A DNA stretch of 64,000 bases from Telmatactis stephensoni. Its lineage: Eukaryota; Cnidaria; Anthozoa; Actiniaria; Isophelliidae. Position 1 is the stretch's first letter. Each line of letters opens with the position of its first letter. A model generated the notes under the pieces. That model saw only the letters and a program-made list of their open reading frames with translations. It was not told where the DNA came from and made no database searches. The stretch covers positions 124,001 through 188,000 of the forward strand of contig JALIZF010001407.1 in the NCBI GenBank assembly GCA_029948255.1, read 5' to 3'. Positions 1 to 64,000 of the stretch are shown here, in pieces. The position numbers and the translations under genes are program-made.

Positions 1-992
1 TGTCAGTATCAAGCATGGGTGCAGGAAATCCAAATGGTTGGAGACTTAGCCTACAGGTCAAGTCCCATGAAATTATACTTGTTTGTAGGGACTGCATTGT
101 TCATGGGATCTGTACTTGATACTCATTAAAATAATAATACCAAAAAAAACAATGACAACATATAAGGTTATTTATAAAAAGACGTATAGGAAATATGCAG
201 CCTTATCCTAAAACATCTCTTGAGCTGTGCACAAGGAATTAACATGTCCCCTTAACTCTAGTGGTGCCAAGATTAAATTCAAAACCAAACTCTCTCTAAG
301 GTGAACACTAAGCTTAGGTTTAAGCCTGATTTTCACTACGATGCAATCAAAAGCTCAAGCATAATTTTCCTTTTTCTTGTGCTTGCATCGATGTTACCTC
401 AATGAAAACAGAGCATTATGTTGCTTGTGCTTGTGACACTTGAGTGAGAAACAGGTTTTAGAGCTGATCCCAAATTGTCTGCCTTAACAGGAAACAGTAG
501 TCTGCTGTACTCCCTAATGGCCAAGACTGAAAGTTATCTATCAGCTAATAGCATTATAACCAGTGGAGGCTTCAGAGCAAAGTTCATCATTAGCCTACAT
601 CATTCAAAGACAAATCCTCCCTCAAGTCTATATCATCAAATCATCTGTCATTTTTGACATCATATGAGTAAAGAAAACCATCATAGAGAGAAATGTCTCT
701 GAGTATCTGAACGGTTTTATAGAGCAAATGGCTGGCTGTTGATTCAAATTACATCACATATAGAAACAACAATGTGTAGGAATGCAAAAGAAGATGAATG
801 TAGTGACAAGAAATTGTGAATGAGTGGAAAAATAGGGAAAGAAAGAAAGACGGTAGAAGAAGAAAACATTCAGAAACAGCCGCCATTTTAACCGTGTCAA
901 GCTCAGAGGGACTGGGCTCAAACCCAAGTCCCCACGGTTTTGTGTCGAGCAACGCCTGTCGATATTTCACATATAGCTATTTTTCGGTTTTG
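1..992. other. 5' flank, no gene recognised
   Basis: I see no coding exon here. Around 320-440 there are several short words of the form GCTTGTGC/GATGCAATCAAAAGC, which recur near 6690-6890 and look like a dispersed repeat. The last 150 bases are the probable promoter and 5' UTR of the methyltransferase gene that follows; the segment GCCGCCATTTTAACCG near 880-895 resembles a YY1 site. Confidence 0.4.
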
Positions 993-2167
993 ATGAATTG
1001 CGAGAAAACTTTCACGTTTCAGGATGAAACTTTTCAGCTTATAGTTAAAATTCCAGAGGTAAGGGGATTGTTTCCAACGATTTGACGAGAAATATTTTTG
1101 TGAATTTGAAAATTTAATTTTCAGCTCTATCCAATCTCAAAATAATTAATTCTTCTTTTTCCCGATGGGTCTCGCTGTTAGGTAGTTGATCCACAATATG
1201 GCATGTTTACATGGCCCTCAGCCCCTGTACTCGCCCAATATCTGTTTCACAACCGTGCACAGCTTGCTGGAAAAACAGTTATAGAGGTATACTATTAGTA
1301 TGTACACTGCATAACAACCTAAGTATCTCTCTGATGTACATTTAATTTTTATAGCTTGGTGCTGGAACTGCTTTGCCTGGCATTGTAGCTTCATTATGTG
1401 GCAGCAACGTTATATTAACGGACAAAGAAGAGTATCCAGAGTGCCTTGAAAACTGTCTCAAGAGTTGCCATGCCAACAAACTTTCTTCTGTCCAAGTTAT
1501 TGGTATCACATGGGGACAGTTCTCTCCAAATTTCTTGAGACTTCCTAAGGCTGATATGATTTTGGGTTCAGATTGCTTTTATGATCCTAAAGGTACTGCA
1601 ATGTAAATACATTAAGTTATTATATCTCTATATAGAGTTTGTGCAAGTATGTAGAGCCTGCAAGACATTGTTACAGAACATAGTAGGCTATTTGTTGAGC
1701 AGTCAGTTTTTAGTCTTTTAGTAAATGGATTTGCATTTTCCTGGAGCATTAGTTGGCAAGTGAAAAGCAGGCATCTGAAGGAGGGAGAGAAAGCCTGACC
1801 CTAAGAAATCTGAATAGTAGAATACTATTTTGTTGCCTGTAGGCTAGTGGAGAGCATCATTAACATGTTGAAGATTTAAATTTTGTTTTTTAGATTTTGA
1901 TGACATTCTAGCAACAGTCTCCTTTTTTGTGAAAAAGAATCCCTCTTTAAAATTCTTGACAACATATCAGGAAAGAAGGTGTGTCATTTTAATGAAGTAT
2001 ATTTGAACCTAAAGTATTGCTTTGTGCTTTTTATTTCAGATTTATATAGATTTTTCATTTTGGATTCAATGCCCACAAGACTGAAGTACCATATGGGAAA
2101 GGGAAAATGGTACTGTAAACCTTCACTTGGAATCTTTGATTGTGGGCATCAAAACATAAATATGTGA
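993..2167 (+). CDS. METTL23: METTL23-like protein methyltransferase (last exon uncertain)
   Basis: Coding exons 993-1058, 1182-1286, 1355-1592 and 1894-1978 have GT/AG borders and consistent phases (0,0,1,2). The product is a class I SAM-dependent methyltransferase of the METTL16/21/23 type. The SAM-binding motif I, LGAGTALPG, lies at residues 58-66. An acidic residue (D80) follows strand 2 in VILTD. The family motif IV lies in ADMILGSDCFYDP at about 123-135. Human METTL23 is a nuclear and cytoplasmic arginine methyltransferase acting on histone H3. The first four exons align well with it (WP-APVLAQYL, TWG, DDILATV). The only open continuation is an exon at 2050-2167, giving 203 aa, but its sequence does not resemble the family C-terminus and overlaps a partial hairpin. 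The true last exon may be missing or replaced. An AATAAA lies at 2263-2268. Confidence 0.8.
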
Positions 2168-2844
2168 AAGGTCTATATTTCACACAATGTTGGTAAATCA
2201 GGGCTGTACATCACCAAGAGAAGTCTGCCAGCTGTTTCCTACTAATGCCATTACACTGACTTAATAAAACAAGAGACTATACAATTGTTTAAAAACAAAG
2301 CAATCACTCTTTTCTTTCTTAGTGGGCCAATTTATTTGCAACTTGGTGTCATCCCTAAAAATGTCATGGGCCTTAACAGGGTATACCCATTTTCAAAATC
2401 ATATGAACTAAACAACTTAATCACCACATTAATGGTTTAAACATTAAAAAATATTCACTATACATTTTTATAAAATAATATGATAAAATAATATCTATTC
2501 AAATTTGTCTCAAATTTTAATCTTTTCAAAGTTCCAATTGGTCTATCCAAAGTCTGCTATCAAAATGGAGTCTCCAATGTGTTCATATTCCCTTGGAAAC
2601 TTTCAGTGCTGATGGAGGTCTTGTAGGGGGACATGCCATGTCTAGCAAGCATACCATTCAAATGCTGGAGATCACCACATGTGAATGGTGTGAAAGTTCT
2701 TGATGCAACCCAGATTGACCAGACTACTACAGTTATGTGTATTTCTAGTACATGGGCTGCAAGGACCTCTGATCTATCCAGCACCTTTCTGGTCCAACTG
2801 ATGTACATATACTACATCATACGTGGTACTTGGTATATTTGTGC

Positions 2845-4106
2845 CTATGTTTTTGCAGTGGCTTCCACTTTTGGAGCTTGATGAACAGGAATCTTATAAA
2901 CTTTGATGTGAATTGCAGAGTTGGTTCTGACCTTTGAATGGCTTTCATGTTCCTAGAACGAACCATAAAATATATAATGCAATATCAAGTATAATTGCTG
3001 GTGCATAAATGTATCAAACAGGATGAAATCCTAAAAACACAGTTTGCAAGAGAGCTGATGAATAATAAATTGTAGTATCTTACATCATCAAGGGGTTCAA
3101 AATCATCAATTAAATCCACACTTGCAGTGTTTGCTGAAATCTGGAAACAGATGATAGAGTATATATTAAATGAATGGAAATAAAAGCAGTTCAGTACAAT
3201 TGATCTTTCAATATTTCTAGTACAATTGATATCAAAAATATTATGGTGTATTAACTTTTCATAAAATAGGAATATCACGCAACAGTGGGGATTCATTCAT
3301 AACTAAAGGCGCTGTTACACGGTGCAATTTTTCTTGCAACTTGCAATGCAACGCCGTTGCGTTGCAAGTTGCAGAAGAGATTGCGCGCGTAACACCCTTC
3401 TCTGCAACTTGCAATGCAATGTTGCAAGTTGCAGAAAAAGTCGAACGAATTTTTACTTTTTGCAACGTTGCGAAGCACGTTGCAGCGTGTAACATCAGTC
3501 CAGCAACCTGCAATGCAATCCCTGTCGCCAATGACCAATCAGAACGTAGTAACATATATATCTGGTTTTTTGAAGGTCAAGAAAGAGTTGCGTTGCGAGT
3601 TGCAAAGAGAATTGCAAGCGTCTGACATCTTGCCAGCAACTTACAATGTTCTGCTTTTGTCAGCATTGCATTGCAAGTTGCAAGAAAAATTGCATCGTGT
3701 AACAGCGCCTTAAGCTACGATAACTCACTTCTACTGTCCCCATCCCCCTGTGTTTCAGTTGTAAAGCAAGATTGATCGCTCTGTTGATAGCAGCTCCTAG
3801 ACCATGGATCCAAACTTCCTGTTGGCTAATAAAAGTAGACATTTTTAACTATGCATTCAAATAAAAAAAACACACGCATTTTAAACACTTTATTACCTAG
3901 AGTCAAGTAACTTTTGGCATCGTTCTATTTGGGCTTTAAAATCCGTTTTCCTGTTGATATAAACGTCATTTTTCTTTTTGGGAGATCTTTGTGGAGTACG
4001 CTTCTTCATTGAAACTAAAACATAAGTAAAATAACAAATTATAGAATAAGAAAGCAGAAAAAACTAAAGTTTATTTCAACTTACAACTTTCCTTCTTTTC
4101 CGCCAT
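2845..4106 (-). CDS. POP7: Ribonuclease P/MRP subunit p20 (Rpp20)
   Basis: Five coding exons on the minus strand: 4085-4106 (start codon 4104-4106), 3897-4014, 3729-3825, 3084-3140 and 2845-2952 (stop 2845-2847). All have GT/AG borders and the phases add up to 402 bases, 133 aa; human POP7 is 140 aa. Rpp20 is an Alba-fold protein that pairs with Rpp25 and binds the P3 arm of RNase P and RNase MRP RNA, so it acts in tRNA 5' processing and rRNA processing in the nucleolus. Diagnostic stretches are NDVYINRKTDFKAQIERCQK, WIHGLGAAINRAINLALQL, ASVDLIDDFEP and NSAIHIKVY. The gene is convergent with METTL23 and divergent from RPL38. A MITE sits in the intron at 3141-3728. A possible minus-strand AATAAA is at 2331-2336. 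Confidence 0.95.
3306..3712. mobile_element. MITE-like inverted repeat in POP7 intron
   Basis: The two ends are inverted copies of AAGGCGCTGTTACAC followed by GGTGCAATTTTTCTTGCAA, about 47 bases with one or two mismatches. The inside is built of many copies of TTGCAACTTGCAATGCAA in both orientations. No coding potential. The right end reads GCGCCTTAAG, so a TTAA or TA target is possible. Related pieces occur at 27150-27450, 35500-35745 and 53330-53490. Confidence 0.8.
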
Positions 4107-4205
4107 ATTGAATTTGTGGTATCATCCGCTGACCGCATCAAATAATTGGCGGCGCATGCTCAGAAGCGTCCTCTTTCCATCGCCATCTTTGAGACTTGAG
4201 AGAGG
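4107..4205. promoter_or_regulatory. Bidirectional promoter POP7/RPL38 with TOP-like start
   Basis: Only about 65 bases separate the POP7 start codon (4106) from a pyrimidine tract CCTCTTTCC (4170-4178) that fits the 5' terminal oligopyrimidine start of ribosomal protein mRNAs. CGCCATCTTTG just after it reads AAGATGGCG on the other strand, the YY1 motif common in such promoters. A non-coding RPL38 first exon probably runs from about 4172 to 4205, ending in AGAGG before GTGAG. The exact start site is inferred. Confidence 0.55.
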
Positions 4206-4452
4206 GTGAGATAAATTGCACAAATAAATCTTACTGAATCTGAAGCATCGTAAGATATCTCAATATTTAGTTTAGTAAAACTTATAATGTAGACATTCAG
4301 CTCTACTCTGACGTATTTCTTTAATTTATTGTCCATTGTTTGGGAAAGTTATCGGGTTATTTCCTAGTACTACACTTCGTTGCTCAAATGTAAAATTTAT
4401 TTTCAATGATTTTAAAGGTTGCTCAGGATCTCAAGAAGAAAAAAATATCAAA

Positions 4453-6088
4453 ATGGTATGCTATGTCTTTCTTGTATAAGCTCGAAATTTCTAAGTTCCC
4501 AACTGTCGTTACTTTGAGTTTGTTTACATGTTTATAAACACCAAAGTCGTAATAAAACTGATGATTTATTTTGCAGCCAAAGCAGATTCACGAGATCAAA
4601 GATTTCCTCGTCACTGCGAGAAGAAAGGACGCAAAATGTGAGTATCTCCTGACAGCTGATATCAAGTATATTTATTGTTTTGTACAACAACGTTGATGTT
4701 AAAAAGAGCAGACTTTACTTAACTGGAAAACCACAGCACTATCACAGTATGTCATAACATGGAACTTTGATATTTTTAGAGAATACATGTCACGTGTTTG
4801 ATAATAGCTAGGCAGATTTAGCAAGTGTGACACAATGCAAGCGTGGGAGATGAGGAAAATATCTCATTTGCTCATTGTAGTACTACCATGACAAATTTGT
4901 GATGCCACATTCAGTGATCCCATTTACAACACAAAGCCCAGAAGTATGACCAACTATAATGTATTCACATTCTTTCAAAAAAAGAGATATCATCCAATCA
5001 GCATCCAAGGAATCTCTTATCTTATCTCCCATCTAAGCACTAATTGGAGGATGGCGAGACAGAAGTATGCAAAATTAATACATTAACACTGGTCACAGTT
5101 TTGAGCTTTGCTCTGTAACCTGTTTAGACATGAGATGATGAATTTCTTTCATTTCTTTGTTGTATGACTACTGTGACGACATTGCTATGCTTGTTTTGGC
5201 ATCCTCCTCTTGGCGTCAGTACATCAACAGTCATTTTGAATAAAATTCATCATCCCATGCAGCTCCTTCTTTCCTGTCACGCTGTGTTTGCTAAACCATT
5301 CTATGACTATTTATAGCTGTCAAGATAAAGAAAACTAAAGACAGTGTCAAGTTCAAAGTGCGATGCAGTAGATATCTATACACACTTGTCATTCAGGATA
5401 AAGAGAAGGCTGATAAGCTTAAACAATCTCTCCCTCCAGGTATTCTGACAGTTATTGTAGGATGTGTAGTGTTGTCTAAATGGATATACATTTGATATTT
5501 AATGAGTGCTTTGATGTTATTACCATCTATGTTTTGCTAGAATTGATTTCTCTTTGGAAAATCTGCTTTTCCTTCAGTTTATTTTCCTTCCTTATTCTAT
5601 CTCCTGTTACCACTGTTTGGATAATTGTGTGCCCCATCGGACTAAAGTCTTGACTGCAAATTCATCGGCTACCAAAAAATCCAACTCAATTTTCAGAAAG
5701 AGAAAATATTATCATGATGTCTTGAACATTTTGTTGGCTTCACATTAGCCTATCGCCCAATAATCCAGTTTCAAGATGTGCTTCACCTGCCACATCTAAA
5801 GGATTTAGAATGAGGCTACATGCTAAAACTTTTGTCTTTTTATGAATGACTTTGTTTTATGCACATAGCCTCATCTTGATACTTTTGTATGTGGCAAGTG
5901 AAGTGTATCTCGGAAGTCGGCTGTTCATCAATATTGACCTCTTTCCTGTGGGTGTGTTATTAATATTATGCAAACAATGATAATAAAAGTCTATATATTT
6001 TAAAATGGTATTCTTGTGAATATGAAAAATTTATTACTTTTCATCTTTTTTTCATTTTGCAGGCTTGGCTGTCAAAGAGCTCAAGTAA
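4453..6088 (+). CDS. RPL38: Large ribosomal subunit protein eL38
   Basis: Coding exons 4453-4455 (only the ATG), 4577-4637, 5317-5439 and 6063-6088, all GT/AG, phases 0/1/1, total 213 bases including stop: 70 aa, exactly the length of human RPL38. Sequence such as [36 protein letters not shown] and [16 protein letters not shown] is nearly identical to the human protein. It is a 60S subunit component on the ribosome surface. The start codon alone in its exon, followed by GTATGC, is a typical arrangement for ribosomal protein genes. AATAAA at 6107-6112 is 19 bases after the stop, consistent with a very short 3' UTR. Confidence 0.97.
5129..5259. repeat. Short inverted repeat in RPL38 intron
   Basis: CATGAGATGATGAATTT near 5130 is mirrored by AAATTCATCATCCCATG near 5245. 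This suggests a roughly 130-base MITE. I see no box D that would make it a C/D snoRNA, although ATGATGA (5135-5141) alone fits a box C. Confidence 0.35.
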
Positions 6089-6112
6089 ATATCATCTTTG
6101 AAAAGAAATAAA

Positions 6113-7050
6113 TGTGTATTATAATTTGATTTGTTTGACTCATCATTTAGGTATACATTAATTTTTCTTGTACAATGACTCTGAGCAACTAATATTGTAC
6201 ATTTACAGCAGTTTTCAATTGCATGTACCCACTAACAATAATTTTTATCTCCAATGAAAAACTAAGTTTTCATGGTGGCAATCAAAAGTGTTTCCATGAC
6301 AATTTGCACTTGATTTTATGGCATCTATTTCTTACAGCAGTTTCTGATTGTTAGGTTTTCATTAAAAGAGTGAAAATGGTAAATCTGCCCAAAGATATAA
6401 GCAGAATGTATATATTTGCCCAAATTCAAGAAATGCATTATCTATAGGATAAGTTTTTGCTTGTGGACTTCATATTCTATGCTATTTGAGCAGTCCATTC
6501 TCAACAGTCGACTAATTTCATGCACATAAGGTCAACTAAAAAGTTAAAATCTTTCAAGTCACTGAAGTCTCATGAATGCTTATTGAATTGTCATGGAAAT
6601 CGTTTTTGATTTACATGAAAAAAGTATTTAACAGAATAGTAGATGTGCAATATTATTGAACACTGCTGTACACAGTACCTCAAATGTGAGACATGAAGCA
6701 TTGTGAAGTGCTTTTGATTTTGTTGCCGAGACTTGAGTGGGCATGGGGCCAATTTGGCTGTGTTTACCAAAATTGAAGCACATGCATGAGAAAAATAAAG
6801 TTTTGATTCCTTGGGTTTGCATTTGTGCTTGCACTTGATTCACATGCACATTGGCTTGTGCTTGCATTTGCATAACTTGTGTGATCCAGGCTTTATACCA
6901 GAAAGAATGACACTGAAAACTCAATGCTGTTTTTTAAAATATTTATTAATTCTACTTTTGTATAGATCCCCTAGCTACAGTTTATTTACAGGACTTGAAT
7001 ATTTCATAGATTTTTGCATAGTTTAGAGAATACAAGTGGTTGTCATCATG
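6113..7050. other. Intergenic, RPL38/MED11 convergent
   Basis: No gene recognised. TTTATT at 6942-6947 is AATAAA on the minus strand, about 105 bases past the MED11 stop, and is its likely polyadenylation signal. The 6690-6890 part is rich in TTGTGCTTGCA-type words shared with 340-440. Confidence 0.4.
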
Positions 7051-10000
7051 TTATGACATTGAATGTCCACTATTTGATGCTTCATGTTTCTGGATAATTT
7101 TCTTTAGTTCATCCAGTCTTTCTTGTACCACAGCAGTTCTAGTGCATGAAAGTTCAAAATCCTAAAACAAAAATTACAAATTGGTTTACAAATCACATTC
7201 AAAAGTTATGGATTATACATGTATATGAAAATCAAATGTGTATCGATATCATAGTTCAAGAAAACATCTCTACCCCACCACAGGGGGAATTTGTGCATGG
7301 GCTCCACTACCCCCTGGAACTTTCAATTTTTTCCCCTACAAACTCTTAATTTTGTTCTTTCTAAGATCCAGAATTTCCAATTCCCTCCATGGTAGTATAC
7401 AGATATTTTCTGGGATTTATATACAATCAAAATTCTTGCCTTTTCAACACCATATGTTGACCCTTCATGGGGTTGTCCTGTAGCAACTTGGGTTAAATAA
7501 CTTATTTGTTCTGACAAACCTTTTTCAACTACCTAGACATAAATAAGTGTTAATCTCTGCATGCACATACAAGGGGGGACATCCTCCAGAACCCAGGAGT
7601 AACATTTTGTTGCTTGTTTCTCGCTCCCAGAAAAATTATCCCTAGGAACATACTGTAGTCTGTTAGAACTTGTTCCGGAAATTGGAATTCATCTCTTTTC
7701 TGATTGGTAAGCCCCAGTGGATTGACCAATCAGATTGGTTGAATTCTTTGAAAGCTGCCCTTCCGAAACAAGTTCAAACAGATGTGCTCAGAGGTAATTT
7801 CTCTGGGATCAGTGAGAAACAAGCGACAGAATATTACTCCTGGGTTCCCGAGGATGAAGGGAACATTGCAGGGACTTGAAGTGCAATTTCCCTTAAAAAG
7901 TGTACTGGATAAAATTGTTAAGTGGAGACAATCTTTCCCTAAAACAAGTCCCATTGATTTACACTGGTTTGATTTTGTTGGTGGCAATTCCATCCAAATA
8001 TTTGTTGTTCCATTGTGTGCATTGTTTGTGGAACCTGTCTCCACTACAAAATAAAATGCAATCTCCCCCTCCCCAAATAAAATAAAAAGAAAAGAAAAGA
8101 AAGGGGAAAAAAGAAAAAAAATGTTACTCCTTAACTTCTGTATTGGAAACTTGCACACACAAATACTGCGCGTTTCGGTTGAGTGTGGAGGCGCTAGAGT
8201 TTTATCGATTAGTTATTCAAATCAAAATAATAAAGTGTGACGTCATAACTTAATGTTGTCAAGGCGAGTCTGAACGTTGTCAAGGGAGTGCACGTGCGTA
8301 GTACAAAATATAGAAGGCTGGTTTTGACCAATCACGAATAAGTTAGGCAATGTAGCTTTCCCGCCTTTAGCTGTGTTGTTTTTCAACGACAAGTAGTAAT
8401 GGCGGATTTTCAAGTCAAAGTAGAGTATCGAATGGACAAATTTGTCACTTTCTTCGTCGAAGTATGCCGTGTTTATGCAGGGGAATATTCACTCATTGAT
8501 TTGTGTACAGATATTATTCAAAGGTGTCCGAGTTTGAGCCATTTAAGTGCAGGAAACTTACGCATTCGCTACGAAGATGATGAAGGTTCGTATATAAATC
8601 TTGAACTGGGAGACCCAAAGGTGTTTACTGAGATGTGGGAGAATGCTAAAGAAGTACCAGGTCGTGAATACAGAAGAGTAAAGCTAAAAGCAAGTGAGAT
8701 TAATTCACCATGTCCAAATGCTCTTGATCGTGAGAATATTGCCGAAAAAACAAGCAAGACAAGACAAGACACGCCTCGTCCGCCATCGCGACGAAGACTG
8801 CCTGTAGTAGGATATGATAGCAGCTCAAACTACGACTCTGATTTCCCGATGACTTCTACTATTACTACTAACGATAAAGCTGAGAGTCAATGTGATGATT
8901 CCTTGAGCACACCGTTAGAAAGATTATTTAAGAACATCGAGAAAGAAATAGAATCAGTTAGCAATGAAATAGTATCAAAGAAGACGCAACTCGACAGACT
9001 TACCTACGAAGTTGAATCTGCTCGTATTGTCAATGAGAACAAAAGTAATCTTGTTGTATGTGGACAGTGCCACTTACGAGAGGGGCACACAAAAAGAAAT
9101 TGTACGTTAGGCATATGCACCTCAGCAAAATCTTGTGGAATGCTAGATAAACATCCAGTTGAAAAGGGACTAAAACGAAAGCTAGAGAGCGAAATTTCTG
9201 CTTTGCAGAATAAGCTCGTAAAGTCTCAGGATAATTATCAGAAGAAAAAAGTCGCATATACTAAAGTTAACAACACCTTTGCCAGTAAAGTAGAGGACGA
9301 GTTAATTGCAAGTAATCCAAGTCTATACGTACAAAATAACTGTAAAAACTGGTTGACAATCAACAAACATGTAGCTATATTGGAAAAAAAATGTGGGGGT
9401 CGAAAGATACCAAGACGTACAGAAATTCCACAACTTTTGAAAGAGGCAGAATTAAATCTACCTGATACATCTACTGCGAATATCAAGCCGAGACAAGCAT
9501 CATCCAACCAAGCGAAGTCAGAATTAGAATCCCGCGGTATTATATTTCCTTCATGTGAGCAGCAACGTAAACCGTCGTCTTTGCTAATGCGATGCGCACC
9601 CCAAACTGCTGAAGAGGAGAAATCACAAATGGAAATGATGATTAAACAAAGTTTGTTGGAGTCGAATGAGATGAATAGCTCTCAACAAGTCCCCCCATGC
9701 CCTGCAGTACCACCGGTATTTGGTTATCCCTTCCTCCAGCCTCTCTATCCTGTAGACGTACCTCACCTACCTACTGCAGTTGGAAGTTCAACATCTTTAT
9801 ACGAGATGCCCAACATCGATTCTCATGATGTTGTGGCGGATGTGGCGGACAATAAAGGCGAGGAAACTGATGCCGCGCATTCACTGTTAGCTTTAAAAGC
9901 CGCTCGTAGGGATAACTAATTTCCTTGTTTACTCTGAGCACATAAAATATGATAAATGCTACAGCGCTTGCTGAAAAACACTGATTGAAATTTTTGAAAT

Positions 10001-12433
10001 CTTGTTTAATAACTACCGTTGACTTTATTACTAATACAACAGTCAAGTTCAGTCAAAACTCATGTAATTACAAGTATTGTAATGTACAAATTCTGAGACT
10101 GATTACTGTCATGTTGAGTTTTCTATTTACAAATCTAATTAGTTTTCATGAAATACAACATTTCTCTTCTATAATAATTAGTTTATATATATATTTTTTT
10201 CATTTGATCTTTCTATCCATGATTGGACGTTCACAGTACTATTTTATACCGAAGGAAACGCGACGTAAACATTGTTGGTTTTGTAAATCTTGTAAACATT
10301 ATTCAGCGTGCGAACTTGTGTGACATATGACATGCATTTCCTTAGTTCATTAGCCTGCGAAGCGCGACAGAAAAAAAAATATACGAAAACTTATCAAATT
10401 TTGGTTTCATATCAGCATTCGATTTTTGATTTGTAGAGATAAATAACTGAAGCTGGACACAAATGAATTGCACGAATATGTCACACGGGTAATTACACAG
10501 ATTGTTATCATGTTGAGTTTAAATATAATTGTTATGGACTGATGATCGAACTACAACTACAACATCTCTAGCTTACAGCATAAGTATACAAATAAGTATA
10601 CAAATATTATATAACAAAAGCTATTTTGATTTGATATTAGACATTCATACGTATTGCTATTTTATACCGAATAAACATGCAGTATTAAAGAAACTAATTG
10701 AAACTGTCTTTGTCTTCTAAACCTGTCTTTATCAAAACAGTAATCAAACATTTATGTACGAGGTCGCACGGTAATACCCTGCCATATCATTACCATCTAT
10801 TAAGTCAAGGGCTAGATATGCGGCGAGCTTCAAGTTGTAGTTAGCGATGTCTTGCAAGTTGTATTTCAAGGAGTATTTCAGCTTAGAAAAAAGAAACTCA
10901 ACTACATTTAAATCGGGGGAATACGTTGGGGTGTAGACCAGTTCCATTCCCAATCCTTCCAATACTGCATCCAAAGCATCACCTCCATCATAAAGATGAA
11001 TAGGGCAATTGTCCATGATAATAGTGTCTCCAACTTGAAGAGCTGGCCTTCCAGTCACTATATCTGAAGCTTGAAGTGCTTCTTCGAAAAATTTCAGGAA
11101 AGTCACTGTGTCAGAAGCCCCGTCGATGATATTGGCATACGTAACTCCTTCCAATCCTGCTAGCACATTCAATGTAATGTTCGGATTGTCATGATAACGC
11201 TGTATCTGTACGCACCTCTCTCCCTTTGGTGCTGACCCGTAAGTTCGCTTGCAACTTTCGACAAGTTTTAGACCCGTTTCATCAAAAAACTTTAGTTTAT
11301 GAGGGTCTTTAGTGTGAATATAATTTATGAAGAGCTGGGTGTAAATCATGTTTACCTCGGTAAATCGTTCTATTGCTAATCCAGTAATCTTTTTTCGAGT
11401 GTATTCCAACCCGGAAACCATTCGTTTGTGTAAAGCTTTTGACAAGGCTGATTTGGATGTCCCGCCAAAAATGTCGCCGTAGCGCTCGAGCTCTTGCAGT
11501 AGTTCTTTTTGAGAAATGCTGGGATCAGACCTCACCAGTGTTTCTATCAAGAGTAAATCCCCCTGGCTGAAATGGCTTGGATTTCCACCTCCACGAGATC
11601 GCGGTTGTACTGTTCCACTTTCACAGTAAGTCTTCCAAATCTTTGAGACTGTCGATGGACTAAGTTTATACTTGTCAGCGACGTGTGCGAAACTGTTAGG
11701 GAAATAAGTCGTTGCAACATCTCCACCATTGTGAATGATTTCATCTATTACTAGAGTTTTTAATTCACTACTTAATGCCACTCCTCTTTTATACATCCGT
11801 CCTTTCTTATTTAAGATTTCCATGACTCCACTCTGGAACAGTATAAGTCGCGTACTCGAAACAATAAGCGCGCTATTCACTTGACAAGCGTTTGTACTTG
11901 ACAACATTCAGACTCGCCTTGACAACATTAAGTTATGACGTCACACTTTATTATTTTGATTTGACTAACTAATCGATAAAACTCTAGCGCCTCCACACTC
12001 AACCGAAACACGCAGTAGAAACAGTCATGGTTGGAGTTTGAAATTGTTGTAGACATATAAGAGAATGTATGATATCCAGCTTGCATGTAATAGATGATCC
12101 ATATCCCTACCTCTAATGATTTGACAAATTGGGCTGCCTTTGCATTCACAACATCGTCTGACGGGGATTCCTTGGACAGTTCAGACAAAGTCTCTCCGGC
12201 ACTTTTTAAAACAGTTACAATTTCCTACAAATAAAACCACAGTCACATGTTGATAAAGCAACAAGATATATTTATGCTCTCTTTATAGCACCCAATTTGT
12301 TCGGTTTTCCAATAAAAACTGTAAAATGAGTACGTAGTTCAATGCATGGAAAACTTCACAAAAACATGTTTTTAACGGGACTTACACGTTCAATATCTTC
12401 TAGACGCTTTAATCTATCTCTTGACTGTGACAT
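7051..12433 (-). CDS. MED11: Mediator complex subunit 11
   Basis: Four coding exons on the minus strand: 12386-12433, 12111-12224, 7440-7532 and 7051-7161, all in phase 0, 366 bases, 121 aa (human 117 aa). MED11 is a small coiled-coil subunit that pairs with MED22 in the Mediator head and contacts RNA polymerase II and TFIIH. The hallmark [16 protein letters not shown] is at residues 64-79, and [10 protein letters not shown] opens the protein. The first in-context ATG (12616, GCGGAC...) belongs elsewhere or meets a stop, so the start at 12431-12433 is chosen. The intron after exon 3 uses a GC donor (AAG then GCAAGA). The 4.6-kb second intron carries a whole two-gene transposon (8166-12015) and a MITE; the other introns are short. 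Confidence 0.95.
7580..7856. mobile_element. MITE in MED11 intron 2
   Basis: The left end CATCCTCCAGAACCCAGGAG and the right end CTCCTGGGTTCCCGAGGATG are inverted copies. The pairing continues inward (TAACATTTTGTTGCTTGTTTC against GAAACAAGCGACAGAATATTA). About 277 bases, non-coding. Confidence 0.75.
8166..8285 (+). repeat. Left terminal inverted repeat of transposon
   Basis: About 120 bases pairing with 11896-12015. It holds a palindromic CRE-like TGACGTCA at 8238-8245 and GTTGTCAAG words near 8255-8283 that could be transposase sites. The accessory gene begins 113 bases further in, so this repeat is likely to be its promoter. Confidence 0.9.
8399..9919 (+). CDS. Transposon accessory protein, PB1-like with Cys/His cluster
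   Basis: A 506-residue open frame inside the transposon with no recognised host counterpart. Residues about 3-97 look like a PB1 interaction domain: a basic, aliphatic first strand ([16 protein letters not shown]), a later acidic OPCA-like stretch ([14 protein letters not shown] at 55-68) and a closing RRVKLKAS. Residues 100-165 are polar linker. Residues about 172-215 and 255-290 are heptad-like, probably coiled coil. Between them is a Cys/His cluster, C221-x2-C224-x5-H230-x4-C235 then C240, C246, H252, close to but not identical with a retroviral-type zinc knuckle (one residue longer). The tail is proline-rich (about 435-465). A role in self-assembly or nucleic acid binding during transposition is inference only. 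The ATG at 8399 is the first and gives the complete PB1-like fold. Confidence 0.85.
   Translation: MADFQVKVEYRMDKFVTFFVEVCRVYAGEYSLIDLCTDIIQRCPSLSHLSAGNLRIRYEDDEGSYINLELGDPKVFTEMWENAKEVPGREYRRVKLKASEINSPCPNALDRENIAEKTSKTRQDTPRPPSRRRLPVVGYDSSSNYDSDFPMTSTITTNDKAESQCDDSLSTPLERLFKNIEKEIESVSNEIVSKKTQLDRLTYEVESARIVNENKSNLVVCGQCHLREGHTKRNCTLGICTSAKSCGMLDKHPVEKGLKRKLESEISALQNKLVKSQDNYQKKKVAYTKVNNTFASKVEDELIASNPSLYVQNNCKNWLTINKHVAILEKKCGGRKIPRRTEIPQLLKEAELNLPDTSTANIKPRQASSNQAKSELESRGIIFPSCEQQRKPSSLLMRCAPQTAEEEKSQMEMMIKQSLLESNEMNSSQQVPPCPAVPPVFGYPFLQPLYPVDVPHLPTAVGSSTSLYEMPNIDSHDVVADVADNKGEETDAAHSLLALKAARRDN
9920..10743. other. Spacer between convergent transposon genes
   Basis: About 820 AT-rich bases between the two stop codons, with only short chance frames. 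It presumably contains the 3' UTRs of both genes. Confidence 0.5.
10744..11823 (-). CDS. DD37E transposase (IS630/Tc1/mariner superfamily)
   Basis: Uninterrupted minus-strand gene. Start at 11821-11823 ([14 protein letters not shown]) gives 359 aa, the usual size; an in-frame upstream ATG at 11905-11907 would add 28 residues and lies inside the TIR. The N-terminal part has a helix-turn-helix, [20 protein letters not shown], with a GRPR-like basic segment after it (VQPRSRGGG). The DDE catalytic domain is complete. Numbering from the upstream Met, D209 is in [11 protein letters not shown]299 in IIMDNCPIH and E337 in [12 protein letters not shown]. There are 37 residues between the second Asp and the Glu, so it is of DD37E type. 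It cuts and pastes DNA at TA sites in the nucleus. No stop or frameshift is seen, so it may be functional. Confidence 0.95.
   Translation of the reverse strand: MEILNKKGRMYKRGVALSSELKTLVIDEIIHNGGDVATTYFPNSFAHVADKYKLSPSTVSKIWKTYCESGTVQPRSRGGGNPSHFSQGDLLLIETLVRSDPSISQKELLQELERYGDIFGGTSKSALSKALHKRMVSGLEYTRKKITGLAIERFTEVNMIYTQLFINYIHTKDPHKLKFFDETGLKLVESCKRTYGSAPKGERCVQIQRYHDNPNITLNVLAGLEGVTYANIIDGASDTVTFLKFFEEALQASDIVTGRPALQVGDTIIMDNCPIHLYDGGDALDAVLEGLGMELVYTPTYSPDLNVVEFLFSKLKYSLKYNLQDIANYNLKLAAYLALDLIDGNDMAGYYRATSYINV
11896..12015 (-). repeat. Right terminal inverted repeat of transposon
   Basis: Inverted copy of 8166-8285 with a few differences (for example GTTAGTCAAATC against GTTATTCAAATC). 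CRE-like TGACGTCA is at 11936-11943. It abuts and partly includes the 5' end of the transposase frame. Confidence 0.9.
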
Positions 12434-12681
12434 AGTCAAATCGAAAAGCGTTATATCTAACAAATTCAGCAGCAAATTCAGAGCCTTTAGCTACACTCTG
12501 TCCGCCATTTTGGAACAACAGCAACCGCGAGGACCTTGGACGAATGGTAAACACCGCAAACGCTTTGAGTGCGGGCCAAATCACGTGACGTGGCCAGACA
12601 AATCCGGAAGCAAGATGGCGGCTAAATGTTGTGAAATCAGCAGAAAATCTCGCTCGTTTTTGATATGATTTTTTGAGCGAA
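12434..12681. promoter_or_regulatory. Bidirectional promoter MED11/CLEC16A
   Basis: The two start codons are 248 bases apart on opposite strands. The gap is richer in CG than its surroundings. It contains TCACGTGACG (12581-12590), an E-box with the flanks of a TFEB/CLEAR or USF site; CCGGAAG (12604-12610), an ETS site; and AAGATGGCGGC (12612-12622), a YY1 site. The sites are seen directly; their use is inferred. Confidence 0.6.
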
Positions 12682-15600
12682 ATGTTCCAGCGTCAGAAAA
12701 ACTGGATATCTGACGTACTGTGGAAGCCTAAGAAGTCTCATTCTTTAGAGCAGCTACGGTACGTAATGGTTTTTTAAGACGAAAGTATTTGGCTCTCAAG
12801 CCCTGACGTGTAACAAAACACAATGTGATGGATTGTAAATGAGCTGTTTTTGAATCAACCTTTTGAAAGACGTCTTTTCTCGCCGAGACTGCACATCGCG
12901 AGAAGTTTAAAGTGTCATTTATGTAGATGAAGTCGTAATTTTGGCGTTTGACATTTCTTGCCAGGTACCTTCACTATGTTCTCAACAAAAACTCGGTCAT
13001 CAACGAAACCAACCGAGGTCTTCTGGTTGAAACACTTCGATCAATTGCTGAAATACTGATATGGGGAGACCAGAACGACAGCAGAGTCTTTGAGTAAGCA
13101 TAATATGACATTAAATTCGATGAACTACTGCGCTTCGTTACTGTACATGTTCTAGTAAAAAAATGTACGTCTTTGACAGTATTTTATATACACTTCAATG
13201 ATTGTACGATATACATTGTCCATTTACCAAACCTTTAAATTGTAGCACTGGTGTAGTGCACTTTATCAATGTGGCTCATAATAAACTAGGATCAGCTAGC
13301 TAGCTAAGAATGTTTTTGAGCCACATTTAAGAAGCCATGAAAACAGCATTAAATATATTTGTACAATTAAAAAGAAAGTCTGGGTTAAATTAATGTTGTA
13401 TTTCATGGGAGCTGTATTTAAGTAAACAAAGAATAATTATAAGGCCATTCTTTTACCTAATAGACCTTTCCTGAATTCATATGACTAACCACTTGTAACC
13501 AAAAACAATAGATTCAAGTCGAGGTTTGGGTGGATAAAATACATGCTACAGTGTATAGATTTATCCAGCCCAGCCTCAACTAGCATCTTTTGTTTCACGA
13601 TTAGTCATGCAAATTTGGGAAAAGTCTATTTTGGTACAAGATGTGAGATGCAACATCAAACAAGTCGCTGAGATATTTGATTTTATTTCTCAGCTTTTTC
13701 CTTGAGAAAAACATGTTAATGTACTTTCACAAGATGATGAATCAAAGATCCAGTAATCAGATCTGTGTGCAACTGCTACAGACCCTAAGTATTATGTTTG
13801 AAAACATCCGAAACCAGACATCATTATGTAAGTGTTGACATAAAACGTCTTTTCTTTTATTATAATTACTACTACATATTGTGCATCATGTGCATCTCCT
13901 TTTATCTTTCATTGCATTCTGTACTGAGTTTCCTTGGTTGGTTCCCGGGTTCCTTGATTACCATGGTGAATTATTGTTTCCAATTATCTGTAAACAACAA
14001 TATAGGTTGCATAATTAAGTTGAAGCCAAATGATACCAATAATTTTGGCCAATAACTCCCAATATTGTTGGCTCCAAAATGTTGGATACATCCATTTGTA
14101 CTATCTTACAGAGGTTATCTGTAAGATAGTGCAAATGGATGTATGAATAATTCATTTCATCTGTTATCACTAAAGCATTGGGTTGCAAACCACCAACTGC
14201 CAACATTGTTGGTTGTCACTGGGAGTTTTGCATAAAATGCTACCTTCACTATTGGTATTGCTCTGCAGTGGGTATTTTAGCATGGATATTATGCACGGGG
14301 GCATTTCAAACTACTTTCATTTTTATTTTCTATTGTTATAGATTATGATAATGCACACAATGACAGCAAAAATCAAACAAAATCAAACCAAAAACAAATT
14401 TTTACACTACACATATTATGTACTTTGTTTCTTTTAACAGATTACCTGCTCTCTAACAACCATGTCAATTCTATTATTATTCACAAGTTTGACTTTTCAG
14501 ATGAAGAGGTAATTAATTTGCATTTTATTTTTGCCACGTTTGGGATCTTAATAAGGATTAATACTTGAATCCTTAACTCCAGTTGAAATATTACTAGTGG
14601 TATATATACTAGCTTATTATTATTCCATAATACATGTAAGCTATACTGCTGGTATATATATTTCTCCTTCCATTTCCTAATATAATTGGAGTGGGTCGCT
14701 ACATGGCCCTGTATAAAATAATATTTTGATCACTGTGATCTAACCATGATGCATGGTTAATATTTTCATCTTTTCTTTCAGGTGTTGGCTTATTATATTT
14801 CATTTCTGAAAACATTATCCCTCAAGCTGAATACACAGACCATTCATTTCTTTTTTAATGAGGTATTTTATAATCAATAAATTGTTCTCACATACTGTAC
14901 ATGTAGAATGATCTTTGAAGGCAACAGATAGATTCTGTATGCCTGTCTCTCTGTCTGTTGTTTGGTAGCCAGTCAGCTCATCCTTGCATTTGTCTGTTTG
15001 GTCTTCTGTCTGTCAGTCAGTCATTCCATCAGTCAGTCTATCTGTTCGTGATCATTCACTCCTTACACCTGCTCAGTCAATCTGTCAGTCAGTATGTCCA
15101 CCTGTCTGTCTGTCTGTCTGTCAGTCAGTCAGTCAGTCAGTCAGTCAGTCAGTCAGTCAGTCAGTCAGTCAGTCAGTCAGTCAGTCAGTCAGACAGACAG
15201 TCACTCACTCACTCACTCACTCACTCACTCAGACAGTCAGTCACTCAGTCAGTCACTCAGTCAGTCAGACAGTCAGTCACTCAGTCAGTCAGTATGTCTG
15301 TCTGTCTGTCTGTTAGTCAGATTGACAGCCACATAGACTGTGAGATAACAGACAAGTGTTTTCTAACAGATTCTAATGGTCTTAATGTTTTCCTTTGCAG
15401 AGAAAGAATGATTTTCCATTATACACAGAAGCCTTAAAATTCTTTAACAATTCTGAAAGTATGGTCAGAATAGCTGTCAGAACTCTGACACTAAATGTAT
15501 ATAGAGGTAATTATCTTTGTAAACATTTAAATTACTTTACTTTTAATGTACTCATTAATTTACATGCACCATGTTTTTTATTTTTGCTGCTACAGTTGGA

Positions 15601-18600
15601 GATAAAAATATGTTAGAGTTCATAAGAGATAAAACAGCAGATCCTTACTTTTGGAATTTAGTTTGGTTTATTGGAAACCATGCAATAGAGCTGGACAATT
15701 GTGCTCAAAAGGAAGCAGAGTAAGTAAAACAAGTACTTTGTCCATTATTAATTTATCACAGAATTAAAACTCAACTGCAGGCTTAAAACTACATATATAA
15801 TAAAAATTCTTAATCCTAAAATGTTTTGCTAGCAATATTTGTGATACTATTTTCTCATTTTTCTTATTCAGCCATTTAAAATGTGACCATCTTAAAGGCC
15901 TTGTAGCAGATCATCTGGATCATCTCCATTATCTTCATGATATTTTATCTCTAGACATTCATGATATTAGCAGTATATTAACTGAACATCTGTTGGACAG
16001 ACTACTAATCCCTTTGTATGTGTATTCCACTGTTAAAGACAGGCTAGAACCTGAACTGGTGAGTGGATACCTTTTAGAATTAATTATACATGAATGTTTT
16101 GCTGCATTTTGTTACATGATAGGTATTTTTAGAAGATTTGAACAAAGCTTACAGTAAATATCATTGTCTTCAGATATTCAAATTTATGAGTATGAGTATG
16201 AGTCCATTTATGTGGTCATTCTTTTCCCTTTCTTCCATTCTTCATTCATTTATTTATTTGTTCCCTCCTTCCTTCCTCCCTCCCTCCCTCCCTCCCTTTC
16301 TGTCTGTCTTTCTTTCTTTCCTTCCTTCCTTCCTTCCTTCCTTCCTTCCTGCTTTTGTCTTTATTTTTTTTTTCTGTTACTTTCTCCTTTTTCTCATTAA
16401 TATACAATTCATTTCAAACTTGTTTCAGATACAACCAAGGATAAGTGCTTTGGTGTCCTTGTTCTTGTTGTCTCAGGTTAGAGTTTGACTTACTTGAATG
16501 CATGCAATAATTACAGCAATATTTCAATTAACAGCAATAATTCTTTTTTCAGATTCTTCTCATTATGAACTACCCTCCTCTCGTCTCAAGTCTAGTTGAT
16601 ATAATTTTAAATGGAGATGAGGTGGCCCCAGGAGAAAACCCTGAGGAATCCCCTCTACCTTTGAAAAAGGTATCATTCTCATTTTCTTTATTCTTTCTTT
16701 CTTTTTTTTCAAAATCATGTGCAATGACTTCATTAGTAGTCAACCTTGGGTAATCTGGATGAAAGGGAAGAGAGAAGAGGAAGATTGAGAGGGAAGAACG
16801 AAAGGGAAAATGGAGAAGGATGCACTGGGCATTTCACTATGTTAAACCATTTCCAAAAACAAAAACTAATTTGAACTCTGACAGCTAGCTCAGTATTTGC
16901 TTTTGGTTAATGTTGTAACTTGATTGACAGAATCCTTAAATGTTGTTTCTATTGCAGGGAACTATTTTTTCTAAGTGGGGTAATTTTAAAAATCACTGTA
17001 ATTTTCACTATAACATTGTTCATCACTGTGGAATAAACTGTTAACAAAAACATTTTACATTCTACATGTAGGCTGGATCAAAAGCAAGTTCTCTTGCAAG
17101 CATAAGGACATTCCAGTGTCCGGAGCAGACTTTAGAAGAGTCTTTAGTTGCTTATGGAGTCAATACTGAAGGCTACATGTTTCTCGGCAAATCTTCTATG
17201 GTCTCTTTATCACGTGACAGGCCTAGCTCTGTGCATGTTGCTAACTCAAAATTTTATGTTAAAGGTATGCAAGCCAGTAAATAGGATAATGTATTATACG
17301 TAGCATTACATCATATTCCTTATATACATGTAGTAATTAAGTCTCAAAATGGCCTTGGCAATAGACTGTGTAGTCCTTTAATAATTAATGGAAATAATGA
17401 AGATTTGTCAGACTCCATCTATCTGTAGATGGGTGAATTCAAGCCTCATTTGTATATGACAATTTTTGATTATCTAACTGTTTACTGTTCATTTGATAGA
17501 TAAAAGAAAAACTGATGGAGGGTTTTTGGAAGAAAAGATTAATGATCCAAGATCAACAGTAGCTAGTGAGTACCTGTAGCTATTAATAGTTCATGTACAT
17601 TCTGGACTTGCCACCCAGCCTCATGTTACATGTGCCAATGATTTTTGTTCCTGTGTGCCAAAATATCTCTTTGTTTTTGGTTTAGCCAAATTAAATGGTG
17701 TGGCTGTAGCAGTGACAGAGACACCACTGGCATTATCAGACGGGGATGTAGACTCACTGGGAGCCATTGCATCTGAAGGTGCAGACAAAGTATCTAAAAG
17801 AATGACCACTGATGAAAAACCACTGAAAGGTTAGACTCCTGCTCAGCCCCCAAGGATGTCTTTGTTACATTTCTTACTAAAATCAATTGTATATTATGCA
17901 TGACTGATTATAGTATTTTCAATTGCTTAGTTAAATTGAAACATATTATAGAGCTGTAATTATTTTTTTAGTTTCCAGTGATCAGTACTTTCTTTCAAAA
18001 AATTCAAGAATACTGGTGAAGGTAGGATTGTATTACATTAACAAAATGTTATTTCCTTTCAAAAAATTTTAAAATGCTCATTTTTATTTTATTCCAGAGT
18101 TTTGTTCGTCGTGCCAAAGACTTCAAGCCTGATAGGTACATGTAAATAGATATTACCTCCAGCACAATGATCAGCTACCTAACAAACATACAATAACCAA
18201 TACAGGAATACTGGGGTACATCTTGACCTTGTTGACTTTAGAATGGACCACTGAGATAAGCTTGTTGCAAAACCTTTCTGCATTTGCTTCAACACCGATT
18301 TGGCTTTTATAAATGATGGAGTTGAAACTATTAATGTCTGACCCCTTTAAATAATGTTGAAACAAATTGAATAACAAAATAGAAATAAAGAATAAAAGTT
18401 TAATTACATACATTCATGCTACAGATGTAATTTATCTCTGTAATTTCAAATTATTTTGTGTTATAGTTTGTTCCTTGATGCCTTGTGCTCCAGTCTAGAT
18501 TCTAGTGATAACGATGGTGAAGCATTATTTGCCTTGTGTCTTATTTATGCAGCAATTAAAAACAAAGGTATGATATGTCAACAGTTACACCATTGTGGTG

Positions 18601-21600
18601 TCTAGTTACTATAGACCAAATTCATTTGACACTACAAACTTTGCCATTATGATACTGCATGGTTTCTGCAGGAATTTCAAATCTCTCAACTGTTGATTGA
18701 AATATGATTAACAAGATGCAAAATATTTTGGTTCCGTGGCTTTCTAAGCAAGGAGTTTTACCATTTCATTTCCCTTATCCCCTTCCCAATGATCCATCCT
18801 CCTCCATCTTTCTTGTTTGTAGATTTGTTTTCATTTTCTTTGTTTATGTCCTGTCGTATTTTGAAATGCCAAACCAACGTGTTTTAGGTGTTGACAAAAA
18901 GCTTCTACATTCTGCTGGTATATCATCAATTGAGGTCAGTACACTGATAGTTTCACATTTGCCAGTAAATACTTCATTAAAAATAAAAATGAATAATATT
19001 TTGTATGTCAGGAGGACATACCCTACAATGAACTGCTGGTGGATGATATAATCAAGGTTATTGAGCAAGGCTGTAGAAATGGTAAGAATTAAACCCGATT
19101 TACACAAGAACATTTTTAAAGCATGGCAACCCTAATTCTTGGCATGTGGACCCATCATTTGTGGCATGGCACCTGTTATTGTCATCATGTGAACAGAAAA
19201 TTTGTTGACCTGATAGGGTACCATATTCAAAATAATCTACCAGCGTGCCCAGATTTAGGGGTGCCGTCTCATAAAAGATCGTCATGTAAATTGGGATTAA
19301 GCGCCATAGGTTAATTTAGGGCTAGTGCCAGACTGGGTTGGACCTCTGGGTCATGGTTCAACCACAGTTTCTTTATGTTTTCCCAAAGAAACTTAATTAT
19401 AGCATCTTGGTGCTCTATATTTTAGGTAGCAGAGTAAGATTGGTGACAATAGAAATGGCGATTATTGTTTTAAAAGAACTAGTTTTGTACAAAAAGCAAG
19501 ACACTATACAATCGTATTTACAAGACAGACATCTGGCTTTTGTGGAAGTAGGTGTATATCACAATTTTAATTTTTAATTAATCGTCATTGTCATATACTA
19601 GTTTTAATGAGTAGTTTATCAATACATTTGATGTCTCCCCAAATGTCAAAGATTACGAAAGAAAATGGCTTGAATTTTCCACCTATTGTATCAGTTTACC
19701 ACTCTTTTATCCTCTCTTCTGACCAAAAAATAAGCCATTCCATTTGATAATCTTTATTTGTTGCGGTTCTGAAGTAAAATCTATTCAATTTTAGAATATC
19801 CGAGAAGCAAGTACTTTGCAGTTACGACACTTCTACAAGGTACAGTTGAATGATAGTTCAGAGGTTTTTTTTTTTTTTTTTTTTTTTTGAGGTACTCTAA
19901 TAAATATTTCGATTTTCTCCTATAGGAAGATGAAATATTTCTCGACATGTTTGAAGACGAATACAGACAAATGAAGGTAGGAATTAGACTGAAGTAGTTT
20001 CTAAAATGTTGATTGATAACATTTTTACAGTACTGAACAATGTGTAAACTTTAATGATATCCGAAAATGATATTTTTCCTTGAATCCCTGTTCACCGCTA
20101 TGAGGTTACATGTACATTTTGAAGTCAAAAAGCGCATTCTCCACCATTGGGTTCTCCACCCGATATAGTAGAGGGCTAGAAATTCCAGGTCTATTTGATG
20201 ATGAGACCCTCTCAGTCATCATTTGGCGCATTTATTTTCAGATGAAACCGCTGAACATCGTCCATTTGATGATGGATGCCACGCTCTTGCTTCCTATCAC
20301 AGGAACACCGCTGACTGGTATTGAGTTTTCCAAGCGTCTTCCCTGTGGAGAAGTTGAACACACCAGACGAGTGAGTTTTGTGCAGAAAGGTTTTCGCTAC
20401 AAAATACATTTAAATCCATTGAAAAATTAAATGACAAAAGCCATTCCAAAATAACTTGATTTAAACGAGCTGGGCCGTAAGTTGTATCGTGGCCCCTCTA
20501 GGTGTGGGGTATTTTCGTGCCGAGTTTCGCCTTGAAGTGAATTCATTACAAAATTGCGCAGTCGTCGCAAAAAGAAAAAAAAAGATTCGTCTTCTTACTC
20601 GTCATTAGTTCCCATCCGCGTTGCTTTTTCACATAAACTGTGTTGTAAAGAGTGTATTTGTATTTCTAACTCAAGGCAATCCGAGTATTTTTGCTGATGC
20701 GTGAACTATGTCTAACACTTCTACAAAAGAAAGAAACCAAGCTTCCTCTGTCGAAAGTGGAGTATTCCGTTCATCTTGAAGACGTTTTGGATCTGAGTAA
20801 GTCACAATTTGAATAAAAACTATCAGTTAATGATAATAGTTTGATTTGTTTTCAATCCAGGTAACAATTTTAGAACAGTATATACACAGTATTGTCACGC
20901 AATGGAACTTGTAGCTTTAACTGTCACGGTAAAGAGAGGTCACGCGCGTGGGGCACAGGCTTTCAGAGTCCTGTCATAGGTGTGGTCACGCGCGGGCCAC
21001 AGGTTTTCAGAGTCCTGTCACCTGTGGCCCGCGCCTAACCACACCTTACCGTGACAGTAAACATTACAAGTTACATTGCGTGACTATACTATGTGGCACT
21101 AGCTGGTTTTCACAGTTTTCAAGAATATGCTCTGACAAAGTTGTAATATTTTTTCAATATTTCTCCTCGTGTTAATAGGTTCTTCTCTTTCTAGTTTACG
21201 ACCATTTACACAAAAAAATCTTGTTACTAACAGAAATATTAACTTTTTTTCAGATAACAGTGACTTGATATCATGTACGGTGGTAATGGAAGATAAGTAT
21301 GTTGACATAATTTCTAAATGCCTTCCTTTATAAAGCGATTTTTCACGTTAACCAGTGGTTCTCTTTGTAGGCGCGTGCGAAGGTTCTTGGTTATTGACGA
21401 GGCTCAGTTTATTTTGGTTGAGCCCGACACCAGTAAATTGGGCTGGGGCGTGGTCAAATTTGTTGCACGTTTACAGGTCAGTATCCAATGATAGTATGGT
21501 GAACTCTCTCTAAGACGGACACCATCGGGACTGCCAGTAGGTGTCCGTCTTAGAGAGGTGTCCATCTTAAAGAGGTGTCCGTCCTAGGGTGGTGTCCGTT

Positions 21601-23380
21601 TTAAAGAGGTGTCCGTCTTAGAGAGGTGTCCGTCTTAGAGAGGTGTCCGTCTTAGAGAGGAGTCCGTCTTAAGGAGGTGTCCGTTTTAAAGAGGTGTCCG
21701 TCTTAGAGAGGTGTCCGTTTTAAAGAGGTGTCCGTCTTAGAGAGGTGTCCGTCTTAGAGAGGTGTCCGTCTTAGAGGTGTCCGTCCTAAGGAGGTTCCGT
21801 TTTAAAGAGGTGTCCGTCTTAGAGAGGTGTCCGTCTTAGAGGTGTCCGTCCTAAGGAGGTGTCCGTTTTAAAGAGGTGTCCGTCTTAGAGAGGTGTCCGT
21901 TTTAAAGAGGTGTCCGTCTTAGAGAGGTGTCCGTTTTAAAGAGGTGTCCGTCTTAGAGAGGTGTCCGTCTTAGAGAGGTGTCCGTCTTAGAGGTGTCCGT
22001 CCTAAGGAGGTGTCCGTTTTAAAGAGGTGTCCGTCTTAGAGAGGTGTCCGTCTTAGAGAGGTGTCCGTCTTAGAGGTGTCCGTCCTAAGGAGGTGTCCGT
22101 TTTAAAGAGGTGTCCGTCTTAGAGAGGTGTCCGTCTTAGAGAGGTGTCCGTCTTAGAGAGGTGTCCATCTTAGAGGAAGTTAAAATTGTAGTAAATATAT
22201 GTGATTTGGGCAGAAAAGGACCAGCCGTAGGTGTCCATTTTAGAGAGGTGTGGGTGTTATTGAGATGTCTTTTAGGTAAACGTTAATGTGTAGACCAAAT
22301 TGAATCTTGAGTGATATGGGAGGGGAGAAAGCCTCTGGGGATATGCCAGGTCATAACACTTTCAATTTATACTGCGTGTGTGTGATTTACAACATTAAAT
22401 CATTTGTTTTGATTTTCTACTCTGTGACTTTACAGGATGTCGAGACGGCGCCAGACAAAGAAGACAGTCGGTCTTTGTTCATCACAATTCACCAACCGTT
22501 TGCAGCCAGAAGTCTGACCAAGGTCAGAACTCGACCTTTACTGTCAGCAAAGTTTGTATTCGATGATTATATTCGATGCATGTCTGCTAGACAAAGGCTA
22601 CAAAGGAGGCGTACTATGCTAAAGCAGAACAAACTGCATAGTATTGCAACGCTGCTTGAATTGCCTGCCATGGCTACACCCCCCGCTCACTACTACACAA
22701 TAACACCCCCTGACTACGTTAATTTGGGGTCCAGTAAACCACACTCCCCTTCCCATGACACTCAGTCTTGTCAAGATGGTGTAGGGATACGGGAAAGATC
22801 AGACGCATTCTCGACGATTTCTGGCCCTGGGGATTGCTTGTCACCAAAATCACGAACTACATCGCAGGCTCAGGCCCTTGCGCAGGTCTTGGAGCAGTCT
22901 CCTCCACATGGCGTCATGGAAACAAGAGTCACGGAACACGCTGTGTCTAGAGTACGAACAATATCTGTTGAAGAAGCAGAGGAAGCTCTTGATATGGAGC
23001 CTAAAAACGGACGCAATCCTTCGTTGCTTCGGGTTCAGGAGCAGGAGTCGTTCAGCGATTGCTCAAGCTCAGAACTTTGTAGTCCAACAGAATCGTTAGA
23101 AAATATTCCCGGCTTTCGTTTTATGGAGACCAAGTCTTACTCAGCTCCCCCTACCCCTCGCGGTGGGCGACATCCTCCCCCTTTAGACCTCCCTGACAAC
23201 GAAGGGTTCTCATTGCTATCAACATCGCCCTGTCTATCAGATCCAGCCATTTATTGTTTTAAATCGATGGAGTCACCACCCTCTCGAAATGTCGATGAGA
23301 CAAAAAAGAGAACAAAAACAGGAAACAGAAAGACGCATCGGAAGAAAAAAGGTCATGGCAAACGAAGAAGTACGAGATAA
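12682..23380 (+). CDS. CLEC16A: CLEC16A / Ema endosomal-autophagy protein
   Basis: Coding exons: 12682-12758, 12965-13093, 13694-13827, 14441-14508, 14782-14862, 15401-15506, 15596-15719, 15872-16058, 16429-16476, 16553-16669, 17072-17264, 17500-17565, 17686-17829, 17972-18021, 18098-18135, 18467-18567, 18888-18934, 19012-19081, 19426-19547, 19795-19839, 19926-19976, 20242-20370, 20676-20796, 21254-21296, 21371-21476 and 22436-23380. All are GT/AG with matching phases, 3342 bases, 1113 aa (human 1053). CLEC16A (fly Ema) is an endosomal membrane-associated protein that works with the RNF41/Nrdp1 ubiquitin ligase and USP8 in endosome maturation and mitophagy; it is not a working lectin. The FPL domain is at about 46-195 ([34 protein letters not shown]). 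Later blocks such as [20 protein letters not shown] and [12 protein letters not shown] are also conserved. The stretch from exons 11-14 and the Ser/Pro-rich tail with a basic end are divergent. AATAAA at 23586-23591. Confidence 0.97.
13463..13626. mobile_element. MITE in CLEC16A intron 2, TA flanked
   Basis: GACCTTTCCTGAATTCATATGACTAA is mirrored by TTAGTCATGCAAATTTGGGAAAAGTC. TA flanks both ends. 164 bases, non-coding, Tc1/mariner-type target. Confidence 0.7.
14053..14229. mobile_element. MITE in CLEC16A intron 3 with central hairpin
   Basis: Ends AACTCCCAATATTGTTGGC and GCCAACATTGTTGGTTGTCACTGGGAGTT are inverted. The centre (14086-14144) is a nearly perfect 27-bp stem around a 5-base loop. 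Confidence 0.6.
15001..15320. repeat. Tetranucleotide microsatellite (CAGT/CTGT/CACT)n
   Basis: In CLEC16A intron 5. The block opens with imperfect CTGT/CAGT, becomes about 17 units of uninterrupted TCAG near 15120-15190, then CACT runs, then mixed units back to CTGT. It reads open in all three frames because the period is 4. Confidence 0.95.
16253..16352. repeat. Pyrimidine microsatellite (CCTT/CCTC)n
   Basis: In CLEC16A intron 8. Continuous CCTT/CCCT/CTTT units on the plus strand, shortly before the exon at 16429. Confidence 0.95.
19093..19297. mobile_element. MITE in CLEC16A intron 18
   Basis: AACCCGATTTACACAAGAAC near 19094 is mirrored by GATCGTCATGTAAATTGGGAT near 19278, with further inward pairing (GGCAACCCTAATT against GATTTAGGGGTGCC). 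Non-coding. Confidence 0.55.
20888..21090. mobile_element. MITE in CLEC16A intron 23
   Basis: AGTATTGTCACGCAATGGAA and TTACATTGCGTGACTATACT are inverted ends. Pairing continues through AACTGTCACGGTAA against TTACCGTGACAGT and a GC-rich middle of GGTCACGCGCG words. About 203 bases. Confidence 0.85.
21515..22175. repeat. 17-bp minisatellite in CLEC16A intron 25
   Basis: About 660 bases of head-to-tail units GAGAGGTGTCCGTCTTA, with variants AAGAGGTGTCCGTTTTA and a shorter GAGGTGTCCGTCCTAAG. The variants occur in a repeating higher-order pattern. A lone relative at about 22224-22245 shows decay at the edge. Confidence 0.95.
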
Positions 23381-23599
23381 AAATGCTTGTAATAATAGGG
23401 TTAGTAGGTCACGTGATAATCACGTGGTACCACCTAGGGTACCGACACCATTAGTTATGATTGGACTCAAATTAAATCCACATTATTTAAGATATCTTAT
23501 ATTTTATGAATGAACTGAATTGCTATAGTAGAATAACCGTGTGTGGTTTTCATAAATGATTTTATTCCGGTGCCTTGAGGGTCAGAATAAACATGAAAT

Positions 23600-26500
23600 G
23601 AGATTTATCGACTTTATTTTCGTTGGCCATAGTAGTGTTAGTTCCCCCAAAAACTATGTACATTTTTTACAGGGGTGTACAATGGTGTTCACAGCATGAT
23701 TTTCAGAAAAAAGGCCAAAGCACGAACAACTATCTACTATACTTTCCCGAAAAGCAAGACACATCATTACGCCGTTCATGTATTCTTTACGTTACGCAAG
23801 TGCTTTCCTGAACGTTAAACGCATAAATAATGTTTTGCACGTATCACGCAAAATGATTTCTATTCCCTTATAACGAAAAAAAATACCGGAAAGCCCCTGT
23901 ACCTGCTGTACGCCCCTGTTTCTGACCCGTTATTCTCAACCGTTCATCTGGGAGCCCGGCCCGTTCCTGAGAGCCCATTTATTGTTTATCCAGATTAAAA
24001 TGAATGGGTTTAGAGTTAATCCTAGATTAGCACTAATAGGGCTTGCAGGAACTCGAGCCTGTTCTTTTCTTCCTACATTCCCCGATCCCGGCTTCGTTAA
24101 TGGTCCTACAGGGGTTTTGTATCACAAGTTTACACTCAATAGGACAGCACGCTTAGTACACGAAATTCCTGCGGTGAAAACTGATTCTACTTGCGTTCGT
24201 GACTCTTGGTTGTTGTTAGTTCTGCCTTCAATATTATTGCTTGCAAGCGGATTAATGTTTCGTGAACCAGTTTTATAGTACAAGCCTAATCATATGTGTA
24301 TAACATTCTTGACAAGCTGCGGTTGATTTGACCCTTCGCATAACGAACATTCAAGCTATACTCTTAATCGACAATTCTAGCAGATCAGTGTCACATTTTT
24401 TTCATTTAAAATTACCTCATTTGTATAAAAAATTTTCTTAGTGGGTTTCTTTTCGCCACATGTTGGACTCAAGTTCCAAAACCGTTCCGTTAAAATCTCG
24501 AACACAACCCCTGAATTCAGTATTCTATAAAATCCCCTTTTATCATTTCAATTATCAGCATAAACAGCGGGATTCTAGTTAATAGCCGGAAATAATGGTA
24601 CGACGTCCTCCAGGCGATTTCAGGTTATTTTCTAGCATGTGTGAACAGGCTCTGAAGAGAGAGGAAAGGAGAGGAATTGAAGGGGCTTGGGGAGGGGAAA
24701 GAAGAAAGCCCCTCCCCCTTTTCTCCATAACCCCTCTCTCCCCCTCTCCCTCCCTCCCTCTTTCCCTCCCTTCCTCCCTTCCTCCCTTCCTCCCATCCTC
24801 CCATCCTCCCTCCATTCCCAGGAGCTGTTCAAAGGCTAGCTTATTTCAGGTTTGTCGAGTTTGCTTAGATTCCACGACCAAAACTGACCATGTCAAAGTC
24901 CACAGCATATCAGTAGTCCAGAATCAAATCCAGCTGAGTTGATCGCGCTCATTAGTCGCCTTTCCCGTCTGCGCGGCCCGGGAGCGGCCACAAATTCTTG
25001 GCGCACCGATATTATCGTGCTATTTTTATGTATAAATGACAAGATGATGCAAGAGTTATAAATTCTTTGTCAACGGATTCAATGGAACTGAAGGCAAGCA
25101 TTATCAAGTGATTTTCACCTGTTGCAGTTGACTAAAGGCGAGTGATATTTGAATTACCCGTGCACCAACACGAAATTACACGATCCAACATAGCTGTTGT
25201 CGGAAAATTGCGTTTTAAAACGGCTGCAAAGTGAAAAGAAATGGTGCTTTAAAAAATGAACCTCAATTTGTATAGGAAATCATATGGTTTCGAGTGCAAT
25301 TTGGAATAAATTTGAACGCGAGTGGGATTTCAAAGAGTTCGAAATTGCACGAGCCTTTAGGCGAGTGCAATTTGAGCTTTCTGAAATACCACGAGTTCAA
25401 ATTTATTCCAAATTTCACGAGAAATCCATATGATTTCCTATGAATAATATACATGAAAAAATTATAGAAACAAATGAGGTTTTGCAAAAGAGCGAACATT
25501 TTGTAATAAAACCTGAGCGTCAGTAGCGCGCGCACATTTCAGCGAAAATTTCATTCAAAACCACCACAAAATCTTCAGCTTTTTCGCTTTTTCCCCCCAT
25601 TAAAATCGTTCTTTTGTGGTGCAAAGTTTTGATGCTAGATAATGTGAACAACAGCAGAACTAAAAAAACTTTGATTTTGACACTGTTTTTGAAAACTCAA
25701 GTTTGCACTAAATTTCCTTTTTTCTGCACTAAATTTCCTTGAAGCAGCACTGCTCTTAGCCAATCAGCATCGAGAAATGTTTCCATGCCTTGAGTAGTGC
25801 TTGGTGAACGTATCCCAGTAAGTGCACTGTTATGTGCTCGCAGGTTTCTCGTTACAGCAAAAGCCTTTCCACGCAGGGAGTAACCGTCACTGTAAACACC
25901 CACGCGAATTTTTGCACCTAGCTTACATCGCAGCCGCGCGAAGGGGTCGCAAACATCTCCAGTCATATAAATTGATCATGCATGTTCAGTTAAAATTATT
26001 CCCGGTGTATAAACTAAATACAACTGTTAACAAATAAAATCCATCATACTCGCCATCAATTTTCTTACTAGTATTTTGTATATAAGTTGGAGTTGCCTAT
26101 CAAAGAGTGCAGTAATAAAAGATACTGAAATCGATATCGAAGAAAATACTGAATTTAGTATTTGAGTATTGCATCGTTAGTATAATTAATGCAACCTGTT
26201 TTGGGCATTCAGTTTTAATCGAAAATCCTCAAGTATCCCGCCCCCACTTGTATTATACCAAATATTCATTTCCTTCGGCCCTCTGGGTCCCACAGTATTT
26301 CCCCCCTACTTTTCAGGCTAAGCTTATAATTGTACCTTGTTATGCAATGGTCATCTTGACTTGTGCATGAATAAGAAAAATTTAGCTGGGGGGTAAGATC
26401 TATTTTGATTTACAAATAGAATGGACTTGGAAAATTTATTACAAGTTCAACAGACAGTGGACGACCCCCTAATGAAATCAAAAGACCGATTCAAGGTCCG

Positions 26501-26600
26501 AAGGGCAGTCATTATTGATTCCCCGTGACGCTCAGTGTCTTGTAGAGTACCGACTAAATTTGCGTGCGTGAACACTTAAAAAACCCTTGTTCAGGACTGC
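23600..26600. other. Intergenic region with repeat debris
   Basis: No gene recognised. A frame of 98 codons at 23982-24278 has no family I know and no splice context. 24700-24825 is a pyrimidine-rich low-complexity tract. 25690-25800 holds GCACTAAATTTCCTT twice and AGCCAATCAGCA, typical of MITE ends. Confidence 0.4.
25271..25443. mobile_element. MITE-like inverted repeat
   Basis: TATAGGAAATCATATGGTTT and GATTTCCTATGAA flank a region of about 170 bases whose halves pair (GGAATAAATTTGAACGCG against GAGTTCAAATTTATTCC). Non-coding. Confidence 0.7.
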
Positions 26601-27514
26601 TTGTTTTATTTAGCTGTCAGTTAACTTGGGTCGTCTTGGTGTGGTTGTAACACACTGTAATTCACTATTTTTGTTACTAGCAGTTACATCAACAAAACAC
26701 ATCACGTGAAACTAATCACGAACACCTTATCATTTTTGCGGTCTAGTAAATGTTCGGGTTCACCCGTCTCGTACATGTATTGATTACTCGGATATTTTGT
26801 ACAAAATTTACATCCATCTCTGCATGAGTCTGTACAAAGGTTTCTTATGTGGAGAGAAATTGGTTCTCGTATATGTTTCACACAGTTTTGCATTGTTTTG
26901 CACAGTTTTGCACATGAGGTCGTAGGCAGTAACTCAGCAATTCAGACTTTGAAACTACAGTTCCAAAAACCGAAAAACCGGTGTGTCGCACCATTAGGTC
27001 AGATTGCTCCGTCAGTGTTAGGATATCTGCCCTCCCAAGGGACTCATGAGAAGAAAACGTGACGGACGTCTGTTCTCACCCAAGGGGAGAATTTACTCTG
27101 TGCAATTTACTAAATTAAAGACTTGCATTTATGGGCATTGTTCATTTAAGTCAGTGATACACGCTGCATTTTTTTCTCGCGCTGGCAATGGAAGTTTAGA
27201 TATGCGATTTTGTTGCAGAGAAAAATTGCAACCTGTATCATCGCTCTGCAACACAATATGAGGAGTACAAAATTTTTCATTATGTTGCAGAGAAAAGTTC
27301 ACTTTTGATCTTTCTCCAACAATTTTTTTGTTGCGGTAAATCATTGCAGGCGTTGTTGCATGCACATACATGATACACTCGGCATGCAATTTCGCTCTCG
27401 CACAAAAATCTCTAAAATTGGATTTCCAGCGCGACCACCGGCTTTGAATACATTCCTGACCTGGACAAATACGGCTTAATGTTTCCTCATTCATTCAAAA
27501 GGAACATTAACACA

Positions 27515-30302
27515 ATGGAAAAACAAAAAGATTGGAAATGCAATCAAAAGTCCACATTTGTTGTTCTTCTCGAATCCAATAACCAAGGCACCCTTGACAG
27601 TAAGGTCTCCTGGTTTGTTTGCTTGTGTTCTTCCCTGTCTAACGTCATAATTCTGGGATGTCTCTTCTGTTATGCTGTTTTATTTCCAAAGTTACTGGAG
27701 GAATTCCACGAAGGAAAAGCAAAAACAGGTACCTCGCTGTGTCGACCTCTTTTATAACCGCGCGCGTTTCACAGGGAAAGAATGTCAATTCCCATTGAGG
27801 GGGAGAGGGCGTTCCCTACCTTCCATTCCCTAACTCCTCTTAACCTGCGTAGAGGCTCTAAAAGGGGAATTGAAGGGGGGAGGGGGAGTTCCCTCTCTCC
27901 TTCCTCTCCCCACTCCCTCTCTCCATTCCCTTCTAGGGCGGCTCCGCAGGCTAGGTCCCCTCCTCCTTCCCCAAAGGGAACTATGGCCAACTAAGAACAT
28001 GTTATTTTTTCCTGCAGCATTGGTAGCCTCAGTAGGGCTGAGTGTCTACTGTTTTCTTTCACCTGCGTCAGCGAAACTCTGCATTCGTTTTGGATGTAGG
28101 GTGGTCATGGTTGGCAGTGGATTGATATGCTCACTAGGACTTCTCGGGTCGTCGTTTGCTGCAAATATTTACTATCTTTACTTCTCGTATGGTGTTGTGC
28201 TTGGATTCGCATCGTCAATGGTGTACAACGCAGGGTTTCAAGTTATTCCATTGTATTTTGACAAACATCGCTCTCTTGCCACGGCCATGGTATCATCGGG
28301 GCCAGGGACTGGTGTGCTTCTGATGAGCCCTGTTACGCAAATGCTTTTGCAACGTTTTGATTGGAGGAAAACTTTGACAGTTCTGGGATCAATCAATATG
28401 ATTCCCACGATCCTAGGATGGAGTATTACTAGGAAGGACAGACAAGAAAAACCATTAAAATCAAGTGAATCTTCAAATAATTGTTGCTGCAGTTTAATGG
28501 ACTTGTCGGTATTTAAAGATCCTATGTTTTTGATCCTTTCCTTTTCAATGGTTGTTGCTGTCTTGGGTCACTACATGCCACCGATGCACTTGGTAATAAT
28601 TCGTCTGTATTTCTATTTTCATCAATTATATTTCGACTTGTCTCCAATGAACCTTTGTTTAATCTTGTCATTCAACGAGAGAACCTCACGAGTCTTGTCA
28701 CGCAACGAGAGGGCCTCGCGTGATCTGCCCATGAGTCTAAACACTGCTTCCCACAAAACTGAATTTCAAAGCACGTCTCATCCGTAAAGAACAAAGGGTT
28801 GCTAAGCGCCGGTCTGTCACCTCTGTCGGCCCGATCTCGGGCTCAATTCCCGTACGGAGCAACGCATGTGATTTAAGCTTGTCAGTTCTCTCCCTTGCTA
28901 TAGCTTCAAATTACATATGCTATTCCACATTCTTTTTCCAGCCAAATTTTGTTGTTGTTACTTTTTCCAGGCCAAATACGCTGAAGATGTTGGAATCCCA
29001 AGCCATCTAGCATCATGGATGTACATCACCATTGGCAGCACTTCACTAATCTCCAGACTTCTGATAGGAAAATTGTGCGACAGTGGGTGGATTCCACTAG
29101 TACGCATCTTTCAATGTGGAACTCTTATTTTGGCCATCGCGAACTATTGTCTCCCTTTAGCCAACAACTTGTCATTACTTTTAATGTATTCTGTATCACT
29201 TGGGGTTGGTGAAAGTGTGTACACAACACCAATGTACTGCTTAATTCTCCAGTCTTATGGTGGTATGGGTTTTGGATGGTTCGTCTTCGTTAATATGATT
29301 CCACTTTTTATGGGGCCAACTCTTGCTGGTAAGTTCCTTCGTTGGGTTTGGTGTTCGGGTACTGCGCAGTATTCACTGATTGTCGATAGTCATTTCGATC
29401 TTTTTCTTCGATGTGAGCGAATCCAAGCGCGCGGATCTTGATATTTTTACCGTTGATATTTCAATCAATAATGCCCATTTCCAAAATTTACAAATAGATT
29501 AAATTTTTCCATGTGCCTGTTCTTTAAAAGATGCATGCACAAGTGACATCAAAATGTGGTGAGAACAAAAAAGTAGTTTTATTCACGCCACATTTTGACG
29601 TCTTATGTCATCTAAAGAGTAGACACACGGAAAAATGAAATCTATTCAATTTATATATAATTTGCCGAAACATTTCAACCAATCAGAGCGCGCGTAAGAT
29701 TCAATGACGTCGTCTATGAATATACTTTATTATAAAATATTTAAAATATAACGCGCGCGCTGATTGGCTGGGTATCATGTCTATATCAGAGGACAGAGAT
29801 ATGGCTCACTCAAATAACGTCTAAAATATTTTATAAAAGCAATATATAATGATCGCTTATGTCTCTGTACTGTGATAAAAGCACTCTGGAAGATGTAGAG
29901 CACTCGAAAAGGAAGAGAAATACTCGGCTACGCCTCGTGTTCTTAAGCTTTTCTCTTGCTCTACATCTTCCATCGTGTTTATATCACAGTACAGAGACAT
30001 GCGCTCGCATTTTGTATTAATTCCTTAAATAACACAGGGTTCTTGACCAATCATTGCGCACGTAATATACCAAATATTATATAACCCTTGATTAACTTAG
30101 TTTTATCAACTCCACAGGTTTTATTGCTGATGTTAGTGGTTCGTATCATCCTGCTTTCTACACTGCTGGTATCATCATGACATTGTCAGCTTGTATAGTT
30201 GAATTATCAAACTGCATCAAACCAAAAACTAAAGCAAAAAAACAATTTTATATCGGACGACAAGAATTAGTTGTAGTGCTAGAAAGAGAAACTGTCATCT
30301 AG
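27515..30302 (+). CDS. SLC16/monocarboxylate-transporter-like protein, copy A1
   Basis: Exons 27515-27728, 28018-28592, 28971-29328 and 30118-30302, all GT/AG, phases 1/0/1, 1332 bases, 443 aa. A 12-TM major facilitator: exon 1 carries TM1 and exon 4 TM12. Family signs are the TM1 region ending CYAVLFPKLLEEF (the Lys matching the MCT1 TM1 lysine), YFDKHRSLATAMVSSGPGTG (the loop and TM5 motif YFxKRRxLAxG) and SWMYITIGSTSLISRLLIGK in TM8. The usual TM1 motif DGGWGW is replaced by DSKVSW. The TM8 Asp that pairs with Arg in MCT1 is Ser here, so proton-lactate cotransport is doubtful and the substrate is unknown. The C-terminus RETVI fits a class I PDZ ligand. An in-frame upstream ATG at 27479 would add 12 residues. 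Confidence 0.9.
29640..30000. mobile_element. MITE pieces in intron 3 of A1
   Basis: ACCAATCAGAGCGCGCGTAA and GCGCGCGCTGATTGGCTGG form one inverted pair (about 29680-29770). A second inverted pair, CTGTGATAAAAGCACTCTGG and CGTGTTTATATCACAG, spans about 29870-29990. The matching intron of A2 (56540-56830) has both, but the left arm of the second is shortened. Confidence 0.65.
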
Positions 30303-30830
30303 GTGGCATCTTCATCACTGGAGCTCTCCAGCAGTGGTGTCAAAGTGAGGGCATACCAGGCTATAAAGAAATGTCAACAGAAAAAAAAAGATTCGGGAAA
30401 ACAAAACAAAACAAAAACCGACAAAAAAAGAAACAATTAGTTGTAGTGCTAGAAATAGAAACTGTCATATAGTCGCCATCTTCATCAGTGGTGTTCTCCA
30501 CTATGCACTAGTGCCAAAGTAAGGGCACATCGGGCTATTAAGTAAAAACAGAAGCATTTAAGAATCAGATTAAAGAATAAATAGAATAATTAATTGTACA
30601 TAGTGCTAGAAAGAGAAACAGTTATCAAGTTGGGTTCTCCACCAATGGTGCCAGAGGAAGGAAGGGCTATTAAGTAAAAAGAGAAGAATTTAAGAATCAG
30701 ATAAAGAATAAAGAGAAGAATTAGCAGTTGTAGTGCTAGAAAGAGAAACTGTCATCTAGTTGGGTTCTCCATCAATGGTGCCAATGTAAGAAGGAATTTC
30801 GGGCTATAAGGAAACAATATCTCAGTAGAG
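30265..30830 (+). repeat. Tandem copies of the A1 C-terminal coding segment in its 3' UTR
   Basis: The last codons (TTAGTTGTAGTGCTAGAAAG then GAGAAACTGTCATCTAG) recur at about 30435, 30590 and 30720 with drifted spacing of 130-170 bases, each followed by a GGTTCTCCACCAATGGTG-like segment. They lie after the real stop and are not translated in the main frame. Confidence 0.85.
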
Positions 30831-31057
30831 TTATTATACTAGTCAGTTTCGCAATACCTAAGTGCTATGTTTTGTAATTTCCAGTCAGGCTACAAACTAT
30901 AAACGCACTCTAAATCTTATGCATATAGGGAATAATTACTCTTTACATCAGCTTATAATTAGCTAGGGGTATGTGATTCTTAAGGCGAAATCCCATATTT
31001 AGTGGTAAGTCGCATACTTTTCCGCTACCCATAAATTAGAATAAGGCTAAACAAACC

Positions 31058-31354
31058 GCCGCCCGGTTGGCTCAGTTGGTTGAGCGTCGGTCTTTCGTGC
31101 GGAAGGTCGGGGTTCGAATCCCGGCCGGACCAACACTCAGGGTCTTTAAATAATTGAGGAGAAGGTGCTGCCTTTGTAATTACATCTGCAAATGGTTAGA
31201 CCTTCAGGTCTTCTCGGATAAGGACGTTAAACCGTAGGTCCGTCTCCCACCTTCTAACCAGCATTGGGGGATAAAGACCCTGAGGACGTATAAAAGTGCA
31301 GTGCCACAACAGTCTGTCCTTAATTACTACTAACAAACTCTAAGCGTATTTGAT

Positions 31355-31385
<31 letters not shown>

Positions 31386-31415
31386 GATATTTGCGCTATA
31401 TAAATGCTAAAATTT
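31058..31415 (+). repeat. tRNA-derived SINE
   Basis: The head (31058-31132) carries an A box (TGGCTCAGTTGG) and a B box (GGTTCGAATCC, 31111-31121) of RNA polymerase III and resembles a tRNA without a proper anticodon arm. It is followed by a body (GGACGTTAAACCGTAGGTCC) and a TA-rich tail ending in GCGCTATATAAATGC. In the duplicated copy (58150-58250) only the 3' part remains. Confidence 0.8.
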
Positions 31416-32749
31416 CAGTTTTTTTCTATGATTTATAGTAATGTAAAGAAGCATAAAATTGGATTTTGGGATAAATTTTAAAATACAATATAATAACTAC
31501 AAGTTGCAAGCTATGGGTTAGCTACAATAAATTAAGATCCTAAAGGTACCTCTCGACATCTTTTGATGTATGCATAGGGTGGCCGGTTTTTTATTGTTAT
31601 TCAAGTAATTAATGCTCCGTTCACAGGACTCAGCACATGCAGTTTTTTCGACACTCAGTTCTCTCAATTCACGAATGGTTCCGTGATGTTTTGAAATCAA
31701 TATTCAAGAAAAACAAATGTCTATAAGTAACAAACAATAATCATTTACGAAAGTTTCGAAATTACGTCCCGAATCATGGTCCAGATCAAATTTCACGTTA
31801 TGAAAAAGGATTTTCGGCCTTCTACGAAAGTTTGCGCTCCTCAGAAGCTGATAAATCATTTTATTAATAAACTATCTCAAGTACTTTTTGAACAGTTTTG
31901 TTTGAATTGAACAAACAAACAAAAACAAACAAAAACAGAGACATCACTTTACAACGCGTACAAGGAGCGACATTGAGTTGTTTTGAGTTGATTATTAGCT
32001 GTATTTCTTATTTGACAGCGACTAAACTACTAAAATGTTTTAAGACTTGGAAAAAAGCAAATACCTTTTAAGCATAAGTTAACTGGTTTGAAAAATTAGA
32101 AAGAGCTTTTGGCCAGACAATGTTTATGGAAATTCCGACTATGATAATAATTATCAACTGTGCTTGACTCTCATTAGAATATCAAGAAAATGAGGGCATG
32201 CAGTTGAGTGCAAAGGCCGTTATTTTGGCTGATATGAAAAATGTATATCCGAAAATTCGTTGAAATAATAATTCTGGTAGATCAAACAACAATAGACATT
32301 TGTAGGGATATTATGTCTTTTCTATCAATGAAATTTCAAGGCCCTGTTGACCATGCATACAAAATGTAAAAATGACAATAACATCAGGAACTTCAAGCTG
32401 TTTTGAAAAGCATGCTAACGAGAAAACCATGGCCAAATCAAACCATGGTAAACTAACTGATGTATTCTACCAGTTTAGACAAAACTGCTTTGAGTCGGTT
32501 GGTACTCGGCAAGACTACCAGGTTTAGAAATATTCCTGTCGGCAGTTCAGACATATAATCAGACATAAACAATGAAAAGCCGGTTTTGTCGAACCAGTTT
32601 GAAACCGGTTTTTTGACCAGTCACAAAGTTTTAAATTTGGAATAATACCTTGCGCACAATATTCTTCAACTGGATTTTAAGGTTGGTTATTTTAATTCTC
32701 ATTTGTTGTTGTTTTATATTAATTAGTTGTATACAGTAGCTACCTTACT

Positions 32750-32862
32750 ATAGAGCTAGTGATTTTCCATCGACCGTGAAAAGAAAATCACTATTTAGTA
32801 TGTGGTAGGTGATAATGAACAATAGAAAACAATGGGCTTCGCAACTACTACTAATCACTATA
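32750..32862. mobile_element. Decayed MITE present only in first duplicate
   Basis: GTGATTTTCCATCGACCGTGAA matches the end of the element at 33183-33333. The equivalent spot in the second unit (59830-59850) runs straight through without it. Confidence 0.6.
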
Positions 32863-33004
32863 TCGGTATTGATGACAATATGTGTATAGATTATGTGGAT
32901 AACTAGCAGAAACTATAGCAATAATAATATGGAAGTTGCACTACATGAAGACGGCCATAATTGAAGACGGCAATGCTTCCAAAACCTTAAGCACATTGTC
33001 CACT

Positions 33005-33117
33005 CATCGCAGAAAGCACTCGCTGCGATCATTTTTACTCGCTGCGAAATTTTGAACAATAGATTCTATTCCGAACGAGTACTCGCTGCTCGCTGCGAGT
33101 AATTTCTGCGATGAGTG
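33005..33117. mobile_element. Small inverted repeat present only in first duplicate
   Basis: TCCACTCATCGCAGAAA and TTTCTGCGATGAGTGGA border a segment rich in CTCGCTGCGA. The second unit at about 59980-60000 passes from CCTTAAG directly to GCCGC.GCTGCTGGGAG. Confidence 0.7.
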
Positions 33118-33182
33118 GAGGATGCGGCGCTGCTGGGAGTCTTGTTGGCTTGACTGTTTACTACTCACAATAGGAGCATTTA

Positions 33183-33333
33183 GAGTGATTTTCATCGGAC
33201 TGTGAAACAATTACTAATAGTCAGTGTTTAATAGTGTCTAATAGTTGTATTGCAACAAAAGAAAACAATGGGTGCAGAGTCTATTAGTGTCTATTAGCTT
33301 AGTAACTATTTCACAGTCCGGTGAAAATCACTC
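33183..33333. mobile_element. MITE with TA duplication and visible empty site
   Basis: Ends GAGTGATTTTCATCGGACTG and CAGTCCGGTGAAAATCACTC, flanked by TA at 33181-33182 and 33334-33335. The second unit near 60108-60120 reads GCATTTAAACAAGCG, the unfilled site with one TA. Confidence 0.92.
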
Positions 33334-33589
33334 TAAACAGGCGAAACTAAGACGTTATAATCAGAGTTTTAATTTCCGATTTAAGGGCTTGGGCACCCCA
33401 GAGCCTGTTCACAGGCTATCCGTCCACTCTACAAAAATATATTTCTTTTGCCTAAGATAAGAAAATGTCGTTTCAGTGTGGAAAAGAAAAATGATAAAAA
33501 ATGTCAAATGTATATTTGGAGTGTTACGCACTATTGCATGCACGAATCACATATGCTAATTAGTGGCACGATTGGTGAGAAGTGGTTGT

Positions 33590-33815
33590 CGTAGAGTGCA
33601 TATTTCCTAGATATTTCCTACCATAGGCAATTGCATTTTCCTAGATATTTCCTACCTTTTCATTTTCTTGTGATAGGAAATATGTAGGAAATACAATTTC
33701 CTATGATACGAATATCTAGGAAATATGTAGGAAAAATTATTTTCCTACATTTTGTCCAGTTCTGAAAACGAAATTTCCTATATATTTCAGTCCTATCATA
33801 GGAAACGAGCAAAAA
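33590..33815. repeat. TTTCCTA-rich inverted repeat
   Basis: Multiple ATATTTCCTAC and GTAGGAAATAT words in both orientations. The same block is kept in the second unit at about 60330-60546, so it predates the duplication. Confidence 0.75.
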
Positions 33816-34695
33816 TTTCCAGTGTACGGCGCTGTGTAAACGGAGGATGTCCAAAATTTGGCTAGGCGTTTGATTTTTCGTACAGATTGCGTAGTAGTTC
33901 TGCATGTGTGTTAACAAAACGCCTTAAGTTAACGTACCACTTTTAAAAATAGCCGGCCCTTGATGCTAGATAGATAGATACTTTTATTTAAGCAGGGTAA
34001 ACCATTCAGAAAATTACAAAGAATTGACTGTTATCAACTGGTGCCCTAAAATGCTCACCATCAATATGCGCGCACAAGGCACAAGAGCTGCCAGAAGCCA
34101 AGAGTTTGACAAAAAATTATTATTCTCTTAGCTTTGTAACACTAACCGGCTGAAATGTAGCGCACAGTACAATATCATGAAAGGCCTTTTTTGTCGTTTT
34201 GATGCAAATATCAAACAGTCGTTCTGAGCAATCAATTATATATTTTGTGATTATCATATTATTTCATTCAGTACATCTAACGGTACAAAAGACACTGAGA
34301 TTCAATCAATTTGGAAGCCAACGGTCAATAATTTTAACTGCCGCTAATTTGCGTTTTTGCTTCTGTCAATCAAAAGTAAAAATCACTAATAAAAAGAACT
34401 AGTAATACCAAAATGATTGTATAGCTAATATATATTGTCTAAAGATCTTACTTGGTCAATTGGTAGGATTTTAGGAACTTTTAGTATTAATTTTTCGATG
34501 TTCTGTTGAGTTGGGCGGAAGCGAATAACCAAATTCTAACGGACTGTTTGAAGGTCAGAGTTTGCAGAATATCGAAAACCGTATAACACATTTGTTGATT
34601 TTCTCATTTGACGAAGGTTTCATTTTATTTTTTCGTTTGGTGAAGGGTTCTACTTCATCAGTTCTTTCTCGTTTCAATTCCTTAGGGAATCCTTT

Positions 34696-37600
34696 ATGTC
34701 AGTTCTTCTGGATGTGAAGATGGACAAAGAAAGCGAGAGAGAGTTGGATCCTCTGGGGTTACATGATAGTGACTCCATGGATACTAAAGTGTCCTGGTTT
34801 GTTTGTGCATGCTCAACTTTGTCCAACGTGATTATTCTCGGATGTCTGTACTCTTATGGCATCATATTTCCAAAGATACTGGCTGAATTTCAAGAAGGAA
34901 AGGCTAAAACAGGTGATACATGCATGCACTGCTGATTTTAAACTGTGTCTGTGTTCCATAAATGAGCAGTTCCATTTCTACAATGTGTGATGTGTCTGCT
35001 TCGGTGTCTTTTAGTTCAGATGCAAATTTATCTATAAATAAAATAACTATGATAATATGTGAACTAATATGTGCACTAATATTTATTTATTTATTTATTT
35101 ATCTATTTGTTTGTTTATTATATTAATTTATTTGTTTATTTATTTATTTGTTTGTTTGTTTGTTTATTTATTTGTTTATTAATTAATTTATTTGTTTGTT
35201 TGTTTGTTTGTTTGTTTATTCAAATTTTGTTATTACAAAATCCAACTCAGCATGAAAATGGACTCCAAAAAAAGCATAGTGAAGCCCGGCAGTGTGTGTA
35301 CGTTTTGTCTTAAAAATTGCAGAAAAAAATGCAGTATTTTTCCTAATACTATAAGAATGTCTTGTAAATTATTTACTTACAGTATTCATATTTTGCTATA
35401 TCTTTTTGCAATTATTTATACTTATATGTAACAGGCCGCTGATCATACCCTTTGCGTTTTGCCGTAATGGCGTTGCAAAATAAGTAGATGTAGCTGTAAA
35501 GGTGTTGTTACGCTGAAACTTTTCTCTGAAACTTGTGTCAATCGTCGTTGAGAGACGAGTTTCACAACGCACTGCATCAAGTAACATGGTCATTTAGCTG
35601 AATTAAAACTTTCCTCGGGTCGGTTTCACGAAAAGTAGAACTGCTTTCTAATTCTGCAACAGAAACGAGTGTCGCGAACAAGTTTCAAGACGAAATTTCA
35701 GCGTGTAAAAGAGATCTGATCTGCCGGTCACAGCGCCTTAAACTAGCTGTTATCGGCAGACTAAGTAAAGACGCATGTGACGCATGCTCTGTGGGTGCAT
35801 AACAAATAAAAGACTTCGGCAGAGCAATGTTGAATTAAAGTTGGACTTTAGAGCTAACCGCACTCGAATGGACAAATAAAGAAAGAAAGCAAAAAATTAA
35901 GAAAACTGATCAAAGAATTTAGATATAACGGATGAATATTTTCTGTTTTAACAGCAATGGTGGCATCGTTAGGCTTGTCCCTCTTCTTATTCCTGTGTCC
36001 TGTCGCGGCGAAGTTGTCCTTGCGCTTTGGCAGCAGGGTAGTCATGGTTGGTAGTGGACTCACATCCGCACTGGGTCTTCTAGGATCGTCGTTCGCGCCA
36101 AAATTGTACGTTCTTTACGTGTCATTCGGTGTTATGGTGGGAACTGCATCTTCTTTAGTCTTCATGGCAGCCTTTCAAATCATTCCATTGTACTTTGATA
36201 AACATAGAGACCTCGCCACATCTATAGCAGCGCTGGGACCTGGTGCTGGTGTCCTGGTGATGAGTTCTGTTATACAAACACTTTTGAAGCAATTTGATTG
36301 GAGGAAAACATTCCTCGTTTTAGCTGGCATTAATTTGTTACCCAGCTTGCTGGGCTGCAGCTTAACGAGAAAGAACAATCAGACTGTGAACGACAACAAA
36401 GAAACACCAGTGAGATCACACGAACCTTCTAAAGGCGGATGCTGTAGACTTCTACGACTGTTGGATTTCTCTGTATTCAAAGATCCTGTTTTTGTATTAG
36501 TGTCATTATCAGGTGCAATGACTTATCTAGGAATAACTATTCCTTACGTCCATCTAGTAAGTGCTTCACTTTCTCACTATTAGACACTCATCCTCACATT
36601 TAGCTAAATGTGTTATAAATGAACAGTGGGGGCTATAACTGTGTAGCATGGTTGGCCCAGCGGTGCATGAAAGCGCTGACCATTCGATTCACCACGGTGG
36701 TTCGGGTTCAAGTCCCAGTTCCGTCGATCGATGGATCATATGTGAACTGAGTTTGTTTGATGTGTTCTCTACCATGTTACGGCTACGAGGGTTATTTTGT
36801 CCTGGTTCTCCCCGTTTTTACTAGCTCCCTATAGCTAAAAACACTAAAATCACTGCAACGTGTGAGTTGAGCATATATTGTATGTAAAAAATAGTAGGTA
36901 GTGAGTGCCGGCAGAAGAACAACCATTACGTGGATCAATTGAAAAGTTTTGATATGGTCATTTCATTTATTTATTGATGTTCTAGTTATCGGCGCGAAGT
37001 AGCCTAAAGGAAAGGGTATCTTGAGAAAAAATTAAAAGGAGAACGAAGACAAATTTGTTTTCAAAAATTACATGGGGTATTATTTATACTTTGTGATATG
37101 TGAGTATATTAAGGAGTCTAGATCATCAGTAAAACATAAAGCATTGATTCGCAAGATTTAAGCCGAAGCTCGAAGCATCGTCATTTCATTTTTTTCCTTT
37201 ACATTTCACAAGATTACATAAATTTAGTACTTATATATTTTGTACTTTGGTTTTTCAAAGGCAAAACACGCTTTGGAAATTGGTGTTCCAGATCATTCAT
37301 CTTCCTGGCTAATTTTTACTATTGGTCTTTCCTCAATGGTTGCTAGGATATTATCTGGAATGTTGTTAAACACTGGATGGATCTCATATTTGCGTTTCTA
37401 CCAGATTGTAATGTTGATGTTGGCATTAGATAGCTTTTTGGCTCCAGTAGCAACCACCTTTACTTCTCTTATTGCATACTCCGTAGCGTTTGGCGTTTGT
37501 GACGGCATGCACGCAGTGCCGCTCATTTGTATGGTGTTGAATTCGCATGGTTCGTCTGGATTGGGATGGCTCTTCTTTTTTCAAGGATTCAGTTGTTTTG

Positions 37601-40600
37601 TTAGTCCAGTGCTTGCTGGTGAGTCATCGTTGTATATAATTTTAGATTATTTTTATTGTAAATTATATCTAACTGTGTGTGTGTTGAGTGAATGTGAAAA
37701 TAATTGGAAGATTGTCAGTACATGCATGTATGTATCTTGGTGAAATGAAACATTTTGTCGGACCAGACAGTTGGTTTCTTGATCGAAGTTTCCAATCTTT
37801 ACATCGTATAGAATTATTGCAGGCATGCTGCTACTGATAACCTTATGGTTGTCGTCTGTTGATGGCAGTACGTGGTGTCACAATATTGTGGTGTGTTGTT
37901 TGTTTTTGCTTTGGGAAACTGCTAGAGGAAGTAAAACAGATAAACCATTAGGCTTTATTGACCGATTCGAAATATGGCGGCAAATTTGAATAACTATTGT
38001 TCTGGACTGACTAGCCTCGTGTTCACGTGGAAACACAAAAGCGTTTTCACATAAATGAGAGGCTAGTCAGTATAAAACAATAGTGATTCAAATTTGCCGC
38101 CATATTTCGAATCGGTGTATGGGGTTCAGTAATTATTATCGAATTTAGTGAGGTCCGAATTTCTTTATATTTAAGAGACGAATCAGAATTGACCATATAG
38201 ACGAATCATTTGTACTAAACGAATGACTCGCCTTAAGGTAATGCGCTCGCGCATTCGTGCGCATAACGTTTGCGCATGTTTTGCACGCGCGCGCTGATAT
38301 CGAATTTGATTGGGCTTCCTGTGTTCTAAAATATTTCAATATGGCGGACGCCACGTAACTGAATTCAAAGCCTTGTAACTTAAAATCTAGCACCGCGACC
38401 TATCCTAATCTTTTGCTTTTTCGACGTATTTTTATAAAAACTAAAACATATCAAAAAAGGAAAAAAATTCCTCGATAGGTTTTTGAGAAAATCGCGAAAA
38501 ATCGTCAAAATGAACGTCCGATTCGCGCGTAAGTACACCTGATTTTCATCTTTCAATTGCGAATACTCAGCTTTACCTACAAATAAGTGAAGACGTATTA
38601 CTTTTCATGATACTTTGTCTACTTTAGCATGTCTGAAAGCCTTTAGTTTGCAAATTTGCAAAGACTTACCGTACGCTAGAGGTCAGACTCTGAAATCTGT
38701 TGTTTTCGTTCGAAAAGGCGAGATTTCGCTCTTTTCGAGCTATCATAGCACCAAAACTAGCACCGTGACCCCCTACACGATGGTCGGTTGCTAGGGCTTT
38801 TCCTCCCGCAAGGTTCTTAAATTCAATTTTTGTCTCACAGAGGAGTAATTTATTTTCCAAATGAAGCAAAATATTAGAACATGTTCATAAGAAAGAAAAT
38901 CCTTAATTTGTCTACAATTGTAAAGGTATTTTGGAAGTTTTTTAAATTATGACGTCATAAATGATACCTATTTTTAGTAACAACATCAAAAACTTGTTAA
39001 GCAATGTTCAAATCTTTACAGACATTTTTGCTACTCAAAAAGAACGTTTATAGTGAAAACCCCATCTCAATCAGATTAAAGGGTACGAAGTTACAGCTAA
39101 TGAAAGAAATTCAAATTTCCCGCCAAATGACCATATATGGTCAAAATTAAGGCTATTTAAACGCCAATACAATGAATGTATTGGCACAGCGGCAAACACA
39201 AAGTTGCATAAAATCAAAATTGTAGTTTTTTCAATTTGGGATGTGTGGTGTTATGGCGCGTTTTCGTCACAAAAAACGTCATTATGACGTGCTAATGACG
39301 TATCTTATGACGAAAACGCGTCATAACACCACACATCTCAAATTGAAAAAACTACAATTTTGATTTTATGCAACTTTGTGTTTGCCGCTGTGCCAATACA
39401 TTCATTGTATTGGCGTTTAAATAGCCTTAATTTTGACCATATATGGTCATTTGGCGGGAAATTTGAATTTCTTTCATTAGCTGTAACTTCGCACCCTTTA
39501 ATCTGATTGAGATGGGTTTTCACCAGAAATCATAGAATTCTATAGAAAAAACTAATATGGTTATTTTACTATTTCTTTCCTAAATTTTTTTTCTGATGCC
39601 AAATTTGGACATCATTAATGACGTCACAATAGCGGTCTAATGAGATGTAATTGCCATCAATTAACAGGTAATTTATCAACCTACTTCCCAGCCACGTTTT
39701 GTCAAATTTGATGCATTCTACTTTTGTCTAAGGCCTAGAACTCTCAGTTTCGAGGCTTCCGGGAGGAAAAGCCCTAGCAACCGACCATCGTGCTATTTTC
39801 TTTATTGATTTGATGTTCCCAACTCAAAAACAATCTACATAATGATTTATAGAAAAATTCGTCGATAAAAACTCGCGCGAGCCCATTACCTTAAATGAAT
39901 ATAAATTCGGACAAGAAACGAATAAAGTTGACCGTATCCATCTAACTATTTCCGGTCTCAAAACATGCCCAAAAGACGGGTTTTTAACGAGTTACCCGTC
40001 AAGAGCAGATATAACAGTCAAAACAAAACAAAACAAACTAACCTTTCTCTGAATTTGCATTAGTACGGATAATCTGGACGATCAATTGATCTCTGGCGGA
40101 CATTGTACATGTGTCACCCCATGTAAGGGAATCCGGAATCCACGAAAAATCCGGAATCTAGCACTTGGAATCCGGAATCCACGAAAATTTTGATTTTGGA
40201 ATCCGGAATCTAACACTTGGAATCCGGAATCCAGTCCTTCGAATCCGGAATCCAGTCCTTCGAATCCAGCCCTTGGAATCCAGAATCTGGCCATTTCAGT
40301 CTATAAGACAGCTCTAGGAACCCGGGATCCAGTCCTTGGAATCCAGAATCTGGCCATTTAAATCCATAAGACAGCTCTAGGAATCCGGGATCCAGTCCTT
40401 GGAATCTGGCCATTTAAATCCATGCATAACACAGCTCTATAGGAATCCGGAATCTTACATCATTCCGGAATCCCTCACATGGGGCGAATTGTAGAATGGA
40501 GTATCACTGAAAGGCTTATACACAGAAATGTAATTTGAAATATTTATGTTGTTATTTATGAACCGAATAACCGTTGACGCCTTCGTCCACTGGTTCTACG

Positions 40601-40955
40601 TTTGGCCTTTCTGTGATTGGATTGATTTATCTGCCAATCAGAATCGTGCTACTCGAAACGGAATGGTGGCATTCTGATTGGCGCCCCGAAACATCAATGC
40701 TCAATGGCAGGCATTCAGCCGTAAGCGGGCAGAGAATTAATCAGAGGATGATTATTTGCTTCTTCCTTTTCAGGCTGGATATCTGATGTTACTGGATCCT
40801 ACCATCCTGCTTTCTACACCGCTGGTGGAATCGTGTTGATGTCTTGGTGTCTGACCCAGTTGACAAGATGCATCAAAACCAAAAGCAAAAGAGAAAACCT
40901 GACGACAGTGGAGGAAGAGGAACTTGTAGTATTTCAGAGAGAAACTGTTTTATAA
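34696..40955 (+). CDS. SLC16/monocarboxylate-transporter-like protein, copy B1
   Basis: Exons 34696-34912, 35955-36556, 37261-37618 and 40774-40955, all GT/AG, phases 1/0/1, 1359 bases, 452 aa. Exon structure is identical to gene A, and the proteins are clear paralogs (DTKVSWFVC, IIFPKILAEFQEGKAKT, YFDKHRDLATSIAALGPGAG, YHPAFYTAG). It keeps the TM1 lysine (FPK). The TM8 segment SSMVARILSGML has the Arg and, like A, Ser instead of Asp four residues before it. The C-terminus RETVL is again a class I PDZ-type end. The start could also be the second Met (34720-34722), which begins MDKESERELD and is shared with B2. Intron 3 (3.2 kb) is full of inverted-repeat elements. Confidence 0.9.
35080..35222. 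repeat. (TTTA/TTTG)n microsatellite
   Basis: In intron 1 of B1: imperfect ATTT, GTTT units for about 140 bases. Absent from the much shorter intron 1 of B2. Confidence 0.9.
35500..35745. mobile_element. MITE-like element in intron 1 of B1
   Basis: Starts AAGGTGTTGTTACGCTGAAA and ends CGGTCACAGCGCCTTAA. Inner halves pair through GAAACTTGTG/CAAGTTTC-type words. Ends resemble those of 3306-3712. Confidence 0.5.
36645..36800 (+). repeat. tRNA-derived SINE fragment
   Basis: TGGTTGGCCCAGCGGTGCAT (A box-like) and GGTTCAAGTCC (B box, 36705-36715) in intron 2 of B1. Not a plausible functional tRNA: the anticodon arm does not pair. Confidence 0.6.
37961..38116. mobile_element. Short palindromic MITE
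   Basis: ACCGATTCGAAATATGGCGG and CCGCCATATTTCGAATCGGT are perfect inverted ends. The inner part GACTAGCCTCGTG...GAGGCTAGTCAG also pairs. Confidence 0.9.
38233..39894. mobile_element. TTAA-flanked non-autonomous element with nested palindromes
   Basis: TTAAGGTAATGCGCTCGCGC at the left and GCGCGAGCCCATTACCTTAA at the right form the ends, with TTAA as a likely target duplication. Inside, CGATGGTCGGTTGCTAGGGC (38778) pairs with its inverse at about 39772, and a 474-bp palindrome occupies the middle. No coding capacity. Confidence 0.8.
39052..39525. repeat. 474-bp near-perfect palindrome
   Basis: Arms of about 230 bases pair almost without error (for example GTGAAAACCCCATCTCAATC near 39053 against GATTGAGATGGGTTTTCAC near 39504). 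The spacer around 39288 is itself rich in ACGTCATTATGACGT. Confidence 0.93.
40117..40486. mobile_element. Element built of GGAATCCGGAATCC repeats
   Basis: Inverted ends CCCCATGTAAGGGAATCCGG and CCGGAATCCCTCACATGGGG enclose imperfect tandem units such as CTTGGAATCCGGAATCCA and CCATTTAAATCCATAAGACAG. Located in intron 3 of B1. Confidence 0.8.
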
Positions 40956-41094
40956 TAGCTGTCTATCAGTTCAGTTTATGATGACGATGTGAACAATTAT
41001 ATGATAGCCTCTGACTCCAGTCGTCTCGCTCGAAAAACAAAGGCAGGGACTTGTACTCGAAATGTGCAGGGCATCATGCTCATGAGAAGGGGGA

Positions 41095-41480
41095 GAGAAG
41101 CGAGACTTCAAAAGACTTATCCATTGCCTCTACCTCCTGCTCGTTCAACGCCATCTTGAATAAATTACATTGAAGAACAAAAATCACATCATGTTAAGTT
41201 CATCAAAACCGATGGCAGGTGCTAAAATATCGACTTAGCAAAGGATTTTAAAGAAAACTTCGCTTTATAATTACCTCTAACGACTTTTCGACTTCTTCTA
41301 CCATCTCTGCTTTCTGGTTGGACGCCATCTTGAATAAATTTCAATAACGAAAAGCAAATTCTCTTTGAAATCTCCCGGCAAAGTGAACAAAACCGTTGAA
41401 GGTACTCAAATATCGACGAAGACAATCGATTCAAAGAAAAAAACGCTTAAAAATTGAGCTCTAACGACTTTTCGAATCTT
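41095..41480 (-). other. Two diverged tandem copies of a first-exon-like segment
   Basis: On the minus strand the phrase TTTATTCAAGATGGCG occurs twice (ATG near 41328 and 41154), each preceded by similar TCGATATTT..CACC/CAACGGTTTTG sequence about 230 bases apart. The first copy encodes MASNQKAEMVEEVEKSLE before a GAG/GTAATT donor. No downstream exon recognised. Confidence 0.3.
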
Positions 41481-41689
41481 TTCACAGCTTTTCGAGTGGG
41501 GATTTCCCAGTCTTCTCCTCCTCCTCTCTCTCCCCTTCTCTGGATCCTTTGCGATTTTTTCTTTTTACCCTTGACTCTTTGCACGCGCTTTCTTTGCGAG
41601 TTTTAGGAGACGACTGGGGACGAGTCAGTGATAGCCTTATAATGATGTAATTGTAAATCGAGATATCAGGCACATGCAGTAACACCGCA

Positions 41690-42640
41690 CACTTTGGAGT
41701 GCATGCCTTGTTAAAGTATATATTATGTATGTGTTACATTTTTTCATTCAGTTAGTTAGTTAGTTCGTAAGTTGTATTGTCACAGTATTTTTATGCATGT
41801 GTAATTTCCATTGTTTATATTCATGTTTTGATATCTGTTGTAAAAGTATTGTTGTTAAATGCTTATATACGCCCATACGCCCTGAAATCAGTTCAGTTTT
41901 AGTTCAGGCTTCAAGACAGAACCAAGTGACTTCGTACTGATTTATTATCGTCTGGAAACTCACTCCAGAAAAGTGTGTCTTCTGTTAATCGTGGTAACCC
42001 ATCCCTAAACGTAAAGAAGGAAAGCTAGCCCAAGTAGTGGTAGAGCGAGGACACTGAAATTTCAGTGATTTCAAAGAAAACTGGAATCTTCAGGAATCAG
42101 TTGGAGTCAGAATGAAGCCTCTGAGCAGTCGAGGCAAAAGCTAAAGAAGTCTCGAGAGCCGAAGAGTTCATTCACCGAAAAGCAAAGCAAAGAGAAAAGC
42201 AAAGCAAAGAATTGCAAGCAAATCAAAGGGTGATCCAACAGGCTATTGACAAACACCTGAGGCGTATGTATGAACTGTGCACGAATTGAACTCTGTATAT
42301 TCAGTTGTAAGAAAAAAAATCTCTGTCTTGTAAAAAAAAAAAAAATAATTAATTAATTAAGCAGAAGTCCATAAGAATTGAAATCAAATTATTTTAAATA
42401 TAGAATTAATTTAATCTAGAATTTGACATTGAATTAGTATCTTTAGGAAATTTCGTGATTTAGGAAAAATTTAAGAGTTTAAGTTAAGATAAGTTATTTA
42501 AGTTAAGATAAGTTATTTAAGTTAGGTTAAGTTATTTAAATTAAGCTTAGTTATTTAAAATTTTTATAAGTAGGAGTAAAGTTGTTTTTGATTAAAACAC
42601 AAAGCAGAAAGTGTTGGTTGGTTGGGTTCGGTTGGGAAGC
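41690..42640. other. No gene recognised; possible LTR-element remnant and AT-rich tandem repeat
   Basis: Near 42160-42230 a purine-rich run with repeated AAAGCAAAGCAAAG resembles the start of a gag region, but neither paired LTRs nor a clear primer site was found. 42470-42560 holds tandem TTAAGTTAAGATAAGTTATT units. Confidence 0.3.
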
Positions 42641-42649
42641 GACAAGGGG

Positions 42650-43770
42650 GGCCCCTCGGTGCTTCTACTGTCCTGTGGAGTTCCCCAGGCCTCCGTCCTT
42701 GGTCCCCTACTCTTCCTAATACATAAACGACTTTTATAAATTCTCTAGTGTCTCTAGTGTATTTGAATTTCATCTTTTTGCTGATGACTCAAATCTTTTT
42801 TATGCAAATAAGAACATGGATTGGAATCTCTTGAGTCTATAACAAATGACCAATTATTGCTCGTGCATTCTTGGCTTTGCACTCATAAACTTTGTCTTAA
42901 CATAGATAAATCCAACTTCGTAATTTTCCATACTGCTCAAAAGAAATTGACTTATCATCCTCAAATTAAGACCAATAATGTACCTCTTAAACATGAATAT
43001 CAAATTAAATACTTAGGTATAATGATGGATAGTAATCTCAATTGGAAACCTCATGTATCCCACATATGTCACAAGATTAAACGAAGCATAGGTCAGTCTA
43101 TGGTATTGTAGCATGGGGCCATACTTATCAGTCTACACTAAATCCGCTGCTAATCTTACAAAAAAAATGTGTGCGTTTAATGACTTTTGCAAATTATAGT
43201 GCTTATTCTAATCCTATTTTTGATAAATTGAAAATCTTAAAACTTTCTGAATTGATTTTTTTCCATACGGCACTATTTATGTATGATTTCCATTTTAATA
43301 ATCTTCCAGTTTCCTTTAAGTCATTCTTTTGCATGGTTAGTGAAAAGCACTCTTAGGCCAAGTTCAGACGTCGAACTTTTGCCGTGTCGAATCTAATAGT
43401 TGCATTTTGTAAATGAGAAGGGCGGCGTCTGAACCTATTGTATTTGACAGATTTGATTAAGTATTAAATTGAAAAATTCAGTTTAAATCAAATTTGTCAA
43501 ATTCATTTCGTTCAGAAGCCGCACTTCTCATCTACAAAATGCAATTATTAGATTCGACGCGGCAAAAGTTCGACGTCTGAATTGGCTTGTAAATCTTCGT
43601 ATTCTTTACCTAAAGCAAGAACAAATCATGGTAAATTTAACATTAAATTCTCTGGGGCTAAAACTTGGAACACAATCAGGATGAGTCTATGAAAAAATTA
43701 AACAGAAAGAATTTTCAAGAAAAACTAAAAGATCACTTACTCAGTAATTACTCTACATGATTCAAATTCA
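42650..43770 (+). pseudogene. Broken LINE reverse transcriptase
   Basis: Frameshifted fragment of a non-LTR retrotransposon RT. GVPQASVLGPLLFL (from 42677) is the palm motif GVPQGSxLGP. FADDSNLFYANKN near 42778 has the catalytic ADD. KYLGIMMDSNLNWKPHV near 43005 is the thumb-side motif. Nothing upstream of the palm remains, and the reading frame shifts at least twice. A MITE interrupts it at 43356-43592; coding-like sequence resumes after. Confidence 0.85.
43356..43592. mobile_element. MITE nested in LINE remnant
   Basis: GCCAAGTTCAGACGTCGAAC and GTTCGACGTCTGAATTGGC form the ends. Inner arms TTTTGCCG.GTCGAATCTAAT pair with ATTAGATTCGACGCGGCAAAA. About 235 bases. Confidence 0.88.
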
Positions 43771-44044
43771 TATTTATTTATCGTAAGAGTAAGTGTGTTG
43801 CTTTTATATAAAATTTCAAGTTTCATTTCGTTTCACCTTTTCAACCTTTTTTTCTAGTAGTTAATACTAGTAATTGTGTGATATTTGTATTAGCTTAAGA
43901 ATATTTTATTATCAATAACTATATCGATATTTGACTTAATTCTATTTTCTATTTTCTTCTTTTCTTTCTCTCTTTGACCCAATTACATAAATTTGCATGC
44001 ATGTAAATAACATATAAGCTATCTATCTCGATTAACTCTATGGT

Positions 44045-46095
44045 TATTACTCGTGCCCAGGCCTTTAGGCCGGGAACGAGTTATAAACTGCAAATGTTTT
44101 TTTTGTTTTTGTTTTTTTTCCTCTGTTCGTCCTGAGGGACCTCTGATTGGTTAAGAACGTAAAAACAATGCCCTTCATTCATCACCTTTGAGCGACAGCG
44201 AACGCAAGCCAGGAACTTTAGGAATGCAAGATGGCCGACTACAAAGAAAATAGCTTTCAGAGACAGGCTTTTCCTGCAGTAGAACAATGTAATTTGGAGC
44301 TTTTAACTCGAGATATACCTATATACTTATATGAGCATCAGAATGGGCTGTTATTTTGAGCTTCATCTCCAATACTTTGACCAAATATCGAACTCTAAAT
44401 GGAGTACTTGAAAGCCGAGGCCCTCGCGATAACGACTATTTCCTATGAGCTGGAAAACTACGAATTTCTCATCCTACATGTTGCTAAACGAACATACATA
44501 GAAGCAAGTCAATTATATTCCTCATTCAAGCATTCAATAGATCTTGAGAGGTTTTTGTAGTAAATTTTAATTTAATATCGGAATGGCATGAAACTAGATT
44601 CCATTGACCTTGTATTTCGCGTTTGGTCACGTAACGTCTTTTATTCATATATATAACATCCGAAACACGAACGAAAAAATACACGATTTGTTATTGTGTC
44701 AAATATGCCGTTGTAGAAGTCTTAACAGCAAACAATTGAGATATATAGTGAAATAAGAAGTTGAATATAAAACTGGTATATTTTTGCATGTTGGAGATAT
44801 CTAATACCTATGCATGATAATAGAAAGACAAAGGCACTAATAGCTGTTGACAGACAAACTGACTAATCAAGATATTTTTACTCGTGCCCAGGCCTCTAGG
44901 CCGGGAACGAGTTATAAAACGCGATTGTTTCTTTTTACTCGTGCCCAGGCCTCTAGGCCGGGAACGAGTTATAAAATGCAACTGTTTTTTTTTTTCCTGT
45001 GGTCGTCGACCGAAAGAGGCCTTTCTTGCGCAATCGGTCACGTGTTAAAGCTCCTGATTGGTTCAGAGCGCAAGAAACAATGCCCTTCATTCATCACCTT
45101 TGAGCGAGTGCGAACTCTTCGAAGGTCTTGGAAGTGAACGCCAGTCAGGAACTTTAGAGCCCAAAAAATAGCTTTCAGAGAGAGGCTTTTCCAGCAGTGA
45201 GACAATAGAAAATGGAGCTTTTAACTCGAGATATACCTAGACACTTATAAGAGCTTCAGAATGGGCTGTTATTTTGGGCTTGATCTCTAATACTTTGACC
45301 AAATATCGAACTCTCAATGGAGTACCGAAGCTGAAGCTCTCGCGACTGTTGGCAATTCTTTTGAGCTGGAGATCTACGAATTTCTCACGCTACATGTTGT
45401 TAAACGAACGCACATAGAGGCAAGTCAATTATATTTTTCATTCAAGCATTCAAGAGATCTTGAGAGGTTTTTGTATTGAATTTTAACAAAATTCTGGCCA
45501 GGCAATGTATTTATATATTTTCATGGAACCAAGGCTCTATTTAACCTGATTCGTTTGGTCATGTAATGGATAAAACATCTGAAACATGAACGAAAAACAT
45601 ATATACACGATTTTTAATTGGTTATTGTGTCAAAAACGTCGTTGTAGAAGTCTTTACAGCAAACAATTGAGATATAAAGTGAAATAAAAAGCCGAATAAA
45701 CTGGTATATTTTTGCATGTTGGAGATATCTAATTAGTAATGCCCAGTGAAAAATAATGCCCCTCATTCATCACCTTTGAGCGCGTGCGAACTCGCCGTAG
45801 TGAAGGCAAGCCAGGAACTTTAGGAATGCAAGATGACAGACTTCAAAGAAAATAGTATTCAGGACAGGCTGTTCCAGGAGTAGAACAATGGAAAGTGAAG
45901 CTTTTAACTCGAGATATACCTATATACTTATAAGAGCTTCAGGATGGGCTGATATTTTGAGCTTCATCTCCAACACTTTGACGAAATAGTGAACTCTAAA
46001 TGGAGTACTTCAAAGCAGGCCCTCGCGATAAAGACTATTTCCTATGAGCTGGAAATCTACGAATTTCTTATCCTACATGTTGCTACATAAATGTG
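44045..46095. repeat. Array of a ~650-bp repeat with palindromic headers (three copies)
   Basis: Copies of a unit beginning AACAATGCCCTTCATTCATC and running to TTGCATGTTGGAGATATCTA occur at about 44165-44810, 45078-45730 and 45752-46090 (last truncated). The palindrome ACTCGTGCCCAGGCC.CTAGGCCGGGAACGAGT precedes or separates them at about 44050, 44880 and 44938. Short frames inside are chance. Confidence 0.85.
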
Positions 46096-47172
46096 TGTGT
46101 ATATAGGTGTAGTAGAGACGACAGAGAGAATACAATCTCCAGTTTGCTAGGGCGATGTTTCTCACCGAGTTAACCAAAAATGTGAAAGTATGCCTTGTTG
46201 AAGGAAAAGCAGTGCGCGGCCGCAAGCGTAACTAGAACGTTTCGGAATCCAAGTTTCTCCCTATACTACATCATCCCACATCTTTTTTGTTACGAACCCA
46301 TACAACTGAAAAGCGACTAATTGTTAAGTATACTTTGAGACGTATATTGAGGCAGTAACTAATACTCCAGATAGAATAAAAGGAGAGATTTAAAGTTAGA
46401 ATTTTATTTATCATTTTGATCTAAAGCAATAGACAGTCGGGAGCCAGTCCGAGCACGGTTGTGACCTCAATAGTACAAGTCTGACCCGCTTATTATGTCT
46501 ATGACAAGTGACCGTCAATTGCGTTTCACTACATAATGTCTAGTACGTGAGATTTTATATTCATAGCGATATTTTGCTGCACACACAGAGAGAAGTTTTC
46601 TTTTGTTTGTTCGGATAGGTTCTCCTTGCTGTTTGTGGGGCTACAACCATAAAAACAAATATCCTGAAGACGTAGGTTGTTTATGTAATTCGAGCTAAAG
46701 TGATCGTGGCCTCACCAAGAAACACGACACGACTTTGCCCTGAAGCGCTGAGACAAGCAATTAAAATTGCGATAAGAGAAAGTAAGCTGTCGTTTATCTA
46801 ATGAAGGGTCGTTGGGGGATGTAGTAGGTAATTTAACTTTTCGCCTTCAAATGAAAACTCGTCAATTCAGTAAAATGTATTGTTTGGGCTTCCTGTGGTG
46901 ATTTTGGTCAATCCACGAGCTACCTCCGCTCTTGGCGGTTTGATCTCTAGTGTCGTGTCTCTTATCTTCAGAGTAGTTGTCAATTAAGTTCCTGCTTACT
47001 AAACAGTTAGGATTCGTTTCCTTTTTCCTTGTATTACCTGAGTATTTGTGTAAGACATTTCCCCCTCATTATAACTCGTGGATTTGCAATCTACGAGTTA
47101 AGAATAGTTAGCGAGAGGCGCCATTGAGACTGAGTAATGTATACTTATCGTTTTTGATAAGATCCTTTCACG
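46096..47172. other. No gene recognised
   Basis: Mixed unique or low-copy DNA. A short stretch CTGAGACAAGCAATTAAAAT near 46750 is open, but no family was recognised. ATAACTCGTGG...CTACGAGTTAA (47074-47100) is a small inverted repeat related in sequence to the ACTCGT headers. Confidence 0.35.
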
Positions 47173-47181
47173 GCTAACAAT

Positions 47182-48840
47182 GGCATGTTGTAAACCACGG
47201 ACTGGACTGGACTGGACTGGACTGGACTCAGTCCGCGTTTTACAAATCAGTCCGCGATTTTCATAAAACACGGACTCAGTCCGCGTTTTACAAATCAGTC
47301 CGCGATTTTCATAAAACACGGACTCAGTCCGCGTTTTACAAATCAGTCTACGATTTTCATAAAACACGGACTCAATTCAGTTCGCGTTTTACAAATCAAT
47401 CCGCGATTTTCGTAAAACACGGACTCAGTCCGCGTTGATCATAAAACACCGTAAATTTAAAAAAAATCAATTAGCATGGGGAGAGTTGTTCATTATTTGC
47501 ATTTATTTATAAGACAGCCGGGAAATTCCTTGATGTGCACAAATTTAATTTAATTGGCAATGTACATTTGGTATTACTCAATCAATCCTAATGGATGTTG
47601 TGTCGAGTTATCTAGCAAAACCCGAAGCCATGCAATTGGGGATAGAATGCTTTGAAATTTTCTCTTGGCTCCCTATTCCCTCCAAATACTGTCCAGTGGT
47701 TTCTGGTGTTGATTCAACATAACTGATTGCCTCGGCTGGTAAATCCAAATCTAGAATTTAACTTGGCGGAATTTACTGTGTCTTACTGAACGGTTGCTGA
47801 AGGGGTCAAACCCTGGAGCAAGGTTAGTATATTCAGTATTCATTCCAATATCATTGATTTGAAGCCCCGGGTTTGAAGCATCCAAATGAAGGGCAACCTT
47901 TCAAACATGTCCAAAAAAAAAAACAAACCTGACCACCTATCGCTCCGACCACTGACAAAAGAGTACCCCTTCCCAAGGAGTTTATAAAGTTTATGTTATT
48001 GGCTTATAAGCGCAAGTAACGCTCACCAAGGGTGTTGCATGGAGTAGCGTTTATCAGAAATTTAGTTAATGTCAATGTTTTTTCCCATGCCTTTAAGATG
48101 ATTTGCAAAAGTTCAATGTATACTACTGAATTATCAAAATAAAATGATTTTCTCTTGTTAGAATATACAAAGCTTTGAGACTGCATATAAGAAAATGAGA
48201 GAAAGCAGCTGAGTTCAGTAAATAGCGTAAAGAAATGAATTAAATAATGACTACTGACTAATTCTGATGGACTATATTTTCTTTTGTATTTTGAGGTTTG
48301 AAAAGTTTTCCCCGACCTTTGTAGGTAATCAGTTGTGACCTTTGGCGACCTCGGAGAATAATATCCTTGGGTTTCACGTACGAAACTGAAATAGACTTTG
48401 AATCAACACCAGAAACCACTGGACAGTATTTGGAAGCCAAGAGAAAATTTCAAAGCATTCTATCCCCAACTGCATGGCTTCGGGTTTTGCTAAATAACTC
48501 GACACAACATTCAATAGGATTGATTGAGTAATACCAAACACATTGCCAATTAGATTAAATTTGTGCACATCAAGGAATTTCCCGGCTGTCTTATAAATAA
48601 ATGCAGATAATGAACAACTCTCCCCCATGCTAATGGGTTTTTTTTTAATTTTCTGTGTTTTATGAGCAACGCGGACTGATTTGTAAAACGCGGACTGAGT
48701 CCGTGTTTTATGAAAAACGCGGACTGATTTGTAAAACGCGGACTGAGTCCGTGTTTTATGAAAAACGCGGACTGATTTGTAAAACGCGGACTGAGTCCAG
48801 TCCAGTCCAGTCCAGTCCAGTCCGTGGTTTACAACATGCC
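47182..48840. mobile_element. Foldback element with satellite-containing inverted repeats
   Basis: Ends GGCATGTTGTAAACCACGG and CCGTGGTTTACAACATGCC are exact inverted copies. Arms run about 47182-47717 (536 bases) and 48398-48840 (443 bases). Both contain a GGACT pentamer array and a 48-bp tandem unit (CAGTCCGCGTTTTACAAATC...), with more units in the left arm. Nine-base flanks GCTAACAAT (47173-47181) and GCTAAAAAT (48841-48849) fit a target duplication with one change. The middle encodes nothing recognised. Confidence 0.92.
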
Positions 48841-48856
48841 GCTAAAAATTTATTTT

Positions 48857-50370
48857 ATTCATATAAGCTCATATATAAAACATCCGAAACATGAACGAAA
48901 AAATACACGATTTGTTATTGTGTCAAATATGCCGTTGTAGAAGTCTTTACAGCAAACAATTGAGATATATAGTGAAATAAGAAGTTGAATATAAAACTGG
49001 TATATTTTTGCATGTTGGAGATATCTAATACCTATGCATGATAATAGAAAGACAAAGGCACTAATGGCTGTTGACAGACAAACTAACTAATCAAGATATT
49101 TTTTAGTTTAAGTTAGCCGATTCAAAAAAGGTCATTTGTTACGGTTAGCTATTTCCCGGAATGGTGAAGAATGCGTGAAACGGCTAGGGGAAGAGTACGA
49201 ACGGAGCCGGTTATTGGAGCCTCTCTTAAAAAGGGCTCCAGGCATAGGCACGAGTGAACGCACGTGTGCGTCTAGTTCTTTTTCTTTCGTCGTCTCGAGA
49301 ATGCAGCATTCTTGCGCAATCAGTGACGTGTGCACTCCTGATTGGTTAAGAACGTAAGAAACAATGCCCTTCATTCATCACCTCCGTAGTGAACGCCAGC
49401 GAGGAACTTTAGGAATGCAAGATGGCCGACTACAAAGAAAATAGCTTTCAGAGACAGGCTTTTCCTGCAGTAGCACAATGTAATTTGGAGCTTTTAACTC
49501 CAGGTATATCTTTATACTTATAAGAGCTTCAGAATGGGCTGTTAGTTTGAGCTTCATCTCCAATACTTTGACCAAATATCGAACTCTAAATGGAGTACTT
49601 GAAAGAGAACCCTCGCGATAAACATGGATAAACTGAGTATTTCCTATGAGCTGTGAATCTACGAATTTCTCATCCTACATGTTGCTAAACGAACATACGT
49701 AGAAGCAAGTCAATTGTATTCCTCATTCAAGCATTCAAGAGATCCTGAGAGGTTTTTGTACTGAATTTTAATACGGAATTCTAAAGCAGACCATTGCATG
49801 GAACGGATAGGTTCCATTGACCTTGTTGGTCACGTAACGTCTTTTATTGTTTAAAACATCCGAAACATGAACGAAAAAATTCACGATTTGTTATTGTGTT
49901 AAAAACGCCGTTGTAGAAGTCTTTACAGCAAACAATTGAGACACATAGTGAAATAAAAAGTTGAATAAACTGGTATATTCGCTGGTAATATTTTGCATGT
50001 CGACTAATAGCTGCTGACAGACAAATTGACTAATCAGATATTCTTTAAAAAGGTCAAAAAAGGTCTTTATTATGTTACGGTTAAGTGAAGAATGCGTGAA
50101 ACGGCTCGGGGAAGAGTACGAACGGGGCTGGTCATTGAAGCCTCTCCTAAAAGGGGGCTTCCGGGGCACGAGTGAACGCACGTGTGCGTCTAGTTTAGTT
50201 TAAGTTAGCCGATTCAAAAAGGGTCATTTGTTACGGTTAGCTATTTCCCGGAATGGTGAAGAATGCGTGAAACGGCTAGGGGAAGAGTACGAACGGAGCC
50301 GGTCATTGGAGCCTCTCTTAAAAAGGGCTCCAGGGGCACGAGTGAACGCACGTGTGCGTCTAGTTATAGA
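48857..50370. repeat. Further copies of the 44-46 kb repeat family
   Basis: 48870-49100 repeats the tail seen at 44650-44880; 49360-50015 repeats the whole core. A module ending CACGAGTGAACGCACGTGTG with ACGGCTAGGGGAAGAGTACG is present at about 49107-49275, 50060-50192 and 50207-50366. Confidence 0.8.
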
Positions 50371-52080
50371 TAGCTTGTACCAATAAATCTGAATTTATCA
50401 TTTATATTTAAACTAACATTGATACATTACATATATATCATATATATTATATTTATATTATTAACTTACAAATGTATTATAATGTAAATTCTGGTACGTT
50501 ACAGAATAAAATCAATGTCAATGTCAATGCCAATGTCAATGTCAAAGAATCATGATTCTACTGAAAAAATAGAATCGAAGCGTGAACATGAAAGAGTGCG
50601 GGGATTCGTTCTCTTGCTTCACGTTCTCGTGAACTGACTGAATCCAGTAATCACGAAATGGTTTACTGCAGGTTTTGATTGTTACCTTTTTCCAAATACA
50701 GCTGTTCAAACCATTTTGGTTTACTCTGATTTTCGTGTCTGGTATTGTAATGTCATGCTGATCAAGTCTGATTCTGACTGAGTTGTAAGATGATCTCTTT
50801 CCAATGAACGACATAGCAGTGCACTGCTTTGCTCATGGCCAGTTCAGTTAACAAAATTAGATTGAGCAAAGATTTCTTAGCACGGTGAAGGGAGAATAAT
50901 TTTAAAGACATTGAGTTATGATTTGATGGTTTCGCACGCGATGTGAATATGAACCAAGGTGAGTGCCTGAAAATCTGAAATTCATTACAAAGCACATGAT
51001 TCGCTGGCTCTACCCACTGAGTAATGCATCCATTATTAATACATCATTTTGATTTTTCATTTCTTGGTCTGATTTGTAACTCATTTTGTCACTAGGTAAC
51101 TGTACTTTTGTTGAAAATTGCTGTTCGCTTTTCACTGTGTTATTTTCACTGTATATCGATTGTTAAACTGCCATTTTCTTTCCTTTGACGAGCGAATTCA
51201 AATTAAAACTAAAGAGACTTTCCGCTGTTAAGCGGAAATACGGGCCCCAAAGTAAAGTAAAGTAAAGCGACCATATTTAACGTCGATAACTCGTAACAGT
51301 AATTCAACTGACAAACCTGAGGTCGACGGTGCGCTCATTTTACTCTCTTCTCTCTATCAGTGCTCCGTTTTAAGGGTATATAAAGCTAATTAAAGCTACA
51401 CAGATTGGAAAGAAGTCGAAACAAGGATGTGAGGTCTGGCTAGGGATCGAACTCGGGACCTCTCGCACCGAAGGCCGCGCGCACTAATCAACTGTGTCAT
51501 CCTTGCTCCCCAGAATTCAGCAAAAAGCATCAGAGGGCTATTGGGCTCTCCTTAACCGTTATAATAATAATAGTAATCGACTTTATTAATTGAGGGTTAC
51601 ATTACCGTCTAAACTGATACGATGAATGAGTGGCCCTCCTAAAAATAAAAATACATGGAGGATATTACACGGTAGCGCGAAGATATGAGTTCAGTATTTT
51701 CGAGTGATAAAACAATATTTTACGGCGAGCGCAGCATCTTCAAGCCAACGTGTAAATGTTCTTTTTATCATATGGAAAAACTGAGGCAAACTAAAATAAA
51801 AACATAAGTTTAATTTTAATTTCATTTCAATGCAAACATAGCAATATTCCTTACAAGAACGTGCATAAAAAGGATGCACAACGCTAAAACTGGATAAAAC
51901 TACAAACAAATGTTCTTGACTTTAAAATGAAAACGAATCAAAAAATTCTTTTTACTGACTTTGGCTGTCTTCACTTGAAGATTTAATAATGATTCTTCTT
52001 CTTTTAACTTTGGATTCCGTTTCTGAATCTCCCGTTGCTCATTAATCCTGTTAGGCGTATCTTGTGTTGCCTTACTAACG
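50371..52080. other. No gene recognised; repeat pieces
   Basis: 50545-50690 is nearly the same as 62605-62745 (GAATCATGATTCTACTGAAA onward) and so is a dispersed repeat. The open frames read there on the minus strand are shared by both copies. The rest of the stretch shows only short frames. Confidence 0.45.
51425..51512 (-). repeat. tRNA-derived SINE head
   Basis: On the minus strand GATGACACAGTTGATTAGTG (A box side) and GAGTTCGATCCC (B box) are spaced as in a tRNA, but the flanks do not close an acceptor stem. Confidence 0.55.
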
Positions 52081-53564
52081 TCTTGGGTCGTCTTGGTGTG
52101 GTTGTAACACACTGTTCACTATTTTTGTTACTAGCAGTTACATCAACAAAACACATCACGTAAAACTAATCACGGACACCTTATCATTTTTGCGGTCTAG
52201 TAAATGTTTGGGTTCACCCGTCTCGTACATGTCGTATTGATTACTAGATATTTTGTACAAAATTTACATCCATCTCTGCATGAGTCTGTACAAAGGTTTC
52301 TCATGTGGAGAGAAACTGGTTCTCGTATGTTTCACACAGTTTTGCATTCTTTTGTCCTGATTAGATAAGTCAACTTGTTTAAACAGAACTAAACAAAACT
52401 AGCAAGGACGACAGGCGGGAGGAGAAAAAGGTTGGGATTGGGGTGGGAGGGGGGGCATGAGGTCATAGGCAGTAGTACCTTAATTTGGACTGGGATCAAT
52501 GAAACATTTTGAATTTTTATATACAGATATAGTAATAATATAGATTTATTGTAATGTAAACTGGCTGACTGAAACTCAGCAAAATTCTTTCAGACTTTGA
52601 AACTACAGTTCCAAAAACCGAAAAACCGGTTGTGTCGCACCATTAGGCCAGATTGCTCCGCCAGTGATATCAAGGAGGGACTGGGGGGGCATGAAAAGAA
52701 GATGTGACGGCGCTCTCTTTCTCTCGTCTTCCCTCTCCTTTGTTTCCTAAAGACAGGAAGGTGGAACCCCGTGGGGAGTAGACAGGGGGAGTAGACTAAT
52801 TACTTTAATTTATCAATATCTGTTAATTATGTAATTTGTTTTCCTGCCGATAAAAACACGAACTTGGAAGAAGGATAAATAGTGACGTCAGATTTCAGTT
52901 GCACAATAAATGAATTCAGTAGCACTGTTCTCTCCAAAGGGAGAATTTAATCAGTCGATAATATTACTTATAACATGTCCAACAGAGAGCGCTAGCTGTC
53001 TGTGTAACTTTACTGAGTTCTTAAATGTCCTTTATTTATTCGTCCTCAACTTTATACAATTGCAGCTTCTCTTACAATTGTCCGTTACTTTAAAGAAGGG
53101 CCTTGTTCCTGGAAGCTCTAGTGTGGTGTGTCCTAAAACAGACGTAACTTTTCGAAGCGGTCCTTTTTACGTCGCTTCCACAATCTCCAGCGTGCTTCTA
53201 CTTTTCTCTCTCTCCGCATCCGCGAGTTGCCGGGCTCCTAATATGCGCTTCCCCAACCCCCCAGGGACCGCTCATACTCACACTCTGTTACACCTGTTTG
53301 TGCAATTAACTAAAACCAAGCTTGCATTACATGGGCATTGTTTCACTTTTGAACTTTCTGTAACAATGTTTTTTGTTGCGGGAAATCATTGCAGGAGTTG
53401 TTGCAGAGACCTGATACACTCGGCAATTTCGCTCTTGCAAAAAGATCTCTAAAATTGGATTGTCAGCGCGACTTGCAGCGTGTATCACCGGCTTCACATA
53501 CATTCCTGACCTGGACAAATACGGCTTAATGTTTCCTCATTCATTCAAAAGGAACATTAACACA

Positions 53565-56500
53565 ATGGAAAAACAAAAAGATTTGACATGCAATCAAAAG
53601 TCCACATTTGTTGTTCTCCTCGAATCCAATAACCAAGGCACCCTTGACAGTAAGGTCTCCTGGTTTGTTTGCTTGTGTTCTTCCCTGTCTAACGTCATCA
53701 TTTTGGGATGTTTGTTCTGTTATGCTGTTTTATTTCCAAAGATACTGGAGGAATTCCACGAAGGAAAAGCAAAAACAGGTACTTTTCTTTTATAACCGGG
53801 TTTCACAGGGAAAAATGTCAATTCCCAAATAGGGGTTTGCCTGGGTCTGTAAAACTGGGAATCCGTTCTATTTTACTTGGGACTAAATCTGTAATACCCA
53901 AACTTGTAAAATAGAACAAGGCCTATTCCGGGCCCTAAAATCACCTAAAATTGCCTAAAATCGCCCAAAATCGCTCTAAATCGCCTTAAGTTTTGAGCAT
54001 CTTTGGGGATAATTTTGCTTAAATCGCCTAAGATCGCCTACAATCGCCCAAAATTACGGCGATTTTAGGGCCCGGAGTAGGCGCCTATTCGAAATTCCGG
54101 GCCCTATAACTGCCCAAAATCGCCTAAATTGATTTTAGGGCCCGGAGTAGGCCTAGAACAGATTCCCAGGGATTCCCCAGTTAGCTAGACCCAGGGAAGC
54201 TCCATGTTTGACCCAAGCTGGGAATTAACGTTTCTTTCCTGTGTTTATACTTCGATTGGTCAATATCGCGAAAAGTATTATCATTTCTAAATAAGTATGA
54301 GCGAGTAACCAATAGTTCTTAAAATGGCTCTTTAATGATAATACCGTAAAACGTACCAATAAACAAACAAACAAACAAGCTAGAAAATGTGCGCGCACAA
54401 CTTGTTTTGTTTTGTTTTGTTTTTGAGGGGGAGGGGACGTTCCCTACATTCCCTTCCCTGACCCTCCTTAGCCTGCGTCGTGGCCCTAAAAGGAAAAAGG
54501 AAGGGAGAGTGCCGTCTCTCATTCCTCTCCCCCTTCCCTTTTTGGGGCCGCTACGCAGGTTAGTTCCTCTCCTCCTTCCCCAAAGGGAACTATGGCCAAC
54601 TAAGAACACTGATGTTATTTTTCCTGCAGCTTTGGTAGCCTCAATAGGGCTGAGTGTCTACTGTTTTCTATCACCTGCGTCAGCGAAACTCTGCATTCGT
54701 TTTGGATGTAGGGTGGTCATGGTTGGCAGTGGATTGATATGCTCACTAGGACTTCTCGGGTCGTCATTTGCTGCAAATATTTACAATCTTTACTTCTCGT
54801 ATGGCGTTGTGCTTGGATTCGCATCGTCAATGGTGTACAACGCAGGGTTTCAAGTTATTCCATTGTATTTTGACAAACATCGCTCTCTTGCCACGGCCAT
54901 GGTATCATCGGGGCCAGGGACTGGTGTGCTTCTGATGAGCCCTGTAACGCAAATGCTTTTGCAACGTTTTGATTGGAGGAAAACTTTGACAGTACTGGGA
55001 TCAATCAATATGATTCCCACGATCCTAGGATGGAGTATTACCAGGAAAAACAGACAAGAAAAACCATTAAAATCAACTCAGTCTTCAAATAATGGTTGCT
55101 GTAGTTTAATGGACTTGTCAGTATTTAAAGATCCTATGTTTTTGATCCTTTCCTTTTCAATGGTTGTTGCTGTCTTGGGTCACTACATGCCACCGATGCA
55201 CTTGGTAATAATTCGCCTGTATTTCTATTTTCATCAATTATATTTCGACTTGTCTCCAATGAACCTTTGTTTAATCTTGTCATTCAACGAGAGAACCTCA
55301 CGAGTCTTGTCACGCAACGAGAGGGCCTCACGTGATCTGCCCATGAGTCTAAACACTGCTTCCCATAAAACTGATTTCAAAACACGTCTCATCTGTAGAG
55401 AACAAAGGGTTGCTAAGCGCCGGTCTGTCACTTCTGTCGGCCCGATCTCCGGTTCTCCCGTACGGAGCAACGCATGTTATTTAAGCTTGTCAGTTCTCTT
55501 TCTTTGCTATAGCTTCGAGGGTTTTTTCCGGGTCCGATCTTCCGTTTTTCCAGCCTCGCAGCATCTATTTCTATTACTGTTTATTTATCAATTGCAGCTG
55601 AATAGTAATTGACTTCCCATAATGTATCTTTAAGTTGTCTATCACTTATCTCTTCCTTTTCTTCTACTCCATGTGTCCACAATGGCCGGCATAGCTCAAT
55701 CTCCTTCCCTTATTGCTTCCTCTTCCGTTTTGCTCTCTCATTATGTGCGTCGCCCCCAAGTTACTGAAAGGATTACATATGAGTGTCTAACTTAGCTATT
55801 CCACCTTCTTTTTCAAATTTTTTTGTTGTTACTTTTTCCAGGCCAAATACGCTGAAGATGTTGGAATCCCAAGCCATCTAGCATCATGGATGTACATCAC
55901 CATTGGCAGCACTTCACTAACCTCCAGACTTCTGATAGGAAAATTGTGTGACAGTGGGTGGATTCCACTAGTACGTATCTTTCAATGTGGAGCTCTTATT
56001 TTGGCCATCGCGAACTATTGTCTCCCTTTAGCCAACAACTTGACATTACTTTTAATGTATTCTGTATCACTTGGGGTTGGTGAAAGTGTGTACACAACAC
56101 CAATGTACTGCTTAATTCTCCAGTCTTATGGTGGTATGGGTTTTGGATGGTTCGTCTTCGTTAATATGATTCCACTTTTTATGGGACCAACTCTTGCTGG
56201 TAAGTTCCTTCGTTGGGTTTGGTGTTCGGGTACTGCGCAGTATTCACTGATTGTCGATAGTCATTTCGATCTTTTTCTTCGATGTGAACGAATCCAAGCG
56301 CGCGGATCTTGATATTTTTACCGATGATATTTCAATCAGTAATGCCCATTTCCAAAATTTACAAATAGATTACATTTTTCCATGTGCCTGTTCTTTAAAA
56401 GATGCACAAATGACATCAAAATGTGGTGAGAACAAAAAAGTAGTTTAATTCACGGCACATTTTGACGTCTTTTGTCATCTATAGAGTAGACACACAGAAA

Positions 56501-57134
56501 AATGAAATCTATTCAATTTATATAAAATTTGCCGAAACATTTCAACCAATCAGAGCGCGCGTAAGATTCAATGACGTGGTCTATGAATATTCTTTATTAT
56601 AAAATATTTGAGATATAACACGCGCGCTGATTGGCTGGCTACCATGTCTATATCATATGGCTCGCTCAAAAAACGTCGAAAATATTTTATAAAAGCAATA
56701 TATAACGATCGCTCACTCTGGAAGATGTACGTAGAGCACTCGTAAAGCAAGAGAAACACTCGGCTACGCCTCGTGTTCTTAAGCTTTTCTCTTGCTCTAC
56801 ATCTTCCATCGTGTTTATATCACAATACTGAGACATGCGCGCGCATTTTATATTCCTTAAATAGCACAGGATTCTTGACCAATCATTGCTCACGTAATAT
56901 ACCAAATATTATATAACCCTTGATTAACTTAGTTTTATCAACTCCACAGGTTTTATTGCTGATGTAAGTGGTTCGTATCATCCTGCTTTCTACACTGCTG
57001 GTATCATCATGACATTGTCAGCTTGTATAGTTGAATTATCAAACTGCATCAAACCAAAAACTAAAGCAAAAAAACAATTTTACATCGGACGACAAGAATT
57101 AGTTGTAGTGCTAGAAAGAGAAACTGTCATCTAG
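53565..57134 (+). CDS. SLC16/monocarboxylate-transporter-like protein, copy A2
   Basis: Exons 53565-53778, 54630-55204, 55842-56199 and 56950-57134: each exactly as long as in A1 (214, 575, 358, 185), intact, 443 aa. I count about a dozen amino-acid changes from A1, for example in the cytosolic loop (STQSSNNGC against SSESSNNCC) and LTSRLL against LISRLL in TM8. The last exon is identical in protein sequence. Introns 1 and 2 are longer than in A1 because of added repeats. Function as for A1: a plasma-membrane-type 12-TM carrier of unknown substrate with a PDZ-type RETVI end. Open frames in both copies argue that both are functional or very recently duplicated. Confidence 0.9.
53921..54154. 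mobile_element. MITE in intron 1 of A2, absent from A1
   Basis: GGCCTATTCCGGGCCCTAAA and GATTTTAGGGCCCGGAGTAGG are inverted. The middle is tandem CCTAAAATCGCC words. The matching intron of A1 is about 560 bases shorter and lacks it. Confidence 0.8.
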
Positions 57135-57715
57135 GTGGCATCTTCATCACTGGAGCCTTCCACCAGTGGTGTCAAAGTGAGGGCATACCAGGCTATAAAG
57201 AAATGTCAATAGAAAAAAAAAGATTCGGGAAAACAAAACAAAACAAAAAACCGACAAAAAAAGAAACAATTAGTTGTAGTGCTAGAAATAGAAACTGTCA
57301 TATAGTCGCCATCTTCATCATTGGTGTTCTCCACCATGCAGTAGTGCCAAAGTAAGGGCACATCGGGCTATTAAGTAAAAAAAGAAGCATTTAAGAATCA
57401 GATTATAGAATAAAGAGAATAATTTATTGTACATAGTACTAGAAAGAGAAACAGTTATCAAGTTGGGTTCTCCACCAATGGTGCTAGAGGAAGGAAGTGC
57501 TATTAAGTAAAAAGAGAAGTTATCAAGTTGGGTTCTCCACCGATGGTGCTAGAGGAAGGAAGTGCTATTAAGTAAAAAGAGAAGTATTTAAGAATCAGAT
57601 AAAGAATAAAGAGAAGAATTAGTTGTAGTGCGCATGCTAGAAAGAGAAACTGTCATCTAGTTGGGTTCTCCACCAATGGTGCCAATGTAAGAAGGAATTT
57701 CGGGCTATAAGGAAA
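57097..57715 (+). repeat. Tandem copies of the C-terminal segment in the A2 3' UTR
   Basis: Same arrangement as after A1 (repeats at about 57268, 57425 and 57617). One additional internal duplication of about 70 bases at 57455-57590 (GTTATCAAGTTGGGTTCTCC twice) shows later change in copy number. Confidence 0.85.
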
Positions 57716-58462
57716 CTCATATCTCAGTATTATAAACTCATATAAACTCATATCTCAGTATTATACTAGTCAGTTTCGCAATACCTAAGTGCTATGTTTT
57801 GTAATTTCCAGCTGTCAGGCTACAGACTATAAACGCACTGTAGGTCTTGTGCATAGGGAATAATTAATCTTTACATCAGCTTATAATTAGGGGTATATGA
57901 TTCTTAAAGTCCATGTAGCATGTAATTTTTTACAATTTAGAATAAAATTAAAGTTTAAGATGTAGAAAACATATTTTCGCAAGTCTGAATCGCAAATTAT
58001 GACGTTACGTGAGTTTTTTCCCGCCGAAAGAGGTCGAAAAACGTATATTTGGGCTTCCTGTTGAAAAATTTCCGAGGCTCACTATGCTCTAACCCTACTT
58101 GTATAATGGACGTAAAAGATCCTGTTTTACTGTTCGCAAAGAGTAGGGGATTGTCGCCCGGTACAACAGTCTCTCCTTACTACTAACAAACTCTAAGCGC
58201 ATTTGATTATATATATGGATATTTGCGCTATACAAATGCTAAAATTTCAGTTTTTTCTATGATTTATACTAATGAAAAGAAGCATTGCAACTTGCTCACT
58301 TTTTCATTGCTCTCGCTTTTCCTTGATTTCGATTTTGTTATCATAAGTTTAGTAGCAATCTGTACCTTATGGTATGCAATATCGACGGTTTATTTTAGAG
58401 TGCATTTCATATGTCTGTGAAATATGATCAAAGTTATCTTGTCAACCAACCAACCAACATAC

Positions 58463-58492
58463 ACTAAGCAAGCAAGCAAGCAAGCAAGCATT

Positions 58493-58534
<42 letters not shown>

Positions 58535-58536
58535 CT
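58463..58536. repeat. (AAGC)n microsatellite
   Basis: About 17 AAGC units with one interruption. Absent at the equivalent place of the first unit. Confidence 0.95.
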
Positions 58537-60675
58537 TTATTAAAGTGTCAATGACTTCTAGCTGGCCACAAGTAGCCTACTAATTGGGGACACCAATAGG
58601 AATTTATAATTAGTTAGTTTTTCGTAAACAGATCAATCAACTCAGTGAGTTTACTTATAGAGGGATTTCATGGCAGCCATGTTTGTTGGTAAGTACAATA
58701 GAAAGTTTTTGAATTAGAAAAGATTTTATTTCTTTTGGGAAAAAAAGCTCTATTATCTGGACCACAAACATGGCTGCCATAAAATCCCTCTATTGTTTTG
58801 CTTATTAGCTTAAGCGCTTTGTAACTATAAATTCAGAGCACATCTATAGCCTGTAGTTCAGTAGAGTTGAGTTGTAAGTTGCAAGCTATGCGTTAACTAC
58901 AATAAAGATCCCAAAGGTACTTCTAAATCATTTTATTAATGAACTATCTCAAGTACTTTTTGAACAATTTTGTTTGGACTGAACAAACAAACAAACAAAC
59001 AAACAAAAACAGAAACATCAGTTTAATTACAACGCGTACAAGGAGCGACATTGAGTTGTTTTGAATTAATTAGCTGTATTTCTTATTTGACTAAACTACT
59101 AAAATGTTTTAAGATGTAGAAAAAAAGCAAATACCTTTTAAGCATAAGTTAACTGGTTTGAAAAATTAGAAAGAGCTTTTGGCCAGACAATGTTTAGTAT
59201 GGAAATTAAATTCCGACTATGACAATAACTATATATCAATTAATTGTGCTTGACTCTCATTAGAATATCACGAAAATGAGGGCATGCAATTGAGTGCAAA
59301 GGCCGTTATTTTGGCTGATGTGAAAAATGTATATCTCCGAAAATTCGTTGAAATAATAATTCTGGTACTGATCATGAGATCAAACAACAATAGACATTGT
59401 AGGGATGTTATGTCTTTTCTATCAATGAAATTTCAAGGCTCTGTTGACCATGCATGCAAAATGTAAAAATAACAATAACATCAAGACTCCAAGCTGTTTT
59501 GGAAAGCATGCTAAATTAATGCTAAAGAAAACCACGGCCAAACCAAACCATGATAAACTAACTGATGTATTCTACCAGTTTAGACAAAACTGCTTTGAGT
59601 CGGTTGGTACTCGGCAAGACTACCAGGTTTAGAAATATTCCTGTCAGTTCAGACATAACCAATGAAAAAATTAAGCCGGTTTTGTCGAACCAGTTTGAAA
59701 CCGGTTTTTTATCCAATTACAAAGCTTTAAATTTGGAATAATACCTTGCTCACAATATTCTTCTGGATTTTAAGGTTGGTTATTTTAATTCTCATTTGTT
59801 GTTGTTTTATATTAATTAGATGTACAGTAGCTACCACCTTACAATATCGGTATGACTGATGACAATATGTGATGTATATAGATTATGTGGATAACTAGCA
59901 GAAACTATAGCAATAATAATATGGAAGTAACACTACATGAAGACAGCCATAATTAAAGACGGCAATGCTTCCAAAACCTTAAGAGTGCCGCCGCTGCTGG
60001 GAGTCTTGTTGGCTTGACTGTTTCAAATAGTCAAGTTTTGCCAACTGACTCAATTCAGAAGTGAGTTAGTTCGTGGTGTTCTGCTACTCAATAGAAGCAT
60101 TTAAACAAGCGAAACTTTCCAGGGCTTGGGCACCCCAGAGCCTGTTCACAGGCTATCCGTCCACACTTCAACAATATATTTCTTTTCCTTAAATAAGAAA
60201 ATATCGTTTCGGTGTGGAAACGAAAAATGATAAAAAAATGTCAAATGTATATTTGGAGTGTTACGCACTATTGCACGGGCCACATATGCTAATTAGTGGC
60301 ACGATTGGTGAGAAGTGGTTGTCGTAGAGTGCATATTTCCTAGATATTTCCTACCATAGGCAATTACATTTTCCTAGATATTTCCTACCTTTTCATTTTC
60401 TTGTGATAGGAAATATGTAGTCAATACAATTTCCTATGATACGAATATCTAGGAAATAATTATGTAGGAAAAATTATTTTCCTACATTTTGTCCAGTTCT
60501 GAAAATGAAATTTCCTACCTATATATTTCAGTCCTATCATAGGAAACGAGCAAAAATTTCCAGTGTACGGCGCTATGTACATGGCTCCAGGATGTCCAAA
60601 ATTTAGCTAGGCGTTTGATTTTTCGTACAGATTGCGTAGTAGTTCTGCATGTGTGTTAACAAAACGCCGTAAGGT

Positions 60676-63138
60676 GGCCCGTACCTATTGATTTGTTTGT
60701 CAGACAGAATTTTTAATCGCGTATTTTTACATCAAAACCTTGTCTGATTTTTAAGAAATTTGCAGCCATTTGTCTACAAGCCTTGAAATTTGTACCGGTA
60801 ATTATTTTTCTGCGAGTTAGATCAAATAATTTGAGATATCAGACGATTTTGAAAAGTAGCTTTTTTGAGAAAAATTGGTCATAAATCCAAAATTCCAAGG
60901 TGAATTTTTTTCCTATTTCGTTAATCAAGTATAAAGGCATAGAGGACTACATACAACATGTATCGCGCCAATTTAATCCTTAGAAGTTGCGATACAAAAT
61001 TTGCGCTGCCTGTTACGACGCAAGATTATGTAGTCAAAACTACCGCCAATATCTCAACAAAATTTCAAAAACAGCGAGAACCATATCTGCTATAAGAAAG
61101 ACAAATACCTATTGTAACTTGTAAACAAAATTTGGAGAGATGAGAGGCTAAACGGCACCAATGTTATCCTCAAGCAAACTTGGGGATTAATTTTTGTGAC
61201 CTTGAAGTAAACCTTGTGAATTTGTATTCCTTCGACTTCTACAAATTCTGTCGAATTATTTCCTGAAATTTTCGAGGTATGGGATAGAACAAGATGTTAA
61301 AATGCCTGTTGCCAAGTGTCGTTGTCTTAATTTGCTGCACTAGGTATAATCCAGTAAGCTTCAAAAGTAAGCAACTACATCGAGTCGACGTTTGAGCTGC
61401 CAAGGTAAAACCCTCATGGTTTGTTAATTTATTCAAAACAACACTTTACTATCTGTTGCAAATTAAATTCCGCACGGGATCTAGACTTTTGGGAACAAGG
61501 ACAGTAGTTCTCTGAATACAATTAATTGCTTCTGAGAATTTAAACGCTCTACCGACAACATGAACGCCCAACCATCGAAATTTGTTTGTATCTCTTGGAT
61601 AACTGTAAGTGTTTTCATACAAAATTTCGTTTTTTGAAAATTCGTATCTCCTTGAGTTTTCAACTGATATCCTTCAAACTTCACAGTTTTACTGATTTTG
61701 ATATGTTCTTTCCAGCTATGGTAATTGTTTTTAAGTTTGGGAACTTTTGGGAATTACATGAAAAAGCCGTTAGTATGAAATGACTGTAGCAATACACAAA
61801 ATACGTCAATTACGCGATAAGATTGCAGAATACGTCTTGGTAACAGTCATATTCGGATTCAGCATGAAAAATTAGTTTAGAATAGTTATGTTACCAGCCT
61901 CTATCCCAAAATGCCTCCAGGTGTCTGATTTTTCGAAAATACGCCTTGTCTATTGTACAATCCGGCTTAAACTCCCTAATGTAGGTAGTACCGAGTGTAA
62001 GTGCAAGCAGAAGAATAGCCACTAAGTGGATCTGTTGTAGAAAATTATTTGTTTGTTGGTACGTACATTTACTTGTAATAAAAATGCGTTGCTTTTTTAT
62101 TACAAAAACAATTCTTCGAAATCGGAAAACTCTAATTATGTCTATAATAAGACGCATCTTATATTCGCTCGTATACACCTATTTCAAAAAAGGTTGTCCT
62201 ACGAGAGTTCTCAAGCCTACGTGACAAGACCGAAAAGGACTATGGGTATTAGGTAAAAAATCACTCTTTTTCATTTTGGTCTTGATTTTAGCTTCAGCAA
62301 GTGAAATTCTTTAGTGTTTAAGGTCAGGGCAAGCTATTGTGAGGTGTCGTATGGCTGATTTATGTGGTTTTATCACCAAGAGAAAATGAGATAAGAAAAG
62401 GAATGCCCCGCAATGGTTGTGTAACAATCATAAGCAACGTTTGATGCCGTGATTTTCAACTCGATTTATTCAAGGAAACCAACATCCGAGGATAGGTACG
62501 TGGCACAGTCCTCCTATCAAAACCTCTTAATAACTTGAAAGCTTCTCAGTTGCTTGCTTTAGAATCAGTCATTAGGGCACCAAGTTGGTGTCTTGTGTCT
62601 GAGCTTTGAGTTAAAAGAATCATGATTCTACTGAAAATAGAATCGAAGCGTGATCATGAAAGAGTGCAGGGATTCTTTCTCTTGCTTCACGTTCTCGTGA
62701 ACTGACTGAATCCAGTAATCACGAAATGGTTTACTGCAGGTTTTATAGCTAATTGCACAAACCTTGACGCTTTCAAAGCATAGAAGCTGAGACCGAAAGG
62801 AACACTGGGAAATTTGTTTATTAGATGATTTTAAAGAAGCGCGTGGACGTGGACGTTTCAAACAGTGACCGAGATAAATTCTTGTAATTTCCACTACGAT
62901 TATGTAGCAAATTCACAGATAAAACATATGAATATCTGTATATTATTAGTGTACCCAGAAGTCATTTCGGTCTCAGCTTCTAGGTTCAATGATTTTGAAA
63001 GGGCCAATGTTTGTTCAAATAGCTATACATGGTTCTATTAGCACGTTCTAAAAAAATAATTGTCCATGGTTTTATGGTTCTTATTCTTACTGCGGTTTTC
63101 GGTATTCTGCGAACTCTGACTTTCAAACGTGAACCGCT
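60676..63138. other. 2.46-kb segment replacing 0.42 kb of the first unit
   Basis: Left border: ...AACAAAACGCC(G/T)TAAG is shared with 33922. Right border: CCGCTAATTTGCGTTTTTGC is shared with 34343. Between them the two units are unrelated. No long frame or recognised protein; it contains the 50545-type repeat (62605-62745) and an inverted pair (AGAAGCTGAGACCGAAA at 62784, TTTCGGTCTCAGCTTCT at 62966). Confidence 0.75.
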
Positions 63139-63569
63139 AATTTGCGTTTTTGCTAGCTTCTGTCAATCAAAAGTAAAAATCACTAATAAAAAGAACTATT
63201 AATACCAAAATGATAGTATAGCTAATATATATTGTCTAAAGATCTAACTTGGTCATTTGGTAGGATTTTAAGAACTTTTAGTATTAATTTTTTGATGTTT
63301 TGTTGAGTTGGGCGGACTGTTTAAAGGTCAGAGTTCGCAGAATATCGAAAACCGTAGTAATCAGGTAACACATTTGTTGATTTTCTCATTTGACGAAGGT
63401 TTCGTTTTATTTTTTCGTTTGGTGAAGGTTTCTAGTTCATCAGTTCTTTCTCGTTTCAATTTTAGGGAATCCTTTATATTGTCAGTTCTTAACCTCTGAT
63501 GTAGTTCTTTTAAAAATAAATAAATTAATAAAGAAATAAATTACTTAATTAATAACTGATATATTTTTC

Positions 63570-64000
63570 ATGTTTTTGGAAGACACTGTGAAAATGGACA
63601 AAGAAAGCGAGAGAGAGTTGGACCCTCTGGGGCTACATGATAGTGACTCCATGGATACTAAAGTGTCCTGGTTTGTTTGTGCATGCTCAACTTTGTCCAA
63701 CGTGATTATTCTTGGATGTCTGTACACTTATGCCATCATATTTCCGAAGATACTGGCTGAATTTCAAGAAGGAAAGGCTAAAACAGGTAATACATGCACC
63801 ACTGATTTTAAACTGTATCCCGGGGGACACTCGAATGGACAAATAAATAAGGAAAGCAAAAAGAAAACTGATCAGAGAATTTAGATATAACGAATGAATA
63901 TTTTCTGTTTTAACAGCAATGGTGGCATCCTTAGGCATGTCCCTCTTCTTATTATTGTGTCCTGTCGCTGCGAAATTGTCCTTGCGCTTTGGCAGCAGGG
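63570..64000 (+). CDS. SLC16/monocarboxylate-transporter-like protein, copy B2 (partial)
   Basis: Exon 1 at 63570-63786 (or from the conserved Met at 63594-63596) and exon 2 from 63917, cut by the window end. The protein matches B1 closely (MDKESERELDPLGLHDSDSM, then AMVASLGMSLFLLLCPVAAK). The first 8 residues before the shared Met differ entirely between the copies, which supports the shared Met as the real start. Intron 1 is only 130 bases against 1042 in B1. Same TM1 layout with FPKILAEF. Confidence 0.88.

Follow-up and report, generated by a model that had tools for sequence, protein, structure and literature searches.

The transposases of the Tc1/mariner superfamily are generally regarded as self-sufficient, and they are used for gene delivery for that reason. 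The window that we analyzed, a stretch of 64,000 nucleotides of the Telmatactis stephensoni assembly (G000, C540:124001-188000), contains an element of this type that carries a second intact gene. This raises the question of whether the second gene is a passenger or a standard part of the element and, in the latter case, what it might do.

Structure and mobility of the element

We identified a complete two-gene IS630/Tc1/mariner-type element of 3850 bp at positions 8166..12015. The first-pass annotation had described it as cleanly flanked by TA, bounded by terminal inverted repeats (TIRs) of about 120 bp, and holding an intact DD37E transposase together with an intact, convergent gene of 506 aa; this description was confirmed. 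The TA target-site duplications are located at 8164..8165 and 12016..12017. The left TIR (8166..8284, + strand) and the right TIR (11897..12015, - strand) form, with the TA included, arms of 121 nt (8164-8284 and 11897-12017) that are 98% complementary, so that the element reads TA-CTGCG...CGCAG-TA at its termini. The accessory gene (8399..9919, + strand; 506 aa) and the transposase ORF (10744..11907, - strand; 387 aa) are arranged tail to tail, and a spacer of 824 bp (9920..10743) separates the two stop codons. The transposase probably starts at the ATG in position 11823, which would yield a protein of 359 aa, because the alignment of its relatives begins at the position matching M29. Elements of this superfamily usually, although not by definition, carry a single transposase ORF in about 1.3 kb, whereas the window element presents two ORFs in 3850 bp. 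The sequence TGACGTCA was found close to each terminus of the window element (within the TIRs) and of a relative on C432 (just inside its 82-bp arms), a placement compatible with promoters at the ends of these elements.

The transposase presents a DDE_3 match (E = 1.8e-18) in which the catalytic D, D and E are all present, with a spacing of 37 from the second Asp to the Glu. Both the DDE_3-type catalytic domain and the DD37E triad, which falls within the DD(34-41)E/D range, are those expected of IS630/Tc1/mariner, as are the TIRs with TA target-site duplication. The paired-like bipartite HTH of the superfamily is also present: the transposase profile matched Pax structures (E = 8e-7) across both halves of the DNA-binding region, and several relatives contain the Pfam PAX domain. 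The match to Sleeping Beauty was weak (E = 2.1e-4) and covered the catalytic part. A transposase origin has been proposed for the paired domain, and the Pax matches are possibly useful in this respect. Among the 84 relatives of the transposase, five have named hosts, Montipora, Dendronephthya (twice), Actinia and Paramuricea, all of which we take to be anthozoans, so that a cnidarian distribution of the family is plausible; only distant relatives were found in viral contigs and prokaryote genomes.

A second copy of the element was found on C293, where our search of the genome returned a 100% accessory match and a transposase match. It differs from the window copy by one substitution across 3850 aligned bases and by an 87-bp insert, and the flanks of the two copies are unrelated. 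Near-identity combined with unrelated flanks points to recent transposition, not to an allele or an assembly duplicate. Recent activity, which had been put forward as one option for the maintenance of both genes, is supported by this copy. The 87-bp insert itself, which lies within the right TIR of the element on C293 (L112/L082) and is missing from the window copy, contains a long internal inverted repeat and looks like a small foldback insertion; no other copy of its repeat was found in the window.

Recurrence of the gene pair across the genome

We searched the Telmatactis stephensoni assembly (483.5 Mb, 1782 contigs) with both proteins of the window element. Only the best candidates are scored in these searches, and the numbers of matches are therefore lower bounds. 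The accessory yielded at least 88 matches and the transposase at least 108, which merged into 77 and 98 loci, respectively, and 59 of the 98 transposase loci were located within 6 kb of an accessory (0.19 expected). A second accessory query, taken from C68, yielded at least 108 matches, many of which adjoin transposases that had previously seemed accessory-free. When both accessory queries were combined (118 loci), 79 of the 98 transposase loci presented an accessory within 7 kb (0.33 expected). The majority of these pairs are convergent (61), 16 have the transposase followed by the accessory on the same strand and two have the accessory followed by the transposase on the same strand. As the two genes are found together in dozens of divergent family members throughout the genome, the accessory seems to be a regular component of the lineage and not a passenger. 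Two findings had been named as speaking against such a reading, namely copies of the family lacking the accessory throughout and a captured host gene present in this copy only; instead, the accessory accompanies the transposase at these 79 loci and recurs at many places in the genome.

No accessory was detected within 7 kb of the other 19 transposase loci; five have one 7.6-13 kb away (C595, C608, C570, C96 and C713) and several others are short or contain stops. Intact full-length transposase frames without an accessory within 7 kb were observed on C126, where there is none on the contig, and on C713, where the nearest is 13 kb away. Reciprocally, 40 of the 118 accessory loci had no transposase match within 7 kb. 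Four of these were read further: those on C635 and C60 adjoin a transposase that the first query had missed (on C60, partly inside the stretch), and no transposase was found within the stretches read for those on C713 and C608.

Inverted repeats enclose both genes in each of the 12 loci initially read from end to end, and they were also found at C205, C625, C650, C180, C68, C50b and C211. Co-occurrence of the pair between matching TIRs, proposed in the first-pass annotation as a check across several loci, was thereby found in many loci of this genome. TA was present on both sides in 19 of the 20 tabulated elements, window included, with C777 as the exception, and the cores of these 19 begin with CTGCG, CTACG, CTACC, CTATG, CTGTG, CAGCG, CAGTG or CAGTC. 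TIRs were not found at C1010, C713 and C608, nor within the stretches read at C527, C570, C336, C346 and C255, and C701 presented just a 22-nt pair (86%). Repeated TIR words common to subfamilies did not rise above shuffles, and no shared motif was found as a common binding site. On C169, a transposase-then-accessory element (L135/L133; G000:C169:411500-418400) is surrounded by a 1.6-kb perfect inverted repeat, for which reason its ends were left out of the tabulation; a second element with the same gene order lies about 10 kb from the first.

As a control, we conducted a DDE_3 family search of the genome and scored the best 150 of 536 candidates. Seventy of these hits fell within the 98 loci, 59 of them with an accessory within 7 kb, against only 2 of the remaining 80 (P = 1e-27; Fisher test). 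The latter two (C830 and C1044) each have, at a distance of about 3.2 kb, an accessory fragment that equals in length and match range the fragments next to C278 and C825, and they may represent fragments of the in-group. Among the 14 accessory-bearing transposases compared, eight present a DD37E triad and six a DD38E triad; DD34E was found in seven sampled from the 80 other hits and in three bacterial IS630-like sequences, which were drawn from another set of 80 loci. The accessory-bearing transposases split from the rest in a FastTree phylogeny (support 0.89), within which the DD38E branch is supported at 0.999. The C68 transposase has N in place of D in the first catalytic column, either a genuine substitution or possibly an artifact of the alignment. 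The seven control stretches yielded no TIR pair, and their single-gene layout is therefore presumptive. A search of the genome with PF01359 (mariner) gave no match, but its control also matched nowhere, making this search uninformative.

Domains of the accessory protein

In the constant core of the accessory, a putative CCHC-type zinc knuckle is joined by a second Cys/His site and by coiled coils. Most members have a PB1 domain at the N-terminus, which is replaced by a SAM domain in two separate lineages. In the window protein, the PB1-fold domain covers approximately residues 1-103 and the conserved Cys/His module extends from C221 to H252; coiled coils, disordered stretches and a C-terminal AAxxLLxLK-like motif are also present. 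The spacing of the knuckle is CX2CX5HX4C in the window protein and CX2CX4HX4C in the C68 accessory, where zf-CCHC scores 19.2, just under the cut-off of 20.8.

The PB1-like character claimed for this protein is supported by its PB1-type beta-grasp fold; its Pfam PB1 score is 12.9 bits, below the cut-off of 23.6, which is passed by two relatives (C777, 30.7; C482, 26.8). SAM is above the Pfam cut-off in C660 (SAM_1, 24.2 vs. 23) and in C68 (SAM_2, 21.4 vs. 20.5). The beta-1 lysine is present in all ten PB1-type representatives, including the window protein, and is replaced in the database relatives P0011 and P0012. On the acidic face, D-x-D/E was observed in seven of the ten, and the full D-x-D/E-x-D/E in only three, which distinguishes the accessories from the PB1 domains of p62, NBR1 and Par6; the window protein is not among these three and has two of the three acids of the OPCA core. 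These PB1 and SAM proteins share the domain types of the accessories but are host proteins. The accessible text of PMC7051960 defines the acidic OPCA core and, with that of PMC7614096, describes PB1 domains, and likewise SAM domains, as interacting head-to-tail.

Further accessory relatives, beyond those from our search of the genome, are present in the protein database, and none was found in the viral contigs or prokaryote genomes searched. The window accessory had no sequence match among solved structures, and nothing was found in a viral fold library at E = 0.001 or better. At one locus (L145/L139; G000:C527:173800-181000), the accessory seems split over separate open stretches, with the zinc module apart from the C-terminal module, which suggests introns in some members of the family.

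Selection and co-inheritance

We compared both genes between subfamilies (11 pairs) and the upper bound of pN/pS was below 1 in 22 of 22 tests (largest, 0.86), with dS saturated in 21 of them and with alignments trimmed to columns of local identity ≥0.25, a procedure that biases towards constraint. Within subfamilies, neutrality was excluded in 2 of 18 dN/dS tests, both on the accessory (C432 or C61 vs. C306; ratios of 0.16 and 0.12); the other comparisons were too close or ambiguous, several of them near or above 1. The expectation that both genes would show ratios below 1 therefore holds between subfamilies but, within subfamilies, for these two tests only. The trees of the accessory and of the transposase are congruent over 17 gene pairs, some with partial frames (Mantel r = 0.68; P = 0.0001).

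Comparison with known elements

Two-gene DNA transposons and multi-ORF Tc1/mariner elements of ciliates are already known. The premise that Tc1/mariner elements normally carry one gene is correct for the usual case but is not universal: in the text available from PMC7325037, the ciliate TBE and Tec elements also belong to IS630/Tc1/mariner and carry extra ORFs, one of which, in TBE, encodes a zinc finger protein. These elements differ by their DD34E triad, three ORFs and ciliate hosts, and the TBE protein is likened to the accessory by description. The DD37E families (TRT, L18, Mosquito/MS and L31) share the triad, the TA target and TIRs with the window element. According to the available portion of PMC10379824, L18 and MS have been reported in cnidarians, and MS measures about 1.3 kb and has a single ORF of about 340 aa, in contrast to the two ORFs and 3850 bp observed here. 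L31, a minor DD37E family placed beside ciliate Tec in the consulted part of PMC7325037, has the triad of the window transposase, and both L31 and L18 were compared with the window element by triad and published description.

The closest parallel outside the superfamily is Harbinger, which also has two genes with congruent trees; its second protein binds the TIRs, acts with the transposase and aids its nuclear import, as described in the accessible sections of PMC9179366. Harbinger differs by its superfamily and by a Myb/SANT-like domain in place of PB1/SAM and the zinc knuckle. We found no description of a conserved PB1/SAM zinc-knuckle partner in such a Tc1/mariner clade in a literature search largely without subscription papers. 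If an old and diverse lineage retains a second protein, the view of Tc1/mariner elements as one-gene transposons would have to be revised for a portion of the superfamily.

Proposed role of the accessory

We favor, with moderate confidence, the interpretation that the accessory is a transposition cofactor assembling on the nucleic acid of the element, and that the window element belongs to an old two-gene lineage and has moved recently. The suggestion of a cofactor made in the first-pass annotation is thereby supported. By analogy with the second protein of Harbinger, we propose an assembling, nucleic-acid-binding cofactor. The transposase is expected to bind the TIRs through its paired-like region and to cut and paste at TA. 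The zinc knuckle and the second Cys/His site of the accessory, presumably binding metal, would attach to the DNA (or RNA) of the element, and the PB1 domain (elsewhere SAM) and coiled coils would polymerize the protein head-to-tail. The resulting nucleoprotein assembly would contact and gather the transposase, would help pair both element ends and may be required for transposition. With the convergent layout, each TIR could serve as the promoter of one gene.

The exchange of PB1 and SAM while the zinc core was kept points to assembly as the function that has been conserved. A comparable design, with an assembly domain, a coiled coil and a zinc knuckle, is found in the Gag and ORF1p proteins of retroelements. 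More tentatively, and with considerable doubt, this Tc1/mariner lineage might depend on a self-encoded polymerizing nucleoprotein scaffold in which PB1 was exchanged for SAM at least twice, the zinc core and transposase staying together, and head-to-tail assembly is what selection retained; if true, this would be a principle new to cut-and-paste transposons. With its near-identical recent copies, the lineage lends itself to direct tests of how transposon ends could be organized by an assembling cofactor.

Alternatively, the accessory could shield the element from its host, by anti-silencing or by packaging element DNA or RNA, without any part in the transposition reaction. We consider this unlikely, but the same recurrent pairing and constraint fit it, the anti-silencing factors of plant DNA transposons provide a precedent, and the combination of zinc knuckle, assembly domain and coiled coil would be suited to nucleic-acid packaging. 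Harbinger, as the closest worked-out two-gene case, argues for a cofactor in the text available (PMC9179366); nothing that we found separates the two possibilities. It is less probable still that the accessory is a self-regulator, acting as a repressor or in copy-number control. An oligomerizing DNA-binding partner can inhibit, and few full-length intact elements per subfamily are present among the matches listed, whose numbers are lower bounds, but a positive role would more readily account for its retention across the greater part of such a deeply diverged clade. Finally, a captured host gene or chance neighbor that hitch-hikes with the element is very improbable and strongly disfavored: PB1 and SAM occur in host proteins as well and the 40 accessory loci without a nearby transposase match would fit, but the pairing greatly exceeds the chance expectation and is specific to a single transposase group, the accessory sits inside the TIRs, the trees are congruent, and two of the four such loci that were read further (C635 and C60) proved to have a missed transposase alongside.

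Apart from the element, the window contains three transporter-like stretches on the + strand (27834-29441, 35936-37743 and 54350-56312), two of them near-identical in translation, which likely reflects duplication.
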